DNA from: Verrucomicrobiales bacterium
GTDB lineage: Bacteria; Verrucomicrobiota; Verrucomicrobiia; Verrucomicrobiales; DEV007
Length of the DNA stretch: 57,192 nucleotides
NCBI GenBank assembly: GCA_029213195.1
Contig: JARGNI010000037.1
Span: 1-57,192, forward strand
Direction of reading: 5' to 3'
Below the pieces are notes generated by a model. The model saw only the letters and a list, made by a program, of their open reading frames with translations. It did not search any database and had not been told where the DNA came from. The first letter of the stretch is position 1, and each line of letters begins with the position of its first letter. This document shows, piece after piece, positions 1 through 57,192 of this stretch. Made by a program: the position numbers and the translations under genes.

Positions 1-1
1 G

Positions 2-52
2 GCCGAGCAGCTCGGCTTCAACTTGACCCCGGTCGAAGGGGAAGTTTCATAA
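2..52 (+). CDS. C-terminal end of an unidentified protein (partial)
   Basis: An open frame enters from the left edge and ends in TAA, giving the last 16 residues AEQLGFNLTPVEGEVS. The composition is like a normal protein tail and no other frame here reads as well, but the piece is too short to assign to a family. It lies on the same strand as gltB, about 320 bases upstream of it, so it is probably the end of the preceding gene rather than part of the glt operon. Confidence 0.4.
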   Translation, partial: AEQLGFNLTPVEGEVS

Positions 53-376
53 GAGAGGGTTCGTATGCACTTCAGGTTTGGATGCATGAGGGAGGCATTT
101 CAAGCGAGAAACGGCCCCACGTCCCTACTTGGGTGCTGAAGCAATCCATCCACATGGGCACACCCCTTGTCTCCAATAGCCATAATTTCCGTAATGAAAC
201 TCCGATTTTCCGTGCATGGCGTGAACGTTAAGACGAGTATTTTGCCCATACGGGAGGGGGAATATCTATTCCGAGCGATAAATGTAGAAATTTTTCTTCC
301 CCGCCGGTCGAGGTGTGTGAATACTGCGGCGCAATTCCGGGCACCGGAGGGCACATTTTCAGCATTTAGTTATTCT
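53..376. other. Leader / promoter region of gltBD
   Basis: No convincing gene is present. The gltB frame stays open through much of this stretch, but the residues encoded before Met-377 do not resemble glutamate synthase, so I treat them as non-coding. Two signals are visible: a sigma-54-like element (listed separately) and a short perfect inverted repeat GGAATA-TC-TATTCC at 259-272 that could be an operator. Confidence 0.5.
156..170 (+). promoter_or_regulatory. Possible sigma-54-type promoter of gltBD
   Basis: The sequence GGGCACACCCCTTGT resembles the sigma-54 consensus TGGCAC-N5-TTGC. The GGCAC block, the 5-base gap and TTG all match; the final C of the -12 GC is T, which is an important mismatch. 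It would place the transcript start near base 180, giving a leader of about 195 bases before gltB. Nitrogen control of glutamate synthase makes the site plausible, but this is inference from one match. Confidence 0.25.
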
Positions 377-3300
377 ATGATTCACGACAAACCGTCTTTT
401 CCATCTCTTCCCCAGAAGCAAGGCCTCTACGACCCCGCCAAGGAGCACGACTCCTGTGGAGTGGGGTTTCTCGTGAACATGAAAGGGGTGCCATCTCACC
501 AGATCGTTCAGGACGCGCTCGAGATCTGTATCAATCTCGATCACCGCGGGGGCTGCGGCTGCGATCAGAATACTGGGGACGGGGCCGGAATGCTCATGGC
601 GATGCCACACAAGTTCTTTGCCACGGTCGCTGCGGAACAGGGCATCGATCTTCCTGAGCCAGGCCATTTCGCCGTGGGCATGGTCTATCTCACTCCGAAT
701 GAGGAGAAAGCGGCCGCCGAGCGTCAGGTGCTCGAGGACGTCATTGGCGAGATGGGACAGACCCTTCTCGGGTGGCGCGATCTCCCCGTGAACAGCAGCG
801 AGCTCGGCAAGGCTTCGGCCGCCTCTGAGCCGGTCATGAAGCAGGTTCTCATCGGTCGCTCGGCCGATACCGTAGACGAGGCTGCCTTCGAGCGTGCGCT
901 CTATCTCATCCGCCGGGTCTCGACCTACCGGATCCGCTACCAGCAGGGTGGGGCACACGGGTATTTCTACCTTCCTTCGCTGTCGAGCCGGGTGATCTGT
1001 TACAAAGGCATGCTGACTACCGGGCAGCTCGCTCATTACTTTGAGGATTTCCACCATCCCGACATGGAAAGCTCGATGGCGCTGGTCCACTCGCGGTTCA
1101 GCACCAACACCTTTCCGAGTTGGCCGCGCGCTCAGCCTTTCCGTTTCACTTGTCACAACGGCGAGATCAACACGATGCGTGGCAATGAGAACTGGATGCA
1201 TTCGCGCCAATCGCAGTTGAAGAGCGATCTCTTCGGCGAAGACTTGTCCAAGCTCCTGCCTATCATTGCCGGCGACGGATCCGATTCCCAGCACTTCGAC
1301 AACTGCCTCGAGTTTCTCATGATGTCGGGCCGTTCCCTGCCTCATGTCATCATGATGATGATCCCGGAGCCGTGGGAGAAACACCAGGCCATGTCGCAAT
1401 CGAAACGCGACTTCTACGAATACCACGCCTGCATGATGGAACCGTGGGACGGACCTGCCTCGATCGCCTTTCTCGACGGCACCCGGATCGGTGCGATTCT
1501 CGACCGCAACGGACTCCGGCCCTCGCGATACTACGTCACCAGCGACGACCTCGTCATCATGGCCTCGGAGGTGGGCGTGATTCCCCGGATCGATCCTGCC
1601 ACCGTAGTGGAGAAAGGTCGACTCGAGCCCGGACGGATGTTCCTGGTCGACACGGAGGAGGGACGAATCGTCGACGACAACGAATTGAAGGAAAAGATCG
1701 CCGCGGAAAATCCCTACGGCGAATGGCTCCAGGAGAAACTGGTCCGCGAGGACGACCTGCCCGCACCCTCAGCGGAGGTCCCCGGTCTCGATTCGGAGAC
1801 CGTGGAGCAGCGCCAGAAAGCTTTCGGCTACACCTTCGAAGACCTGCGTTTCCTCATCCAGCCGAGCGCGCAGGCCGGCAATCAGCCTCTCGGGGCGATG
1901 GGCAACGACACGCCGCTCGCGGTTCTCTCGGACCGTCCTCAGCCGCTCTACAACTACTTCAAGCAGCTTTTTGCCCAGGTCACCAACCCGGCGATCGATC
2001 CGATCCGCGAAGAACTGATCACCGCCAGTGTGACCTTTCTCGGTTCCGAGGCGGACCTCGTGAATCCGGGGCCCGAAAACTGCCGCATGATCAAGCTGGA
2101 GAACCCGATCATCGACAACGCGAAGCTGACCCGGATCCGTGAATTCACCGAGCCGGGATTCAAAGCCGCGACGCTCCCGATTCTCTTCGACCCGGAGACG
2201 GATCGGGAAGGACTCGACGCCAGTCATCTTCCGGTCAGCGAACCGTTGGCAGCCGAGCGGGGCCTGGGCTTGCATGATGCGCTGGAATCGCTTTTCCAGA
2301 ATGCGGACGACGCCATCAAGGATGGCATCAATCTTCTCATTCTCTCGGACCGTGAGATCGGAACCCATCGAGCTGGCATTCCGGCACTTCTTGCCGTGGC
2401 CGGCCTCCACCACCACCTCATTCGCGAGGGCCTGCGCGGCAAGGTGTCCATCCTCCTCGAGTCCGGTGAACCTCGTGAGGTGCAGCATTTTGCCCTGCTG
2501 CTCGCCTACGGCTGTGACGCGATCAATCCCTACCTGGCACTGGAGACCGTCGACAACCTCGTTCTCGAAGGCGAGTTGGAGATCGACGCGGACAAGGCGA
2601 AGGCCAATTTCATCAAGGCCAACATGAAGGGCGTGACCAAGACCATGGCCAAGATGGGTATCTCCACGGTGGCCAGTTATCGTGGTGCCCAAATCTTCGA
2701 GTCGATCGGTCTGAATGCCTCGGTCATCGATCAGTATTTCACAAAGACGGCGTCGAGGCTCGAAGGCATCGGGCTGGACACCATTTCCGAGGAAGTCTGG
2801 ATGCGTCATAGGGATGCCTTTGGCGAACGCCAGGATGAGGCCGACCAAGCTCTCGATTCCGGAGGGATCTACCAGTGGCGAGCCGACGGGGAAAGACATC
2901 TCTTTAATCCGACCACAATCCACAAACTGCAGCAGGCGACCTGGCTGCCGGATTTCAACGTCTTCCAGGAATATTCCAAGTCCGTCAACGACCAGAGCCG
3001 TGAGATGTTCACCTTGCGTGGCCTCATGGAATTCCAGGTCGATCCGGCGCACTCCATTCCGATCGAGGAAGTGGAACCAGCCTCGGAAATCGTGAAGCGC
3101 TTCAAGACTGGCGCGATGTCCTACGGATCGATCAGCAAGGAGGCCCACGAAGCTCTCGCCATCGCGATGAACCGCCTCGGCGGCAAGTCGAACACCGGAG
3201 AGGGGGGCGAGGATCCGGAACGTTTCGTCCGCGACGAGAACGGCGACCTCCGCCGCTCGGCGATCAAGCAGGTCGCGTCGGGTCGCTTCGGAGTCACCAG

Positions 3301-5050
3301 TCATTACCTCGTCAATGCCGACGAGCTCCAGATCAAGATCGTGCAGGGTGCCAAGCCCGGCGAGGGCGGGGAACTGCCCGGTCACAAGGTGCTGCCGCCC
3401 ATCGCGAAGACCCGTGGAACGACCCCGGGAGTCGGCCTGATCTCACCACCTCCACACCACGACATCTACTCGATTGAGGATCTCCAGGAGTTGATCCACG
3501 ACCTCAAGAACGCCAACGTCAACGCGCGGGTCAACGTCAAGTTGGTCTCCGAGGTTGGAGTCGGCACCATTGCGACCGGGGTTGCCAAGGCCAAGGCCGA
3601 CGTCATTCTCGTGTCCGGCTATGATGGCGGGACCGGCGCCTCGCCGCGTTCCAGTATCCAGCATGCCGGGGCTCCCTGGGAACTCGGACTTGCGGAAACG
3701 AACCAGACGCTTCTTCTCAATGAACTGCGCAGCCGCGTCGTCGTCGAGGTCGACGGCCAGCTCAAGACCGGTCGCGACGTCGCCATCGCCTGTCTCCTCG
3801 GGGCCGAGGAATTCGGCTTTGCGACCGCTCCGCTCGTTACGCTCGGTTGTCTCATGATGCGAGTCTGTCACAAGAACACCTGCCCGGTCGGCGTGGCCAC
3901 CCAGGATCCGCGCCTGCGGGAAAAATTCAAAGGCTCCCCGGATGCCGTCGTGAACTTCATGACCTACATCGCCGAGGAAGTCCGCGAGATCATGGCCGAG
4001 CTCGGCTTCCGCACCATCAACGAGATGGTCGGCCAGGTCGATCGCATCCAGATGCGCAAGGCGATCGATCACTGGAAGGCGAAGGGACTCGACTACTCGA
4101 AGATTCTCTACAAGCCGGATGTCGGACCCGACGTCGGAATGTATTGCTCGATGCCGCAGGACCACCGCCTTGAGCTCGCGCTCGACAACACTCACCTCCT
4201 GGACGTATGCCGTCCTGCGATCGAGAGCGGCGAGAAGGTCTCGGGCGAGTTTCCCATCGTGAACATCAACCGCGTCGTCGGAACTATTGTCGGAGCAGAA
4301 ATTTCACGGAACCACGGTGGCCAGGGATTGCCCGACGACACGGTCCAGCTCAAGTTCAACGGTGCTGCCGGCCAGAGTCTCGGTGCCTTCTGTCCTCGGG
4401 GGATGACCCTGACGGTGGAGGGGGACACCAACGACTACCTCGGCAAGGGACTTTCCGGAGCCAAAATCGTCGTCTACCCATCGAAGGATGCTCCTTTTGT
4501 CGCGGCCGAGAACATCATCACCGGCAACGTCGCCTTCTACGGCGCCACCGCCGGGGAAGCGTTCGTGGCCGGTGTCGCCGGGGAACGGTTCTGCGTCCGC
4601 AACAGCGGAGTCAAGGCGGTCATCGAAGGCGTGGGGGATCACGGCTGCGAATACATGACCGGGGGCGAGGTGATCTGCCTCGGTTCCACCGGGCGCAACT
4701 TTGCGGCAGGGATGTCTGGAGGCGCTGCCTACGTCCTCGACGAGGCGGGTGATTTCATCAGCAAGCGACTCAATCCCGACATGGTGAACGTCTACCAGCT
4801 GATCGAGTGCAACGACGACGAAATCTCCGCGGTCAAAGCACGGATCGAACGCCATGTCGAGCTGACTGGCAGTGTCCGAGGACAGCAGGTCCTCGACGAT
4901 TGGTATGAGCTGCTGCCACGATTCGTCAAGGTGCTTCCGAGCGACTACGAGCGCGTTCTCAACGCCATGGAGCGGGCCCGCGAGAAGGGCCTCGAGGGCG
5001 ATGAAGCGATCCAGGCCGCCTTTGAGGAAAACGTCGCCGCCGGCCACTGA
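377..5050 (+). CDS. gltB: Glutamate synthase large subunit (GOGAT alpha chain)
   Basis: Transfers the amide nitrogen of glutamine to 2-oxoglutarate to make glutamate, in complex with GltD. I start at the Met of MIHDKPSF, giving 1557 aa, the usual GltB length; the frame is open further upstream but without family similarity. The sequence DSCGVGF places the class-II amidotransferase nucleophile at Cys27, normally exposed by propeptide removal. The central and FMN-binding synthase domains follow, with GEGGE and [12 protein letters not shown] motifs. The cluster [15 protein letters not shown] supplies the three cysteines of the 3Fe-4S centre. The C-terminal GXGXG beta-helix domain (for example [11 protein letters not shown], then AGGMSGG-like repeats) is complete. 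It is followed after 38 bases by gltD, clearly as one operon. Confidence 0.98.
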
Positions 5051-5088
5051 TTTCTCCGAAACTTTCACTTTTTACCTTTTCTACCAAC

Positions 5089-6582
5089 ATGGGCAAACCA
5101 ACCGGATTTCTCGAACACGAACGCCAACCCATCCCCGACCGTCCTCCGCTCGAGCGGGTCAAGGACTGGAAGGAAATTCACGCCGACCGTGAAGACAAAC
5201 GGGTTTCCACCCAGGCCGCGCGATGCATGGACTGCGGGGTTCCATACTGCCACACCGGGATGACGATCGGCGGTGCCGCCAGCGGCTGCCCGATCAACAA
5301 CCTGATTCCCGAATTCAACGACCTCGTCTACCGCAATCGCTGGGAGGAGGCCCTCGAGCGACTCCGCAAGACGAACAATTTCCCCGAGTTCACCGGCCGG
5401 GTCTGTCCCGCGCCCTGCGAGGGATCCTGCGTTCTCGGTGTGATCGAGCCGCCCGTCACGATCAAGAACATCGAATGCTCGATCATCGATCGGGGCTGGG
5501 AGGAAGGATGGTTGACTCCGCATCCACCGAAGAAACGCACCGGGAAGACCGTCGCCGTGATCGGCTCCGGGCCGGCCGGGCTCTCCTGTGCCGACCAGCT
5601 CAACAAGGCCGGGCATGAGGTCACCGTGTATGAGCGGGCCGACCGAATCGGTGGGCTGCTCATGTATGGAATCCCCAACATGAAGCTCGAAAAGCACGAG
5701 GTCGTCGACCGACGGGTCAACCTGATGCGCGAAGAGGGCGTGAAATTCGTGACCAACGCCCACATCGGCGTGACCCACGACATTGCGGAAATTCGTGACG
5801 AGCACGACGCTGTGGTGCTTTGCTGTGGAGCGACGAAGCCACGCGATCTCCCGATCGAGGGACGCGATCTCAACGGGATTCACTTCGCGATGGAATTTCT
5901 CACCGCGAACACGAAGGCGCTGCTCGATCAGGGCCTCAACGGGAACCGCCCTCCGATCGACGCCAAGGGCAAGCACGTCGTCGTGATCGGCGGGGGAGAC
6001 ACCGGCACCGACTGCGTCGGCACCTCCCTGCGCCACGAGTGCGCGAGTGTCACGCAGCTGGAGATTTTGCCGAAGCCGCCGAGTGAACGAGCCGCCGACA
6101 ATCCATGGCCCGAGTGGCCCCGCGTCTTCAAGATGGACTATGGCCAACAGGAGGCCGAGGCCATCCAGGGCGAGGATCCCCGCGAATACCTCGTCTCCGC
6201 GAAGCAATTCCGGGCCAACTCCAACGGCGACGTTTGCGAACTCGAACTGGTCCGCGTCGATTGGGCCCGAGATGATAAGACCGGCCGATTCATCCCACGC
6301 GATGTCGAGGGCTCGGATCGCACGATCCAGGCCGACCTCGTTCTTCTCGCGATGGGATTCCTCGGACCCGAGGAAACGCTCATCGAGAAGGTTGGCCTCG
6401 AGACCGACGCCCGTTCCAACGTGGCCGCCGAATTCGAGAAATACACCACCAGCGTCGAGGGCGTCTTTGCCGCCGGCGATATGCGACGTGGTCAGAGCCT
6501 CGTCGTCTGGGCGATCAATGAAGGTCGTGGCGCAGCTCGCGAGTGTGACCGTTTCCTTATGGGCGAGACCCAGTTGCCGTAG
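5089..6582 (+). CDS. gltD: Glutamate synthase small subunit (NADPH, FAD-binding)
   Basis: Supplies electrons from NAD(P)H through FAD and two 4Fe-4S clusters to GltB. The 497-aa protein starts [13 protein letters not shown], as is usual for the family. The N-terminal ferredoxin-like region has CMDCGVPYC (Cys46, 49, 54), then CPINN and [12 protein letters not shown]. Two Rossmann dinucleotide motifs follow: [12 protein letters not shown] near residue 155 for FAD, and [11 protein letters not shown] near residue 300 for NADPH. The C-terminal [14 protein letters not shown] is the conserved FAD-closing motif. Length and motifs are complete. The gene lies 38 bases after gltB and is probably the last gene of the operon. 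Confidence 0.97.
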
Positions 6583-6643
6583 CGTGCCGACCCGCCTGGG
6601 ATTGTCCCGGTAAGAATCGAAGGGAAGTTAGAGTCGGGGGGGG

Positions 6644-6684
6644 CTTTGGTTGAGAACCAAGGTCCCTGAGCCCTTGGGTTCAGG
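6644..6684 (+). other. Two tandem stem-loops after gltD
   Basis: CTTTGGTT-GAG-AACCAAGG forms an 8-bp stem with a 3-base loop at 6644-6662. Directly behind it CCTGAGCC-cttg-GGTTCAGG forms a second 8-bp stem at 6665-6684, with one G-T pair. Neither is followed by a T-run, so this is not a standard intrinsic terminator. It could be a 3'-end stabiliser, a Rho-linked end, or part of a structured leader for the cold-shock gene. Confidence 0.45.
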
Positions 6685-6735
6685 TATGACCGGCCCACTT
6701 GGACAAATAGGGGGTGGCCGACGCTCCGATCTTCT

Positions 6736-6784
6736 GGCCAACCCGTTTCTCGGCGACTCTCGCCGATTGGTCTAGCGATTGGCC
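6736..6784 (+). other. Nested hairpin upstream of the cold-shock gene
   Basis: An inner perfect hairpin CGGCGA-CTC-TCGCCG (6751-6765) sits within an outer pair GGCCAA (6736-6741) and TTGGCC (6779-6784). The surrounding 376-base spacer between gltD and csp holds no credible gene; the minus-strand frame across it has no family features. The structure may belong to a long 5' leader of the cold-shock mRNA, a known trait of cspA-type genes, but no promoter is clear. Confidence 0.35.
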
Positions 6785-6958
6785 TTCCCTGGAAAACTTC
6801 TTTCGGCACTTTCGTGGAAGAAATCTTCGAGTTCGAAAAGGTGGCGTGTACGAAAAATGAGGAAAAGACGGGCTATTTCTGGTTTCTGGCCTAGGGGTAA
6901 CGGTTCCAACGATGGCCAAGAGGGCTTCTGCGGTGCTATATCTAAAAAAATCCAATAC

Positions 6959-7159
6959 ATGTCACAGGGCACGATCAAAAAAATCATCGCAGATAAAGGC
7001 TTCGGCTTCATTGCAACCGAAGAAGGAGGAAGCGATCTTTTCTTCCACCGCAACGGGTGCTCCGATTCGTTCGAAAATCTTCGCGAAGGCGACACCGTCG
7101 AATACACCTCAGCCCAAGGCCCCAAAGGCCCCTGCGCTGAGAATGTGAAGAGCGTCTAG
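6959..7159 (+). CDS. Cold-shock domain protein (CspA family)
   Basis: A 66-aa single cold-shock domain: small nucleic-acid-binding beta-barrel acting as an RNA chaperone in the cytoplasm. The start MSQGTIKKI is chosen because the family begins here; the frame is open upstream, but the added residues are unlike Csp. RNP1 is present as KGFGFI and RNP2 as DLFFH. The end, GPKGPCAENVKSV, matches the usual GPQAANV tail. It contains two Cys, which is mildly unusual. It stands alone with its own strong terminator, so it is likely monocistronic. Confidence 0.95.
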   Translation: MSQGTIKKIIADKGFGFIATEEGGSDLFFHRNGCSDSFENLREGDTVEYTSAQGPKGPCAENVKSV

Positions 7160-7205
7160 CCGCGGCTGGTCAGGTCAGCGAAGAGCTGCCGCCAGCGTAA
7201 TCAGG

Positions 7206-7237
7206 AGGAACCGTCTCGAGAGAGCCGGTTCCTTTTT
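7206..7237 (+). terminator. Rho-independent terminator of the cold-shock gene
   Basis: The arms AGGAACCG and CGGTTCCT form a perfect 8-bp stem around a 12-base loop that can itself pair (CTCGAG), followed by TTTTT. It begins 46 bases after the csp stop codon. Confidence 0.88.
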
Positions 7238-7315
7238 GTGTCTGCACGCGATCCGCAATCGCTTGGACCGCGGGCTAGTTCAGGTTTTGCGACAACCGGT
7301 TGGGATCAGATCCTT

Positions 7316-8299
7316 TCAGGAAGATCGTGCGAAAATTCGTTTCCAGAGCGGGGCGATGATGGATCCGACGACAGGGATGAGGGCAAAGCCGAGAATCAGT
7401 CCGAGAATACCTGATCCGATCGCAGAGACGAGCCACTCGAGAAATCCTCCCATGGCCGGGACGAGATGGGCCACCTCTTCGGCGAGATGATGGACAAAAT
7501 GAGCAGGCGCTCCGATCCCGAATTCTTCGAGACCGTGGAGAATGATTCCTCCTCCGACCCAGATCATCGCGGCTGTGCCGAGAACGGCGAGTCCCTTTAA
7601 GAGCCAGGGCATTGCCAGGACGATTCCCTTGCCCGTCTTGCGGGAAATTGATCCTCCGACATTTTCCGATTCGTTCGCCGCGAGAGCAACACCGATATCG
7701 TCGGCCTTCACGATCAAAGCGACCGCGCCGTAAACACCAGCCGTGATTGCGACGGCCACGAGAGCAAGCGCGGACGCTCGCATCCAGAAGCTCCCTTCCG
7801 GCAGCGCCGCAAGCGAGATTGCCATGATTTCTGCCGAGAGGATGAAGTCGGTCCGGATTGCTCCGGCAACTTTGGCCTGCTCGAGCACCTCGGGATCCGT
7901 GGTCTCCGGTTTGATCTTTTCCTCGTGCGCATGCGCCTTGTGAGGAACGATCATTTCAAAAATCTTCTCTGCGCCTTCGTAGCAGAGGTAGGCACCGCCA
8001 AGCATGAGCAGGGGCGTCACGGCCCAGGGGGCAAAAAGAGAGAGAAGGAGGGCCGCCGGCAGCAGAAACAGGAGCTTGTTCTTCAGCGATCCTTTCGCGA
8101 TTTTCGCGATGATGGGTAGTTCGCGCTCGGCGGCAAAGCCCACCACGTAGCGAGGAGTCACGGCAGCATCGTCGATGACAACACCGGCCGATTTCGCGCT
8201 CGCCTTGGCAGCATGGCCCACGACGTCGTCAATCGAGGATGCCGCCACCTTGGCGATCCCGGCTACATCATCCAGCAAAGCAATCAATCCGGCGCTCAT
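7316..8299 (-). CDS. DUF808 family inner-membrane protein
   Basis: A 327-aa hydrophobic protein of the DUF808 (YedI-like) family, whose function is not known. I start at MSAGLIALLDDVAG because the family begins this way; the 24 upstream residues of the open frame look non-coding. Conserved features include DDVAGIAK, the KASAKSAGVVIDDAAV segment, and a glycine- and alanine-rich membrane domain with about six helices. The hydrophilic stretch HKAHAHEEK lies near the middle. It is convergent with csp and divergent from the transglutaminase gene, so it is probably a single-gene unit. Confidence 0.9.
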   Translation of the reverse strand: MSAGLIALLDDVAGIAKVAASSIDDVVGHAAKASAKSAGVVIDDAAVTPRYVVGFAAERELPIIAKIAKGSLKNKLLFLLPAALLLSLFAPWAVTPLLMLGGAYLCYEGAEKIFEMIVPHKAHAHEEKIKPETTDPEVLEQAKVAGAIRTDFILSAEIMAISLAALPEGSFWMRASALALVAVAITAGVYGAVALIVKADDIGVALAANESENVGGSISRKTGKGIVLAMPWLLKGLAVLGTAAMIWVGGGIILHGLEEFGIGAPAHFVHHLAEEVAHLVPAMGGFLEWLVSAIGSGILGLILGFALIPVVGSIIAPLWKRIFARSS

Positions 8300-8637
8300 A
8301 GAAGGTAATCCCGCAGGTCTCGCGGTCGGCGCGAGGGTAGCACCGGAAAGGGGGGGCAGGCAAGCGACCATTGAGGTGGAAAGCGATGTCCCTCATCGAG
8401 CAGGCCGCAGGTCCCGCTCAATCCAGAGCAAGGGTAGATTGACTAGTGGGAATTCGACGATGTGGCTTTTGTCTTTGAGCGGGAAATGATCACGTCGAAA
8501 AAGGCCTGCTTCTGATTGACAAATTGCGTCCCGTTTGAGGTAACTTAGCCCATGTTTTTTCGGAGAAGAAAGCAATCCTGTGCCTGCCTCCCGGAGACGA
8601 CCTCTTGGAAAGTCGAAACTGACAGAAAAATTACTCG
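8300..8637. other. Divergent intergenic region
   Basis: No gene is seen in these 338 bases between the divergent DUF808 and transglutaminase genes. It should hold both promoters; one candidate is listed separately for the rightward gene. Confidence 0.5.
8516..8546 (+). promoter_or_regulatory. Candidate sigma-70 promoter for the transglutaminase gene
   Basis: A perfect -35 TTGACA is followed after 19 bases by TAACTT, which matches TATAAT at four of six positions. The spacing is long for a housekeeping promoter. The expected leader would be about 85 bases. Confidence 0.35.
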
Positions 8638-11154
8638 ATGATGAAGATGAAATGGCTACACGAAATGGCTCGCTGGACCCTCGCAGTGGCGGTGGGGGGT
8701 GCCCTGCCTCTTCTCGCTGATGAAACGGCAGAGACTACACTCACATCAGCCGGTCAGGCTCTCGAAAAGAAATATGCCGGGGAACTGAAGCGCCTGCAGA
8801 GTCTTCTCGCCGCCAAGCTTCCTTCGGAACAGAGCGCGGATGCCGAAAGCTTGCGACAGTTTCTATCCAGTGACGCACTCGATCGAGAGTTTGCTAGTTT
8901 CGTTGTGCTGCAAGAGGCGACTCCCCGCGGGCTCGCCGAGTTTGCCCAACAGGGAAAGGAACAGGCAGACCTCGTGAATGCTCTCTTTTCCCAGCCGGAA
9001 CTGATGAAAGAAATGCTGGTCGCCGATGGGGCCGCGGCTCCGTCTCTGGGGCGAAATCGATTTGGCCCTGCCCTGTATGGACAGGCGACCGAGATCTACG
9101 CCAAGATTCGAAAAACCAGCGAAAAATCGGCCGATGGAGTCCTGCGTCGGCTTGCGCTCGCGATTGCCCTCGAGCATGCGGTGCCGATCAAGCAGAACAA
9201 TCCCGCAGCAGCTACCAATGCTCCTGCAACGGTCGATCCGATCAAGCGTTACCTGCATTACGAAAAAGCCCTCGGAGATGGAGAGTTGGATCCGGCCTTC
9301 AATCGCCTCAGCACGTGGGAACTCCGCATGGTGGTCGACGGAGAGGAACCGGATGAAACTCTCGCCTGGGGCCGCAAGATGCTCCGGAACTATCGTCCCG
9401 ATCACATCTTCAATCCCAACTACGGTTGGCGCTATGTGGGGATTGTCACTTCCGACGTCAAATATGGCTCGGGAGATGTGAAGCACGATCGTCCCGAGCT
9501 ACAGCAATACCAGAATATACTCATGAATGGGGGAGTCTGCGGACGCAGGGCGTTCTTCGGGCGTTTCATCCTGCGGGCTTTTGGGATTCCCACGACAGCT
9601 CGACCTAGCCGGGGGCATGCCGCTCTCGCGCACTGGACACCGGATGGTTGGGTCGTGAACCTCGGGGGCGGCTGGGGTGCTGGCTGGACCAAGACTCGCT
9701 ACAACAAGGATCGAAATTTTCTCGCGACAACGCAGGCACGAATCGATCCAACGAGCTTTCTCATGGTGAAGCGGGCTCAGTGGGCCGGCGATGTGGTCGG
9801 TGAGGCCCGAGTCTATGGCGAAGAAGATCAAAAAACAGAGCCCGGCTTCTGGAATGAGCTCGCTCTTCGAACGCAGCGAAAGATCATTGAGGAAGGCAAG
9901 TCCGTGACCCTCGACGCACTCGGCGAAGAGTTGGGAGAAGCGGACGGAGCAACAGTTGCAGAGCGGGTCCTCTCGACTCCCGTCACCGAGGACGACAAGA
10001 AGATCACGGTCGATGCCAGTGGCGTCATGACGATTCCTGCAGCGGCCTTCAGCAAACCCTCGCGAAGCACTCGAGAAGTGGTTTCGATGAAGAGCTTCGA
10101 TGGAGGGCTGCAGGTCTTTCTTCCGCGATTTTTTCCGAAGGGACTGACAATTATGCGTGGCGGAACCTGGAAAGGGGATGCAAATGCCCTGACCTCGGGA
10201 AACCGGATGCTCAGCGGGGGATACGGAAAATACGAGAACTGGGGGCTCCGAGCTGCGGTGACGGCTCCTGGAGGAGCGACGGCGAAAGAAGCGAGTCTCG
10301 ATCTCGGCAATGGCATCACCATGGAAATGGTCTACATCCCCCCCGGAAAATTCGTCATGGGAGGAGAGAGCACGACCGAAGGACGATTCCAGTGCATCGA
10401 AGTCCCGAAACGGGAAGTGGAGCTTACCAGGGGATTCTACCTCGGGAAATACGAGGTCACCCAGGCTAAGTATGAGGCCATCATGGGAAACAACCCGAGC
10501 CGATCGACCAAGGCACCGGATTGCCCGGTGGACAATGTTGGTGTGGCTGAAGCACTGGAGTTCTGCCAGAAGCTCGCGACCCGCACAGGGCAGGAAACCC
10601 GGTTGCCGACCGAGGCCGAATGGGAATATGCGAGCCGAGCAGGTGCTGACTCGAAATGGTTTTTTGGAGACGATCCGTCGCGAATCGGGGAGTATGCGTG
10701 GTTCAAGGGCAATGCGGGTGGCAAGTCGCACCCTGTCGGGCAGAAGAAGCCAAATCCCTGGGGGCTCTACGACATCTACGGGAACGTCAACGAAAGGATC
10801 TCGGATACCTATTCCAAGAACTACTACGCCAAGGGGCCGAAAGTCGATCCTACCGGCCCGAGCCAGGGGACGAATTCTCACTTCGAATATGAGATCAAGG
10901 TGCCGCGTGCTGGCAACTACCTGCTCTCGGCTCTCGTGGTCACGGCAAACTACGATCAGCGACTGAACGTAGCCGTGAATGGGGAAGAAGATCCTACGGT
11001 CATGGCGATGCCTTTCACCGAGGGGGGGTGGCGGGAGAGCGAACCCATCCTGCTCTCCCTCGAGCAGGGGAGCAATCTCCTTCAGCTCTGGCGCGACTTC
11101 CCACCTCAGTATGGCATGGGCATCAAGGCGTTCACGCTAAAGCCGGCCCTGTAG
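8638..11154 (+). CDS. Secreted transglutaminase-like / FGE-type / CBM-like fusion protein
   Basis: An 838-aa exported protein. Residues 1-28 look like a signal peptide ending LPLLA-DE. A transglutaminase-like core contains GGVCGRR with Cys301 and RGHAALAHW with His327, which fit the Cys-His pair of that fold. Residues about 505-540 hold RGGTW and ENWGLRAA, motifs that normally close an FGE-sulfatase (SUMF1) domain. The rest of an FGE fold then follows (about 555-740): MVYIPPGKFVMGG, YEVTQAKYEAIMG, RLPTEAEWEYA, NPWGLYDIYGNVNE. After that the usual RGGSW ending is missing and an all-beta, carbohydrate-binding-like tail begins. The FGE part lacks the catalytic Cys pair, so a binding or structural role is more likely than formylglycine formation. 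Substrate is unknown; a role in cell-wall or surface-protein processing is only inferred. Confidence 0.8.
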   Translation: MMKMKWLHEMARWTLAVAVGGALPLLADETAETTLTSAGQALEKKYAGELKRLQSLLAAKLPSEQSADAESLRQFLSSDALDREFASFVVLQEATPRGLAEFAQQGKEQADLVNALFSQPELMKEMLVADGAAAPSLGRNRFGPALYGQATEIYAKIRKTSEKSADGVLRRLALAIALEHAVPIKQNNPAAATNAPATVDPIKRYLHYEKALGDGELDPAFNRLSTWELRMVVDGEEPDETLAWGRKMLRNYRPDHIFNPNYGWRYVGIVTSDVKYGSGDVKHDRPELQQYQNILMNGGVCGRRAFFGRFILRAFGIPTTARPSRGHAALAHWTPDGWVVNLGGGWGAGWTKTRYNKDRNFLATTQARIDPTSFLMVKRAQWAGDVVGEARVYGEEDQKTEPGFWNELALRTQRKIIEEGKSVTLDALGEELGEADGATVAERVLSTPVTEDDKKITVDASGVMTIPAAAFSKPSRSTREVVSMKSFDGGLQVFLPRFFPKGLTIMRGGTWKGDANALTSGNRMLSGGYGKYENWGLRAAVTAPGGATAKEASLDLGNGITMEMVYIPPGKFVMGGESTTEGRFQCIEVPKREVELTRGFYLGKYEVTQAKYEAIMGNNPSRSTKAPDCPVDNVGVAEALEFCQKLATRTGQETRLPTEAEWEYASRAGADSKWFFGDDPSRIGEYAWFKGNAGGKSHPVGQKKPNPWGLYDIYGNVNERISDTYSKNYYAKGPKVDPTGPSQGTNSHFEYEIKVPRAGNYLLSALVVTANYDQRLNVAVNGEEDPTVMAMPFTEGGWRESEPILLSLEQGSNLLQLWRDFPPQYGMGIKAFTLKPAL

Positions 11155-11227
11155 TTCGGGTCAGCGTTGCATCGCCGATCCGGATGGCTTTCCGACACGA
11201 GTCGGAGGAGCCATCAGGCTTCCGGTA

Positions 11228-11725
11228 TCACTTATCGAAAGAAATCGATCCGTTCGCTTCGAAAACGACGGTCCGGTCCTTTTGCTTGGGTGGGTCGATC
11301 TCGATTCGGTATCTCACTCTTCCTTCGATGGTCTCTTTTTCGATGTCTTCGATCTGAGCCCGACGCTTGACCTGCTGCTCCACGGCATGACGGACCGGTT
11401 CGGGCAAGTCGCGGAGTCTGATCTCCTCGATGATCTTGCGTAGGCTTCCGTCACCGGAGATGTAGAGTTTTGCTTCCCGAAAACCCTTCAGATCGATTTC
11501 CACGAGATAGAGAACGTGATCGTTGATCCGGATCGCCTTGATTCCGTCGAGCTTCCCCCCGAGAAGATTTTGCTCGATCGTAGCCCGCACAGGAGCAGGA
11601 CACTCCGATAGCCGAACCTTCTCGGCCAGCGAAGTCAGCGTGAACGCGAGACAGGCAAGACACAAGGCCACCCTGCGAATCCGCAGCGCCGCGAAGCGTT
11701 TCCCTGTGAGTTGTAAATCGGCCAC
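11228..11725 (-). CDS. Exported PepSY-like protein, tandem domains
   Basis: A 165-aa protein with an N-terminal signal peptide (hydrophobic run VALCLACLAFTLTSLA) followed by two PepSY-like repeats. Each repeat has the pattern LPEPVR...VE/IEQ, then a YLVEID / YRIEID strand, then G-S. The first is VRLSECPAPVRATIEQ; the second LRDLPEPVRHAVEQ. PepSY-like domains are found in periplasmic proteins that modulate enzymes or sensors; no enzyme activity is known for them. The start is a GTG and could lie slightly further in. It is divergent from a paralogue and next to a two-component system, which suggests it is a target or a sensor partner of that system. Confidence 0.72.
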   Translation of the reverse strand: MADLQLTGKRFAALRIRRVALCLACLAFTLTSLAEKVRLSECPAPVRATIEQNLLGGKLDGIKAIRINDHVLYLVEIDLKGFREAKLYISGDGSLRKIIEEIRLRDLPEPVRHAVEQQVKRRAQIEDIEKETIEGRVRYRIEIDPPKQKDRTVVFEANGSISFDK

Positions 11726-11746
11726 GGTAGCAATCTACCCGCGAAA

Positions 11747-11823
11747 ATGAGGGGAAGATGAGGAAAATCGGAAAAAATGCTTCCGTAGAGGAATTCTCAT
11801 CTCTCGCTCATCTGGCTGTCATC
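11747..11823. promoter_or_regulatory. 11-bp-periodic repeat arrays in the PepSY divergent promoter
   Basis: The 166-base divergent promoter holds two arrays. On the plus strand TCATC occurs at 11797, 11808 and 11819, exactly 11 bases apart, in the contexts CTCATC, CTCATC and GTCATC. In the opposite orientation ATGAGG (CCTCAT on the minus strand) occurs at 11747 and 11758, again 11 bases apart. One more TCATC lies off-register at 11843. Direct repeats with an 11-bp period are the known binding pattern of OmpR/PhoB-family regulators (the PhoB box repeats TGTCA at 11 bp). I infer these are sites for the adjacent response regulator, one array per gene. Confidence 0.6.
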
Positions 11824-11891
11824 TTTGGAAGAGAGACTCTTCTCATCGCAGATATCCCGTCTCGATTCGCAGCCTCAACCATAGAAAAAAC

Positions 11892-12368
11892 ATGAGATCC
11901 CACCATCGTCCTTCGCTGATGCCCCTGTTTAGCGGGCTTCCCTTTGAGAGAATTTTCGAGGAGGTTTCCCTCGAGGAGTGTCCCGACAAGGTTGCGGAAT
12001 CGATTGAGCGCAATCTCAGTTCAGGTCGGATCGAAAGGATCCTGGCTGTAAGGGGAAGCCGACGCCCCTATTTCTTTGTCGAGGTCGCGCTTGCCGATCG
12101 TCATGTCTGCAAACTGCAAATTTCGGAAGAAGGGGTTTTGATCAGCCGAGTCGATGGGATTCGTCGTTCCGAATTGCCGGAGACCGTTCGTTCCACGGTG
12201 ACCCACTTTCTCAAGGCGGGCGCACGCTTCGACGCAGCGGACCGGGTTTGTACGTCCATGAGCGAAGAGTTTCATGTCGAACTGGATCTCGGGAACAACC
12301 TCGATCTTCACCTGTTCCTCGACGAAAGCGGTGTCGTCCTCCGCAGGCATGAAGTGGGTGACTTCTAA
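11892..12368 (+). CDS. PepSY-like protein, paralogue of the divergent gene
   Basis: A 158-aa protein that aligns by eye with its divergent neighbour: VSLEECPDKVAESIERNL against VRLSECPAPVRATIEQNL, and RRSELPETVRSTVTHFL against LRDLPEPVRHAVEQQV. It therefore carries two PepSY-like units. Unlike the neighbour it lacks a clear signal peptide (start MRSHHRPSLMPLFSG), so it may be cytoplasmic, or its true start may differ. It contains two Cys, one in each unit. It lies 158 bases upstream of the response regulator on the same strand and could be co-transcribed with it. Confidence 0.68.
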   Translation: MRSHHRPSLMPLFSGLPFERIFEEVSLEECPDKVAESIERNLSSGRIERILAVRGSRRPYFFVEVALADRHVCKLQISEEGVLISRVDGIRRSELPETVRSTVTHFLKAGARFDAADRVCTSMSEEFHVELDLGNNLDLHLFLDESGVVLRRHEVGDF

Positions 12369-12408
12369 GGTCTGGGGCGGCTGATATAAGGACCTCCATC
12401 ACCGCAAA

Positions 12409-12429
12409 CCCTCCTCGTGAACAGGAGGG
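12409..12429 (+). repeat. Inverted repeat between the PepSY gene and the response regulator
   Basis: CCCTCCT-cgtgaac-AGGAGGG is a perfect 7-bp stem with a 7-base loop, without a T-run. It may be an attenuator or a processing site between the two genes, or an operator. Confidence 0.4.
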
Positions 12430-12526
12430 CGATCGGAGAGCTCGCTGAGGGAGGCGCTGCTCTCCAAGTCGTGAGGAAATCGTTCCCCGACTGGACCTCT
12501 GTTCGGATTGCGATACTCTCTTCGGT

Positions 12527-13201
12527 ATGCGTCTCCTTCTTGTAGAAGATTCCGATCGCCTCCGGAAGAACCTCGCCAAGGCGCTTTCGAAGCTCGGGCA
12601 TGCGGTCGATGAAGCAGCGGAAGGGGAAGCTGCGGTCTCTGCAGTTCGCGTCAACGACTACGATGTAGTCGTTCTCGACCTCATGCTGCCCGGCAAGAGC
12701 GGGCTCGAATTGCTGGAAGAATGGCGGAGGCGGCAGGAGACTGTTCCCATACTCATTCTCACCGCGCTCGACGCGGTGGAAGATCGTGTGCGAGGCCTCG
12801 CCATGGGCGCTGACGACTACCTCGTAAAGCCTTTTGCGCTTGAGGAGCTGGTTGCTCGCCTCGAGGCATTGCTCCGGCGAAGCCGCGGGAAGGTGGATTC
12901 GAAGGTCGAGATCGGAAGTTATGAAATCGATCTCGCCTCCCGCGTTGTGAAGCGGGAAGGGGTGGAAATCGTCCTGACCGCTCGGGAGTTTTCGCTGCTC
13001 GAGTGCCTGGCGCGTCACCCTGGGAGAGTCATGAGCCGGGAAGAGATCGAGTCGAAACTCTATGGGGAAGCCGGTAGCCCAGTGAGCAATGCTGTGGATG
13101 TTGCGATCTACGCGCTTCGCCGGAAACTCTCGCCTGGTGACGCTCCGCCGATCATCCATACGAGGAGAGGACTTGGGTACGTAATGCAGGAGAAGCCATG
13201 A
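12527..13201 (+). CDS. OmpR/PhoB-family response regulator
   Basis: A 224-aa regulator. The receiver domain has the acidic pair Glu7/Asp8, the phosphoacceptor Asp51 in VVVLDLMLPGKSG, the switch Thr79 and Lys101 in YLVKPF. The C-terminal winged helix (about 128-220) has VLTAREFSLLECLARHPG and IIHTRRGLGYVM, typical of OmpR-type DNA binding. Its stop overlaps the kinase start in ATGA, so the pair is translationally coupled. It most likely controls the adjacent PepSY-like genes through the 11-bp repeat arrays, but this rests on location and repeat geometry only. Confidence 0.95.
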   Translation: MRLLLVEDSDRLRKNLAKALSKLGHAVDEAAEGEAAVSAVRVNDYDVVVLDLMLPGKSGLELLEEWRRRQETVPILILTALDAVEDRVRGLAMGADDYLVKPFALEELVARLEALLRRSRGKVDSKVEIGSYEIDLASRVVKREGVEIVLTAREFSLLECLARHPGRVMSREEIESKLYGEAGSPVSNAVDVAIYALRRKLSPGDAPPIIHTRRGLGYVMQEKP

Positions 13202-14598
13202 AGTCGATTCGGAGTGAATTGGCCAGGCGACTGGGAGGGGTGGCTCTCGTGATTCTCCTCATCGGGGGAGGGGGATTGTATTTCTCTCTCCGCAGTGCGT
13301 TGGAAAGACAGTTTGATGAGGTCCTGGTGGCCAAGGCTGGAGCACTGATGATGGCCTCGGAGATCGATGATGGCGAGTTGGAGATCGATTTGGATGTGCA
13401 GACCTTTGCCGGTTTCGGGACTGGAGTGAGAGGAGACTATTTCGTGGTCTTCGAAGAGGATGGAGCGATTGCCATGAGCTCACCTTCTCTTGGCACCGTC
13501 GAGTTGCGGCCTCCCCTTCGGTTTCGAGAGGCGAAAGAGGGGTTTGCCAGGGTCGATCTTCCAGAGAATGTCTCCGGCCGGGCCTTCTGGACCTCCTACC
13601 AGCCGGCCCTGGATCGCAACGAGGTTGAAGAAAGAGAGCCTCCCAGTCTTAAGATTCTCGTTGCGAGTTCCGATGCGACCTTGCGCCGGACCCTGCGAAC
13701 GACTGCCTTGTTCGTTTCCATTTTCGGAGTTATTGGGGTGCTTTTGACGTTTGCGATTTCGAAGTCGGGAGTTCGATCCGGGCTGAAACCGCTCGATTCG
13801 CTCAGTGAAGAGGTCGAACAGATCGATGTGCATCACCTTGCTCGACGAGTCTCTCTCGAGGGGATGCCGGAAGAGCTCCTTGGAATCGGGTCCAAGATCA
13901 ACGAGTTGCTGGCACGTCTCGAAGATTCCTTTGGGAGAGAGAAACGTTTCACCAGCAATGCGGCGCACGAATTGAGAACGCCACTCGCGGAACTACGGAC
14001 GATGACAGAGCTCGGAACTCGATGGCCTGAAGAGTTCACCGAGGAACATGGAAATGAGATGCTCGAAGTCATTTCGGATCTCGAGGCCTTGCTTGGAACT
14101 CTTTCTTTGCTCGCAAAGACGGAGTCGAAAGCCGTGGCTCACAGGAAAGCGATCAACCTGGAAGAGACCGTCTCCGAGCTCGTGGAGCGAGGGCGCTCTC
14201 GGATAAAGGAAAGAGAACTCGATATCCGTTGCGAGATCGCCAATGAAGAATTCTACTCCGATCCGGTGCTTTTCCGAACGATTCTCCAGAACCTCCTCGA
14301 CAATGCGCTCGATTATTGCCCAGAGGGCAGCACGATTCGAGTGGCCGCAGACAGCGAGCACCTGATTGTCGAGAACCCGGTCCATGACCTCACCGAAGAG
14401 GATCTCCCCCAGCTTTTCGCTCGATTCTGGCGAAAATCCCGATCCCGGAGCGAGAAGGAGCACTCTGGGCTCGGTCTTTCGGTCGTGCGCGCCGCAGTCG
14501 AGCATCTCGGAGGTTCCTGCCGGGCGGAACTCCAAGACGAAGTGCTTGGGGTCAGGATCGATTGGGCGACGCGGGCGACGCGCGAAGGCTTGATCTAA
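13198..14598 (+). CDS. Sensor histidine kinase
   Basis: A 466-aa membrane kinase, partner of the overlapping response regulator. It has one transmembrane helix near residues 14-32, a periplasmic region of about 125 residues without a named domain, and a second helix near 160-182. A HAMP-like linker follows. The HisKA motif NAAHELRTPLAEL gives the phosphoacceptor His257. The HATPase domain has LLDNALDYCPEG (N box), and HSGLGLSVVRAAVEHLGG (G2 box). The periplasmic part is acidic (EIDDGELEIDLD), which might bind cations or peptides. Signal unknown. Confidence 0.94.
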   Translation: MKSIRSELARRLGGVALVILLIGGGGLYFSLRSALERQFDEVLVAKAGALMMASEIDDGELEIDLDVQTFAGFGTGVRGDYFVVFEEDGAIAMSSPSLGTVELRPPLRFREAKEGFARVDLPENVSGRAFWTSYQPALDRNEVEEREPPSLKILVASSDATLRRTLRTTALFVSIFGVIGVLLTFAISKSGVRSGLKPLDSLSEEVEQIDVHHLARRVSLEGMPEELLGIGSKINELLARLEDSFGREKRFTSNAAHELRTPLAELRTMTELGTRWPEEFTEEHGNEMLEVISDLEALLGTLSLLAKTESKAVAHRKAINLEETVSELVERGRSRIKERELDIRCEIANEEFYSDPVLFRTILQNLLDNALDYCPEGSTIRVAADSEHLIVENPVHDLTEEDLPQLFARFWRKSRSRSEKEHSGLGLSVVRAAVEHLGGSCRAELQDEVLGVRIDWATRATREGLI

Positions 14599-14896
14599 CT
14601 TACACGGTCGCGCAAGTCGCTTACGGAGTTTGGGGGGCAACGCGGATGCCTACATGAGTGTCGCCCTCGGGCTGGGCCGAGCCATGACAAAGCTGTTGCA
14701 GAATTCAATCATTCCCTGAAAGTGGCCGTGAGTGGTGTCATTCGAACTCCTCACGATCTTGATCAGAGGAGGGGATCGGAGTTTTCTCTGGGAGGCATCA
14801 GCCCCGTCGCGCTTGAGCTACACCCAGGGATTTCGGCGTGACAAACTCATGCAGGTAGCTTCGCCCGCGATGAAAGAATAGACCTAAGTTTTCCCC
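14599..14896. other. Spacer with no clear gene
   Basis: In 298 bases between the kinase and the MEKHLA gene I see no gene I can support. One short frame ends at a TGA near 14719 and reads ADAYMSVALGLGRAMTKLL, which is protein-like and might be the remnant of a lost gene, but it has no clear start. Confidence 0.35.
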
Positions 14897-15361
14897 TTGG
14901 AGTTTCCAAATTCTCACAACCGATTTCAACTGGAGCATGTTCAGCTCATGCTTTCGAGCTTTGAGCAACTGACGGGGCGTTCGTTGCTGCCTTTGCCGAG
15001 AGATCCGGCGGAAGCTCTAGAGGTGTTTTCCGCTCCGTTCTTCCTCGCTTCTCACGATGGGGGAGCTGATCCGATCCTGACTTATGGCAATCAGACAGCA
15101 CTGGGTTTGTTCGAAATGTCCTGGCAAGAGTTCATTACGACTCCTTCGCGATTTACCGCCGAAGTCCCGGAACGCAGTGAGCGAGAGCGATTGCTTTCCA
15201 CCGTAGCACGGCAGGGATATATCGACGACTATTCCGGAATACGCATTTCGAAGTCCGGGAGGCGATTCGAAATTCGCGAAGCGACGGTATGGAACCTGAT
15301 CGATCCAAAAGGGAATCCCGTCGGCCAGGCTGCGACATTCTCTGACTGGCACTATCTATGA
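14897..15361 (+). CDS. MEKHLA domain protein
   Basis: A 154-aa protein consisting of one MEKHLA domain, a PAS-related fold found in plant transcription factors and as stand-alone bacterial proteins of unknown role. Family motifs are visible: LTGRSLLP, LASHDGGADPILTYGN, ALGLFEMSWQEF, and the end GQAATFSDWHYL. The longest frame begins with TTG; the first ATG in frame is at 14948 and would cut the conserved start of the domain, so the TTG is preferred. It is convergent with a cupin gene. Confidence 0.85.
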   Translation: MEFPNSHNRFQLEHVQLMLSSFEQLTGRSLLPLPRDPAEALEVFSAPFFLASHDGGADPILTYGNQTALGLFEMSWQEFITTPSRFTAEVPERSERERLLSTVARQGYIDDYSGIRISKSGRRFEIREATVWNLIDPKGNPVGQAATFSDWHYL

Positions 15362-15405
15362 AACCGAACAGGGTGCCTTCTCCGACCAAACCCTGTTGCC
15401 CGGCC

Positions 15406-15729
15406 TTACCGGTCCTTGCCGCAGCAGCAGGGCTCGTCATCCAGCTCCACGGTGCGGATCGTGAGGTATTTCATCGAGGGCGTATGGTAGGTGATCTCGG
15501 CATGACGAACGCCGGAGGGAATGAATACGACTTCGCCTGGTCCCGCTGTGATCTTTTTTCCATCGAATCGATATTCGGCGGAGCCTTCGAGTAGGTAGAA
15601 GGCTTCCTCGGCCTTGTGCTCATGCTGATACGGAGGGTGTGAGGCGGTGTCGGGGATTTCCGTAAGGTGGATGTGCAAGCGCTTTGCTCCGTCCTCGATG
15701 CCGACGAGGGAATGGTAGTCGATACTCAT
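15406..15729 (-). CDS. Small cupin-fold protein
   Basis: A 107-aa single-domain cupin. The start MSIDYHSLVG is chosen because the longer frame adds residues without similarity. Cupin motif 1 is HEHKAEEAFYLLEGSAEY, with the two His and the Glu of a metal site, and motif 2 is PGEVVFIPSGVRHAEI, providing the last His. The tail DDEPCCCGKDR holds three adjacent cysteines, which is unusual and may bind metal. Such small cupins act as sugar isomerase or dioxygenase-like proteins or as binding proteins; the substrate is not evident. Confidence 0.85.
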   Translation of the reverse strand: MSIDYHSLVGIEDGAKRLHIHLTEIPDTASHPPYQHEHKAEEAFYLLEGSAEYRFDGKKITAGPGEVVFIPSGVRHAEITYHTPSMKYLTIRTVELDDEPCCCGKDR

Positions 15730-15969
15730 GGTGAACTCTGGATGAAGATGGCCTCCATTTCTTCGGATTTTGGCTCGGAGGTGTCGAGGAATTCTTTTGT
15801 AAAATGCGGAATCCGGGTGTTCACTTTTCTCGCTACGGCAGGAAAAAATTCGAAAGCATCCTAATCGACGCCCGCGAAAATTTTGCCCGTGAAGCAACGC
15901 CAAGCGAGGGACCTGAGGTATGAATTCTTCAGCCTTGAGGACCTCTGATTTCTGAAATCTTACTTCCTC

Positions 15970-17124
15970 ATGTGGCTCATCTTACTTTTCTGGCTCAGTC
16001 TCCTGGGAGTGTTTTACACCTACGCAGGTTATCCTGTGCTACTGCGAATGCTGAACACCTTGCGCAAGCCGAAAGCGATAGGATCCAGCCAGGATGAGAG
16101 TGGCGAGCTTCCATCCGTTTCGATCATCCTCGTAGTATGGAACGCGGGAGATTCTCTCGTTCGCCGACTCACGAATTTGTCGGACTGCCACTATCGTGGG
16201 GATCGGGAAATTGTCGTGGTGTGTGACGGATGCGATGACAATACCGTCGAGATTGCGCGCGGGTTCGAAGGGGCTGTGCCAATTCGAGTCGTCGAACAGG
16301 AGGTCCGCTCCGGGAAGGCCAGCGGACTCAACCAGGGAGTTGAAAATGCCAAGGGGGATATCCTCGTTTTTGCGGACCTGCGCCAGCGTTTCGACGAGAA
16401 TGCCATCCAGAGGTTGGTTCTATCACTGCAAGGGGATTCCCAGGTGGCGGCCGTGAGTGGTAACTTGGAGATCGAACGCAGCGAAGATGGGGCCGGGGCG
16501 GGAATCGATGCCTACTGGCGGCTGGAGAAATGGATTCGACAGGAGGAGGCGCGACGAGATTCTGTGATCGGATGTACTGGCGCGATTTATGCGCTGCGCC
16601 GCAGCGCCTATACAGCCATACCTGAGGACACCTTGATCGACGACGTCGTGATTCCAATGCATGCCCTGGTCAAAGGGGGCCGGATACTCTTTGAACCCCA
16701 GGCCATTGCTTTCGATCCACAAACCTTGAATCCGGAAACAGAGGCCCGAAGGAAAATTCGGACTCTTGCCGGAAATTATCAAATGCTGTTTCGCTATCCC
16801 AGTTGGCTGGTTCCATGGGGCAACCGTTGTTGGTGGAACCTGATCTCTCACAAGTATCTCCGACTGGTAGGCGCAGTGTTTTTGGCAGTATGCTTCATCT
16901 CTTCGTTCCTGCTTGCGAGAGAATCGATCTTTTTCCAGATCGCACTGGGCATGCAGGTAGCCTGCTACTCGCTTGCCCTGATCGGAATCGTTTGGAAATC
17001 CTGTCGATTCAAGCTCTGTACCATTCCCGCGGGATTCGTCTTTCTGCAATGGCAGAGCATTCGAGCCTTTGCTTTCTATCTCAAGAACTGCAGGACTGAA
17101 CGAAGCGGAGTCTGGGAATCCTGA
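15970..17124 (+). CDS. Membrane glycosyltransferase, family 2
   Basis: A 384-aa processive-type GT2, first gene of the exopolysaccharide locus. It has an N-terminal transmembrane helix (residues 1-22), a GT-A catalytic domain (about 48-275) and two or three C-terminal helices (about 295-365). Motifs include SVSIILVVWNA, VVCDGCDDNT, VFADLRQRF in the DXD position (only one Asp), and TLIDDVVIP for the second acidic pair. This resembles enzymes that extend a beta-linked polysaccharide at the inner membrane. The next gene, a deacetylase-like protein, starts 19 bases downstream. Confidence 0.88.
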   Translation: MWLILLFWLSLLGVFYTYAGYPVLLRMLNTLRKPKAIGSSQDESGELPSVSIILVVWNAGDSLVRRLTNLSDCHYRGDREIVVVCDGCDDNTVEIARGFEGAVPIRVVEQEVRSGKASGLNQGVENAKGDILVFADLRQRFDENAIQRLVLSLQGDSQVAAVSGNLEIERSEDGAGAGIDAYWRLEKWIRQEEARRDSVIGCTGAIYALRRSAYTAIPEDTLIDDVVIPMHALVKGGRILFEPQAIAFDPQTLNPETEARRKIRTLAGNYQMLFRYPSWLVPWGNRCWWNLISHKYLRLVGAVFLAVCFISSFLLARESIFFQIALGMQVACYSLALIGIVWKSCRFKLCTIPAGFVFLQWQSIRAFAFYLKNCRTERSGVWES

Positions 17125-17143
17125 CAAATTTATCCCTGCTGAC

Positions 17144-18214
17144 ATGTTTCGCGCGATCGACAAATGGCTCCTGCCCTATCTGAAGCGACGACCGCAAAGG
17201 TCGGAGCAACGCACTCATGTAATGATTGCAATCTGCGATCACTTCGAGCCGCTTCATCATTCCAACGAATCGGGTGCCCGTAAGAGAATCGCCCGATGGG
17301 AGAAGGAGTTTCCCAAGTTCGTCGAGGAATTCCGAGATCCCGGGGGGCACCCTCCGAAGCACACTTTCTTTTATCCTGCAGAGCAATACTCTGCTGCTTT
17401 GCTGGACCCCTTGGCTGGTCTGTGCCGGAAGACCGGATCGGAAGTAGAGGTTCATCTCCACCATGATGGGGATACGGAGGAAGGGGTCCGAGCCGCCCTG
17501 GAGGAGGGGAAGATGAACTTTCGAGAACATGGCCTCCTGCCCGAAGATGCTTCTGGCCAGGTGAGGTTTGCTTTTATTCACGGGAACTGGGCATTGAATC
17601 ACTCTCATCCCGAGGGAAAAGGATGTGGCGTCGAACGAGAGATTCCCATCCTGCGAAGAGCGGGATGCTACGCCGATTTCACGATGCCGTCGGCTCCCTC
17701 GCCGACCCAGGCGCGCTTCGTGAATGGAATCGGATACTTGCGGGATCTACCAGGACGAAGGGCCTTGGACGAGGTTGAGCCAGCCATCTCCGGTGAGGGA
17801 AAAGAGAGACGGGAAAATGAGAACGAGTTGCTCATGATTCAAGGCCCCCTGGCCCTGAACTGGCAACGGCGTAAATGGGGCATTCTCCCTCGGGTGGAAA
17901 ACGGCGACCTTACCGGAGCGAACCCACCAACGGCTTCCCGATTTCGGCTGGCGTTCGATCAGGCCATTTCGGTCGAGCGACACCCCGATTGGGTTTTCAT
18001 AAAGTTTCATACTCACGGGGGAATCGAGCGAAACTTCGAAATGCTGCTGGGCGAGCCGATGCGACGGTTTCATGAGTCTCTTTCCCGGTTGGAAGACGTG
18101 ACTCCGCATTACGTGACCGCAAGAGAGATGGCAAACCTCGTTCATGCCGCGGAAGACGGACGGTCCGGAGATCCGGATCCATATCGAGACTACTGTTTTC
18201 AGCTCCCCCAATGA
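17144..18214 (+). CDS. Polysaccharide-deacetylase-like protein
   Basis: A 356-aa protein I place in the glycoside hydrolase/deacetylase (NodB-like) superfamily with moderate confidence. Possible metal and catalytic positions are ICDHFEP (Asp-His near residue 35), VEVHLHHDGDT and IHGNWALNHSH; FIKFHTHGG lies near the C-terminus. The start MFRAIDKWLLP is used, since the longer frame overlaps the upstream gene. No signal peptide is seen, so it may act on a cytoplasmic or membrane-linked intermediate. Its position right after a GT2 suggests it trims acetyl groups from the polymer or its precursor. Confidence 0.7.
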   Translation: MFRAIDKWLLPYLKRRPQRSEQRTHVMIAICDHFEPLHHSNESGARKRIARWEKEFPKFVEEFRDPGGHPPKHTFFYPAEQYSAALLDPLAGLCRKTGSEVEVHLHHDGDTEEGVRAALEEGKMNFREHGLLPEDASGQVRFAFIHGNWALNHSHPEGKGCGVEREIPILRRAGCYADFTMPSAPSPTQARFVNGIGYLRDLPGRRALDEVEPAISGEGKERRENENELLMIQGPLALNWQRRKWGILPRVENGDLTGANPPTASRFRLAFDQAISVERHPDWVFIKFHTHGGIERNFEMLLGEPMRRFHESLSRLEDVTPHYVTAREMANLVHAAEDGRSGDPDPYRDYCFQLPQ

Positions 18215-18293
18215 GTGGAGGTTCAGCAACGATCCTGCGATGGGGAGATGGCAATGCAGCCGCTCCCTACGGAGTTCCCACAAGCAGCCGAGT

Positions 18294-19217
18294 ATGAGAT
18301 CCAGATGGGCACTCTCCTCGCGAACAGCTGCGATTCTTGGCCTGGCAGCCTTTCTAGGTCTGCTCCTGTTGCCGGGTGTCCACTTTCCTCGTGGGCGATG
18401 GATCGATGCGCTTTGGAACCTTCTTCATGCCCCTACGTTCTTTGCCATCACCTGGATCTTGTTCGTTCTCTTGCTACCTGTCGTGGGAAAGAGGGCTGGG
18501 TTGGCTTTCTCCGCGATTCTTTCGATAGCAATCGGTGCCGGGGTGGAACTCATCCAAGGGGTTATCGGCAGATCCTGCTCAGGAATCGATTTGGCGATCG
18601 ATGTCGTGGGTGTTCTCCTGGCGGTCTTGTGGTTGTGCCAGAGAGGAGAAAGCAACAAGCCAAGCCTCCGTTTCCTGGGGACTTGTCTTGTCGCAGGCTG
18701 GCTTTGCTTGGCTCCTGCCTGGGGAATGGATCTCGCGGAACACCTTCACCGAAAGCATTTTCCTGAAATCGGTGGGTTTGATCGTTTCTTCAGCCAGTTT
18801 CTCTGGCGATCCCAGGGAAATGCGGATGTTTCATTCGTTCGGGAAGACGGTTCGATGGTCGTGAACATCGAACCGGGTGCGTACGGCGGAGTTTCCTATT
18901 GGCCGAATGGCGAGGATTGGTCGGCATCGCAGTTCCTCGGATTGGGGATCGAGAATCCGGGGGGCACATTTCTCCTCGGCATCCGAGTGGATGACGCTGA
19001 ATCGAAATCAGGGGACGCGACGACCTGGTTTTCAGCCGAGGTTGAAGTGATGCCGGGTGAAAACATCGTGCGAATTCCCCTGGGCACGGCATCGCCAAGG
19101 CAGGGGGAGCGAAAACAGGGGATTGATTTCACCGGTGTGACTCGCCTCGTCCTGTTCACGACCCAGGAGAGTGAGCTGAGATCGTTTTTTGTGGATTCCG
19201 CTTTCCTGAGCCGTTGA
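18294..19217 (+). CDS. VanZ-like membrane protein with C-terminal extracytoplasmic domain
   Basis: A 307-aa protein. The N-terminal 140 residues form the VanZ-like membrane domain with four to five helices and the motifs LLHAPTFFAIT and GVELIQGVIGRSCSGIDLAIDVVG. A polar C-terminal domain of about 150 residues, rich in beta strands, follows. The start is uncertain: ATG at 18294 is chosen because it directly precedes the hydrophobic segment; ATG at 18240 is an alternative. A 28-codon frame beginning at 18212, overlapping the deacetylase stop, ends exactly over this ATG as ATGA, so translational coupling is possible. VanZ-like proteins often accompany polysaccharide clusters, but their role is unknown. 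Confidence 0.75.
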   Translation: MRSRWALSSRTAAILGLAAFLGLLLLPGVHFPRGRWIDALWNLLHAPTFFAITWILFVLLLPVVGKRAGLAFSAILSIAIGAGVELIQGVIGRSCSGIDLAIDVVGVLLAVLWLCQRGESNKPSLRFLGTCLVAGWLCLAPAWGMDLAEHLHRKHFPEIGGFDRFFSQFLWRSQGNADVSFVREDGSMVVNIEPGAYGGVSYWPNGEDWSASQFLGLGIENPGGTFLLGIRVDDAESKSGDATTWFSAEVEVMPGENIVRIPLGTASPRQGERKQGIDFTGVTRLVLFTTQESELRSFFVDSAFLSR

Positions 19218-19225
19218 TCGAGAGT

Positions 19226-20560
19226 ATGCCTCCTCCCAGTATGCAAGCACCACGCATCAGTGTTTTTGGATTGGGATATGTAGGCAGCGTCACGGCTGCC
19301 TGCCTGGCCGAGAGGGGCTGTCGAGTGATCGGCTGCGATGTCTCGGAGGCGAAAGTCGAGAAGATCAATTCAGGCAAAGCTCCTATCGGGGAACCGGGAC
19401 TGGATGATCTACTGGGAGCGCAGCGTTTATCCGGTGCGGTGGAGGCAACGACCGATGCCAGGGACGCGGTCTCTCGCTCCGAGATTTCGATCATTTGTGT
19501 CGGGACTCCATCGTTACCGTCAGGAGCCCTCGATCTGAGCTATGTGGAGACGGTGGCAGGAGAGATTGCCGAGGCGGTGCAGGAGAAGAATGCACCCCAT
19601 GTTGTGATCTTTCGAAGCACGATGCTTCCGGGATCAACGAGGGGCCTCTACGAGACTGCTTTTTCTGATGTGCATTCATTGGTTACCGCCTTTTTCTACC
19701 CAGAGTTTCTTCGCCAGGGTTCTGCCCTGGAAGACTTCAGAAACCCGAGTCTCTCGGCCTTTGGACATCTCACCGATGAGGAAAGCTCTGAAGCGTGGAT
19801 GGAGTTTCTCCTCGAAGAGAATACCGAGCGAATGAGCGTAGAAGAGGCTGAGCTGTTGAAGTATGCCTGCAATGCCTTTCACGCGACCAAAGTAGCCTTT
19901 GCCAATGAAATCGGGAGACTGGCCAAGGGGCTGGATATCGATTCCAAGAAAGTCATGACGGCGCTCTGCGAGGATCATCGCCTCAATATCTCGCCCTACT
20001 ATCTCCGACCGGGGACCCCCTTTGGAGGATCCTGCCTCCCGAAAGACGTCAACGCGCTGACTCAGAGTGCGAGGAGACAGGGCGTCGCAGTTCCTGTCCT
20101 CGACAGTCTTATTGCCAGCAATCGTAAACACCTGGAGTCACTACTCGAGAGGGTAGAAGCAAGGAGGAACCGAACCATTCTCATCGTAGGTTTGGCGTTC
20201 AAGGCGGGCACCGATGACCTTCGGGGGAGTGCCATGTTGGATCTCTCAGCCGAACTTCTCTTGCGGGGCTACACGGTCCGGATTTTTGATCCCGACGTCT
20301 CACCCGAGAAGCTGATCGGAGCCAATCGACACGTGGCTGAGTCGAGGCTGCCAAGTTTTGACACGCTCCTCGTGGAATCCGTGGGCGAAGCGCTCTCTTC
20401 CGACGCCGGCTCGACGACCATCGTGGTCACGAAACCTTGTCTCGATGGTTCGGAATTCGCACAACTCCTCGAATCAAGGGATGGCGATCACGTGATCGAT
20501 GTCAATTATTGGAGCGAACTGGAGGGCTTGGTCCCTTCCTACGAAGGTATTTGCTGGTAG
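19226..20560 (+). CDS. UDP-glucose / GDP-mannose dehydrogenase family protein
   Basis: A 444-aa NAD-dependent oxidase of a nucleotide-sugar C6 alcohol to the uronic acid. The N-terminal Rossmann motif is VFGLGYVGSVTAACLAE. The catalytic cysteine is Cys270 in GGSCLPKDV. The C-terminal UDP/GDP-binding domain is present (VGLAFKAGTDDLRGS). Length and Cys position are close to AlgD, but the substrate (GDP-mannose or UDP-glucose) cannot be read from the motifs. The start is ATG 19226; TTG 19214 and ATG 19241 are alternatives. It follows the VanZ gene closely, so the locus probably makes an acidic polymer. Confidence 0.92.
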   Translation: MPPPSMQAPRISVFGLGYVGSVTAACLAERGCRVIGCDVSEAKVEKINSGKAPIGEPGLDDLLGAQRLSGAVEATTDARDAVSRSEISIICVGTPSLPSGALDLSYVETVAGEIAEAVQEKNAPHVVIFRSTMLPGSTRGLYETAFSDVHSLVTAFFYPEFLRQGSALEDFRNPSLSAFGHLTDEESSEAWMEFLLEENTERMSVEEAELLKYACNAFHATKVAFANEIGRLAKGLDIDSKKVMTALCEDHRLNISPYYLRPGTPFGGSCLPKDVNALTQSARRQGVAVPVLDSLIASNRKHLESLLERVEARRNRTILIVGLAFKAGTDDLRGSAMLDLSAELLLRGYTVRIFDPDVSPEKLIGANRHVAESRLPSFDTLLVESVGEALSSDAGSTTIVVTKPCLDGSEFAQLLESRDGDHVIDVNYWSELEGLVPSYEGICW

Positions 20561-20575
20561 GCGATCGAGTCGCGT

Positions 20576-20590
20576 GCGCAATAATTGCGC
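20576..20590. repeat. Short perfect palindrome between convergent genes
   Basis: GCGCAATAATTGCGC is a near-perfect dyad with a 1-base centre. It lies in the 56-base space between the sugar dehydrogenase and a convergent methyltransferase. As RNA the loop is too small, so a DNA-binding site or chance is more likely than a terminator. Confidence 0.3.
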
Positions 20591-20616
20591 TGACCGGCAC
20601 CAAAACGAAGATCCGG

Positions 20617-21378
20617 TTACCCGGGCTTCTTGAAGACCGTGACCGCGTCACCGTAGAGGCCCGCCTGGTGCTCCTTTCCCTGGTCCGTCCATTCGGTAAA
20701 TTGATCGACAATCTCGAAGCCGGCAGATTCGAGCTCGTCGATCATCCCCTGTGCCGTCATGTTGCTGCGCCAACCGCCGTTCTCCCCGCCAACGGTGCCG
20801 TGGTGGATGACGCCGACTCCACCAGGACGCAAGACTCGGAACATGTCGATCGCATACTTGGAAACCTCCTTGCGATTGATATGGACGAAAACGTCAAAAG
20901 ACCAGATGGCGTCGATACTCCCGTCTTCGACTTCAGGAAGACAGTCGCCGGGGGTGAGCACAAAAGAGATGTTTTCGCTCTCCGAGAATCGTTCCGAGCA
21001 GACCTTGAGGCATTCTTCCGAGATATCCACCGCCGTGACATGATCGCTTCGTTCGAGCAGGGTTTCCGTCCATCGTCCTCCTCCAGGCCCGATTTCCACA
21101 ACCTTGCCGTTCTCCGGAATGTGCTTCGCGAGAATGGTATCCAGAACGGAGCGCTTCCATTCCGGGGAAGGGGTCCACTCCTCTCCTTCCGCATTCCAAT
21201 CCCACGACTCCCAGATCAACTTGTTCAATCCAGCACTGTTGAGGCCCGGCAGATGGAGTCGCTTCCTTCGTTCATCGAGTGCAGCGAAGGAGCGCTCGGC
21301 AACGGCGCTGGAGAGGTAGTAGAACCTGAGGTAGCTGGTCCAGATGACCCCGTTCTCTTTGAGAACTGCTTTTCCCAA
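20617..21378 (-). CDS. Class I SAM-dependent methyltransferase
   Basis: A 253-aa methyltransferase. Motif I is VVEIGPGGGRWTETLL, motif II VTAVDISEECL, followed by SIDAIWSFDVFVHI and FRVLRPGGVGVIHHG. The first 85 residues form an N-terminal extension with aromatic residues. The start is TTG, the only possible start before the conserved region. It is convergent with the sugar dehydrogenase and divergent from a GT2. In this context it probably methylates a sugar hydroxyl or carboxyl of the glycan. Confidence 0.85.
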   Translation of the reverse strand: MGKAVLKENGVIWTSYLRFYYLSSAVAERSFAALDERRKRLHLPGLNSAGLNKLIWESWDWNAEGEEWTPSPEWKRSVLDTILAKHIPENGKVVEIGPGGGRWTETLLERSDHVTAVDISEECLKVCSERFSESENISFVLTPGDCLPEVEDGSIDAIWSFDVFVHINRKEVSKYAIDMFRVLRPGGVGVIHHGTVGGENGGWRSNMTAQGMIDELESAGFEIVDQFTEWTDQGKEHQAGLYGDAVTVFKKPG

Positions 21379-21575
21379 CCGGATTTTCTCTCGGAAGCTG
21401 AGCCTGGATCAGTTTTCGACGAGGTCTTTCATAGAGTGGTTTCTCTCTTCGCAGGGAAGAGACCAGTTACTTCAGCATGATCGAATGACAATCGGTTTTC
21501 TTTATCAGGGAGCATTTTCCATTGCGCATTCTCGACCCTTACTGTATGCGCTAGCCTAGACCGCTCGCCTTTTGT

Positions 21576-22709
21576 ATGAACCTGACTTTTGTATTCCCCT
21601 GTTTGAATGAGGAGGAAACTCTACGAGACTGTATCCGAGCGGTCCGGGCATCGCTTGACCAGGGATCTGAGGGTTTTGCTTACGAGGTCGTTGTCGCGGA
21701 CAATGGGAGCACAGATCGCTCTGCGGAAATAGCTGTAGAGGAAGGCGCGAGGGTTGTTCCGGTCGCGACGAGAGGATATGGAGCGGCCCTCCGAGGCGGG
21801 ATCGAAGCTGCAGAAGGGGAGTATGTGATGTTTGCCGATGCAGATAGCACCTACCATTACGAGGATGCCCTCGCGCTCTACGAGAAAGCTGTGGAAACGG
21901 ATTCCGATATGGCCATCGCATCTCGGATGACCGGAGAGATCGAAGAAGGAGCGATGCCCTGGTTGCACAGGTGGCTCGGCACCCCGGTTTTGACCGGGCT
22001 CATCAACCTGCTTTTCAAAGGGAATCTCTCGGATTGCAATTCGGGGTTCCGCTGTATCCGCCAATCAGCCTACCAAGGGTGGGGAATTCGGGCCAGCGGA
22101 ATGGAATTTGCGTCGGAGCTTCTCATCAAGGCGCTGAAGCACGATGCCTCGACCGTCGAAATCCAATCGGGGCTCCGCAAAGGGCCCGAAGGGCGTGTGG
22201 CCCACCTCAGAACCTGGCGGGACGGAATGCGGCACCTTCTCTTCATTCTTTCGGAGCGCCCTCGCCTGTTTGAAAAACTGGGCTGGGTGCTGATTCTGAT
22301 CAGCACTATTCTACAGATTCTTGCGGTGGCGATCGGGCCTACCGAGATCTTTGGATTGAATGTCTTCGACATGCATTCGAAAGCCCTCCTCCTACTCGCG
22401 GGGATCACCGGGATGCAGTTCTATGTGTTCAGTTGTATCCTCTTTCTCAGAGGTCGCGAGGTTCCCACGAAAATCACCTCGAAGCTCATCGAGATCGATG
22501 AGGCGTCCCTGTTCTTCCTGCTGCTCTCGGTCTTGATCCTCGAAGGCTTGCTCGTGGGGAGCGTCGTCCTGAACTGGGCAATGAACAACTTTGCCAACCT
22601 CGATCTGGCCAATGTCCTCATGGTAGCAATCCACCTCCTGGCACTGCCAATGATGCTGGCGATTGCCTTGCTCGGCATTCACGTGTTCAAGAAGAGTGGA
22701 GATCTTTGA
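21576..22709 (+). CDS. Dolichyl-phosphate-mannose-synthase-like glycosyltransferase (GT2)
   Basis: A 377-aa GT2 with a C-terminal membrane domain. The start MNLTFVFPCLNEEETL is typical. VVADNGSTD and the metal-binding MFADADSTYHYED are clear, as is DCNSGFRCI for the acceptor region. About four transmembrane helices follow (residues 230-370). Enzymes of this type transfer a sugar to polyprenyl phosphate; the product could feed the GT39 enzyme encoded just downstream. It is convergent with a methyltransferase only 10 bases away. Confidence 0.9.
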   Translation: MNLTFVFPCLNEEETLRDCIRAVRASLDQGSEGFAYEVVVADNGSTDRSAEIAVEEGARVVPVATRGYGAALRGGIEAAEGEYVMFADADSTYHYEDALALYEKAVETDSDMAIASRMTGEIEEGAMPWLHRWLGTPVLTGLINLLFKGNLSDCNSGFRCIRQSAYQGWGIRASGMEFASELLIKALKHDASTVEIQSGLRKGPEGRVAHLRTWRDGMRHLLFILSERPRLFEKLGWVLILISTILQILAVAIGPTEIFGLNVFDMHSKALLLLAGITGMQFYVFSCILFLRGREVPTKITSKLIEIDEASLFFLLLSVLILEGLLVGSVVLNWAMNNFANLDLANVLMVAIHLLALPMMLAIALLGIHVFKKSGDL

Positions 22710-22719
22710 CACGCCGCCG

Positions 22720-23421
22720 CTACGGCTTTTGGCAGAGGATCAGATACTGACCACCGAAAGGGATCCATCGCAAGAATGGTTCGAGAGGACGAAGCCAGGC
22801 AAGGGCTCGTGGGAAGAAAAAGAGGAAGTCCTTATGTCTGACCTCGAAGCCGGCGTCTTGGAGGAGCTTGCGTGCCTCGCCAGGCCAGACCAGGATCGCG
22901 TCCGCATCGAAGGGGACCCGGCTCATGGCGAGTCGTGTGATGGGATTCCATGGGTTGTTCTCAAAGAAGGCAAAGTATCCTCCAGGCTTCACCTGGGAGA
23001 AGACTGATTCCATCGCCTCCTCACGAAACTCCGGGGGGATGTGATGGAACACCCCGTTGCAGAAAGCCAGATCGACGGCCGGAGAGTCGGCTGGCGGAGC
23101 TTGGAAAAACTCAGCCGAAAAGCCGGACCACTTGGTTCGTGCCTGGGAAAGCGATTTCTCGGACGGGTCTTGGCCAAGAAGCCTGTCGATTCCGAGAAGC
23201 TCAAAGAAAAACGGGGTCGCACTACCCGTCCCGCAGCCAAAATCGAGAACTTCTCGGGTTGGAATACCGGCAAGCCGCTTTTTCAACCATTGAATCCTGC
23301 CTTTTGCAAAGTAGTCTTTGTCCTCACCGCTGATGCTGAGCCCTTTCTTGAGCTCCGAATCATAATCCTCTGCAAATTCATCAAATTCCGGTTCCTGTTC
23401 TTTAATTTCCGAGTTCTGCAT
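22720..23421 (-). CDS. Class I SAM-dependent methyltransferase
   Basis: A 233-aa methyltransferase. N-terminal FDEFAEDYDSELKKGL is typical of a family often found in polysaccharide clusters. Motif I is VLDFGCGTGSATPFF; DLAFCNGVFHHI and VKPGGYFAFFENNP follow. ATG 23421 is preferred over the longer TTG start at 23457, which would reach into the upstream region of the divergent GT39 gene. Likely modifies a sugar or a lipid carrier; substrate unknown. Confidence 0.87.
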   Translation of the reverse strand: MQNSEIKEQEPEFDEFAEDYDSELKKGLSISGEDKDYFAKGRIQWLKKRLAGIPTREVLDFGCGTGSATPFFFELLGIDRLLGQDPSEKSLSQARTKWSGFSAEFFQAPPADSPAVDLAFCNGVFHHIPPEFREEAMESVFSQVKPGGYFAFFENNPWNPITRLAMSRVPFDADAILVWPGEARKLLQDAGFEVRHKDFLFFFPRALAWLRPLEPFLRWIPFGGQYLILCQKP

Positions 23422-23554
23422 CTGAGCTACTGTTCTCCACGATTGGGCCCGATTCAACCTACCGAAGAAACTGAAACCGTCCTTTTATAAGCGCATCAGG
23501 AGCCATCTCCTCCTGTTCCTCGCTCTCTTCCTGCTCTCGCTCGTTGCTCAGTGG

Positions 23555-25096
23555 ATGAGCGGGGCATGGAGCAGTGACTTTGGAGGTCATGCCGACGAAG
23601 GAGCGCACGTGGTAACCAGTGTCATGGTTCGGGATTACCTTGGCGGCGGGTTTCTCGAGGAACTCCATCCGATTCGATACGCGGAGGCCTACTATGAGCA
23701 GTTTCCGAAAGTGGCCATCGGACACTATCCGCCGGTATTCTACCTCATCGCCTCCCTTTTCCTCCTGCCGTTTCGCAGTCCCGAGGCATTACTCGTCCTG
23801 ATGGCAGCGACTTCCTCGGCGAGTGGAGCAATGCTCGCATCCTTGGCCGGAAGGATCCTGGAAGGAAAGATCGCTCCGTGGGCAATCGGTATGGGCTGGT
23901 GTCTTCACCCGCTTGTGCGGACCTACACTTCGATCGTGATGTCGGACCTCCTCCTGGTGTTCTTTTGCCTCGCCGCACTGGCAGCGTTCGCCAAGTTCCA
24001 GGAACATCGAGCATTGCGCGCTTCGCTGGCTTTCGGATTGTTCTCGGCTCTTGCCATTCTCACGAAGGGCTATGGAATCGTCCTCGCTCTCGTTCCGGTT
24101 TTCTCAATTCTTCTGACAAGAGATTGGCAACTCTTGAAGAATCCCCGTCTCTGGATCTCAGCAATGGTCGTGATCGTGCTCGCTTTCCCGTGGATGTGGT
24201 TCACCCGCGGGATCACGGCGGAGGGGATGAGTAGTGGTGGGGTTCTCGCTCAATTGGCTTCGTCCGTTCCTTACTATCTCAAACTACTCCCACGCGAGCT
24301 GGGATGGGTTTTCTCTCTCGTTTTTGTCGTAGCGCTCCTCTATTTCCTTTTTGACCGCATCGGATCACCGGAAGGGAAATCAAGAGAGAAAGGGGGGCGT
24401 TTTGAACTCATCGCCGCTGTGGGATTCGTGGCCTCCTGTCTCCTTTGTCTCTTGATGGTTCCGGCGGGACTGGATCATCGGTATCTCCTTCCGCTGTTCT
24501 CGGTCTCCTTACTTCTCGCCGCCTGGGGACTGCAGCGCCTGGTCCAGCGGATATTGCCACGATTCGTCAATGGAGCAGTGTTGCTGCTGGTCCTGGTTTT
24601 GCTGTTCGAAACCTATCGCCCCGTCGAGAAGCAATACACCGGGGCAAGGGAATCGATCGCTTCCATCCTTGCTGCAAATACTTCCAAGGAGATGACCAAT
24701 CTGCTGGTCGTATCCAATGCGGGAGGGGAGGGAGCCCTCATTTCCTCGGCGGTGTTTCAGGGTGTAGATACCGTGAAAGTGCTGAGAGGCAGCCAGACCC
24801 TTGCAAAGAGTGACTGGCTTGGGCGTGGATATACGCTCTCGTTCGATGATTCAAGTGGATTGCGATCCCTCCTTTCGAAGGAAACAGTGGATTTCGTCGT
24901 CTTCGACAAACCCGCTCCAGACAGCTTGACCCCGAGACATTGGAAAGAGTTTCCTACCTATTTTCTTCAAGATTCGATGCGAGAATCCGTGAAGAGAATT
25001 GCAGAGTATGATTCGCTCAGGAAAAACGATCGGAACGCGAAGTTCTATATCTACCGTTTCAATTGGAGGGTGTCAGAAGGCGAAACTGCGCGGTGA
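23555..25096 (+). CDS. ArnT/GT39-type membrane glycosyltransferase
   Basis: A polytopic protein (513 aa from this ATG) with the acidic loop FGGHADEGAHV that carries the catalytic Asp-Glu in the GT39/GT83 family, followed by about ten helices and a soluble C-terminal domain. Such enzymes move a sugar from a polyprenyl-phosphate donor to an acceptor outside the inner membrane. The annotated ATG lies after the expected first helix: in the same frame, just upstream, lie KKLKPSFYKRIRSHLLLF and LALFLLSLVAQW, which read as a real cytoplasmic tail plus helix, yet no ATG, GTG or TTG precedes them before a stop at 23423. CTG at 23471 is a possible start. Its end overlaps the convergent phosphatase-family gene by 38 bases. 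Confidence 0.85.
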   Translation: MSGAWSSDFGGHADEGAHVVTSVMVRDYLGGGFLEELHPIRYAEAYYEQFPKVAIGHYPPVFYLIASLFLLPFRSPEALLVLMAATSSASGAMLASLAGRILEGKIAPWAIGMGWCLHPLVRTYTSIVMSDLLLVFFCLAALAAFAKFQEHRALRASLAFGLFSALAILTKGYGIVLALVPVFSILLTRDWQLLKNPRLWISAMVVIVLAFPWMWFTRGITAEGMSSGGVLAQLASSVPYYLKLLPRELGWVFSLVFVVALLYFLFDRIGSPEGKSREKGGRFELIAAVGFVASCLLCLLMVPAGLDHRYLLPLFSVSLLLAAWGLQRLVQRILPRFVNGAVLLLVLVLLFETYRPVEKQYTGARESIASILAANTSKEMTNLLVVSNAGGEGALISSAVFQGVDTVKVLRGSQTLAKSDWLGRGYTLSFDDSSGLRSLLSKETVDFVVFDKPAPDSLTPRHWKEFPTYFLQDSMRESVKRIAEYDSLRKNDRNAKFYIYRFNWRVSEGETAR

Positions 25097-26198
25097 CGGC
25101 CCTATGTTGCGACTTTCGCTCCTTTTCCGTCAGGCACCAGACGGGTTCCCAATCGTCGTCACAAAAGAGATAGTCGATCCTCATCCAGGGACCACCCCGG
25201 CTCAACGGATTCCGAGTCACCCCGGGAAAGGTATATCCGAATCCGGAACCGTTTTCCCTGTGGGCATCCGTGAGAGTTTTTCGGAAAATGCGATGAATGG
25301 CTCCTCCCGAGGGAGCGTTCAAGTCACCTACGAGCAGGGAGGGCAGCGGGTCTTTCTCAATGAGATCCCTGAGCTCTCTCGCTTCCTGGATCCGCTGATC
25401 CCAAACTACTTGATTCTGCTCTTTTTTCTTTCCCCACGAGGTGCCTGGAAGCCCTAAAATGCCGTAGAGAAAGGCGCCCCGGCGATAGTAGAACAGAACA
25501 TCACGAGGAGAGACAACGTGCACGACATACAACGCGATCCGTTGGCCCTCGAAGTCGATTTCGAAACGGGCTGCGGTAGGAAGAATCTGCGGTCCACTCG
25601 GGAGATTGATCAACTCGGAAGAAAGGATCGGGTATTTGCTGAGAACCGTGAATTCCCCAATACTTTCGGTCTCTACGAAGGCCTCATACCCTTCAGCACC
25701 CAGGTATCGAGAGGCTCTGCCCGGCGCCTCCTGCAAAGCAATGATGTCCGGATGGGTCAGATTCTTGAAAGGCTGAAGGCTCTGCCCCATGTGCTGGCCG
25801 CGATTGTAGGTTAATACAGTGATTGATTCTCCAGAGGATGAAGGGAGCGGCTTAGGAACAGCTCGCATTTGATATCCCATACCCCATACCCCATAACAGA
25901 AAGTCGAGATAAGCAAAAAGCTTAGTAACTTCCATCCATTGAATAGGGAAAGACAAAGGAGGAAGGGCAGGGGAAGTAGCAGCAATACTCTGGGTAGATA
26001 CAGGGCAAAGGCTGAAGTGATATTATTTTCCCCTATATAGTGCAACCCCAGGATCGCAAGTAGCAAGAAAGCGCCATAGCTGTAGAGAAAAAGGCGGAGC
26101 AGGAATCCCAGCCGCGTCTTGAAGCCTTTGATGATCCTCCTTCTCGAATCGTCGTCGGAGAGCGTGTCTCCGATTCGCTTGAGTAGTCGATCGAACAT
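25059..26198 (-). CDS. Membrane-anchored endonuclease/exonuclease/phosphatase family protein
   Basis: A 379-aa protein with three N-terminal transmembrane helices (about 30-115) and an extracytoplasmic EEP domain. Catalytic signatures are TVLTYNRGQ, IIALQEAPG (Glu), LYVVHVVSP, LLVGDLNAP (Asp-x-Asn) and MRIDYLFCDDD. The final motif is QHRAV instead of the usual SDH, with the His kept. Members are nucleases or phosphodiesterases; in a membrane setting within a glycan cluster a phosphatase role is possible, but not shown. ATG is preferred over the GTG one codon upstream. Confidence 0.87.
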   Translation of the reverse strand: MFDRLLKRIGDTLSDDDSRRRIIKGFKTRLGFLLRLFLYSYGAFLLLAILGLHYIGENNITSAFALYLPRVLLLLPLPFLLCLSLFNGWKLLSFLLISTFCYGVWGMGYQMRAVPKPLPSSSGESITVLTYNRGQHMGQSLQPFKNLTHPDIIALQEAPGRASRYLGAEGYEAFVETESIGEFTVLSKYPILSSELINLPSGPQILPTAARFEIDFEGQRIALYVVHVVSPRDVLFYYRRGAFLYGILGLPGTSWGKKKEQNQVVWDQRIQEARELRDLIEKDPLPSLLVGDLNAPSGGAIHRIFRKTLTDAHRENGSGFGYTFPGVTRNPLSRGGPWMRIDYLFCDDDWEPVWCLTEKERKSQHRAVTAQFRLLTPSN

Positions 26199-26279
26199 CA
26201 CCAGACTTTTCTCAAGGTGACCTACGTGCTCTCAGGATGGATGTGAGACCGAGCGCACTCTAGCAGGATGCCAACCCCA

Positions 26280-26474
26280 TCAGATCACTCGTGGCAGTGG
26301 GTTAGAATAGATCATCATCGCTGAACCACCCTCATTCTCGGGCTGATCAACAGGTGAATTCGCATATTTCACGAGTGCGATGATCACCATCGTGAGAACA
26401 AAGAGAATGCCGAGCACGACAAGAGATTCGATAATGGTGAATGCTCTGGAAAAAAAATGAGTTTTTTTGGTCAT
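26280..26474 (-). CDS. Short prepilin-like protein
   Basis: A 64-aa protein with a type IV prepilin N-terminus: short basic leader MTKKTHFFSRA, then FTIIESLVVLGILFVLTMV, with Glu at position +5 and a hydrophobic helix. The residue before the cut is Ala, where Gly is usual. Only about 30 residues follow the helix, too few for a full pilin globular domain, so it may be a minor pseudopilin, or a truncated gene. It is encoded alone, next to the promoter region of the outer-membrane barrel gene. Confidence 0.72.
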   Translation of the reverse strand: MTKKTHFFSRAFTIIESLVVLGILFVLTMVIIALVKYANSPVDQPENEGGSAMMIYSNPLPRVI

Positions 26475-26776
26475 GAGAAATCGCCCCGCATTATGATTCG
26501 CTATTCGGAAAGATCAAAAACGTTTACAAAAAAAAGCAAAAATCCGAGGCGGATGCCCCATGATAACCGTTTGGTTGTAATTTATCTCAGGGTTGTTGGG
26601 CGAAATGAAAAAATAATGCGATAAGAGAGCAATTTTTCAGGTTTTGAACCTCGCGAAAACGTCACCTGAGACCGCTTCGTATCAGCTTGACAAAAAGTGC
26701 ATGCGAATCTACAGGATTGGGTTACAGTAAAGGGTAAAGTTACAGGAGCGTTTTGTGTCATTTCTCCGATTCTCGT
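26475..26776. other. AT-rich divergent promoter region
   Basis: About 300 bases between the prepilin-like gene and the outer-membrane gene, clearly more AT-rich than the surroundings (runs such as AAAAAAAAGCAAAAA). No gene is seen. It probably holds the main promoter of the export operon that follows. Confidence 0.5.
26687..26715 (+). promoter_or_regulatory. Candidate sigma-70 promoter of the export operon
   Basis: TTGACA is followed after 17 bases by TACAGG; a second weak -10-like TACAGT lies 11 bases further. The -35 is perfect and the spacing is ideal, the -10 is poor, so the promoter may need an activator. Confidence 0.4.
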
Positions 26777-29482
26777 ATGAGAATTTCCGCAACCTTTAGA
26801 ATTCAGCAATCTTGGCTACCCTTCTCGGTAGCCACCTTTTGTGCTGCAATCTTGGGGGCTTCGGCAGAAAGCGCCAAAGTTCCTGAGGCCGGCACGGGAA
26901 GCGGGATATCGCGCAAGATTCAGGCGCTCAACGTCCGGGAGGCTCAAGATCTAGGGAGGCTTTTCGAAAGGTCTTCAAGGAACCTTTCCGGTGAAATGGG
27001 TTTTCGCCTTGGTAAGGAACGGACGGGCACGGATCTGAGTGGGGAAAACGAGCGCTCCCCGGCACCTTCTCCGGAGGCAGATGTTGACTCGGAAGAGGGC
27101 GTAACGGCGGTGATGCCCAAACCGTTTGCCTTCCATCGTGTCCGCAACCGAGACAGCCAGACTGCCGGCAGCGCATCGGAGGAGTCCTCTGCCTCATCCC
27201 AACCGGATGCAGGGATTACGAGTGACTCGGAAGTCGCGCTTGCGGATTCCCCGGCCCCATCTCCCGAAACAGGACCTCCAAGCGAGGTGATGAAGGTTTC
27301 CTCCCTAAAGCCCTTCGCGTTTCACCGAGATCGGTCATCGGCAAATGAGCCAGTCGACGAGAAGTCAAATGCCCGTCTGGACACTTTTGCATGGGATTTG
27401 GAAAATTCGGACCAGGCACTTGCCGATTCACAGTCTGGACCTCCGGCCGAGGCGGAAGAGAGCGCGTCGAGCGTGAAGCTGGATTACATTTTCGTGAATC
27501 GATCTACGGATGTCCCGTTTGAGCCTGAGAGTTCGGTCTCGGAGGAGGAGGATTCTACTGACCGAATTGTGGAGGATACCAATGTAGGCTCCGCAGAAGA
27601 TGCTAAGCCGGAGACGTTTGACGAGAGTTTTGTCGAATCGCCTCCGATCGGTGCGCTGCCCTATGATGTTGATGTGCTGGAGACCCCGGGGTCAGAGCCT
27701 GCCACCAAACTCGAGGAGATCGGCCCCGACAGCCCATCCAGCAGCGACACCTTGGTGGAGACGCAAACTTCAGAGCGCCGCGCCCCTGGCGATTCTCGAG
27801 AATCCGGCTTCACCTCCTTCGACAACGGTTACATTCCGGAGTTCGAAGATGATCTCAAGCTGGTGGATGAGGAGCCTCATCGTGGGACCTATGCTACGAC
27901 AGATACGTATGCGAATGGGAGGATCCCGGATTCCTGGCGCCTTCCGCCCGGACAGACGGTTCCGGGAGATGCAAGATACCCTGCGAATTCACCCCGATAC
28001 TACGAGGACTATCCTGCTTATGGAACGGACGGGTATCAATATTCGTCGTACAACAACGGGTATCTCGGGAATTCCTACGGATACGAAAGCGATCCTCTCT
28101 ACTACTCACGCAACTACTACCCTGGTGGTCCCTATGGGTATGAATATGTGGGAATGAATTCCTACGGGAATGACCGCATTCTGTATGAGGACACTCATTT
28201 TTCCGTGGAAGGCGATGTGCCGCTCTTTACGAGGAAGTTTGATACCAATGAAGCACATTTCAAGATCGGGGGCTTGTATCTGCAGGCGCTCAGCCTGGAA
28301 TTCGGAGCGCTGTATTCGGATTACGACGGTCCGGTCCAATTCCGGCGCGGCGAGGAGGATGGCTTTCTGGGTTATGTTGGTTTTCGATTCCGTGCAGCTG
28401 CTCGGATTAGTCCGACCCTGTTCCTCAGCTTGGACGGCACGATCATCTACCTGATCGGGGCCAATGAGGTGGCCTTTCGTGCCTCGGGGAATGGAAGTCC
28501 CTTCCTCACTCTGACCTACGAGGACCAGTGGGGAGAATGGGACATCCGCGCTTTCGATATGTTTGGGTTCACCTATCCCTTCCTCTTTGGTTCGGACGCA
28601 TTGGAACGGGCGGGGAGGTATCAGTTTGGGTTTGCAGGGTTCCAGGGGGGGAGCAGTCAGAGCACTTTTGAACCGGTCGTCTACAATCGAATTGGAGTCG
28701 AAGCTGCCCGACCTGTGGATACCGATTGGCGATTGACATTGGGAGCCTATCACACCGACTATTGGTTAACGGACTCTCGGATCAAAGACAACCACGGGGC
28801 GGTTCAGAGCTTCATTGCACGTTTGAGTTCAGACGGACGCTTTGTCCCCTTTTCTCCGTGGGCGCAATATCAGGCGGGTTCAGCTGACTACTTCGACTCC
28901 CACGTAAACATCTTCACGGTTGGAGGGCGGGGAAGATTGACGGAGCGGACTTCTCTCAGCGCCATGTTTGGCTACATGACCCCTTCCGGGCTTCCGGTTG
29001 ACAGCGACCACTGGCTCTGGAGGATCGGGTTGCGGAACGAGATTTCTTCCCGCACCAGTCATGGGGTGGTGGTAGGCAATGAATACTTTGAGAGTGACTT
29101 CTCGGACGAGAGCGTTGTTTCGGAGTTCGTTCACTACTACATCAATCACCAGTTCACCGAGACATTGACGGGATACGCCTTTGCCCAATGGTCGCGGGAT
29201 GAATTCCTCACTGGACGTTTGGTCGGGGGGGAATACGATCGCGAACTTTATGGTTTTCGGCTAACGCAACGTCTCTGCGAGACAACGGTCGCCAGCCTCG
29301 GGTATTTCTATGAGGAGAGCATCAATTCCCGGACAGGTATTGAGCAGCGGCGGACGATCTTCGACGCGAACATCAACGCCCGGCTGGCCCGTGACATGAC
29401 AGGCTATCTTCGCTATCGCTATGAGGACGCAGAACTTTTCGACGAGTCTCTTTATTCACTGGGCGTGAGAAAACATTTCTAA
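26777..29482 (+). CDS. Outer-membrane beta-barrel protein with long acidic repeat region
   Basis: A 901-aa protein. The signal peptide ends near ILGASA. Residues 35-400 are acidic, Ser/Pro-rich and probably disordered, with two copies of KPFAFHR (from Lys115 and Lys178) and a third degenerate copy KLDYIFVNR (from Lys234) at similar spacing. A Tyr/Gly-rich stretch (YYEDYPAYG, YNNGYLGNSYGYES) follows at about 410-465. The C-terminal 430 residues show alternating strands of an outer-membrane barrel and end in Phe (GVRKHF), the usual BAM signal. I chose the ATG; a GTG 24 bases upstream is possible. It leads the operon with a Wza-like lipoprotein, so a role in polymer export or surface anchoring is likely. 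Family not recognised. Confidence 0.78.
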   Translation: MRISATFRIQQSWLPFSVATFCAAILGASAESAKVPEAGTGSGISRKIQALNVREAQDLGRLFERSSRNLSGEMGFRLGKERTGTDLSGENERSPAPSPEADVDSEEGVTAVMPKPFAFHRVRNRDSQTAGSASEESSASSQPDAGITSDSEVALADSPAPSPETGPPSEVMKVSSLKPFAFHRDRSSANEPVDEKSNARLDTFAWDLENSDQALADSQSGPPAEAEESASSVKLDYIFVNRSTDVPFEPESSVSEEEDSTDRIVEDTNVGSAEDAKPETFDESFVESPPIGALPYDVDVLETPGSEPATKLEEIGPDSPSSSDTLVETQTSERRAPGDSRESGFTSFDNGYIPEFEDDLKLVDEEPHRGTYATTDTYANGRIPDSWRLPPGQTVPGDARYPANSPRYYEDYPAYGTDGYQYSSYNNGYLGNSYGYESDPLYYSRNYYPGGPYGYEYVGMNSYGNDRILYEDTHFSVEGDVPLFTRKFDTNEAHFKIGGLYLQALSLEFGALYSDYDGPVQFRRGEEDGFLGYVGFRFRAAARISPTLFLSLDGTIIYLIGANEVAFRASGNGSPFLTLTYEDQWGEWDIRAFDMFGFTYPFLFGSDALERAGRYQFGFAGFQGGSSQSTFEPVVYNRIGVEAARPVDTDWRLTLGAYHTDYWLTDSRIKDNHGAVQSFIARLSSDGRFVPFSPWAQYQAGSADYFDSHVNIFTVGGRGRLTERTSLSAMFGYMTPSGLPVDSDHWLWRIGLRNEISSRTSHGVVVGNEYFESDFSDESVVSEFVHYYINHQFTETLTGYAFAQWSRDEFLTGRLVGGEYDRELYGFRLTQRLCETTVASLGYFYEESINSRTGIEQRRTIFDANINARLARDMTGYLRYRYEDAELFDESLYSLGVRKHF

Positions 29483-29530
29483 TTTTTTTGGAGTAGCCTT
29501 CGAGTTAGCAATCAAAACCGTAATTAAAAC

Positions 29531-30415
29531 ATGAATATGATCCTTTTCCGCCGATTCCTCGCGTGTTTTTTCATGGCGTTGCCCTTCTCGGCTGTCATTG
29601 CGCAGGATGATGGAGGCGTTCAAGAGGTCCTTGTCGAAACTCAAAAAGATTTGCCAGGCCATTACCATCCCGAGTTCGGGATGCCTCCCGGTTCCAAGTT
29701 GGCGGAAAGCTTGCAGCGGCTTTCCAAGATCGATCTCGACACTGATCTGAACTATGACGGTGCGATCAACAACGAGGCAGAGGACAATCAAGGAGCTTTG
29801 GAACATGTCCCTCCGGGTTTCCAGATTGGGGTGGGGGAGCTTTCGAAGATGGTGATTCGCTTCAAAACCTATGAGAAGGATTACCCCGGAGAACTCTATG
29901 TTCGTCTTGATGTGGACGGCGTCAATCGATTCGCAGGAAATGGAGATTTCAAGGATGAGGAGGAGATCAAAGCATCAACTGGTCGGATTCGTGTCTGGAG
30001 GGATCGGGAACAAACTGAACTGCTCATCGACTCAGACGATCCGGAAAAGCGCTTCTACGAGTGGAAAATCGATAAAGAACTCCTTGGCACAGGGCTTCCT
30101 GGCGTGCTTCCAAGGACTCTTTATCTTGAGGGGGTCGAGGCCTCCAACAAATTCGAAGGCGATCTCCGTCTCCTCCTGTCTTCCTCCCATTCTCTTTCCA
30201 CTTCCGAACCTCGACAGCCCAGCAGCACTTACTCGACGGCCTACGATCACACTGTGGTCACGGTTCGGGAAGAGCCGATCGCAAAGGAGTTCATCAATAA
30301 CAACGCCGAAGGGGTCTGGCTTACGGTAGCTGGAGATGAGTCAGCTTCGCCTGATGAATCAGAGGAGCCCGAGGAAACAGGGGCAAGCGAGGGAAGTGCT
30401 GAGAAAGACGAGTAA
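29531..30415 (+). CDS. Exported protein with EF-hand/dockerin-like loop, function unknown
   Basis: A 294-aa protein with a signal peptide (ACFFMALPFSAVIAQ). Near residue 70 the sequence DLDTDLNYDGAINNEAED looks like a calcium-binding EF-hand or dockerin-type loop, followed by a beta-rich domain (QIGVGELSKMVIRFKTYE, LYVRLDVDG). The C-terminal 25 residues are very acidic. I do not recognise the family. It sits between the outer-membrane barrel gene and the Wza-like gene on the same strand and may be a calcium-dependent surface or periplasmic partner of the export machinery. Confidence 0.68.
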   Translation: MNMILFRRFLACFFMALPFSAVIAQDDGGVQEVLVETQKDLPGHYHPEFGMPPGSKLAESLQRLSKIDLDTDLNYDGAINNEAEDNQGALEHVPPGFQIGVGELSKMVIRFKTYEKDYPGELYVRLDVDGVNRFAGNGDFKDEEEIKASTGRIRVWRDREQTELLIDSDDPEKRFYEWKIDKELLGTGLPGVLPRTLYLEGVEASNKFEGDLRLLLSSSHSLSTSEPRQPSSTYSTAYDHTVVTVREEPIAKEFINNNAEGVWLTVAGDESASPDESEEPEETGASEGSAEKDE

Positions 30416-30531
30416 TCTTGGATTCTCGCTTCGATCGTGCCCGGCTACTTTCTAAATCGTAGATATCGGCTATCTTATTTCCCGCGGGATTCCGCATTCA
30501 TGGAAATTGTATACTCGTATTCCCCTACATT

Positions 30532-31278
30532 ATGCCACCTCTGATCCGTCATTTTGCTCTTGGAGCCCTCTTCCTTCTCTTTTTTGGATGCAAGTCAAAT
30601 GAGGTGGTAGACGAGGTTCCTGCCAATGCTTATCCGGCTCCTCGGGAGCCGGAGATTGCAGAGACGGCAACGCCGTCCCGCCCGGCTCCGAGACCACCAA
30701 GTCGAGGAGGTGCGATCCGGCCTGGGGATACCTTGGAACTGTTTGTTTCGGAGGACAAATCCTTCAACGGGACCTACTCGGTTCGCGAGCGGGGCGATAT
30801 CATCATTCCATCCGTCGGCAGAATTCCGGTGTCGGGGATGAGTGTTGTCGATGCAGGGAGCCGTATCAAGTCCGAACTCGAGTCGAGTCAGCTCAAGAAA
30901 GCAACCGTCATCGTCGACCGGGTCGGGAGAGCGCCGGTTCAGGCTGCCCCACCGGTTCCTGTGGCTTCTTCGACGACGAGATCCAATGCCGGACCACGGG
31001 TGACTGTCTATATGACAGGAAAAGTGGCTCGTCCCGGTCAGCATCGCATACCCTACCCTGCCAATGGCTCCCTGGGGGTGTATGAGGCGATTCTCATCAG
31101 TGGCGGGCTCTCCAAGTTTGCCGATCCGCAGAAGGTTCACCTCCTTCGGACCGATAGAGAAGGGCAGAAACATCGCATCCCGGTCAATATTCGACAGATC
31201 GAGCAGGGGCTGGCGAAAGATCCTCCCATCGGCGAGGGCGATATCGTAGTCGTTCCGGAAAAGGTCTTCGGATTTTGA
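30532..31278 (+). CDS. Polysaccharide export lipoprotein (Wza-like)
   Basis: A 248-aa lipoprotein. The lipobox LFFGC gives acylated Cys20. After a Pro-rich linker, the Poly_export domain reads IRPGDTLELFVSEDKSF through DIIIPSVGRIPVSG, followed by one SLBB domain with VYMTGKVARPGQHRIP and YEAILISGGLSKFADP. It is shorter than Escherichia coli Wza, which has extra domains and a C-terminal outer-membrane helix, so the preceding barrel protein may provide the pore. The sugar transferase gene starts 44 bases downstream. Confidence 0.92.
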   Translation: MPPLIRHFALGALFLLFFGCKSNEVVDEVPANAYPAPREPEIAETATPSRPAPRPPSRGGAIRPGDTLELFVSEDKSFNGTYSVRERGDIIIPSVGRIPVSGMSVVDAGSRIKSELESSQLKKATVIVDRVGRAPVQAAPPVPVASSTTRSNAGPRVTVYMTGKVARPGQHRIPYPANGSLGVYEAILISGGLSKFADPQKVHLLRTDREGQKHRIPVNIRQIEQGLAKDPPIGEGDIVVVPEKVFGF

Positions 31279-31322
31279 CCGGTCCCGACGCTTGAAATAA
31301 GCGTTCTTGAGATGGAGGCAGC

Positions 31323-32810
31323 ATGGGAATAAGCTCCAGTCGGCAGTCACGGCACATGCGTTGGGCCGGTTTCCTATCCCTCCTCGATTTTTCCTTTGTC
31401 TGGATCAGTTTCTTCGTGGGGATCTGGATTCGGTTCGATGTTTTCTCCATCCCAAAACTGGCGGGGTATGCTCCTGCGGTTCTCCTAGCGTCACTGGCTC
31501 TTCCCGCCATTCTCTATATCGGTGGACTTTATTCAGTGAGGACTTCCACTACCGGCCTCCCTTTGCAGGTTCGGTGGTTGATACTGGGAATCGTCGGAGT
31601 GATTCTATCCATTCTTGTGGTCGGATCACTGGATTTCTCCGCCAGGGTGGGGCGGGGAGTCATGTTCTGGTCACTTCCCATTCTTCTCATTTTGGTTTCC
31701 CTTAGGCATGGTGCCTGCGTTCGCAAAAGCAAGGAACGGTATCATACCTATCTGTGCATGGTCTGCGACGCCGCGGATGAGAAGATTGTCGAAATGTTGT
31801 TTTCGTTCTGGGGCAAACAGGCTAAGCGGTTCGGGATTGTCCGTTCCTCGAGCTATCTGCCAGAATCCACGATCCCCTGTATGGGAACGATTGAGGAGAT
31901 CACAAATGGTCGTTCCAGTCAGCGATTGGATGCTATTCTCGTTCGAGATCGCCATTTTGCGGATCCCGACGTGGCAAGATTCTTTCGCCGCCTCCGATAT
32001 CATGGCGTCGACATCATCCCCTTGTCCGATGCCTGTGAGGATACATTCCATGTGGTTCCCATCGAGATCATCTCAGATGCCTGGCTTTTTCGAGCCTCCA
32101 ACCAGTCCCAACTGTTTTATGTGCGCAAGCTGAAGCGACTGTCGGATATCCTCTTCTCGTTTCTCTTTCTCTTCCTCCTCGCGCCCTTTTTCGCCATCGG
32201 ATGTCTGCTCGTAAAATGTGCATCTCCCGGCCCCCTCATCTTTCGGCAGGTTCGTGCCGGTCGCTTCGGCAATGCCATCACCGTGTTGAAGCTGCGGACC
32301 ATGCATGTCGCCAAGGGAAAGGAAGAAGGCAAATGGGCCACGGCAGAAGAAGCTCGACTTTTCCCGGTCGGGCGAATCTTGCGCCAATTTCGAGTCGATG
32401 AGATCCCTCAACTGATCAACGTACTCCGAGGCGAGATGTCCTTTGTAGGGCCTCGCCCAGAGCAGATGGTCCTCATCGAAGAACTCGCCAAGGAGATTCC
32501 CTTCTACCGGGAACGGCTCCTGATTCAGCCGGGGATCACCGGGTGGGCCCAGGTCAATTATCCCTATGGTGCCTCGATCGAGGACGCGGCACGCAAGTTG
32601 GAATACGACCTGTATTACATGAAACACATGGGGCTGTTTTTCGACTTCTTCATCCTCCTCGAAACCGTGAAGACGATTCTTTCGGGAGGAGTCCGACGTG
32701 GAGGCGATACCGACTATCTGAAGTTCCGCAAACAGCTCGCAGGTTCTGGGGATGTGAACGATCTCGAGATTCCCAAGACATTGGCGTCAGCCGAAGGTAA
32801 TTCCCGTTAG
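31323..32810 (+). CDS. Polyprenyl-phosphate sugar phosphotransferase (priming enzyme)
   Basis: A 495-aa enzyme that loads the first sugar phosphate onto undecaprenyl phosphate to begin each repeat unit. The N-terminal half has four or five transmembrane helices and a nucleotide-binding-like middle domain. The C-terminal bacterial sugar transferase domain starts at KRLSDILFSFLFLF and includes GPLIFRQVRAGRFG, LKLRTMH, FRVDEIPQLINVLRGEMS, FVGPRPE and QPGITGWAQVNYPYG. This is a WbaP/WcaJ-like architecture. The gene overlaps the convergent glycosyltransferase by 24 bases. Confidence 0.94.
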   Translation: MGISSSRQSRHMRWAGFLSLLDFSFVWISFFVGIWIRFDVFSIPKLAGYAPAVLLASLALPAILYIGGLYSVRTSTTGLPLQVRWLILGIVGVILSILVVGSLDFSARVGRGVMFWSLPILLILVSLRHGACVRKSKERYHTYLCMVCDAADEKIVEMLFSFWGKQAKRFGIVRSSSYLPESTIPCMGTIEEITNGRSSQRLDAILVRDRHFADPDVARFFRRLRYHGVDIIPLSDACEDTFHVVPIEIISDAWLFRASNQSQLFYVRKLKRLSDILFSFLFLFLLAPFFAIGCLLVKCASPGPLIFRQVRAGRFGNAITVLKLRTMHVAKGKEEGKWATAEEARLFPVGRILRQFRVDEIPQLINVLRGEMSFVGPRPEQMVLIEELAKEIPFYRERLLIQPGITGWAQVNYPYGASIEDAARKLEYDLYYMKHMGLFFDFFILLETVKTILSGGVRRGGDTDYLKFRKQLAGSGDVNDLEIPKTLASAEGNSR

Positions 32811-34070
32811 CTCAAGCAAAGCCGCTTTTTCCTCTTCCTCCCAGGAAGGGGGTGCTTCCGCCATCAGGGTCGGATTGGGACGCCAGTGCATTGGCTCGAT
32901 GTCGCGGTTCCACGGAAGGTTTCTGGAGCGAGATTCGGCAGCGAGGAATTCGTTGAGACGTTGGCTACTGTCCTCGGCACTCAAACGGTTTTCCAACGCC
33001 CATTTACGCGGATGCATCGACTGAGCGCGAGTGTGCAATTGTTGAAGGTCAACGGCAAGACGAGATTCATCGACAAAAGCTCCCGTCTCCTCATTGATGA
33101 AGTAGCCGGATCCAATCTGCGCTCCCTTGAGGAGGGCGACCGGAGTGCCCGCAAACATCGATTCGACGACGGCAACACAAGAGCCTTCGCGTCGCGAGCA
33201 GATCAGACTGAGCTTCGCTTGGGCCAGCAGCCGACAGACTTCCTCGTCGGAGATTCTCTGGCGAAGTTCGAGTCGATCCCGGACCCCAAAGGCTTCGGCT
33301 TCGGAGAGAAGGACCTCATCGGTTCGGCTTCCGTTCGGTTGCCCGATGAGAACAATTCTCCAAGACTCAGGAAGTTCCCGCATTGCACGAAAGAGCGCGT
33401 GGTGCCTCTTGTAGACGCCAAAATTCGCCAGCATGACCAGGTCGATCTCTTTGTCCTCGTAGGCAACGGGTTGGAAGAGGTCGGGGTCGACCCAGCTCGA
33501 GGCGAACAGATCGATCATCCGGTACTCTGGGGAGAGCCTGGGAAAGGTATCAAGATCGGTTCGATTGCTTATCAGGCAGTAGATCGGCCCTGGATAGACA
33601 TGAGGAAACAGGCAATTCACCGCGCTGTGAGGCGGGGTCCACGTGGGAGAAATCACGAGATGGTATCTCCTCGCGAGTTCTTCCAGGTTCTCCGCGTGGA
33701 GGAGTTTGGCCCACTCGTATTCGAACGAGATGAAGAGGACTCCCGGCTCGCCGGTCGATTCGGACCAGGGCTTGAGGATCGCAACCTTGCGGATGTGTCT
33801 TTCTTCGGGATCCGAGAGGCTGGAGACAATCGCTTCCTTTTTCGGCACCTCCCTGTGGATGTGTTTTTCCACCTTCAGGATCTGCTCTTCTGTTTCTGCG
33901 AGTCGAGCCGCTGCACAGAGCGTCTCGATCCGCTCGCTCTTCGCCTTGTCTCCGGCGGAGAGAAGAGGACGTGAGCAGAGCTTGGCGTGATACGCGAGCT
34001 GACGGACAACGGGAGAGAAGCGGATCCAATCGAGAAGCGAAATCTTGAGGCGATGGAGGAATCGGGGCAT
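32787..34070 (-). CDS. Glycosyltransferase, GT-B fold (family 1/4-like)
   Basis: A 427-aa protein. The N-terminal part has a basic region and GVLFISFEYEW; the C-terminal half has the GT-B features VMLANFGVYKRHHALFRAMREL, WRIVLIGQPNGS and CSRREGSCVAVVESMFAGTPV, where the EX7E-like glutamate motif lies. It is the last gene of a minus-strand run from the flippase (37-38.5 kb). The C-terminal 60 residues extend beyond the usual domain. Donor and acceptor are not evident. Confidence 0.85.
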   Translation of the reverse strand: MPRFLHRLKISLLDWIRFSPVVRQLAYHAKLCSRPLLSAGDKAKSERIETLCAAARLAETEEQILKVEKHIHREVPKKEAIVSSLSDPEERHIRKVAILKPWSESTGEPGVLFISFEYEWAKLLHAENLEELARRYHLVISPTWTPPHSAVNCLFPHVYPGPIYCLISNRTDLDTFPRLSPEYRMIDLFASSWVDPDLFQPVAYEDKEIDLVMLANFGVYKRHHALFRAMRELPESWRIVLIGQPNGSRTDEVLLSEAEAFGVRDRLELRQRISDEEVCRLLAQAKLSLICSRREGSCVAVVESMFAGTPVALLKGAQIGSGYFINEETGAFVDESRLAVDLQQLHTRAQSMHPRKWALENRLSAEDSSQRLNEFLAAESRSRNLPWNRDIEPMHWRPNPTLMAEAPPSWEEEEKAALLELTGITFG

Positions 34071-34100
34071 GGAGGAGAAGGTTGCGAATGCGGAGTCGAT

Positions 34101-34145
34101 TCGGACCGAGTCACTTCGGACCGAGTCACTTCGGACCGAGTCACT
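34101..34145. repeat. Three tandem copies of a 15-bp repeat
   Basis: TCGGACCGAGTCACT is repeated three times without gaps or mismatches. The array fills the short space between the methyltransferase stop codon and the glycosyltransferase start, and the third copy includes the stop codon. Each unit contains the dyad CGGACCG. It could expand or contract by slippage, changing the spacing between the two genes. Confidence 0.9.
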
Positions 34146-34686
34146 TCTGCAGAACCACTCTCAGGTTCTGCGCAGGGAATAGATAGGTCAGTCCGGTGGC
34201 CTCGTAGTATTGTTGCAGCTTCGGAGAGATATTCACCACGGGTTCGATGAGATAATTCCAGAAGAACGGGAGAGATCGAATGAAGAGGAGTCGTCGAACC
34301 ACCAGGGTGGAAAAGGTAAAGTCGAAGTAGTAGGGACGATGTTTCTGCTCCCAGCTGTCCTCCACGAAGAAATTCAAGGTCTTCACCGAGAATCGGTTCC
34401 GGTGGGTCGGATCCACGAAGTTGTTGTTCGAGGAAAAATGGGGCACTTCAATGGTGATCCGCCCTCCGGGAGAAAGAATGCGGTGGCATTCCCGGAGGAG
34501 CGGGGGATAATCCACGTGCTCGAAGACATCGAGGCAGAGGATTTCTTCGAATACACCGTCCTCGAAGGGAAGGGGGAGTTGGTTGAGGTCATGGACCACA
34601 TCGACCCCATCGAGAGCCGCGATGTCAAGATTGACGTAGTCACTGCGGATATCATTCCCGCAGCCCAGGTTGAGTTTCTTTTTCAT
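34141..34686 (-). CDS. Small SAM-dependent methyltransferase
   Basis: A 181-aa class I methyltransferase beginning directly at motif I: MKKKLNLGCGNDIRSDYVNLD. CLDVFEHVDYPPLL and ILSPGGRITIEVPHF follow. This compact type is common in LPS and capsule clusters. The start overlaps the gmhA stop by 4 bases (ATGA), so the two genes are coupled; methylation of the heptose is a reasonable guess, but only from context. Confidence 0.9.
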   Translation of the reverse strand: MKKKLNLGCGNDIRSDYVNLDIAALDGVDVVHDLNQLPLPFEDGVFEEILCLDVFEHVDYPPLLRECHRILSPGGRITIEVPHFSSNNNFVDPTHRNRFSVKTLNFFVEDSWEQKHRPYYFDFTFSTLVVRRLLFIRSLPFFWNYLIEPVVNISPKLQQYYEATGLTYLFPAQNLRVVLQK

Positions 34687-35291
34687 TCGGTTGTGTTCTT
34701 GGCTGGGGAGGAATCCTGCAACGGTTCGAGCAACGTTCGGAGAACCACGACGAGGAGATGATTGAAGATGAGGTGGAGATCCTCGACCTGGCCATATTCC
34801 GAGCAGTCGACATGCAGTTGGTTTGTCGCGAGCCCCCGCAGATCACCGCCCGAAAAGCCGGTCAGGGAAATCACGGGAGTTTCCAGGGATCGTGCATAGC
34901 GGGCGGCCTCGACGACATTGGGAGAATTGCCACTTGCGGAAATGGCAACGAGGGCATCCCCTGATTTCATGACGTTCCGCAACTGCTCAGAAAAGACATG
35001 GTCGTAGTCGAGGTCGTTGGCGATGGCCGAGAAATGGGCGACATTGTCAGTGAGGCTGACGACACGCAGTCGCTGCGAGTCGGTATCGGTAGTGTTCTTC
35101 GAAAGATCGCAGGCCATGTGCGATGCGGTCGAGGCACTGCCTCCGTTGCCGCATACCCAGACCGTGCCTCCGTTCCGGCAAACTTCCTGGAGAGTCTCCG
35201 CGACGTGGGCAATGTCGGAGGGATCAATCGAGCGAATCAAGTCCTGCAGGAGGTCGAGATACCGGGAAATGGCGGTTTCAGGAGTGTTCAT
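34683..35291 (-). CDS. gmhA: Sedoheptulose 7-phosphate isomerase (SIS domain)
   Basis: A 202-aa SIS-domain enzyme converting sedoheptulose 7-phosphate to D-glycero-D-manno-heptose 7-phosphate, the first step of heptose activation. Motifs: VWVCGNGGSASTASHMACDL for phosphate binding, ISASGNSPNVVEA, and the C-terminal EDLHLIFNHLL with metal-binding His. ATG is preferred over a TTG one codon upstream. It lies 5 bases after the acetyltransferase and overlaps the methyltransferase. The other pathway genes (gmhB, hddC, hddA) are near 50-52 kb. Confidence 0.9.
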   Translation of the reverse strand: MNTPETAISRYLDLLQDLIRSIDPSDIAHVAETLQEVCRNGGTVWVCGNGGSASTASHMACDLSKNTTDTDSQRLRVVSLTDNVAHFSAIANDLDYDHVFSEQLRNVMKSGDALVAISASGNSPNVVEAARYARSLETPVISLTGFSGGDLRGLATNQLHVDCSEYGQVEDLHLIFNHLLVVVLRTLLEPLQDSSPAKNTTE

Positions 35292-35296
35292 CAAGG

Positions 35297-35923
35297 TCAG
35301 GGGGAAATGGATGGATCGGAGGAAGAGGAGTAGTGCGCTTCGGCCCGGGAGGGAAGAATCTGATTGATGTATCCGGTCGAGCCCTCCCGTGAGATGACCT
35401 TTCCGGGAACCCCTACTACCACTGCGGACTCGGGGACATCCTTCGTCACGACACAGTTGGCGCCGATCGCGGAATCGTTCTCGACGGTAATCGCTCCAAA
35501 AACAACGGCTCCCGGTCCGATGTAGACCCGGTCGCCGATGGTGGGGGTTCCGGCACGTTCGCCACGATTCGCGATTCCCAGAGTGACTCCCTGGGAAAGA
35601 TTACAATCCTCTCCCAAGCGGCAAGCCTTGTTCACGACGATGTTCAAAGCATGGGGAAGATACAATCCTCCCCCAATATTGGCAGAAAACGGAATGTGAA
35701 CGCCGTATCTGATGCACATGCGATGATAGAAAAAGGCGAAAAGATGATAGACTCCGAATCGGGTTGCACGATGCGAATGAAAGTGACCTGTCAATCTCAT
35801 GAAAACGGTGTGACGGAACCCAGCTTCATAGCGCCAGGCCCTGCAGAAAGCGGAAAACCCGAGGCGCCCCGTGTAGCGATAGAGATCTTTTCGAATTTGA
35901 TAGACTAAATCTTCGTGAGGCAT
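35297..35923 (-). CDS. Hexapeptide-repeat acyltransferase (CysE/serine-acetyltransferase-like)
   Basis: A 208-aa left-handed beta-helix transferase. The helical N-terminal part is followed by the hexapeptide region GVHIPFSANIGGGLYLPHA, GEDCNLSQGVTLG, PTIGDRVYIGPGAVVFGAI, IGANCVVTKDVP and VVVGVPGKVI. The His and Asn pattern is as in CysE, but within this minus-strand glycan cluster it is more likely a sugar O- or N-acetyltransferase than a serine acetyltransferase. It is 36 bases from the preceding methyltransferase gene and 5 bases ahead of gmhA. Confidence 0.87.
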   Translation of the reverse strand: MPHEDLVYQIRKDLYRYTGRLGFSAFCRAWRYEAGFRHTVFMRLTGHFHSHRATRFGVYHLFAFFYHRMCIRYGVHIPFSANIGGGLYLPHALNIVVNKACRLGEDCNLSQGVTLGIANRGERAGTPTIGDRVYIGPGAVVFGAITVENDSAIGANCVVTKDVPESAVVVGVPGKVISREGSTGYINQILPSRAEAHYSSSSDPSISP

Positions 35924-35959
35924 GGCAATTTATCGATAAACACAATAGAGAATATTACT

Positions 35960-36868
35960 CTACGACAACCGATTCGGATCCATGAAGCATTCATTCAGGC
36001 TGGCAACTTTTGAAATTCCGGATTTCCGACGTCGCTTGTTTTTCCGATTCCATTGAGCCAGATCATAGCGATAAAGGATACGGTCCGGCAAAAATCTGCG
36101 CACGTGTCTCTTGATCCTGCTCTTTCGCACCGGTATGCTCACGGAAGTCGTGGATGTTTTTCCACCCCAAGTCGATGCGTAGTCGCTCTGATAAGGAAAG
36201 GTAAGCGGTAACGCATCAGTAGTGATTCTTTCCGCTGCCATGATCGATTGGAGCGGGCCAGATCCACCAAAGGAGACCCTTGTCCCCAATTCGGCGGGAT
36301 CTACGACACTATATCTTTGAGGGCCTCGATGAGATTCAAAGAGCGCGAAGCAAGCGACTCGAAATCCGTTTGCTTCGGAAAATAAGCGGAAAAAGAGTTC
36401 CGGAGAAAACTGAAAGAAACCATGCCCATTCATGTTGTTCGATGGAGATTGCATGATGAGAAGCCCCCCGGGTCTGACAAGGTTCATCGCATTGGAAACC
36501 GCATTGGGGAAATGGAAAACATGTTCGAGAGTTCCTCCATCGAAAACCACATCATAGTTTCCGTGCCACGACTCAGGAATGGGCTCATTCAGATCATGAA
36601 CCAACGAGCACTCCTCGTAATCGGAGGCATCGAGAGACGAAACGGCAGCAAATCCCAGCGCTGAGAAAACCTCGTCCGCAAAAGTCTCTCCCCGAATGAC
36701 GGCGTTGCGCGCACCCTCCGGGGCTTTCGATCCTCCGGGGATCTGAGAAAACTCACGAGGAGAAATTGCGAGGTGTTGTCGTCCCAGCGTCAAAAGACTT
36801 TTTCCTTTGAGGCCCATCCTCTGGACCAACTCGAGGAAGATCTCTGCACCAAACTGATCAAGCGCCAT
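35960..36868 (-). CDS. SAM-dependent methyltransferase-like protein
   Basis: A 302-aa protein. YDVVFDGGTLEHVFHFPNAV and LVRPGGLLIMQSPSNN are typical of class I methyltransferases, but motif I is replaced by SLLTLGRQHLAIS, so SAM binding would be unusual. The C-terminal 60 residues are strongly basic (RKSRIKRHVRRF, NRKNKRRRKSG). The ATG is preferred over a TTG 48 bases upstream. Position between flippase and acetyltransferase suggests a role in glycan modification. Confidence 0.78.
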   Translation of the reverse strand: MALDQFGAEIFLELVQRMGLKGKSLLTLGRQHLAISPREFSQIPGGSKAPEGARNAVIRGETFADEVFSALGFAAVSSLDASDYEECSLVHDLNEPIPESWHGNYDVVFDGGTLEHVFHFPNAVSNAMNLVRPGGLLIMQSPSNNMNGHGFFQFSPELFFRLFSEANGFRVACFALFESHRGPQRYSVVDPAELGTRVSFGGSGPLQSIMAAERITTDALPLTFPYQSDYASTWGGKTSTTSVSIPVRKSRIKRHVRRFLPDRILYRYDLAQWNRKNKRRRKSGISKVASLNECFMDPNRLS

Positions 36869-37011
36869 AGTTGTGTCGTATCGATTTGCGTTCCGCAACC
36901 TTAAGCTGGTTCCCAAGTTGCATCGAGCAAGAAAACGGAAACTAGTATGAAACCTGAACCGATCAATCGAGAATCATACTTCGTTTCATGAACGGAAAAG
37001 GGTAACGGTCC

Positions 37012-38526
37012 TCACCGGTTTCCACGAATGAAGAGGGCGAGCAGTCTCTGTCGGTCGGTGCTCTCCAGGACCAGGAACCAGAATATCGGTAGCAAGAAGA
37101 CCAAATGACCCATCCCAAGAAGCAACAGCCGAAAATAATCCGGAGCAATCTGATTGTAAATCAGAAGAAAATAGAGCAGCGAGAATGCAGCTACTTTCAG
37201 AACGGGAGAGAGAATCGCCGAGAGATATTTCCCGATTGGAATGGCAGAAACGCGTGTAACCATCCAGGGAACCAGCAGAGCATAGGCGAGGATCATTTCG
37301 ACAAACGTTGCCCAGACCACTCCGAAAAAGCCGATCTGCTGCGCCAGGATCAGGCTGAGCAAGAGATTGAAGACCCCGCCACCGAGCGTCAGGTAGGCAA
37401 GGAGAGCCTGCTTGTTTTGGCTATAAAAGAAGCTCCAGATCGGGTATTGAGCCAGCGCACATACCGTGGGGAAGGTCAGGATGACGAGGACCTTTCCCGA
37501 ATCCGCAAATCCCTCTCCCACCCACCGTTGGATAAAGGCCGGTCCATAGAAGAGCAAGGCGCAGCCTCCCAGGGCAGCAATCGCAGCACAGTATCGGATG
37601 CTTGTGAGAAACGACCTTTCGAGAAGATCGGTGTCGTTTCTTCCGTGGACCTGGCTGAAAGCAGCGACGAAACTTCCGCCGAAAATGGCATTGATGATGT
37701 CGGTAAAGACGGATAGAAACCTGGCTCCGATCCCGTAGACGGGGACCATGGCAACTCCTGAAACCGGAGCAATGATGAGCGGATCCACCCCTCCTCGAAG
37801 ACTTTGTCCCGTACTCGCCGCCACCGCAGTGGCACTGTATTTCAAGAGCTCGGGAAGTTGTTTTCGATCGATTGTCCGTTGTCCGCTCGGAATCGGAGAG
37901 ATCGTTTCGAGTCGACGGGCGAACACAAAAAGAAGCAGTTGATCGAGAAGATCACTGACGAGGTAGATTACGAGCAGGGCGAAGAGACCATATCCCTGGA
38001 GAAGAAAGAATATGATGAGAGATCCCTGGATCGTCACCTTGAGGAATGACGCGATGCTGATGAGGTCATAACGGACATGAGATTTGAGGATGACTTCGAA
38101 AATCCGGGTAAAGAATCGAATCGCGGTGGCGAGCCCAAATCCGCCGATGAGGATACGCATCATTTTGCCCATGGCTGGATCCTCGAAAAAGATCGGCATG
38201 ACAAAGGCGGCAAGCGCCGCCAAAGTCACCACCAGCAATCCGATCCCGACAAACAGCCGATGGAGGGTATGCAGGAGGTCTTCGACCTCGTCGCGATTCT
38301 TCGCTCCGAGGGCGCGCCCGAGGAAGCGGGCACCGGAAAAAGAAAGGCCCAGATCGAGCAATCGAAAATAGGCGACAATGGCGAGGGCAAGAAGCCAAGT
38401 ACCGTAATTCTCTTCACCGAGTCGACTGACCATCAACGGCGTCGTGACGAAGAGAAAACCCAGCTTGACTGCCTGGTCGAGGAGACTGAAGGAAGAACTG
38501 CGGGCAAGCTTGGAAAAGAGGGACAC
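37012..38526 (-). CDS. Oligosaccharide flippase (Wzx-like, MOP superfamily)
   Basis: A 504-aa membrane protein with about 12-14 helices. The N-terminal LDQAVKLGFLFVTTPLMVSRLGEENYGTWLLAL is characteristic of polysaccharide flippases that turn lipid-linked repeat units across the inner membrane. A basic segment with TIDRKQLPELLKYSATAVAA lies before the second half. The start codon is GTG. It probably forms a transcript with the four following minus-strand genes. Confidence 0.9.
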   Translation of the reverse strand: MSLFSKLARSSSFSLLDQAVKLGFLFVTTPLMVSRLGEENYGTWLLALAIVAYFRLLDLGLSFSGARFLGRALGAKNRDEVEDLLHTLHRLFVGIGLLVVTLAALAAFVMPIFFEDPAMGKMMRILIGGFGLATAIRFFTRIFEVILKSHVRYDLISIASFLKVTIQGSLIIFFLLQGYGLFALLVIYLVSDLLDQLLLFVFARRLETISPIPSGQRTIDRKQLPELLKYSATAVAASTGQSLRGGVDPLIIAPVSGVAMVPVYGIGARFLSVFTDIINAIFGGSFVAAFSQVHGRNDTDLLERSFLTSIRYCAAIAALGGCALLFYGPAFIQRWVGEGFADSGKVLVILTFPTVCALAQYPIWSFFYSQNKQALLAYLTLGGGVFNLLLSLILAQQIGFFGVVWATFVEMILAYALLVPWMVTRVSAIPIGKYLSAILSPVLKVAAFSLLYFLLIYNQIAPDYFRLLLLGMGHLVFLLPIFWFLVLESTDRQRLLALFIRGNR

Positions 38527-38729
38527 AGGGGCTAGGGGATGAGCGAAGAGCGGTTCCTGCCATACTATTCAGAGGGGGGAACGCTGACTCCGAGAATTTC
38601 TCAAGAATGATTCAGCACGGATTGGACTGGCGGGAAGTCAGTCTCACGTTGATTAGAATGAGCCTGGGGAAGGAGGCGGTGCCTCGGCGATCGACATCAT
38701 ACCTTACAGAGACCATCACAAAGATGTCT

Positions 38730-41117
38730 CTACACCCGTTTTATGGGGTCTCTCCTTGAGGAGGACTCTGAGGAAGGAAGGAAAATATCGTCGACTTCAT
38801 CGTATGTCTCGTCCTCGGAACTGAGAGCAGGGGAAGCCTCGACTGCGTCAGGTTTCGGCTTCACACTACTGGATTCTTGAGAGGACTCACTCCCCAGCTG
38901 GTCGTAGTAGGGAGCCGAGTAGTAGTAGTAATTGTAGTAGTTGCTCGCCCTCGAAAGATCGACTGCGTTGAGCACGAAACCGAAAAAATGAGCATCGGAT
39001 TTTTGAAGCAAGGTAATTGCATCGGATACATCTTTTCGAGACGTCTCTTCAGCCTTGACGACGAGAACAGTACCATCGACGACGCGTTGCAGGGAGGCCG
39101 TTTCACTCAATCCGAGAACCGGCGGGGAGTCGATGATGATTCGATCATAGGTTTGACGAAGGTAGTCGATCAGTTTCTCGAACCTCCTCTGGCTGAAGAT
39201 ATCTGTAGTGCCGGCAACGACGGGACCACCGGGAATCGCGTCGAAGCCTCCCGGACCGGAAATTTGCGTGGCTTCGTCGAGGGTGCATTCTCCGGTCAAT
39301 AAGTGGGTCATACCCGGATCGTTCTCCAAGCCAATCAGTTCGTGGACGCGTCCTCTTCGCAAGTCGCAATCGAGGAGAATGGTCTTCTCACCCATGGAAT
39401 GAAAAGCCCAGGCAAGATTCGCGGACTGGGTCGTCTTCCCTTCCTGCGGCCGCGAACTGGTCACGACCAAGACCTGGGATCGACCGCGAGAGTTGGGATG
39501 CAGGCAGATGTTGCTGCGGATGATCCGAAAGCACTCCAACAGGTAGTTGGGAGTGGTTGCACCCAGAGTGGGTGAGCGGTGGACATCCTCCAGCATTTCC
39601 TTCGAGGTCAGGGGAATGATTCCGATGCCGTTCAACCCGGTCGACTCCTCCAACTGCACGATGCTGTGGGCCGAGGTGTCGAAGAGGTTCAGTAGAGTGG
39701 GCACACCGAGGGCACCGGCGAGCCCGATGACGAGGGAGAGAATCGCGAGCTTTCGCTTGCTGGGAGATACTGGGACTTCATCGCGCAGACTGATCGTTTC
39801 CTCGTAACGAAGCTGCACCCAGTCGAAATCGTCACTGAATGAAATGGCGGCCAGTTTCTTGGAGAGCTGGTCCTTGGCCTGATCCCACATTTGCTGCTGC
39901 TCCGCGATCGAGGCATAGGCGTAGGCGGACTTGCCCACCTTCTCGGTCGCTTCGTAGTATTCCGGCATCCGCGATTCGAGGACCTTGAGGTTTTCTTCCA
40001 GCTTCGCGAGCTCGAGGTAGAAGCTGTTCTTCAGGACCTTCAGCTCGGCGCCGAGTTTTCGCTCGTTGTCCGCCAGCCTCGCCTGGAGTTCCCGCATGAC
40101 CTCGTGATCGGGCAGAAATGTTTCCGACTTCACCTCAATTTCGGACTCCAGGATGCGGCGTTCTCGCTCCAGTTCCCGCCACGGCTCGATGCCTTCCAAC
40201 TGGGACGGTTCGACGACGACTTCGGTTTCGGCTGAGCGAGGCGTCACTCCAAAACGACTCGTGGAAGAATTGTTGACCACGTCTCCCACAGCAACGGCGG
40301 TATCGTCTTCGAAGCGCCCCAGGAGCGAAAGCAACTCGACCATCGTGCCGATCTGCCTGCCGGGATCGTTGGCGGGATGATCCTCGGGGAGATTACTGTT
40401 TTCTTCGAGAGCCTGGATGCGATCCCGGATGATTTCCATCAGGGCGATGCGCTCCTTGGTCTGGATCATCTTCTTGGGAATTTCGAGAAGGCTCTGTTGC
40501 TCGAGTGTTGCGGCCGTGAGATTCTGTTCTCGTTCGACCGCCGTCAAGGATTCGATATTGGTCTGGATCTCCGCTTCCAGTTGCTGCATCTGGTCCGCAT
40601 AGCGACGCAAGGCTTCTTCCCGCCAGCGGGTCCAGCTCTCGTTTTGGAGCCGCAAAAACTCATCGACCATCGCCTGGGTGAAATTCCGCACGACCTTGGG
40701 ATCATACGCCAGAACCGTCACTTCTACATGGCGGCTGTCCGTCGGTGCTACGAGGATGGCGGGTACATGTCCGATCACGGCCTCCTGTGTCGCCTTTTCA
40801 TCAACAAGACCGAGTTTCTTTGCCGCCGCGAGCTGAATGCGTGGGGCTCGGAAACGATTCAGGAAAGCCCGATTAAAGGTAGCCACGGTGAACGTTTCTG
40901 AGACCTCGAGACTTCGAACTGGGGGAGCATATCCCTGCACGGAAACCAGGGAGGTTGCCCGATAGGTCGGGGTGGAAAAGAGAAAGTAAACAATTCCCAG
41001 GGTCAACCCGACTGCCCCCATCAGGAACATGAGACGGATATGTCTCGTGTAGCTGAAAACGTGTCCGATCATTTTGACCGGATCAAATTTCTTTTTTTCG
41101 TCCGTTGGGGAGTTCAT
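38730..41117 (-). CDS. Wzc-like chain-length regulator and tyrosine autokinase
   Basis: A 795-aa fusion. The N-terminal Wzz domain lies between two helices (near residues 32-52 and 455-478), with a long coiled-coil periplasmic part rich in Glu/Leu. The C-terminal BY-kinase has Walker A RPQEGKTTQSANLAW with Lys561, Walker A' TILLDCDLRRGR, and IIIDSPPVLGLS. A tyrosine cluster NYYNYYYYSAPYYDQLG lies near the end, with an acidic Ser-rich tail beyond it, which is longer than in Wzc. It controls polymer length and export together with the Wza-like lipoprotein. Confidence 0.95.
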   Translation of the reverse strand: MNSPTDEKKKFDPVKMIGHVFSYTRHIRLMFLMGAVGLTLGIVYFLFSTPTYRATSLVSVQGYAPPVRSLEVSETFTVATFNRAFLNRFRAPRIQLAAAKKLGLVDEKATQEAVIGHVPAILVAPTDSRHVEVTVLAYDPKVVRNFTQAMVDEFLRLQNESWTRWREEALRRYADQMQQLEAEIQTNIESLTAVEREQNLTAATLEQQSLLEIPKKMIQTKERIALMEIIRDRIQALEENSNLPEDHPANDPGRQIGTMVELLSLLGRFEDDTAVAVGDVVNNSSTSRFGVTPRSAETEVVVEPSQLEGIEPWRELERERRILESEIEVKSETFLPDHEVMRELQARLADNERKLGAELKVLKNSFYLELAKLEENLKVLESRMPEYYEATEKVGKSAYAYASIAEQQQMWDQAKDQLSKKLAAISFSDDFDWVQLRYEETISLRDEVPVSPSKRKLAILSLVIGLAGALGVPTLLNLFDTSAHSIVQLEESTGLNGIGIIPLTSKEMLEDVHRSPTLGATTPNYLLECFRIIRSNICLHPNSRGRSQVLVVTSSRPQEGKTTQSANLAWAFHSMGEKTILLDCDLRRGRVHELIGLENDPGMTHLLTGECTLDEATQISGPGGFDAIPGGPVVAGTTDIFSQRRFEKLIDYLRQTYDRIIIDSPPVLGLSETASLQRVVDGTVLVVKAEETSRKDVSDAITLLQKSDAHFFGFVLNAVDLSRASNYYNYYYYSAPYYDQLGSESSQESSSVKPKPDAVEASPALSSEDETYDEVDDIFLPSSESSSRRDPIKRV

Positions 41118-41145
41118 CGACTGGGGAAAAAGAAAGGGGGCGGAA

Positions 41146-41457
41146 TTACTCGATCTTCGACTTGTGCGAATTGGTCACAGACTGAATCGTCTTGTTCCTG
41201 GTTTGCAGAAGCGGTTTTAAAAACGTCCAGTCGGCGCAGATCAGGCACCGGAAAGCATAGGCGGCCAGCCCCAACAAGGGGAGAAATAAAACGACCATCC
41301 CCCAGAATACCTTCCTTCGCGGTTCGAGATCAAGCGATCGCAAACTGGAAAACGTGGTTCCCAGCAGAACGAGCCAAAGGAACCCAATCGACCACGGGAT
41401 CACAAAATGATAAGTCGAGACTTCGAGTTGCAGAAAACGGGCAATGACCTGAATCAT
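41146..41457 (-). CDS. Small two-helix membrane protein (PLDc_N-like)
   Basis: A 103-aa protein with two predicted helices: FVIPWSIGFLWLVLLGTTF and VFWGMVVLFLPLLGLAAYAF. The second, preceded by EPRRK, resembles the cardiolipin-synthase N-terminal (PLDc_N) pattern, but this is a weak match. The ATG is preferred over a TTG 42 bases upstream. It lies 28 bases ahead of the tyrosine-kinase gene and is probably co-transcribed with it, perhaps as an accessory membrane partner. Confidence 0.6.
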   Translation of the reverse strand: MIQVIARFLQLEVSTYHFVIPWSIGFLWLVLLGTTFSSLRSLDLEPRRKVFWGMVVLFLPLLGLAAYAFRCLICADWTFLKPLLQTRNKTIQSVTNSHKSKIE

Positions 41458-41612
41458 GGAATAGTTGCAGAAGGTGGCAGCAGCGATAGGGTCTGTCAAT
41501 GGGCTTCCGGCATACTTCGGTCGGCCTATTCTTTCCTCCGGATATGGACAGAATTAGCAAAAGGGTCGGATGAACCAACCGAAAGCGGAAACGTCCGAAA
41601 AAGGCGACCTCC

Positions 41613-42743
41613 ATGCCAAAGAACGGGAAAATACATATTGTTCACATCGTCACCTCGCTCGAGCCGGGCGGGCTGGAAAATGGCGTGGTCAACCTCGCTC
41701 GCAACCTGGATCCCGAGAGATTTCAGACATCCGTTCTCTGTCTTGAAAGGAAAGGGGAGTTTTGTGAACGATTGAGTCCCCGGAACGAGTTGATTTGCCT
41801 GGAGAAGCCACCCGGGTTTCGTCCCCTCACGAGCCTTCGCATCGCGCGGCTCCTGCGGGAAATGAAGGCAGATATCGTGCACACCCACAACTTGGGCCCC
41901 TTACTCTACGGCACCCTGGCAAAGCTGGTTTCTACCCGTCGATTCGCCCTTGTCCAGGGAGAGCACGCTCAATTGCGGGAAGATGAGAGGACGCCCCGTC
42001 GTCGCAGGATTCGAAAAATCAGTTACCGACTCTGTCGCGCAGTCCATACCGTTTCGGAGGGGCTCCGTCGGGAACTTATCGAGTTTGGGTTGCCGGCCTC
42101 CCTGATTCGGGTCATTAGGAATGGCGTGGATTCCGACCGATTCTGTCCGAATTCCGATTCGAGTCGGGCATCCGAAACCCTTTCGGAAGATTTCGTGATC
42201 GGGATGGTGGGACGATTCGGGGCCTTCAAACGGCACGATCTCCTGATTCAGGCTTTCGAGGTTCTCGCCGGGGGAGATCCGCACTTGCGCCTCCTCATCG
42301 TCGGAGACTCTGGCCCAGAAAAGGAAAGGATCGTCCAAATGATGGAAGACAGTCCGTTTCGGGATCGGATTTCCTGGGTCGGTTTCCAGCAGGACCCCAT
42401 TCCGTTCTATCGTCAGATGAACTTGCTGGTAGTGCCCTCCGAGAACGAGGGACTGTCGAACGCTATGCTGGAAGCGTTGTCGTGTGGCGTGCCCTGTCTC
42501 GCTCACCCTGCCTGTGGTGCCGGCGAAATCATCGAAGAGGGGCGGAACGGGTTTCTTCGGGAAATGAGGGATACGAAGACGTTCGCCGGGGAATTGGCTA
42601 CGGTGATCGAAATGGTGAAAGGCGATACCTCGTATTCCGCGGAGGCTCGAGCTTCGGCTTGCGAAAATTTCTCCCTCGAGGTGATGATGGACGGCTATCG
42701 CCGGATGTATGAGGAAGAGGCCGAAGAAGGCGGGATCATCTAG
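41613..42743 (+). CDS. Glycosyltransferase family 4
   Basis: A 376-aa GT-B enzyme. The start region HIVHIVTSLEPGGLENGVVNLA is typical of GT4. The C-terminal donor-binding part has VIRNGVDSDRF, GRFGAFKRHDLLIQAF, LLIVGDSGPEKER and PSENEGLSNAMLEALSCGVP with the EX7E motif. A retaining transferase using a nucleotide sugar. It is divergent from the small membrane gene and followed by a repeat-rich spacer. Confidence 0.92.
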   Translation: MPKNGKIHIVHIVTSLEPGGLENGVVNLARNLDPERFQTSVLCLERKGEFCERLSPRNELICLEKPPGFRPLTSLRIARLLREMKADIVHTHNLGPLLYGTLAKLVSTRRFALVQGEHAQLREDERTPRRRRIRKISYRLCRAVHTVSEGLRRELIEFGLPASLIRVIRNGVDSDRFCPNSDSSRASETLSEDFVIGMVGRFGAFKRHDLLIQAFEVLAGGDPHLRLLIVGDSGPEKERIVQMMEDSPFRDRISWVGFQQDPIPFYRQMNLLVVPSENEGLSNAMLEALSCGVPCLAHPACGAGEIIEEGRNGFLREMRDTKTFAGELATVIEMVKGDTSYSAEARASACENFSLEVMMDGYRRMYEEEAEEGGII

Positions 42744-42758
42744 ACTGTTGGCAGACGC

Positions 42759-42948
42759 TCTAATTCTACTTCGTCAGATTTCTGAAGAGATCATAGATTA
42801 GCAGTGCAGAACCAAAAGAAACGTAAGTCTACTTTGCTATCCTGTAGAAAAGGATCTCCGTATCCGCCGCAGAGACTCCGTTCCAAAGGCTTCGCAGCGG
42901 GTGCAGAGACCCTTTTTTACCTCATTTCGACGACATGAACAAAGTAGA
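42759..42948. repeat. Copies of a TCTACTTTGT element beside the ligase gene
   Basis: TCTAATTCTACTTCGT (42759-42774) recurs with one mismatch as TCTAATTCTACTTTGT at 44682-44697, on the other side of the ligase gene. TCTACTTTG at 42828-42836 pairs as an inverted repeat with CAAAGTAGA at 42940-42948. The same inverted pair appears again upstream of the ligase gene. The rest of the 223-base spacer holds no gene; a weak GGGT/ACCC hairpin with six T at 42899-42918 may end the glycosyltransferase transcript. Confidence 0.6.
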
Positions 42949-42966
42949 TCTACCCCTCCCGGGCGG

Positions 42967-44382
42967 TCAGATATTCTCAAGAATGTAATCCCAGGTCCAG
43001 AAGGTGAGCCAGGTCAAGCCGATGCTTACCACGAGATCGACCATCCCGAAGCGGTTCCAGAGCGGTTTGATGGTGTCGAGGGGAGATGTCTCACGTGCGA
43101 AAGCGGGAACTGCGGTGGCAGAGGGTGGTTTCTCTTCCTGTTCCTTGACTTCGTCTCCTTCCTCCGATTCGTCTTCCAACAGGGATTTCGCTTCTTCCTC
43201 AGCGATCTCCGCGGCTTTGCGTAGTCGATGAAGGGAGGCCGTCGCGGCAATGATGAGGAAATACTCGGTGTGGTATTGGCGATTGATCATCCAGCCTGAG
43301 ATGACGTTACCAATCAGCAGGACGAGGAGCACCCTCCGACATCGATCCTCCATTTCGCTTGTCGGCTTAAAGACCAGCAGGGTGTGGAGAGCGCACCAGA
43401 GCGCGGCAAGATAGAGGAATAGCCCATATTGTCCGAGGTCCGCACCGACCTGGACATAGCTGGAGTGCGTGGATTTTGGAATATCGTAAATCATGCGATT
43501 CCCTTCCTTCCAGTCGATGAGTGCGATGAACTGTTGCCAGCCTTCACCGGTTTCTGTTTTTCGTGTGACGTTTCGGGCCTGCTCCCAAGCGAGGAGGCGC
43601 CCCTGTACCCCTTCGTCAGCTCGCAGGTTGTTCATGTCCGCCATGCGTGGAAGAAAGCTGAGAGCGCCGATTCCGAGGGTGAGAGCGGTGACCGTGGCGA
43701 GGATCTGGACAATCCTGGGTCTGCCGACCACGAATACTGCGGCGACGAGAATTCCTCCTACGAGAAACGACCCCTTGGATTCGGTTCGGAGCACACAGTA
43801 ATACGCAAGTGCAGCGAGAAGCGGGAAAACGACAAAACGCCCTGCCGCGGATCCTTTCCAGAAGAAAAGAAAGTAGGCGAGGGGAATGACGGTGATCACG
43901 GAGTGTCCGAGAGCGTTCGGGTTGTCGTGGAGCCAGGTTCCCAAGCTGAGACGGTCGGCAAAGCGGGCGGTGGGTTCCTTGGCCCCGGTGAGATCTAGCC
44001 CGAAGAGACTCATCACGGCGAGAAGAGCGACGAAGACGAGCGCCATATTCCACCATTTGAGGTAGGAAAGGAGCCGCGGCCAAGTATTGACCGATTGCAC
44101 GGTGAGGGCGTAGAACGCGACAAAAGGAAGAAAGCCGGTGAACGCGGCCATGAAATCGGGCGCCGTGATCACGATGTAGGCAAAATAGGCGAGCATCGCC
44201 CAATCGTGAGGCGTGCGGAGAAGGCCATTCAACGCAGCCGGGCGGGAACGGTTCACCAGCAGGGTCAGCAACCAGATCGCAATGATGGGCTTGATCAGGT
44301 TCGCTCCCGTCAGTCCCGGTACCCAATCCTGGGGACGCAGGTAGTAGAAGAGGAGGAAGAATACGGAAAGAAAAAATTCCAT
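42967..44382 (-). CDS. O-antigen ligase / polymerase family membrane protein
   Basis: A 471-aa polytopic protein. The start MEFFLSVFFLLFYYLRPQDW is typical of a ligase subgroup common in exopolysaccharide clusters; the 71 residues encoded upstream in the same frame come from palindromic repeats and are not protein-like. About ten helices are present, with the Wzy_C/ligase region around DNPNALGHSVITVIPLAYFL, TESKGSFLVGG and a large periplasmic loop with STHSSYVQVGADLGQYG, where the conserved His lies. A charged segment EEEAKSLLEDESEEGDEVKE precedes a final helix. Likely polymerises or ligates the repeat units. Confidence 0.9.
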   Translation of the reverse strand: MEFFLSVFFLLFYYLRPQDWVPGLTGANLIKPIIAIWLLTLLVNRSRPAALNGLLRTPHDWAMLAYFAYIVITAPDFMAAFTGFLPFVAFYALTVQSVNTWPRLLSYLKWWNMALVFVALLAVMSLFGLDLTGAKEPTARFADRLSLGTWLHDNPNALGHSVITVIPLAYFLFFWKGSAAGRFVVFPLLAALAYYCVLRTESKGSFLVGGILVAAVFVVGRPRIVQILATVTALTLGIGALSFLPRMADMNNLRADEGVQGRLLAWEQARNVTRKTETGEGWQQFIALIDWKEGNRMIYDIPKSTHSSYVQVGADLGQYGLFLYLAALWCALHTLLVFKPTSEMEDRCRRVLLVLLIGNVISGWMINRQYHTEYFLIIAATASLHRLRKAAEIAEEEAKSLLEDESEEGDEVKEQEEKPPSATAVPAFARETSPLDTIKPLWNRFGMVDLVVSIGLTWLTFWTWDYILENI

Positions 44383-44466
44383 GGAAACGCGGTTTTCCGC
44401 AGGACATCGGAAGATAGTCAGTTCCGGGCCGGAAGCAAGACTGTCCTGAGGGGGGCGGTGGCTTGG

Positions 44467-44547
44467 CCCCGCAGGTGCGGGGTTCAGCGAACGCGGAATG
44501 AGACCGGCGTCCCGCTGGTCGTGTGGATCCTCTACCGGCGGGACGCC
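44467..44547. repeat. Two GC-rich REP-like hairpins
   Basis: CCCCGC-aggt-GCGGGG forms a perfect 6-bp stem (44467-44482). GGCGTCCCGCTGGT pairs with ACCGGCGGGACGCC around a 14-base loop (44506-44547), 14 bp with one G-T pair. The second unit reads RETGVPPV in one frame, a phrase typical of extragenic palindromes in Verrucomicrobia-type genomes. They lie just upstream of the ligase start. Confidence 0.7.
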
Positions 44548-44602
44548 AGTTTCACGAAGTTTCGCCCCGTAGAGAGTTGTGCGTGCCTGTCCCAAGGGCC
44601 GG

Positions 44603-44856
44603 GCAGCCTGTCGGACTTATCTGATCTGGCCGCGAAAAACGAGGTTTCGGCGCAAATTTCCGTCCTCCTTCGCTCAAACCGTCTAATTCTACTTTGTTAA
44701 CATTCGAGTCATTCGCGGAAATTCTTTTCCATTCGCGTTACGATCCAATAATTTGAACGCGAATGAACACGAATATCCGCGAATTTACGCAAATATTTCC
44801 GATCCAGGAATCTCTTTTAGAAATCTAACAAAGTAGCCCTAGTTCCGACAGGCTGC
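44603..44856. repeat. 254-base nested inverted repeat (MITE-like candidate)
   Basis: Four pairs of perfect inverted repeats are nested: GCAGCCTGTCGGA (44603) with TCCGACAGGCTGC (44844); CTACTTTGTTA (44689) with TAACAAAGTAG (44826); ATTCGCGGA (44711) with TCCGCGAAT (44776); ATTCGCGTT (44731) with AACGCGAAT (44756). No coding frame is inside. Size, ends and nesting suit a miniature inverted-repeat element or a compound REP element. Confidence 0.75.
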
Positions 44857-44904
44857 TGGATGGAATAGCGCAAGGTGAAGCGCAGATTTCGCTTGTTTAG
44901 GGGT

Positions 44905-44937
44905 GCGGCGGCCGGCGAACCGGCGGCTTGACGCCGC
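44905..44937. repeat. GC-rich cruciform repeat
   Basis: GCGGCG (44905) pairs with CGCCGC (44932), enclosing GCCGG-cgaa-CCGGC. A smaller inverted repeat AAGCG/CGCTT lies just before it at 44878-44894. These look like another extragenic palindromic unit. Confidence 0.6.
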
Positions 44938-45074
44938 TTTGGTTTGGAGGTCGACGTCGATTATCGATTCAACGAGGAAATTTCCAAATTGAGCGGCAGG
45001 TGGAGGAAAAGCGCAGTCAAGCCTGCGCACTCCAAACTTGCCGGTTTCTGTTACTTAACCTTGCGCCATTCGCC

Positions 45075-46274
45075 CTACACGGGAGTGGACGAGCGAGCTG
45101 CTTCGAGAACACGAAGGTATTCCCCGGCGCAGTGTGACCATCCCATTTCAGGAGGGGAACTGGTGCTCGTATTGGTTTCCTCCTGATCGAGAACTTCTTC
45201 CAGTGCCTCCACATACGCGGCAAGGTTGTTCGGAGGCACGAGTTTGGAATTCGGCATTTCGTTGATCCGCTCGTGGATTCCCCCCACATCGGTGGAGACG
45301 ACGGGAAGCCCGCAAGCCATGGCTTCGAGAATGACATTGGGAAAGCCCTCGTTCTCGCTGCTCAAACAGAGAATATCGGCGGCCCGCATTCTTGACGCGA
45401 TCTCTTCCGGGCCCATGCAGCCGTGGATTTCTACGGTATCATCCAGACCAGAGGATTGAACGAATTGCTCCAAGGGTTCGCGCAGAGGTCCATCTCCAAT
45501 CAGGCAGAGTCGGGCTAAGGGTTTGCCTTCCTTCTTTCTTTGCTCTTTGAGAAGGGCCACTGCTTTAAGAAGAAATTTAGGATTTTTCACGGGGAGGTAG
45601 TTGCCCACGAACAGAAGAAGTGGGCCTCGATTCCTATTCGACAGCATTTCGGTGCGCTCTATGACGGGCGCCGGAAAAAAGACTTCGGTGTCTACCCCAT
45701 TGTAAATGACCTCGAGTTTTCCTAAGAGTGCACCGGCCTCCCGCAGCCGCCGGGCGAGATCCCCGCTTCGACAGATCACGAAGGAAGCGGCTTCCATCGC
45801 CTGCAGGATCTTCCGGCGGCGGGTTGGGATCTTGAGATATTGGTGGGTATCCGTTCCCTGCGTGATCAGAATGAGCGGGAGACCGTGTCGGGAACAGAGA
45901 CGGGCCATGGCACAGCCGTCAGGAAAGAGCCAGGAAGTCAACACGACATCGGGCCGGTGTTCTTGAATGATTTGCGTGAAAGATCGTTCCAGCGTCTGTG
46001 CCATCCAGCCGCTGTTCCAGCGATCACCGACTTTCGGGAGATACGGGGTGGGAACGTAGACGGGGGCAAAAGGGACATCTTCGTCGCGAGGTCGCAACTC
46101 CCGGCGGCTCCGGGGAGGAAAGACCGGACGGGGAGAAAGGACCCGAATCGAAGCATGCGGAGAGAGGTGATGAAGAAGCGTGGCATTGTCGAGTCCCCGG
46201 ACGGGCTCCGTAAGATCCGGGAAGAGATTGGAGACAAAGAGGACTCGAAGACCTTCTGTGGCAGGGTATGTCAT
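45075..46274 (-). CDS. Glycosyltransferase family 4
   Basis: A 399-aa GT-B enzyme. N-terminal LRVLFVSNLFPDLTEPVRG; then ITQGTDTHQYL in the acceptor domain; C-terminal VIYNGVDTEVF, LLFVGNYLPVKNPKFLLKA, LCLIGDGPLREPL and SSENEGFPNVILEAMACGLPVVSTDVGG, the full GT4 donor-site signature. It is divergent from another GT4 gene and separated from the downstream ligase by the repeat-rich spacer. Confidence 0.93.
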   Translation of the reverse strand: MTYPATEGLRVLFVSNLFPDLTEPVRGLDNATLLHHLSPHASIRVLSPRPVFPPRSRRELRPRDEDVPFAPVYVPTPYLPKVGDRWNSGWMAQTLERSFTQIIQEHRPDVVLTSWLFPDGCAMARLCSRHGLPLILITQGTDTHQYLKIPTRRRKILQAMEAASFVICRSGDLARRLREAGALLGKLEVIYNGVDTEVFFPAPVIERTEMLSNRNRGPLLLFVGNYLPVKNPKFLLKAVALLKEQRKKEGKPLARLCLIGDGPLREPLEQFVQSSGLDDTVEIHGCMGPEEIASRMRAADILCLSSENEGFPNVILEAMACGLPVVSTDVGGIHERINEMPNSKLVPPNNLAAYVEALEEVLDQEETNTSTSSPPEMGWSHCAGEYLRVLEAARSSTPV

Positions 46275-46311
46275 GGCGGATTTCGATTTTCAGGCGGTGT
46301 CAAACATACGA

Positions 46312-46347
46312 AGAGAACCCAAAGAATACGAATGTTCTCTTTGGGTT
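46312..46347. promoter_or_regulatory. Two overlapping, competing inverted repeats
   Basis: AACCCAAAGA (46316) pairs with TCTTTGGGTT (46338), a perfect 10-bp stem. AGAGAAC (46312) pairs with GTTCTCT (46334), a perfect 7-bp stem. The two share bases on both sides, so only one can form at a time in RNA; as DNA they give an extended operator-like site. They lie in the 147-base divergent promoter between two GT4 genes. Confidence 0.55.
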
Positions 46348-46421
46348 GAGACGCAATCGCAGAGAAGCAGGGCAGGAATTCGGCTTGATCCAAGCGACTT
46401 TCCGATGTCCCTTCTGCCACC

Positions 46422-47645
46422 ATGATTCGAGTTCAGGTCCCTGCCAACTGCTTCTATCCCGAGTTACCGGGGGGACCGAATCAGTACTTTCGGTATGGTC
46501 CGTTTTTGCGGGAGCGTGGCGTCCAACTCGTCGTCCACACCCCGAGGCAACCTCACCATCAGGAGAAGGAATTTGAAATCAATGGGATTGAAGTTCATAG
46601 GCACGATTTGCCTGCGGGCGGGAGTCATCAGCGAGACCTCGAATTACTCCTCGAAATCGCGATCGATTCGGTAGGTCGAGGGAGCGATGCGAGCGGCTCA
46701 CGCCTTCATCCCATTGGGACTTTTCTCGAATCTCGTTCCGCCCTGTCCCGCTTATGGCGGGCGAGGCTGCGAGGCATTCCTTCCTGCGTTCACATGATGA
46801 TGATGCCTGAGTGGGGTTCGGAATCGTTCCCCCGGAGATACCGGGAGTCCCTGCGGGCGAAAGTTCTCTTTTCTCCCTACGCCAAAATGCTCATGTGCAG
46901 CCGGGTGATGGGACGGGCCTATGCCGAATACGCGAAGACCTCACCCGGACGAATCGAGGCCATTCCGAACGGGATCGACCTCTCCGTTTTTTCTCCGGTT
47001 TCCCCGGAAAGGAAACGTGAACTTCGCACCGAGCTGAATCTTTCCCAGGAAGCGCCTCTCGTCATCTATGTGGGGAGTGTCGTTCCGCGCAAGGGTGTCG
47101 ATCTCCTCGTGGAGGCCTGGGAAGGAGTTCTCCGCCTTCACCCGGACGCCGTTCTCTTGATAGTCGGGAGTACGGGGGCGCGCCCTACGATCCGGGATGC
47201 CGCCGAGGTATCTGAAACCGACCGGTATATCGGGGAGGTTTTTGACCGGATCGAGCAATTGAGTCGACCCGGAAGCGTTCATTTTGCGGGAGAGGTCGAA
47301 AATGTTCAGGAATATTACCGGGCATCCGATTTGTTTGCTTTCGCTTCGCACCGGGAAGGCCTTCCCAGCGTGATCCTCGAGGCCATGGCGTGTGGACTTC
47401 CCTGTGTGACGGCTCCGTTCCTGGGGTTACCCGATGATGGGGAGGAATATGGAGTCGCGGGTGAGCACTATGTCAAATCCAGTTATGCCCCGGAGGAATT
47501 GGCACAGGACATCTCCTCGCTGATCGGCGACGAGGAAGCGCGGGAAGCCATGGGGAAGAAGGCGATTTCCTGGATGCGGGAAACCCAGGGCATGGAGAAG
47601 GCCACCGACCGTCTCGCGGAGATCTATCATGAAATCGTTGGATAA
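46422..47645 (+). CDS. Glycosyltransferase family 4
   Basis: A 407-aa GT-B enzyme. The N-terminal PANCFYPELPGGPNQYFRYG is a typical acceptor-domain loop. The C-terminal domain has AIPNGIDLSVFSP, LVIYVGSVVPRKGVDLLVEA, LLIVGSTGARP and SHREGLPSVILEAMACGLP. It is the first gene of a plus-strand run that continues with acylation and heptose genes to the window end. Confidence 0.93.
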   Translation: MIRVQVPANCFYPELPGGPNQYFRYGPFLRERGVQLVVHTPRQPHHQEKEFEINGIEVHRHDLPAGGSHQRDLELLLEIAIDSVGRGSDASGSRLHPIGTFLESRSALSRLWRARLRGIPSCVHMMMMPEWGSESFPRRYRESLRAKVLFSPYAKMLMCSRVMGRAYAEYAKTSPGRIEAIPNGIDLSVFSPVSPERKRELRTELNLSQEAPLVIYVGSVVPRKGVDLLVEAWEGVLRLHPDAVLLIVGSTGARPTIRDAAEVSETDRYIGEVFDRIEQLSRPGSVHFAGEVENVQEYYRASDLFAFASHREGLPSVILEAMACGLPCVTAPFLGLPDDGEEYGVAGEHYVKSSYAPEELAQDISSLIGDEEAREAMGKKAISWMRETQGMEKATDRLAEIYHEIVG

Positions 47646-47718
47646 ATCGGGCATGCAGTAGATTAGAGCTGAGGTGCGGAAGCAGAGGAGACCAGCAAAA
47701 CAGTAGAAATCCCGCAAC

Positions 47719-49140
47719 GTGCTCTTCAACAGCTACACCTTCTGGATCTTTTTTGCCGTCGTTGCTTTGGTGTATCGATTCCTCGATCATCGGGGAAGAA
47801 ACCATTTCCTGCTCCTCTCGAGCTATGTCTTCTACGGATACTGGGATTGGCGTTTCCTGACCTTGATCGCGTTTTCGACGGTCGTCGATTTTGTTGCCGG
47901 CAGGCGCATCGCCCGTTCGCAAGCATCCGGAAGCCTGGGGCGGGAATGGCTTTTGGCTTCGCTGATCGCCAACCTCGGACTTCTCGCGGTATTCAAGTAT
48001 TTCGGATTCTTTGTCTCCGAGTTCAACACTCTCCTTGCGGCCTTCGGATGGGAAAAAGGCCTTCCCGGGGTGGAATTGATCCTTCCCGTCGGCATTTCTT
48101 TCTACACCTTCCAGACCCTCAGCTACACCATCGACGTGTATCAAGGGAAGACACGCCCTGCCCAGAATCCGATCGATTTTGCCGTCTACGTATCCTTCTT
48201 TCCCCAGCTCGTGGCCGGTCCGATTGAGCGTTCCTCACACCTTCTCCCCCAGGTCGTCGAGCCACGCCCAAAGCTCGACGAAGCTCGATTTCGAGAAGGG
48301 CTCTACCTGGTCATGGGGGGGCTTTTCCGAAAAGTGGTCATTGCCGACAACATGGCGATGATCGCGAACCAGATCTTCTCTCGTCCCACCGAACAGCTCA
48401 GCGGAGCTGAGGTTCTAATTGGGGTTTATGCTTTCGCTTTTCAGATCTACGGGGATTTTTCGGGCTACAGCTCGATCGCACAAGGAACCGCCAAATGGTT
48501 GGGTTTCGATTTGATGGATAATTTTCGTCATCCGTATTTCGCGAGATCCCCCCGGGAATTCTGGCAGCGCTGGCACATCAGTCTGTCCACTTGGCTGCGG
48601 GACTATCTCTACATCCCCCTGGGAGGAAATCGGAAGGGTTCGTGGTTCACCTACCGAAACCTCATGATCACAATGGTCCTCGGGGGACTCTGGCACGGCG
48701 CCGCCTGGACTTTCGTGATCTGGGGGGCGATCCATGGAATCTGGTTGGCGCTTCACCGTGGCCTCGGTGGGGCCCGAGGAGGGAGCCGCCAGGAGAATCG
48801 AATGGTCGACGGAATCAAGATCGTCGTGACGTTTCACCTGGTCTGCCTTACCTGGCTGTTCTTCCGAGCCGAGAACCTCGAGCAGGCTCTCGGGATGCTG
48901 GAGGTTCTCTTCGCTGGACCCTGGGTCTGGAACGAGGCGTTGACCGGGTTTCTTGTTCTGATGGGATTTTTTCTCATTCCTCTTCTTGTTTTCGAAATCT
49001 GGCTGGAAAGACGAGAGAATCTCTACTCTTTGAATGAGCTAGGCTGGGTCTCGCGGGGTGCCGTCTACCTTTTTATCCTCCTGATGCTCCTGTTCTTCGG
49101 GGCGCCGGAGCGACAGGAGTTCATCTATTTCCGATTTTGA
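47719..49140 (+). CDS. MBOAT O-acyltransferase (AlgI-like), copy 1
   Basis: A 473-aa membrane-bound acyltransferase that moves acetyl or other acyl groups from the cytoplasm to a periplasmic glycan with a partner SGNH protein. Start codon GTG (protein MLFNSYTFWIFF). Family motifs: YVFYGYWDWRFL, LPVGISFYTFQTLSYTIDVY, FFPQLVAGPIERSSHLLPQ, FWQRWHISLSTWLRDYLYIPLGGN-type block, and GGLWHGAAWTFVIWG with the catalytic His326. The SGNH gene starts 3 bases after its stop. It is clearly a paralogue of the second MBOAT near 54.3-55.7 kb. Confidence 0.95.
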   Translation: MLFNSYTFWIFFAVVALVYRFLDHRGRNHFLLLSSYVFYGYWDWRFLTLIAFSTVVDFVAGRRIARSQASGSLGREWLLASLIANLGLLAVFKYFGFFVSEFNTLLAAFGWEKGLPGVELILPVGISFYTFQTLSYTIDVYQGKTRPAQNPIDFAVYVSFFPQLVAGPIERSSHLLPQVVEPRPKLDEARFREGLYLVMGGLFRKVVIADNMAMIANQIFSRPTEQLSGAEVLIGVYAFAFQIYGDFSGYSSIAQGTAKWLGFDLMDNFRHPYFARSPREFWQRWHISLSTWLRDYLYIPLGGNRKGSWFTYRNLMITMVLGGLWHGAAWTFVIWGAIHGIWLALHRGLGGARGGSRQENRMVDGIKIVVTFHLVCLTWLFFRAENLEQALGMLEVLFAGPWVWNEALTGFLVLMGFFLIPLLVFEIWLERRENLYSLNELGWVSRGAVYLFILLMLLFFGAPERQEFIYFRF

Positions 49141-49143
49141 AGC

Positions 49144-50076
49144 ATGTACACAATAACTTCCAACAAGGCTACAGGATTTCTCTGGAAAACGAGAGAGGGA
49201 AAAGTCGTTCTTTTTCTTCTGCTGGCCTTGTTGCTCCTGGAGATCGGGGCGCGGAGCTTCGAAGAGCGTCTTTCTGCGGACCTGGCCCACTTTTCAGAAC
49301 TCCCGCAGGCGGCGGATCGACTGCGAGAAGGCTCTCGGGACGGGTCCGTCCTCGTTATCGGAAACTCCCTGGCTCGCGAGGGGATCGATACGGAACGGAT
49401 GCGGGAAGCGTTCGGGAATGTCGAGTTTTTTCACCCGGATGGAAGTTCCGTCGTGGAATGGTCCTGGGGGCTGCGACGTTATTTCCTCTCTCAGGGTAGT
49501 ATTCCCGATCGGATCCTCGTAATCACCGCCCGCAGTCACCTGGTCGATCATGTGGTCGCCCCCGAGAAACTCGGGGCCTACCTCGTAGGGGATGAGAATA
49601 TCGGATCTGCCCTTGAGTCACTCGACAATCACGAAGCCACTGCGCGATTTTTGCTCGGGCGCGTCTCCCACCTCTTTGCCAACCGGAGCCGTGTGCGCCC
49701 CTTGATCGGCTATCGCTTTCTGCCCGGTTTTGAGGAAGCCTGGCCTCTTCTCGCCTCCGCCGGGATGGAGGCTCAGTTGGCGATCGAGGGGGAGGAAGCC
49801 CTCGTTTCCCGCTCGCTGGTGGCGCTTCCCCGGCTGGTTGCGTTTGCGAAGAAGAGTGGGAGCGAATTGATCGTGGTAAAGATTCCCATGGTCGCAGACT
49901 ACGATCTCCCGGATGACGTGGTCGAAATCCTGGAATCGAACGAGATCCGTTTGATCGACCTCAGCGATCTGGACGGCATCAGTGAATCCTCGTTTCGCGA
50001 CGGTTATCACTTGAATCGGGAAGGGGCCAGCATTACGACAAAGGCCCTTCTCGATGCCCTGGTGAATACACCGTAA
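49144..50076 (+). CDS. Membrane-anchored SGNH-hydrolase-type protein, partner of MBOAT 1
   Basis: A 310-aa protein with one N-terminal helix (VVLFLLLALLLLEIGA) and an extracytoplasmic SGNH-like domain. VLVIGNSLAREGID has the position of the catalytic Ser block, and FRDGYHLNREGASI has the C-terminal Asp/His block. Such proteins complete glycan acetylation with MBOAT enzymes. It starts 3 bases after the MBOAT stop, strongly suggesting one acylation unit. Confidence 0.82.
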   Translation: MYTITSNKATGFLWKTREGKVVLFLLLALLLLEIGARSFEERLSADLAHFSELPQAADRLREGSRDGSVLVIGNSLAREGIDTERMREAFGNVEFFHPDGSSVVEWSWGLRRYFLSQGSIPDRILVITARSHLVDHVVAPEKLGAYLVGDENIGSALESLDNHEATARFLLGRVSHLFANRSRVRPLIGYRFLPGFEEAWPLLASAGMEAQLAIEGEEALVSRSLVALPRLVAFAKKSGSELIVVKIPMVADYDLPDDVVEILESNEIRLIDLSDLDGISESSFRDGYHLNREGASITTKALLDALVNTP

Positions 50077-50099
50077 TCGTTCCGCCTGCGGTTGATTTC

Positions 50100-50675
50100 A
50101 TGACAATGCCTTCCCCAGAATCTTATGATGCCGTGTTCCTTGATCGTGACGGCGTGATCAACGAGGAAGTGGGAATCATCCGATCCACGGATCAGCTTCG
50201 TCTCATCTCGGGTTCCGGCGAAGCGATTGCCCGACTCAATGCCATGGGGATCCCAGCCATCGTGATCACGAACCAGCCGGTAGTTGCTCGGGGCTGGGTG
50301 TCGGAGGGCGAACTGGCAGAGATTCATCGGCATCTGCGGGAAATGCTCCGTGACTTCGGAGCGACTCTCGATGAAATCCATTACTGCCCCCATCACGAGA
50401 ACGCCAACGATCCGGCGTATCGCACCGCCTGCGAATGCCGGAAACCTAGGCCCGGATTGATCCAGATGGCTCTGAAGGAACGAAATCTCCAACCCGAAAA
50501 ATGCGTCATGATCGGTGACCGGACCGTCGACCTGGCGGCGGGGCAGGCCGCGGGCTGCTCCACTTTCCTGGTTCAGACGGGATTCGCCGGAAAAGATGGA
50601 AAATGCGACTCGACGCCGGACCGCACTTTTGAAAATCTTGCTGATGCGGTAACCCATATCGAAACATGTCGATGA
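50100..50675 (+). CDS. gmhB: D-glycero-D-manno-heptose 1,7-bisphosphate phosphatase
   Basis: A 191-aa HAD-superfamily phosphatase that removes the C7 phosphate of the heptose bisphosphate. The nucleophile motif is FLDRDGVINEE, followed by VITNQPVVARG. The zinc loop CPHHENAND...ACECRKPRPG is intact. The third HAD motif is MIGDRTVDLAAG. The gene overlaps hddC slightly and forms a coupled block with hddC and hddA, whose kinase normally makes its substrate. Confidence 0.93.
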   Translation: MTMPSPESYDAVFLDRDGVINEEVGIIRSTDQLRLISGSGEAIARLNAMGIPAIVITNQPVVARGWVSEGELAEIHRHLREMLRDFGATLDEIHYCPHHENANDPAYRTACECRKPRPGLIQMALKERNLQPEKCVMIGDRTVDLAAGQAAGCSTFLVQTGFAGKDGKCDSTPDRTFENLADAVTHIETCR

Positions 50676-51394
50676 AAGCCCAGGTCAAAAAAGCAGTCGT
50701 TCTTTCCGCCGGATTGGGGACCCGACTCGGGAATCTCACCCGGGAGTGTCCCAAGGTGATGGTGCCCATTTCCGGGAAACCGATGCTGGAGCATCACGTC
50801 GAGTGGCTTCTCCGTTTTGGAGTCGAGGAGTTTTTCTTCAACCTGCACTACCTGCCCGACGAGATCACCGATCATTTCGGGGACGGAGGCAAATGGGGGG
50901 TAAAGGTTCGCTACTTCTACGAGGAGAACTTGAGGGGAACGGCCGGCTCACTGCATGGATTCCGGGAATATCTCGATGAACCCTTTCTCGTGCAATACGG
51001 CGATGTGTTTTCCCGGCTGCAATTGGACCGGCTGGAATCTTTTCATCGGGGACATTCCGCCACGGCGTCTCTCGTGATTCACCCCAGTTCTCATCCCCAC
51101 GACAGCGATATCGTCGAAGTGTCGGCGGAGGATCGCATCACCCACATCCACCACAAGCCCGGAGACGATCGCTTCGGAAACCTGGGAAATGCGGGGGCGT
51201 ATCTGCTCGAACCGGAGTCCCTCGATTTCCTGGCGGGGCCCGAAGTTGCCGAAGATTTCTGCAAGGAGCTCTTTCCCCGTATGCTCGCTGGTGGAGCCTC
51301 CCTGTTCGGCTACAATACCGGGGATCTTCTCCTCGATGTAGGGACCCCGGAACGACTTCGCTGGATCGAGCAATTTCTCAAGGACCATTCATGA
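50672..51394 (+). CDS. hddC: Heptose 1-phosphate guanylyltransferase-like nucleotidyltransferase
   Basis: A 240-aa nucleotidyltransferase, likely joining GMP to D-glycero-alpha-D-manno-heptose 1-phosphate. The signature AVVLSAGLGTRLGNLT is followed by CPKVMVPISGKPMLEHHV, FLVQYGDVFSR for metal binding, and LLLDVGTPERL. ATG 50672 overlaps the gmhB stop as ATGA; ATG 50666 is an alternative. Assignment to HddC rests on linkage to gmhB and hddA, since such enzymes are hard to separate by sequence. Confidence 0.85.
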   Translation: MKAQVKKAVVLSAGLGTRLGNLTRECPKVMVPISGKPMLEHHVEWLLRFGVEEFFFNLHYLPDEITDHFGDGGKWGVKVRYFYEENLRGTAGSLHGFREYLDEPFLVQYGDVFSRLQLDRLESFHRGHSATASLVIHPSSHPHDSDIVEVSAEDRITHIHHKPGDDRFGNLGNAGAYLLEPESLDFLAGPEVAEDFCKELFPRMLAGGASLFGYNTGDLLLDVGTPERLRWIEQFLKDHS

Positions 51395-52371
51395 TCATTT
51401 CCCGCACTCCTTTCCGTGTCAGCCTTGTCGGTGGTGGCTCCGACATGGCCAACTACTACCAGCACCGGGCCGGTCGTGTCCTCAGCTTTACGATCGATAG
51501 CTACATGTATGTGACCGTGAGCCCGCGTTTCGATGATTCCGTTCGCGTGGCCTACACGAAGACCGAGATCGTCGAAGATTTCGAGGACCTCCAGCACGGG
51601 ATCATTCGGGAAGCGATGAGAATGACAGGGGCGACCAAGGGGGTCGAGATCACCACGATTGCGAATATCTTTGCCGGCACCGGTCTGGGGTCTTCCTCCT
51701 CGCTCGCGACCGGGGTCCTTCACGCCCTCCATGCCTACCGAGGCGACTACGTGACCAAGGCGGAACTTTGCGAGCAGGCCTGCCAGTTGGAAATCGAGGT
51801 TCTGGGTGCTCCGATCGGGAAGCAGGACCAGTATGCGGCCGGCTTCGGCGGGATCAATGTGATCCAGTTCAATCCGGATGGCTCGGTATTCGTCGAACCC
51901 GTGGTCTGCGATCGATCGATCCGTGAAACTCTACAGGAACGGCTTCTCCTGTTCTACACCGGAATGCGGGGAAACAACACAAAGCTGCTCGGGGAGCAGA
52001 CCAGGGAGATTTCGAAAGAAGAGAAGCGGGCCGTTCTCGATGAGATGGTGGAACTGGTGGGTCCGCTGCGGGCCGCACTGACGGAAGGCGACCTCGATCG
52101 AGTGGGAGAACTCCTGCATGCAAACTGGCTCCTCAAGAAGCAGCTGACCCGTGGAATCGCCAATGACCGAATCGACTCCCTTTACGAGGCCGGCATCGAG
52201 GCCGGGGCAGGAGGGGGGAAACTGCTCGGTGCGGGAGGAGGAGGATTTCTTCTTTTCTACTGCAGGGAGGACAGGCAGGAAGGCCTCCGACAGGCCATGG
52301 AGGCGGCTGGTCTCGAGGAGTTCCAGGCACGCATCGAAGGGCAGGGGAGCGCGATTGTGCATTATGGGTGA
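51391..52371 (+). CDS. hddA: D-glycero-alpha-D-manno-heptose 7-phosphate 1-kinase (GHMP kinase)
   Basis: A 326-aa GHMP-family kinase. The start MIISRTPFRVSLVGGGSD, the ATP-binding FAGTGLGSSSSLATGVLH, GKQDQYAAGFGG and GGKLLGAGGGGFLLFYC are all as in HddA. It phosphorylates C1 of the heptose 7-phosphate, giving the bisphosphate used by GmhB. ATGA overlap with hddC shows translational coupling. Together with gmhA it completes the GDP-heptose pathway in this window. Confidence 0.92.
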   Translation: MIISRTPFRVSLVGGGSDMANYYQHRAGRVLSFTIDSYMYVTVSPRFDDSVRVAYTKTEIVEDFEDLQHGIIREAMRMTGATKGVEITTIANIFAGTGLGSSSSLATGVLHALHAYRGDYVTKAELCEQACQLEIEVLGAPIGKQDQYAAGFGGINVIQFNPDGSVFVEPVVCDRSIRETLQERLLLFYTGMRGNNTKLLGEQTREISKEEKRAVLDEMVELVGPLRAALTEGDLDRVGELLHANWLLKKQLTRGIANDRIDSLYEAGIEAGAGGGKLLGAGGGGFLLFYCREDRQEGLRQAMEAAGLEEFQARIEGQGSAIVHYG

Positions 52372-52386
52372 TTCTTCGCCACCACC

Positions 52387-53166
52387 ATGAAGAGGGCAGC
52401 TTTCATTTACCTGGCCGGTCTGCATCTCCTCCTGGGGATCGTCTTGATCAAATCCGATTTTATTGACCGGGTAAAAGCCCGCCTTGGTGAGCCTCGATCG
52501 GAATCGGAGCATTCACGGCATTATGAAATCATGCTTCATTTTCACGAATGTATCGATGGAAATGTTCCGAAAGGATCTGTTCTGTTCTTCGGGGACAGCT
52601 TAATTCAAGGGTTGCTATGTACGAGGATCCAGGAGAATGCGGTAAATTTCGGTATTGGCACCGATACGACCGCGGGAGTATTGGATCGATTGGATACCTA
52701 TCGCTCTCTGGATCATGCTTCTCTGGTTGTTTTTGGAGTGGGTCTCAATGACCTCTTTTCGAAGCGGACTGATTCAGAGATCGTGGAGAATATCAAAGCG
52801 TTTCGATCCCGGATCCCAATCGAAACTCCTGTTTTGATCAATGCGATACTTCCCGTCGATCAACCTCTGGTCGAAGAGCGGAATGGGTTTAGCTACCAGG
52901 GCCTGAATAAGAGGATCGAGAATCTGAATGAACTTCTCCGAATCCTTTGTGCTGATAAGGATCAATATTGGTTTTGCGATCCTTCACGCGACCTGGAGGA
53001 CGGGGGAGGGAACCTGAAAAAGTCGCTTCACACAGGAGATGGTGTCCATTTGAATTCTGCAGGGAATGAAATATGGATAAGGGCCCTGGAAAAGGTTACT
53101 GGGTCCGTTTTGAGAGACGGGCAAAGAGCAAGCGCAAACTCCAGTGAAAGAGTGTCAGCGGAGTGA
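52387..53166 (+). CDS. Membrane-anchored GDSL/SGNH hydrolase
   Basis: A 259-aa protein with an N-terminal helix (FIYLAGLHLLLGIVLIK) and a complete SGNH set: block I FFGDSLIQG (catalytic Ser), block II VNFGIGTDTTAG (Gly), block III GVGLND (Asn), block V HTGDGVHLNSAG (Asp and His). With all catalytic residues it could be an active esterase, deacetylating or transacylating the glycan. It starts 15 bases after hddA and ends at the start of the next SGNH gene. Confidence 0.9.
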   Translation: MKRAAFIYLAGLHLLLGIVLIKSDFIDRVKARLGEPRSESEHSRHYEIMLHFHECIDGNVPKGSVLFFGDSLIQGLLCTRIQENAVNFGIGTDTTAGVLDRLDTYRSLDHASLVVFGVGLNDLFSKRTDSEIVENIKAFRSRIPIETPVLINAILPVDQPLVEERNGFSYQGLNKRIENLNELLRILCADKDQYWFCDPSRDLEDGGGNLKKSLHTGDGVHLNSAGNEIWIRALEKVTGSVLRDGQRASANSSERVSAE

Positions 53167-54321
53167 ATGTTCGAAATGGTTTCCATGCAGCATACTGGAA
53201 TATTGGCAAAGTGGATCGCGGCGTTCTTCATCACGACTCTGTTGATCTGGGGAGCAACTGCGATGTTTACGCAGAATTATTATCCCAAAACATGGTCCCG
53301 TGAACTTGCTCGAAATGTGCCGGTCTCCGGTTGGAGCTTTTCCGGGAGATCGGAGGGATGGGCTGAAACCCACTTCGGTGCTCAAGGCCTCGTCGGAATG
53401 GGCGAAAAACTCCCGGAGGGTTCGAAGGTTTTGATTTGGGGCGATTCTTTTGTAGAGGCATTTCATGTGCCCGATCACGAAAAAATGCACAGGCAGCTGA
53501 CGGAGATGCTGGGTGATGAACCGGCAGGCTCCTCATATACTGCCGTGGCAATGGGGCAGAGTTGGTGGAGCGTAGCAGATCACTTCTTTCGTATCCCCGA
53601 GTATGAACGCCTGCTCGGAGACGTTCGCCTTCATGTCATCCACCTTTTCACCCTCGATGATGTCTATCCGGATCAATACGAAGGAGCAAAAGTTTCTCTT
53701 TTTCGCAGCGAACCGAAACTCCATTTCGAGAAATTCGACAATGAGTACTCAGAGATAGAGCCTCCTGCGGAAAGTCAACTATTTCGTGATTCGGTCTTTC
53801 GGGCCCGGCTTCATTACTTCCTGCGGTTGAAGAACCAAATCGCTTCCCTCCTTCAATTGCAGGGCTTGCGCTTTTCGCCGGGAAACCATTCAGGAAACAC
53901 GGCTGGCGGGGAGGACCATAGAGACTGGGATCGGCTGCTGGACCCCGAGTGGGTTGACGATCCGGCGCCTCTCGATGCCTGGCAGTTCGTTCTCGATTCC
54001 CTTCGCGGGGCGACGGACGCGCCGATCCTCTTTGTCTATGCACCCGCGACTCCTTCCGTTAGCGAAGGGGAAATCGTTACCAGAAATCCGGAAGCCTCAT
54101 TGGCTCAATCGTTTGGGGCACTTTGTCGTCAGAACGAATTCGGCTTCATCAATCTTGAGAACCGGTTCCTCGAACATTGGCAGGAAAACGGGGCTTTTCA
54201 TCGAGGCTTCCACACCTCGCGCCCCTGGGAAGGGCATTACAATGCAGAGGGCCACCGGATCGTGGCCGAGGCAATCACCCAGTGGATCAAGGAGAACCCG
54301 GATGTTGTTCACCCAGATTGA
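53167..54321 (+). CDS. Membrane-anchored SGNH-type protein, partner of MBOAT 2
   Basis: A 384-aa protein with one helix (WIAAFFITTLLIWGATAMF) and an SGNH-like domain: VLIWGDSFVEAFHV holds the catalytic Ser, and GHYNAEGHRIVAEAI the C-terminal His region, as in AlgJ/AlgX-type acetylation proteins. The start follows the preceding stop directly, and its end overlaps the second MBOAT by 20 bases, so the two are a functional pair. Start ATG 53185 is an alternative. Confidence 0.84.
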   Translation: MFEMVSMQHTGILAKWIAAFFITTLLIWGATAMFTQNYYPKTWSRELARNVPVSGWSFSGRSEGWAETHFGAQGLVGMGEKLPEGSKVLIWGDSFVEAFHVPDHEKMHRQLTEMLGDEPAGSSYTAVAMGQSWWSVADHFFRIPEYERLLGDVRLHVIHLFTLDDVYPDQYEGAKVSLFRSEPKLHFEKFDNEYSEIEPPAESQLFRDSVFRARLHYFLRLKNQIASLLQLQGLRFSPGNHSGNTAGGEDHRDWDRLLDPEWVDDPAPLDAWQFVLDSLRGATDAPILFVYAPATPSVSEGEIVTRNPEASLAQSFGALCRQNEFGFINLENRFLEHWQENGAFHRGFHTSRPWEGHYNAEGHRIVAEAITQWIKENPDVVHPD

Positions 54322-55714
54322 ATTCTACTTCTTCCTCTTTGCGGTATTCGGATCGATTCTCCTGATCCGGAATTACGCGTTGCAGAAATGGGTGCTCCTT
54401 CTCGCGAGCTACTATTTCTATGCCTACTGGGATTGGCGGTTTGCGGGTCTCCTCCTTTCCTGCACCGCGGTGAACTATTTCCTCGCGGGACGGATGGCGG
54501 GAGCTTCGCCGAAGCACAAAAAAGGACTCATCACGGTCTCCCTGGTCTACAGCCTCGGGGTGCTCGGCTTCTTCAAGTATTTCAACTTCTTCGTCGATTC
54601 CTTCCGTTCCCTTCTCGGCTATGCGCCGGACGAAGCCTCCACCCTCGACATCATCCTTCCAGTCGGCATTTCCTTCTACACCTTCCAGACCCTGAGCTAC
54701 ACCATCGATGTGTATCGGGGACAATTGAAGCACGACGCCGGATTTCGCGACTTCGCCCTGTTCGTGGCCTTCTTTCCCCAACTCGTGGCAGGCCCCATCG
54801 TCCGGGCCTCCGAGTTCCTGCCTCAATTGAAAACGCGCCGGAAGCTTTCGTGGGATCGCGCCTTCGATGGATTCCGCCAGTTCACCCTCGGATTGTTCAA
54901 GAAGGTGTTCATTGCCGACCGGCTCGCTCTCTTTGTCGATCCGGCCTTCGAAAACGCGGAAGCCCTCTCGGGCCTGACCCTCTGGATCGTGATCCTCGCC
55001 TATGCGATCCAGATCTACTGTGACTTTTCGGGCTATTCCGATATGGCGATCGGAATCGCCCGTGCCATGGGATACGACTTTTCCCGAAATTTCAACCATC
55101 CCTATATCGCGACGGATATCCAGGATTTCTGGAGGCGATGGCATATCTCTCTCTCCTCCTGGTTGCGCGACTATCTCTACATCCCCCTGGGAGGGAACCG
55201 AAAGGGACGGCGGCGCACCTACCTCAATCTCCTCGTCACGATGGTGCTTGGGGGCCTGTGGCACGGGGCCGCCTGGACTTTCGTGGTGTGGGGTGCTCTT
55301 CACGGAGGAGCGCTCGCCATCGACCGATGGTTGCGGGAACGGTTCGGAGGAGAGCCCAGGGCTCGTCATGCCCCGAGAAAACGTCCCCTTCATGGAGGAT
55401 TGGGGTGGGGGATTACCCTCGTGGTCGTCCTCGTGGGATGGACTTTCTTTCGAGCTGCGGACATTGGCTCGGCCTGGAACATGCTGGGACGTATGTTTAC
55501 CTTCGCCGACGGGCTGGCCTGGTATTCCCCTTTTGCCTTGAGTGTCATCGGAGCGGTGGCAGGATATCACGGACTCATCGCCCTGGGGATTCGTCCCGTC
55601 GAATGGTTGAAAGCGAACACGGTTTTCGGCCCGTCGGTTCTCTTTTTGATGCTCTGGCTCGTCATCGCGTTTTTTCCGAGGGGGTTCCAGCCGTTTATTT
55701 ATTTTCAGTTTTGA
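54302..55714 (+). CDS. MBOAT O-acyltransferase (AlgI-like), copy 2
   Basis: A 470-aa enzyme paralogous to MBOAT 1. Motifs: YYFYAYWDWRFAGLLL, LPVGISFYTFQTLSYTIDVY, FFPQLVAGPIVRASEFLPQ, RRWHISLSSWLRDYLYI and GGLWHGAAWTFVVWGALHG with catalytic His321. The start MLFTQIEFYFF is chosen because it matches copy 1; the open frame reaches 348 bases further upstream but that part overlaps the SGNH gene and has no similarity. Confidence 0.95.
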   Translation: MLFTQIEFYFFLFAVFGSILLIRNYALQKWVLLLASYYFYAYWDWRFAGLLLSCTAVNYFLAGRMAGASPKHKKGLITVSLVYSLGVLGFFKYFNFFVDSFRSLLGYAPDEASTLDIILPVGISFYTFQTLSYTIDVYRGQLKHDAGFRDFALFVAFFPQLVAGPIVRASEFLPQLKTRRKLSWDRAFDGFRQFTLGLFKKVFIADRLALFVDPAFENAEALSGLTLWIVILAYAIQIYCDFSGYSDMAIGIARAMGYDFSRNFNHPYIATDIQDFWRRWHISLSSWLRDYLYIPLGGNRKGRRRTYLNLLVTMVLGGLWHGAAWTFVVWGALHGGALAIDRWLRERFGGEPRARHAPRKRPLHGGLGWGITLVVVLVGWTFFRAADIGSAWNMLGRMFTFADGLAWYSPFALSVIGAVAGYHGLIALGIRPVEWLKANTVFGPSVLFLMLWLVIAFFPRGFQPFIYFQF

Positions 55715-55751
55715 GTGAGCAACGATCAAGGGGTGCCAGTACGGATTCGGA

Positions 55752-56912
55752 ATGATCTCCTTCTTTTACAACAACTGTGAACGCGTCACGTCGTCGGGAA
55801 GCACCATCCGCGAGCTGGACGGATTGCGATTCCTGGCTTTGTCGCTCGTTTTCCTGCTCCACCTGAACCATTCCCTCATGGTTCATCCGGGCGTCGCTGC
55901 GCAATCTACAGCCTGGGAGAAATCGGTGATGTATGCCTTCGAGTTTGGATCTCTTGGTGTTCAGCTCTTTTTTCTGATCAGCGGGTTTATTCTTGGACTG
56001 CCCTTTGCGCGAGCCAGCTTGGGTGAGGGGCGCCGTGTCGCTTTGAAAACCTTTTACCTGCGGCGACTCACCAGGCTCGAGCCACCCCTGATCATCCATT
56101 TGACCGTCATGCTGGGACTGTATGTGATCATTGAGGGGGAATCGCTGGTGGCCCTCCTTCCCCATTATGCGGCCACCATCACCTATCTGCACAGTCACCT
56201 CTACGGAGCATTAAGTCCACTCAACGAGATGACGTGGTCTCTCGAGGTCGAAGCGCAGTTTTATCTCGCGACCCCTTTGCTCTGTCTTCTCTTCCGGATT
56301 CGAAACCTCTTCGCGAGGAGAGGTCTTATTGTTCTCGGGATCCTTGGATTTGGTTGTATCGGCCCCGATCTCTCAAGAACGTTGCTCCCGGTCCAGCTGT
56401 CCTATTTTCTGACCGGATTTCTCCTCGTCGACATCTACCTCGTCAGTTGGAAGTCGAACCCGCCCCGATCGAAATGGGCCGACGGAGTGGCGCTGGCCAG
56501 CATCGCTCTGTTCATGCTCGTTTGCCGGTTTCACAAGATGCTTCCCATGGTTCCGGCTCTCTGGGCTCTCCTCATGGGACTCTTCTGTTGGGCCGCATTT
56601 CGTGGACCGATCACAAACAGGATTTTCCGTCTGCGTTTTCCAGCCACCATTGGCGGAATGTGCTATACCTATTACCTGTACCACCTGGTGGTCATTCACG
56701 GAGTTTCCTTGATCCTCGTGAAGTATTGTCCCATTGCGAGCTACCTGGAGGGGTTCGTCATCTACCTGCTTGTTGGGGGTCTCGCAAATTTCGTAATCTG
56801 TAGCGTCCTGTTTGTTCTCTTCGAAAAGCCCTTTATGAGGTGGCGGCCCTGCAAGGGGAATTGGGGCAACGGTTTGTTCCCCCTGATTTCCTGGAGGGGA
56901 GTTAAGACCTAG
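55752..56912 (+). CDS. Acyltransferase 3 family membrane protein (OafA-like)
   Basis: A 386-aa integral membrane protein with about ten helices. The family start is IRELDGLRFLALSLVFLLHLNHS, with the conserved Arg-Glu-x-Asp and a His; GVQLFFLISGFILGLPF and FYLRRLTRLEPPL follow, and EMTWSLEVEAQFYLATPLL holds a conserved Trp-Ser-Leu-x-x-Glu motif. Such enzymes O-acylate surface sugars without a separate SGNH partner. It lies 37 bases after MBOAT 2 and is probably the end of the operon. Confidence 0.93.
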   Translation: MISFFYNNCERVTSSGSTIRELDGLRFLALSLVFLLHLNHSLMVHPGVAAQSTAWEKSVMYAFEFGSLGVQLFFLISGFILGLPFARASLGEGRRVALKTFYLRRLTRLEPPLIIHLTVMLGLYVIIEGESLVALLPHYAATITYLHSHLYGALSPLNEMTWSLEVEAQFYLATPLLCLLFRIRNLFARRGLIVLGILGFGCIGPDLSRTLLPVQLSYFLTGFLLVDIYLVSWKSNPPRSKWADGVALASIALFMLVCRFHKMLPMVPALWALLMGLFCWAAFRGPITNRIFRLRFPATIGGMCYTYYLYHLVVIHGVSLILVKYCPIASYLEGFVIYLLVGGLANFVICSVLFVLFEKPFMRWRPCKGNWGNGLFPLISWRGVKT

Positions 56913-57192
56913 CATGAACATCGTTCGTCGTAGTGATCGTTTTCCAAGAGCGTCAAACGTGTCGACACAATAACCGAATTAGATCATTCTTTCTCATGAG
57001 TCCTTCTACCCCTCTACGAACCTTTTCCGGCTGGCTGAGTGGAGCATTGCCCGTTATCCCCGAGTTCACTCTATCCTCCGATGAATTTTCCTGCGTTTGC
57101 CGGTATCGCTTCGCGTTCCCGTTCCCGTTCACGACAAGAAGTGGGGTCGGAAACGGAGCCAGTCGCGAAGCGTTTTTATTGAAGCTGCCGGA
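56913..57192 (+). other. Window end: possible gene start and terminator-like dyad
   Basis: From ATG 56996 a frame of 65 codons stays open to the window edge (start MSPSTPLRTFSGWLSG), but its composition is not convincing. Within it CGCTTCGCG (57107) pairs with CGCGAAGCG (57164), followed by TTTTT, which looks like a long-loop terminator. Either reading is possible; the sequence past the edge is needed. Confidence 0.35.

Follow-up and report, generated by a model that had tools for sequence, protein, structure and literature searches.

What do the short repeats between two divergent genes for small proteins do, and which regulator would read them? The repeats lie in a 166-bp intergenic region (11726-11891) of the window, by which we mean the whole stretch of 57,192 nucleotides of a Verrucomicrobiales genome analysed here. 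On the plus strand TCATC starts at 11797, 11808 and 11819, every interval being 11 bp, and on the minus strand CCTCAT occurs twice, read on the plus strand as ATGAGG at 11747 and 11758, again with an interval of 11 bp. The original prediction had given these five positions and this spacing, and all are borne out by the sequence; its repeat unit CTCATC holds for the TCATC core, which is found in all three plus copies, but not for the third plus copy, which reads GTCATC instead. An extra CTCATC at 11842, 24 bp on, is outside the 11-bp register.

These repeats are genuine and exceed what chance would give. Among 5000 dinucleotide-preserving shuffles of the 166-bp region, some 5-mer triplicate arose in 3 at 11 bp and in 51 when every equal spacing of 6-22 bp was counted. 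TCATC-N6-TCATC was found twice in the window (60 shuffles: mean 0.33, maximum 2) and 27 times in the 5.9-Mb genome, compared with 5 for the reversed pattern; genome-wide, only at this intergenic region do such pairs overlap to form a triple. As a definition of the regulon this short pattern is too loose, given its 27 matches, of which those on contigs 21, 55 and 78 were followed up. Moreover, once a single mismatch is tolerated, the window has 10 copies of the short pattern where 7.3 are expected, which is no enrichment, and thus the case rests on position and conservation.

The genes and promoter elements are collected in Table 1. On the plus strand the order is PepSY-like gene, response regulator and sensor kinase. 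A DbfQRS-like module is marked by a PepSY-domain gene lying no more than four genes from those of a kinase and a regulator, and this arrangement is present.

Table 1. Genes, operators and candidate promoter elements around the divergent promoters, in window coordinates
Feature	Position	Strand	Basis or remark
PepSY-like protein, 165 aa, GTG start, hydrophobic N-terminus	11228-11725	-	fold
Candidate -10 hexamer TAGATT	11732-11737	-	13 bp past start of second TCAT
Minus operator, two half-sites CCTCAT 11 bp apart	11747-11763	-	faces minus PepSY-like gene; second of 17 own-genome model matches
Outer (third) plus copy TCATC	11797-11801	+	11796-11806 just 5/11 identical in closest relative
Plus operator core, half-sites TCATC at 11808 and 11819	11808-11823	+	18/19 identical in closest relative over 11807-11825
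Candidate -10 hexamer GAGACT	11833-11838	+	14 bp past start of third TCAT
PepSY-like protein, 158 aa, without obvious hydrophobic signal sequence	11892-12368	+	fold
OmpR/PhoB-family response regulator	12527-13201	+	Response_reg, Trans_reg_C; presumed binder of both operators
Sensor histidine kinase	13198-14598	+	2CSK_N, HisKA, HATPase_c

That both small proteins are of PepSY type, as had been proposed, stands by their fold and not by their sequence. Their AlphaFold2 models (pLDDT 87.1 and 87.4) both resemble DUF2874/BLIP-like periplasmic proteins of Bacteroides and relatives, and Foldseek matched each model to 8 PDB chains with E < 0.001; its matches include entries titled calcium-binding. Neither protein matches the Pfam models PF03413 (PepSY) or PF11396 (PepSY_like); with a threshold of E 0.1, PF11396 is matched by 6 of the 22 members of the PepSY-like family and PF03413 by 2. 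(Twenty-three PepSY-like proteins were found; L043 was excluded from A1, and L039, L043 and L048 from A3.) The best 11-mer hydropathy is 2.55 in the minus protein, 1.25 in the plus protein and 1.10 in the closest relative of the latter, and the plus protein may have lost export. The response regulator carries D51, T79 and K101. The best-scoring NCBIfam models for regulator and kinase are the heavy-metal types TIGR01387 and TIGR01386, with scores below the curated cut-offs (200.3 versus 279.2 bits and 199.1 versus 292.55 bits, respectively). In the 158-bp gap between the plus PepSY-like gene and the regulator gene we noticed a hairpin, CCCTCCT-N7-AGGAGGG, at 12409-12429 (plus strand), with no T run; a structured hairpin gap was rejected, as its folding is no better than that of shuffles (z -0.49).

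Which of the repeats are kept was read from the same promoter in the closest relative (genome G011), whose regulator is 84% identical. Identity is 29/32 over 11732-11763, which holds the minus array with its -10 hexamer, and similarly high over the second and third plus copies, while the spacer 11764-11795 shows 14/32, the stretch 11826-11838 around GAGACT 5/13, and 11839-11891 28/68 alignment columns. The footprint agrees with one site per divergent promoter and with the expectation that the repeats would be found again in relatives, two being kept on each side. The proposed asymmetry of three sites versus two is not supported as a conserved arrangement: just 5 of 11 positions are retained in the outer plus copy, compared with 18 of 19 in copies 2 and 3, and within 3 kb of the regulator start no other of 69 loci has three TCAT in 11-bp register. 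The conserved plan is two half-sites per side, and the outer copy at 11797 is probably a lineage-specific extra half-site.

For recurrence beyond the closest relative, regulators were searched in 56 genomes and then in 288 genomes of the order, of which 60 gave a match at E 1e-60 or better; the 69 loci with flanks are 68 places from the order-wide search, window included, and one from the 56-genome search. Of 236 genomes sampled across the class, 8 gave a regulator match at E 1e-68 or better, every one of them within this order. The consensus TCATCTTCNCRTCATSTTC, drawn from such loci, has 60 sites with at most 3 mismatches in 46/69 loci, and its reverse has none. TCAT pairs on the regulator's strand peak at 11 bp (54 pairs, followed by 19 for the 12-bp spacing; 68 loci with the window left out, 353,239 bp), and on the opposite strand of the same 68 loci there is no 11-bp peak, with 9 pairs at this spacing. 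When regulator identity is at least 60%, an 11-bp TCAT pair on either strand occurs in 24/25 loci, compared with 3.8 loci on average and 8 at most when the spacing is different. At lower identity the number of loci does not by itself single out the 11-bp spacing: at 50-60% the count is 19/33 versus at most 18 for another spacing, and below 50% it is 6/10 versus at most 6. An operator is found at the orthologous regulator's own locus in 22/25 relatives with at least 60% identity, the close loci lacking a good site being L038 (where the contig ends at the gene), L222 (4 mismatches) and L042, which is among the 24 with an 11-bp pair and has a site poor by sequence. Allowing 1 mismatch, the pattern gave 13 matches in 12/56 genomes versus 1 control match; 7 of them are at regulator loci and 1 is on contig 55 of this genome. 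Outside the order, none of 79 named loci has a site with 2 mismatches or fewer, 1 has a 3-mismatch site and 9 have a 4-mismatch site. A locus from a different family of the order, L263, likewise has opposed operators of this type: they lie some 126 and 83 bp before the regulator start, in the interval shared with a divergent gene. Because of this second family, divergent operator pairs are either old or arose more than once.

As the consensus was drawn from relatives' loci, this genome serves as an independent test. The sequence model was built from 47 sites, none from this genome, after two of 49 non-own sites (L241 -585 and L242 -1517) were excluded from alignment A2 as doubtful. It gave 17 matches, of which rank 1 is contig 55:1381 (24.9 bits) and rank 2 the window's minus array (21.6 bits, E 9e-4); ranks 3, 5 and 6 are three sites at the locus of a paralogous regulator on contig 21, and five of the top six matches are upstream of genes. 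Rank 4, C81:134769, sits within a coding gene, which we take, by eye, to be that for pyruvate dehydrogenase E1 alpha, and was rejected as an operator, being probably chance. The plus array is missing from the 17 matches and reaches 5.1 and 3.4 bits within the window. A longer pattern with at most 3 mismatches gave 67 genome matches versus 17 for the control, and with at most 2 mismatches nine, four at contigs 55, 78 and 21 and one (C81) coding. Model matches away from regulator loci were seen in two relatives (G011 contig 12 and G032 contig 86), within a search of eight relatives that is circular, all eight having supplied model sites; only the own-genome search is independent. The gene behind the genome's best match (L292, contig 55, 1383-2817) starts about 77 bp past the site, but its reading frame stays open only briefly; a PDZ protein is encoded in a different frame immediately downstream.

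The sites also have a fixed relation to a putative promoter. Over 54 sites with 4 mismatches or fewer in 44 loci, window sites included, a hexamer of the form xAxxxT starts 14 or 15 bp past the start of the second TCAT in 43, and every other offset from 5 to 29 is taken by 0 to 4 sites; with a 17-bp spacer the -35 position then lands on half-site 1. Direct half-sites about 11 bp apart, a fixed -10 distance and a -35 position on half-site 1 are what is expected of OmpR/PhoB tandem sites, and the last feature is described for PmrA at pbgP and for PhoB promoters (PMC4660055). In the window the two distances are 13 bp (minus) and 14 bp (plus). TAGATT is conserved at L031 and lies 6 nt ahead of GTG 11725, the sole ATG, GTG or TTG start ahead of the domain of the minus PepSY-like protein, an arrangement also found in the closest relative. 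Because of this short distance, the minus message may be leaderless. For 13/48 sites with at most 3 mismatches, a mechanically chosen start codon is 36-42 bp from the site start, which is where transcription would begin. In the open-licence literature, no paper on such leaderless messages was found.

Based on the 11-bp peak, the fixed -10 distance and the recurrence at the regulator's locus in relatives, the identification of the repeats as OmpR/PhoB-type tandem sites is upheld, and we consider it probable (roughly 0.82) that the two arrays are separate operators for a phosphorylated regulator of this family, most likely the product of 12527-13201, and that they activate. The phosphorylated regulator would bind as a head-to-tail dimer to two half-sites 11 bp apart and, since the -10 distance puts the -35 position on half-site 1, would stand in for the -35 element at each promoter, leading to activation. 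The strong minus operator would drive the outward PepSY-like gene, and the weaker plus operator the other PepSY-like gene and then, by read-through, the regulator and kinase, amounting to autoregulation. By analogy with DbfQRS, the kinase would receive feedback from a PepSY-like protein once it is exported; such feedback is the likeliest role here, and a DbfQRS-like autoregulated module is likely. What speaks against activation through two operators is the plus array, which is weak in the sequence model, with 4 mismatches to the consensus, and absent from the 17 genome matches.

The operators could be real and yet have another main binder, the paralogue on contig 21, or both regulators could compete for them, giving one cross-wired regulon. 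The paralogue is 50% identical to the window regulator, has three sites of the same type at its locus and shares the recognition-helix frame SNxVDxAIYxLR; the operator stands at the orthologous regulator's own locus in nearly all close relatives, however, and we regard this reading as unlikely. Still less likely is repression, in which the regulator would block polymerase at the -35 position. Overlap with the expected -35 position suits a repressor too, and ArcA of the same family mostly represses (PMC3798270), but the fixed 14-15 bp to the -10 hexamer and the missing room for a separate -35 element resemble the activated PhoP, PmrA and PhoB promoters (PMC3335776, PMC4660055). That chance alone produced the repeats in this intergenic stretch is extremely improbable, since the near-expected count of the one-mismatch pattern is outweighed by the conservation footprint, the spacing peak and the rank in the own-genome search.

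With activation by the adjacent regulator as the preferred reading, several known systems can be compared. In Vibrio cholerae, DbfQ, a PepSY protein, acts on the kinase DbfS by binding it and favouring its phosphatase activity, and the reported findings suggest that the dbfQRS operon regulates itself positively (PMC12714742). The likeness lies in a small PepSY protein gene adjoining regulator and kinase genes, and the same source reports that two PepSY genes, or opposite strands, occur elsewhere too; its passages on DbfQRS describe no opposed operators, and the word stem Verrucomicrob is absent from its main text. The window pair differs further in being two-repeat BLIP-like proteins, for which kinase binding is putative. 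A divergent PepSY pair under two operator copies would fit DbfQ-type PepSY feedback on two-component systems.

The BqsR operator of Pseudomonas aeruginosa, TTAAG-N6-TTAAG, likewise has pentamers 11 bp apart; according to the sections available, its proximal pentamer overlaps the -35 element, and pentamers 3 and 4 are critical with the others additive (PMC4682146). The bqsRS genes are also adjoined by PepSY genes (PMC12714742). The half-site is different, TTAAG there and TCATC in the window, and TTAAG is absent from 11726-11891, so that no BqsR-type operator is present in this region. In one BqsR promoter it was the two proximal pentamers that proved critical, the extra ones being additive (PMC4682146); a role of the latter kind would suit the non-conserved outer plus copy. 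PmrA shares the head-to-tail dimer on two half-sites, the -35 position at half-site 1 and recognition-helix Asn188 (PMC4660055), ArcA sites are direct repeats with 11-bp spacing, to which further copies are often added (PMC3798270), and PhoP boxes have a fixed distance to the -10 element and orientation dependence (PMC3335776); ArcA and PhoP are different regulators with half-sites other than those of the window. The conserved OmpR/PhoB-type operator pair is of an ordinary kind, while its sequence and lineage would be new as far as searched, no paper on such an operator in Verrucomicrobia being evident from titles and abstract beginnings in the open-licence literature. It would provide a concrete, testable DNA code for an uncharacterised Verrucomicrobiales regulator family, tied to PepSY-like and EF-hand proteins.

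The operator also follows the regulator tree, on which the motif label (40/69 rows) needs 9 changes, compared with a mean of 22.5 when shuffled and none of 500 shuffles as low. In one clade of 13 rows labelled motif-less, a form TAAT-N7-TCAT, recognised after looking, lies 41-62 bp before the regulator gene in 13/13, and in 12/13 a -10-like hexamer follows at 14 or 15 bp. PmrA recognises bases by Asn188, Asn196 and Arg210 in the structure as reported (PMC4660055). Our numbering agrees with that of PmrA in the recognition stretch, and Arg214 here matches PmrA Arg210. Asn188, Arg198 and Arg214 are present in 69/69 regulators, the window regulator thereby retaining the base-contacting Asn188 and the minor-groove Arg of PmrA. 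Residue 196 is different: it is Asn in PmrA and Ala in the window regulator, and in the TAAT clade it is Asn in 12/13 and Met in 1/13. The 40 TCAT rows have A, S, Q or G at this position, and the remaining 16 rows never have Asn, so that Asn occurs in 0/56 outside the TAAT clade. The change in one clade may be a single event, and its tracking with a TAAT first half-site is suggestive of a specificity link, and not proof. This natural pair of residue 196 and first half-site would offer a handle on specificity change in OmpR/PhoB regulators.

The genes behind the sites are PepSY-like genes and the regulator itself. Nine other downstream proteins were checked, and six have EF-hands (two at L047 and one each at L046, L241, L232 and L261, that of L261 also with PSCyt domains); the L241 gene was kept here although its site was left out of A2. 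The remaining three are DUF3616 (L221), PSCyt/PSD1 (L047) and PDZ (contig 55) proteins. PepSY and EF-hand proteins both include lanthanide binders, LanP and LanM, respectively (PMC11845868); with these and the calcium-binding titles among the Foldseek matches in mind, a metal signal is our guess. A more doubtful, tentative extension is an order-wide operator code, in which one Verrucomicrobiales regulator family would control, through one common operator, secreted cation-binding proteins, PepSY-like or EF-hand by branch, and Asn196 would match the change from TCAT to TAAT. If true, it would amount to a natural specificity switch for OmpR/PhoB regulators, a regulon sensing metal ions (calcium, iron or lanthanide), such circuits being almost unread in the phylum, and leaderless messages from several target promoters. 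This genome has another divergent promoter of this kind, likewise with two opposed operators, at L047 (contig 21, 5171-5344). It lies between the gene of an EF-hand protein, which also has a hydrolase match below threshold, and that of a PSCyt protein, with the paralogous regulator alongside.
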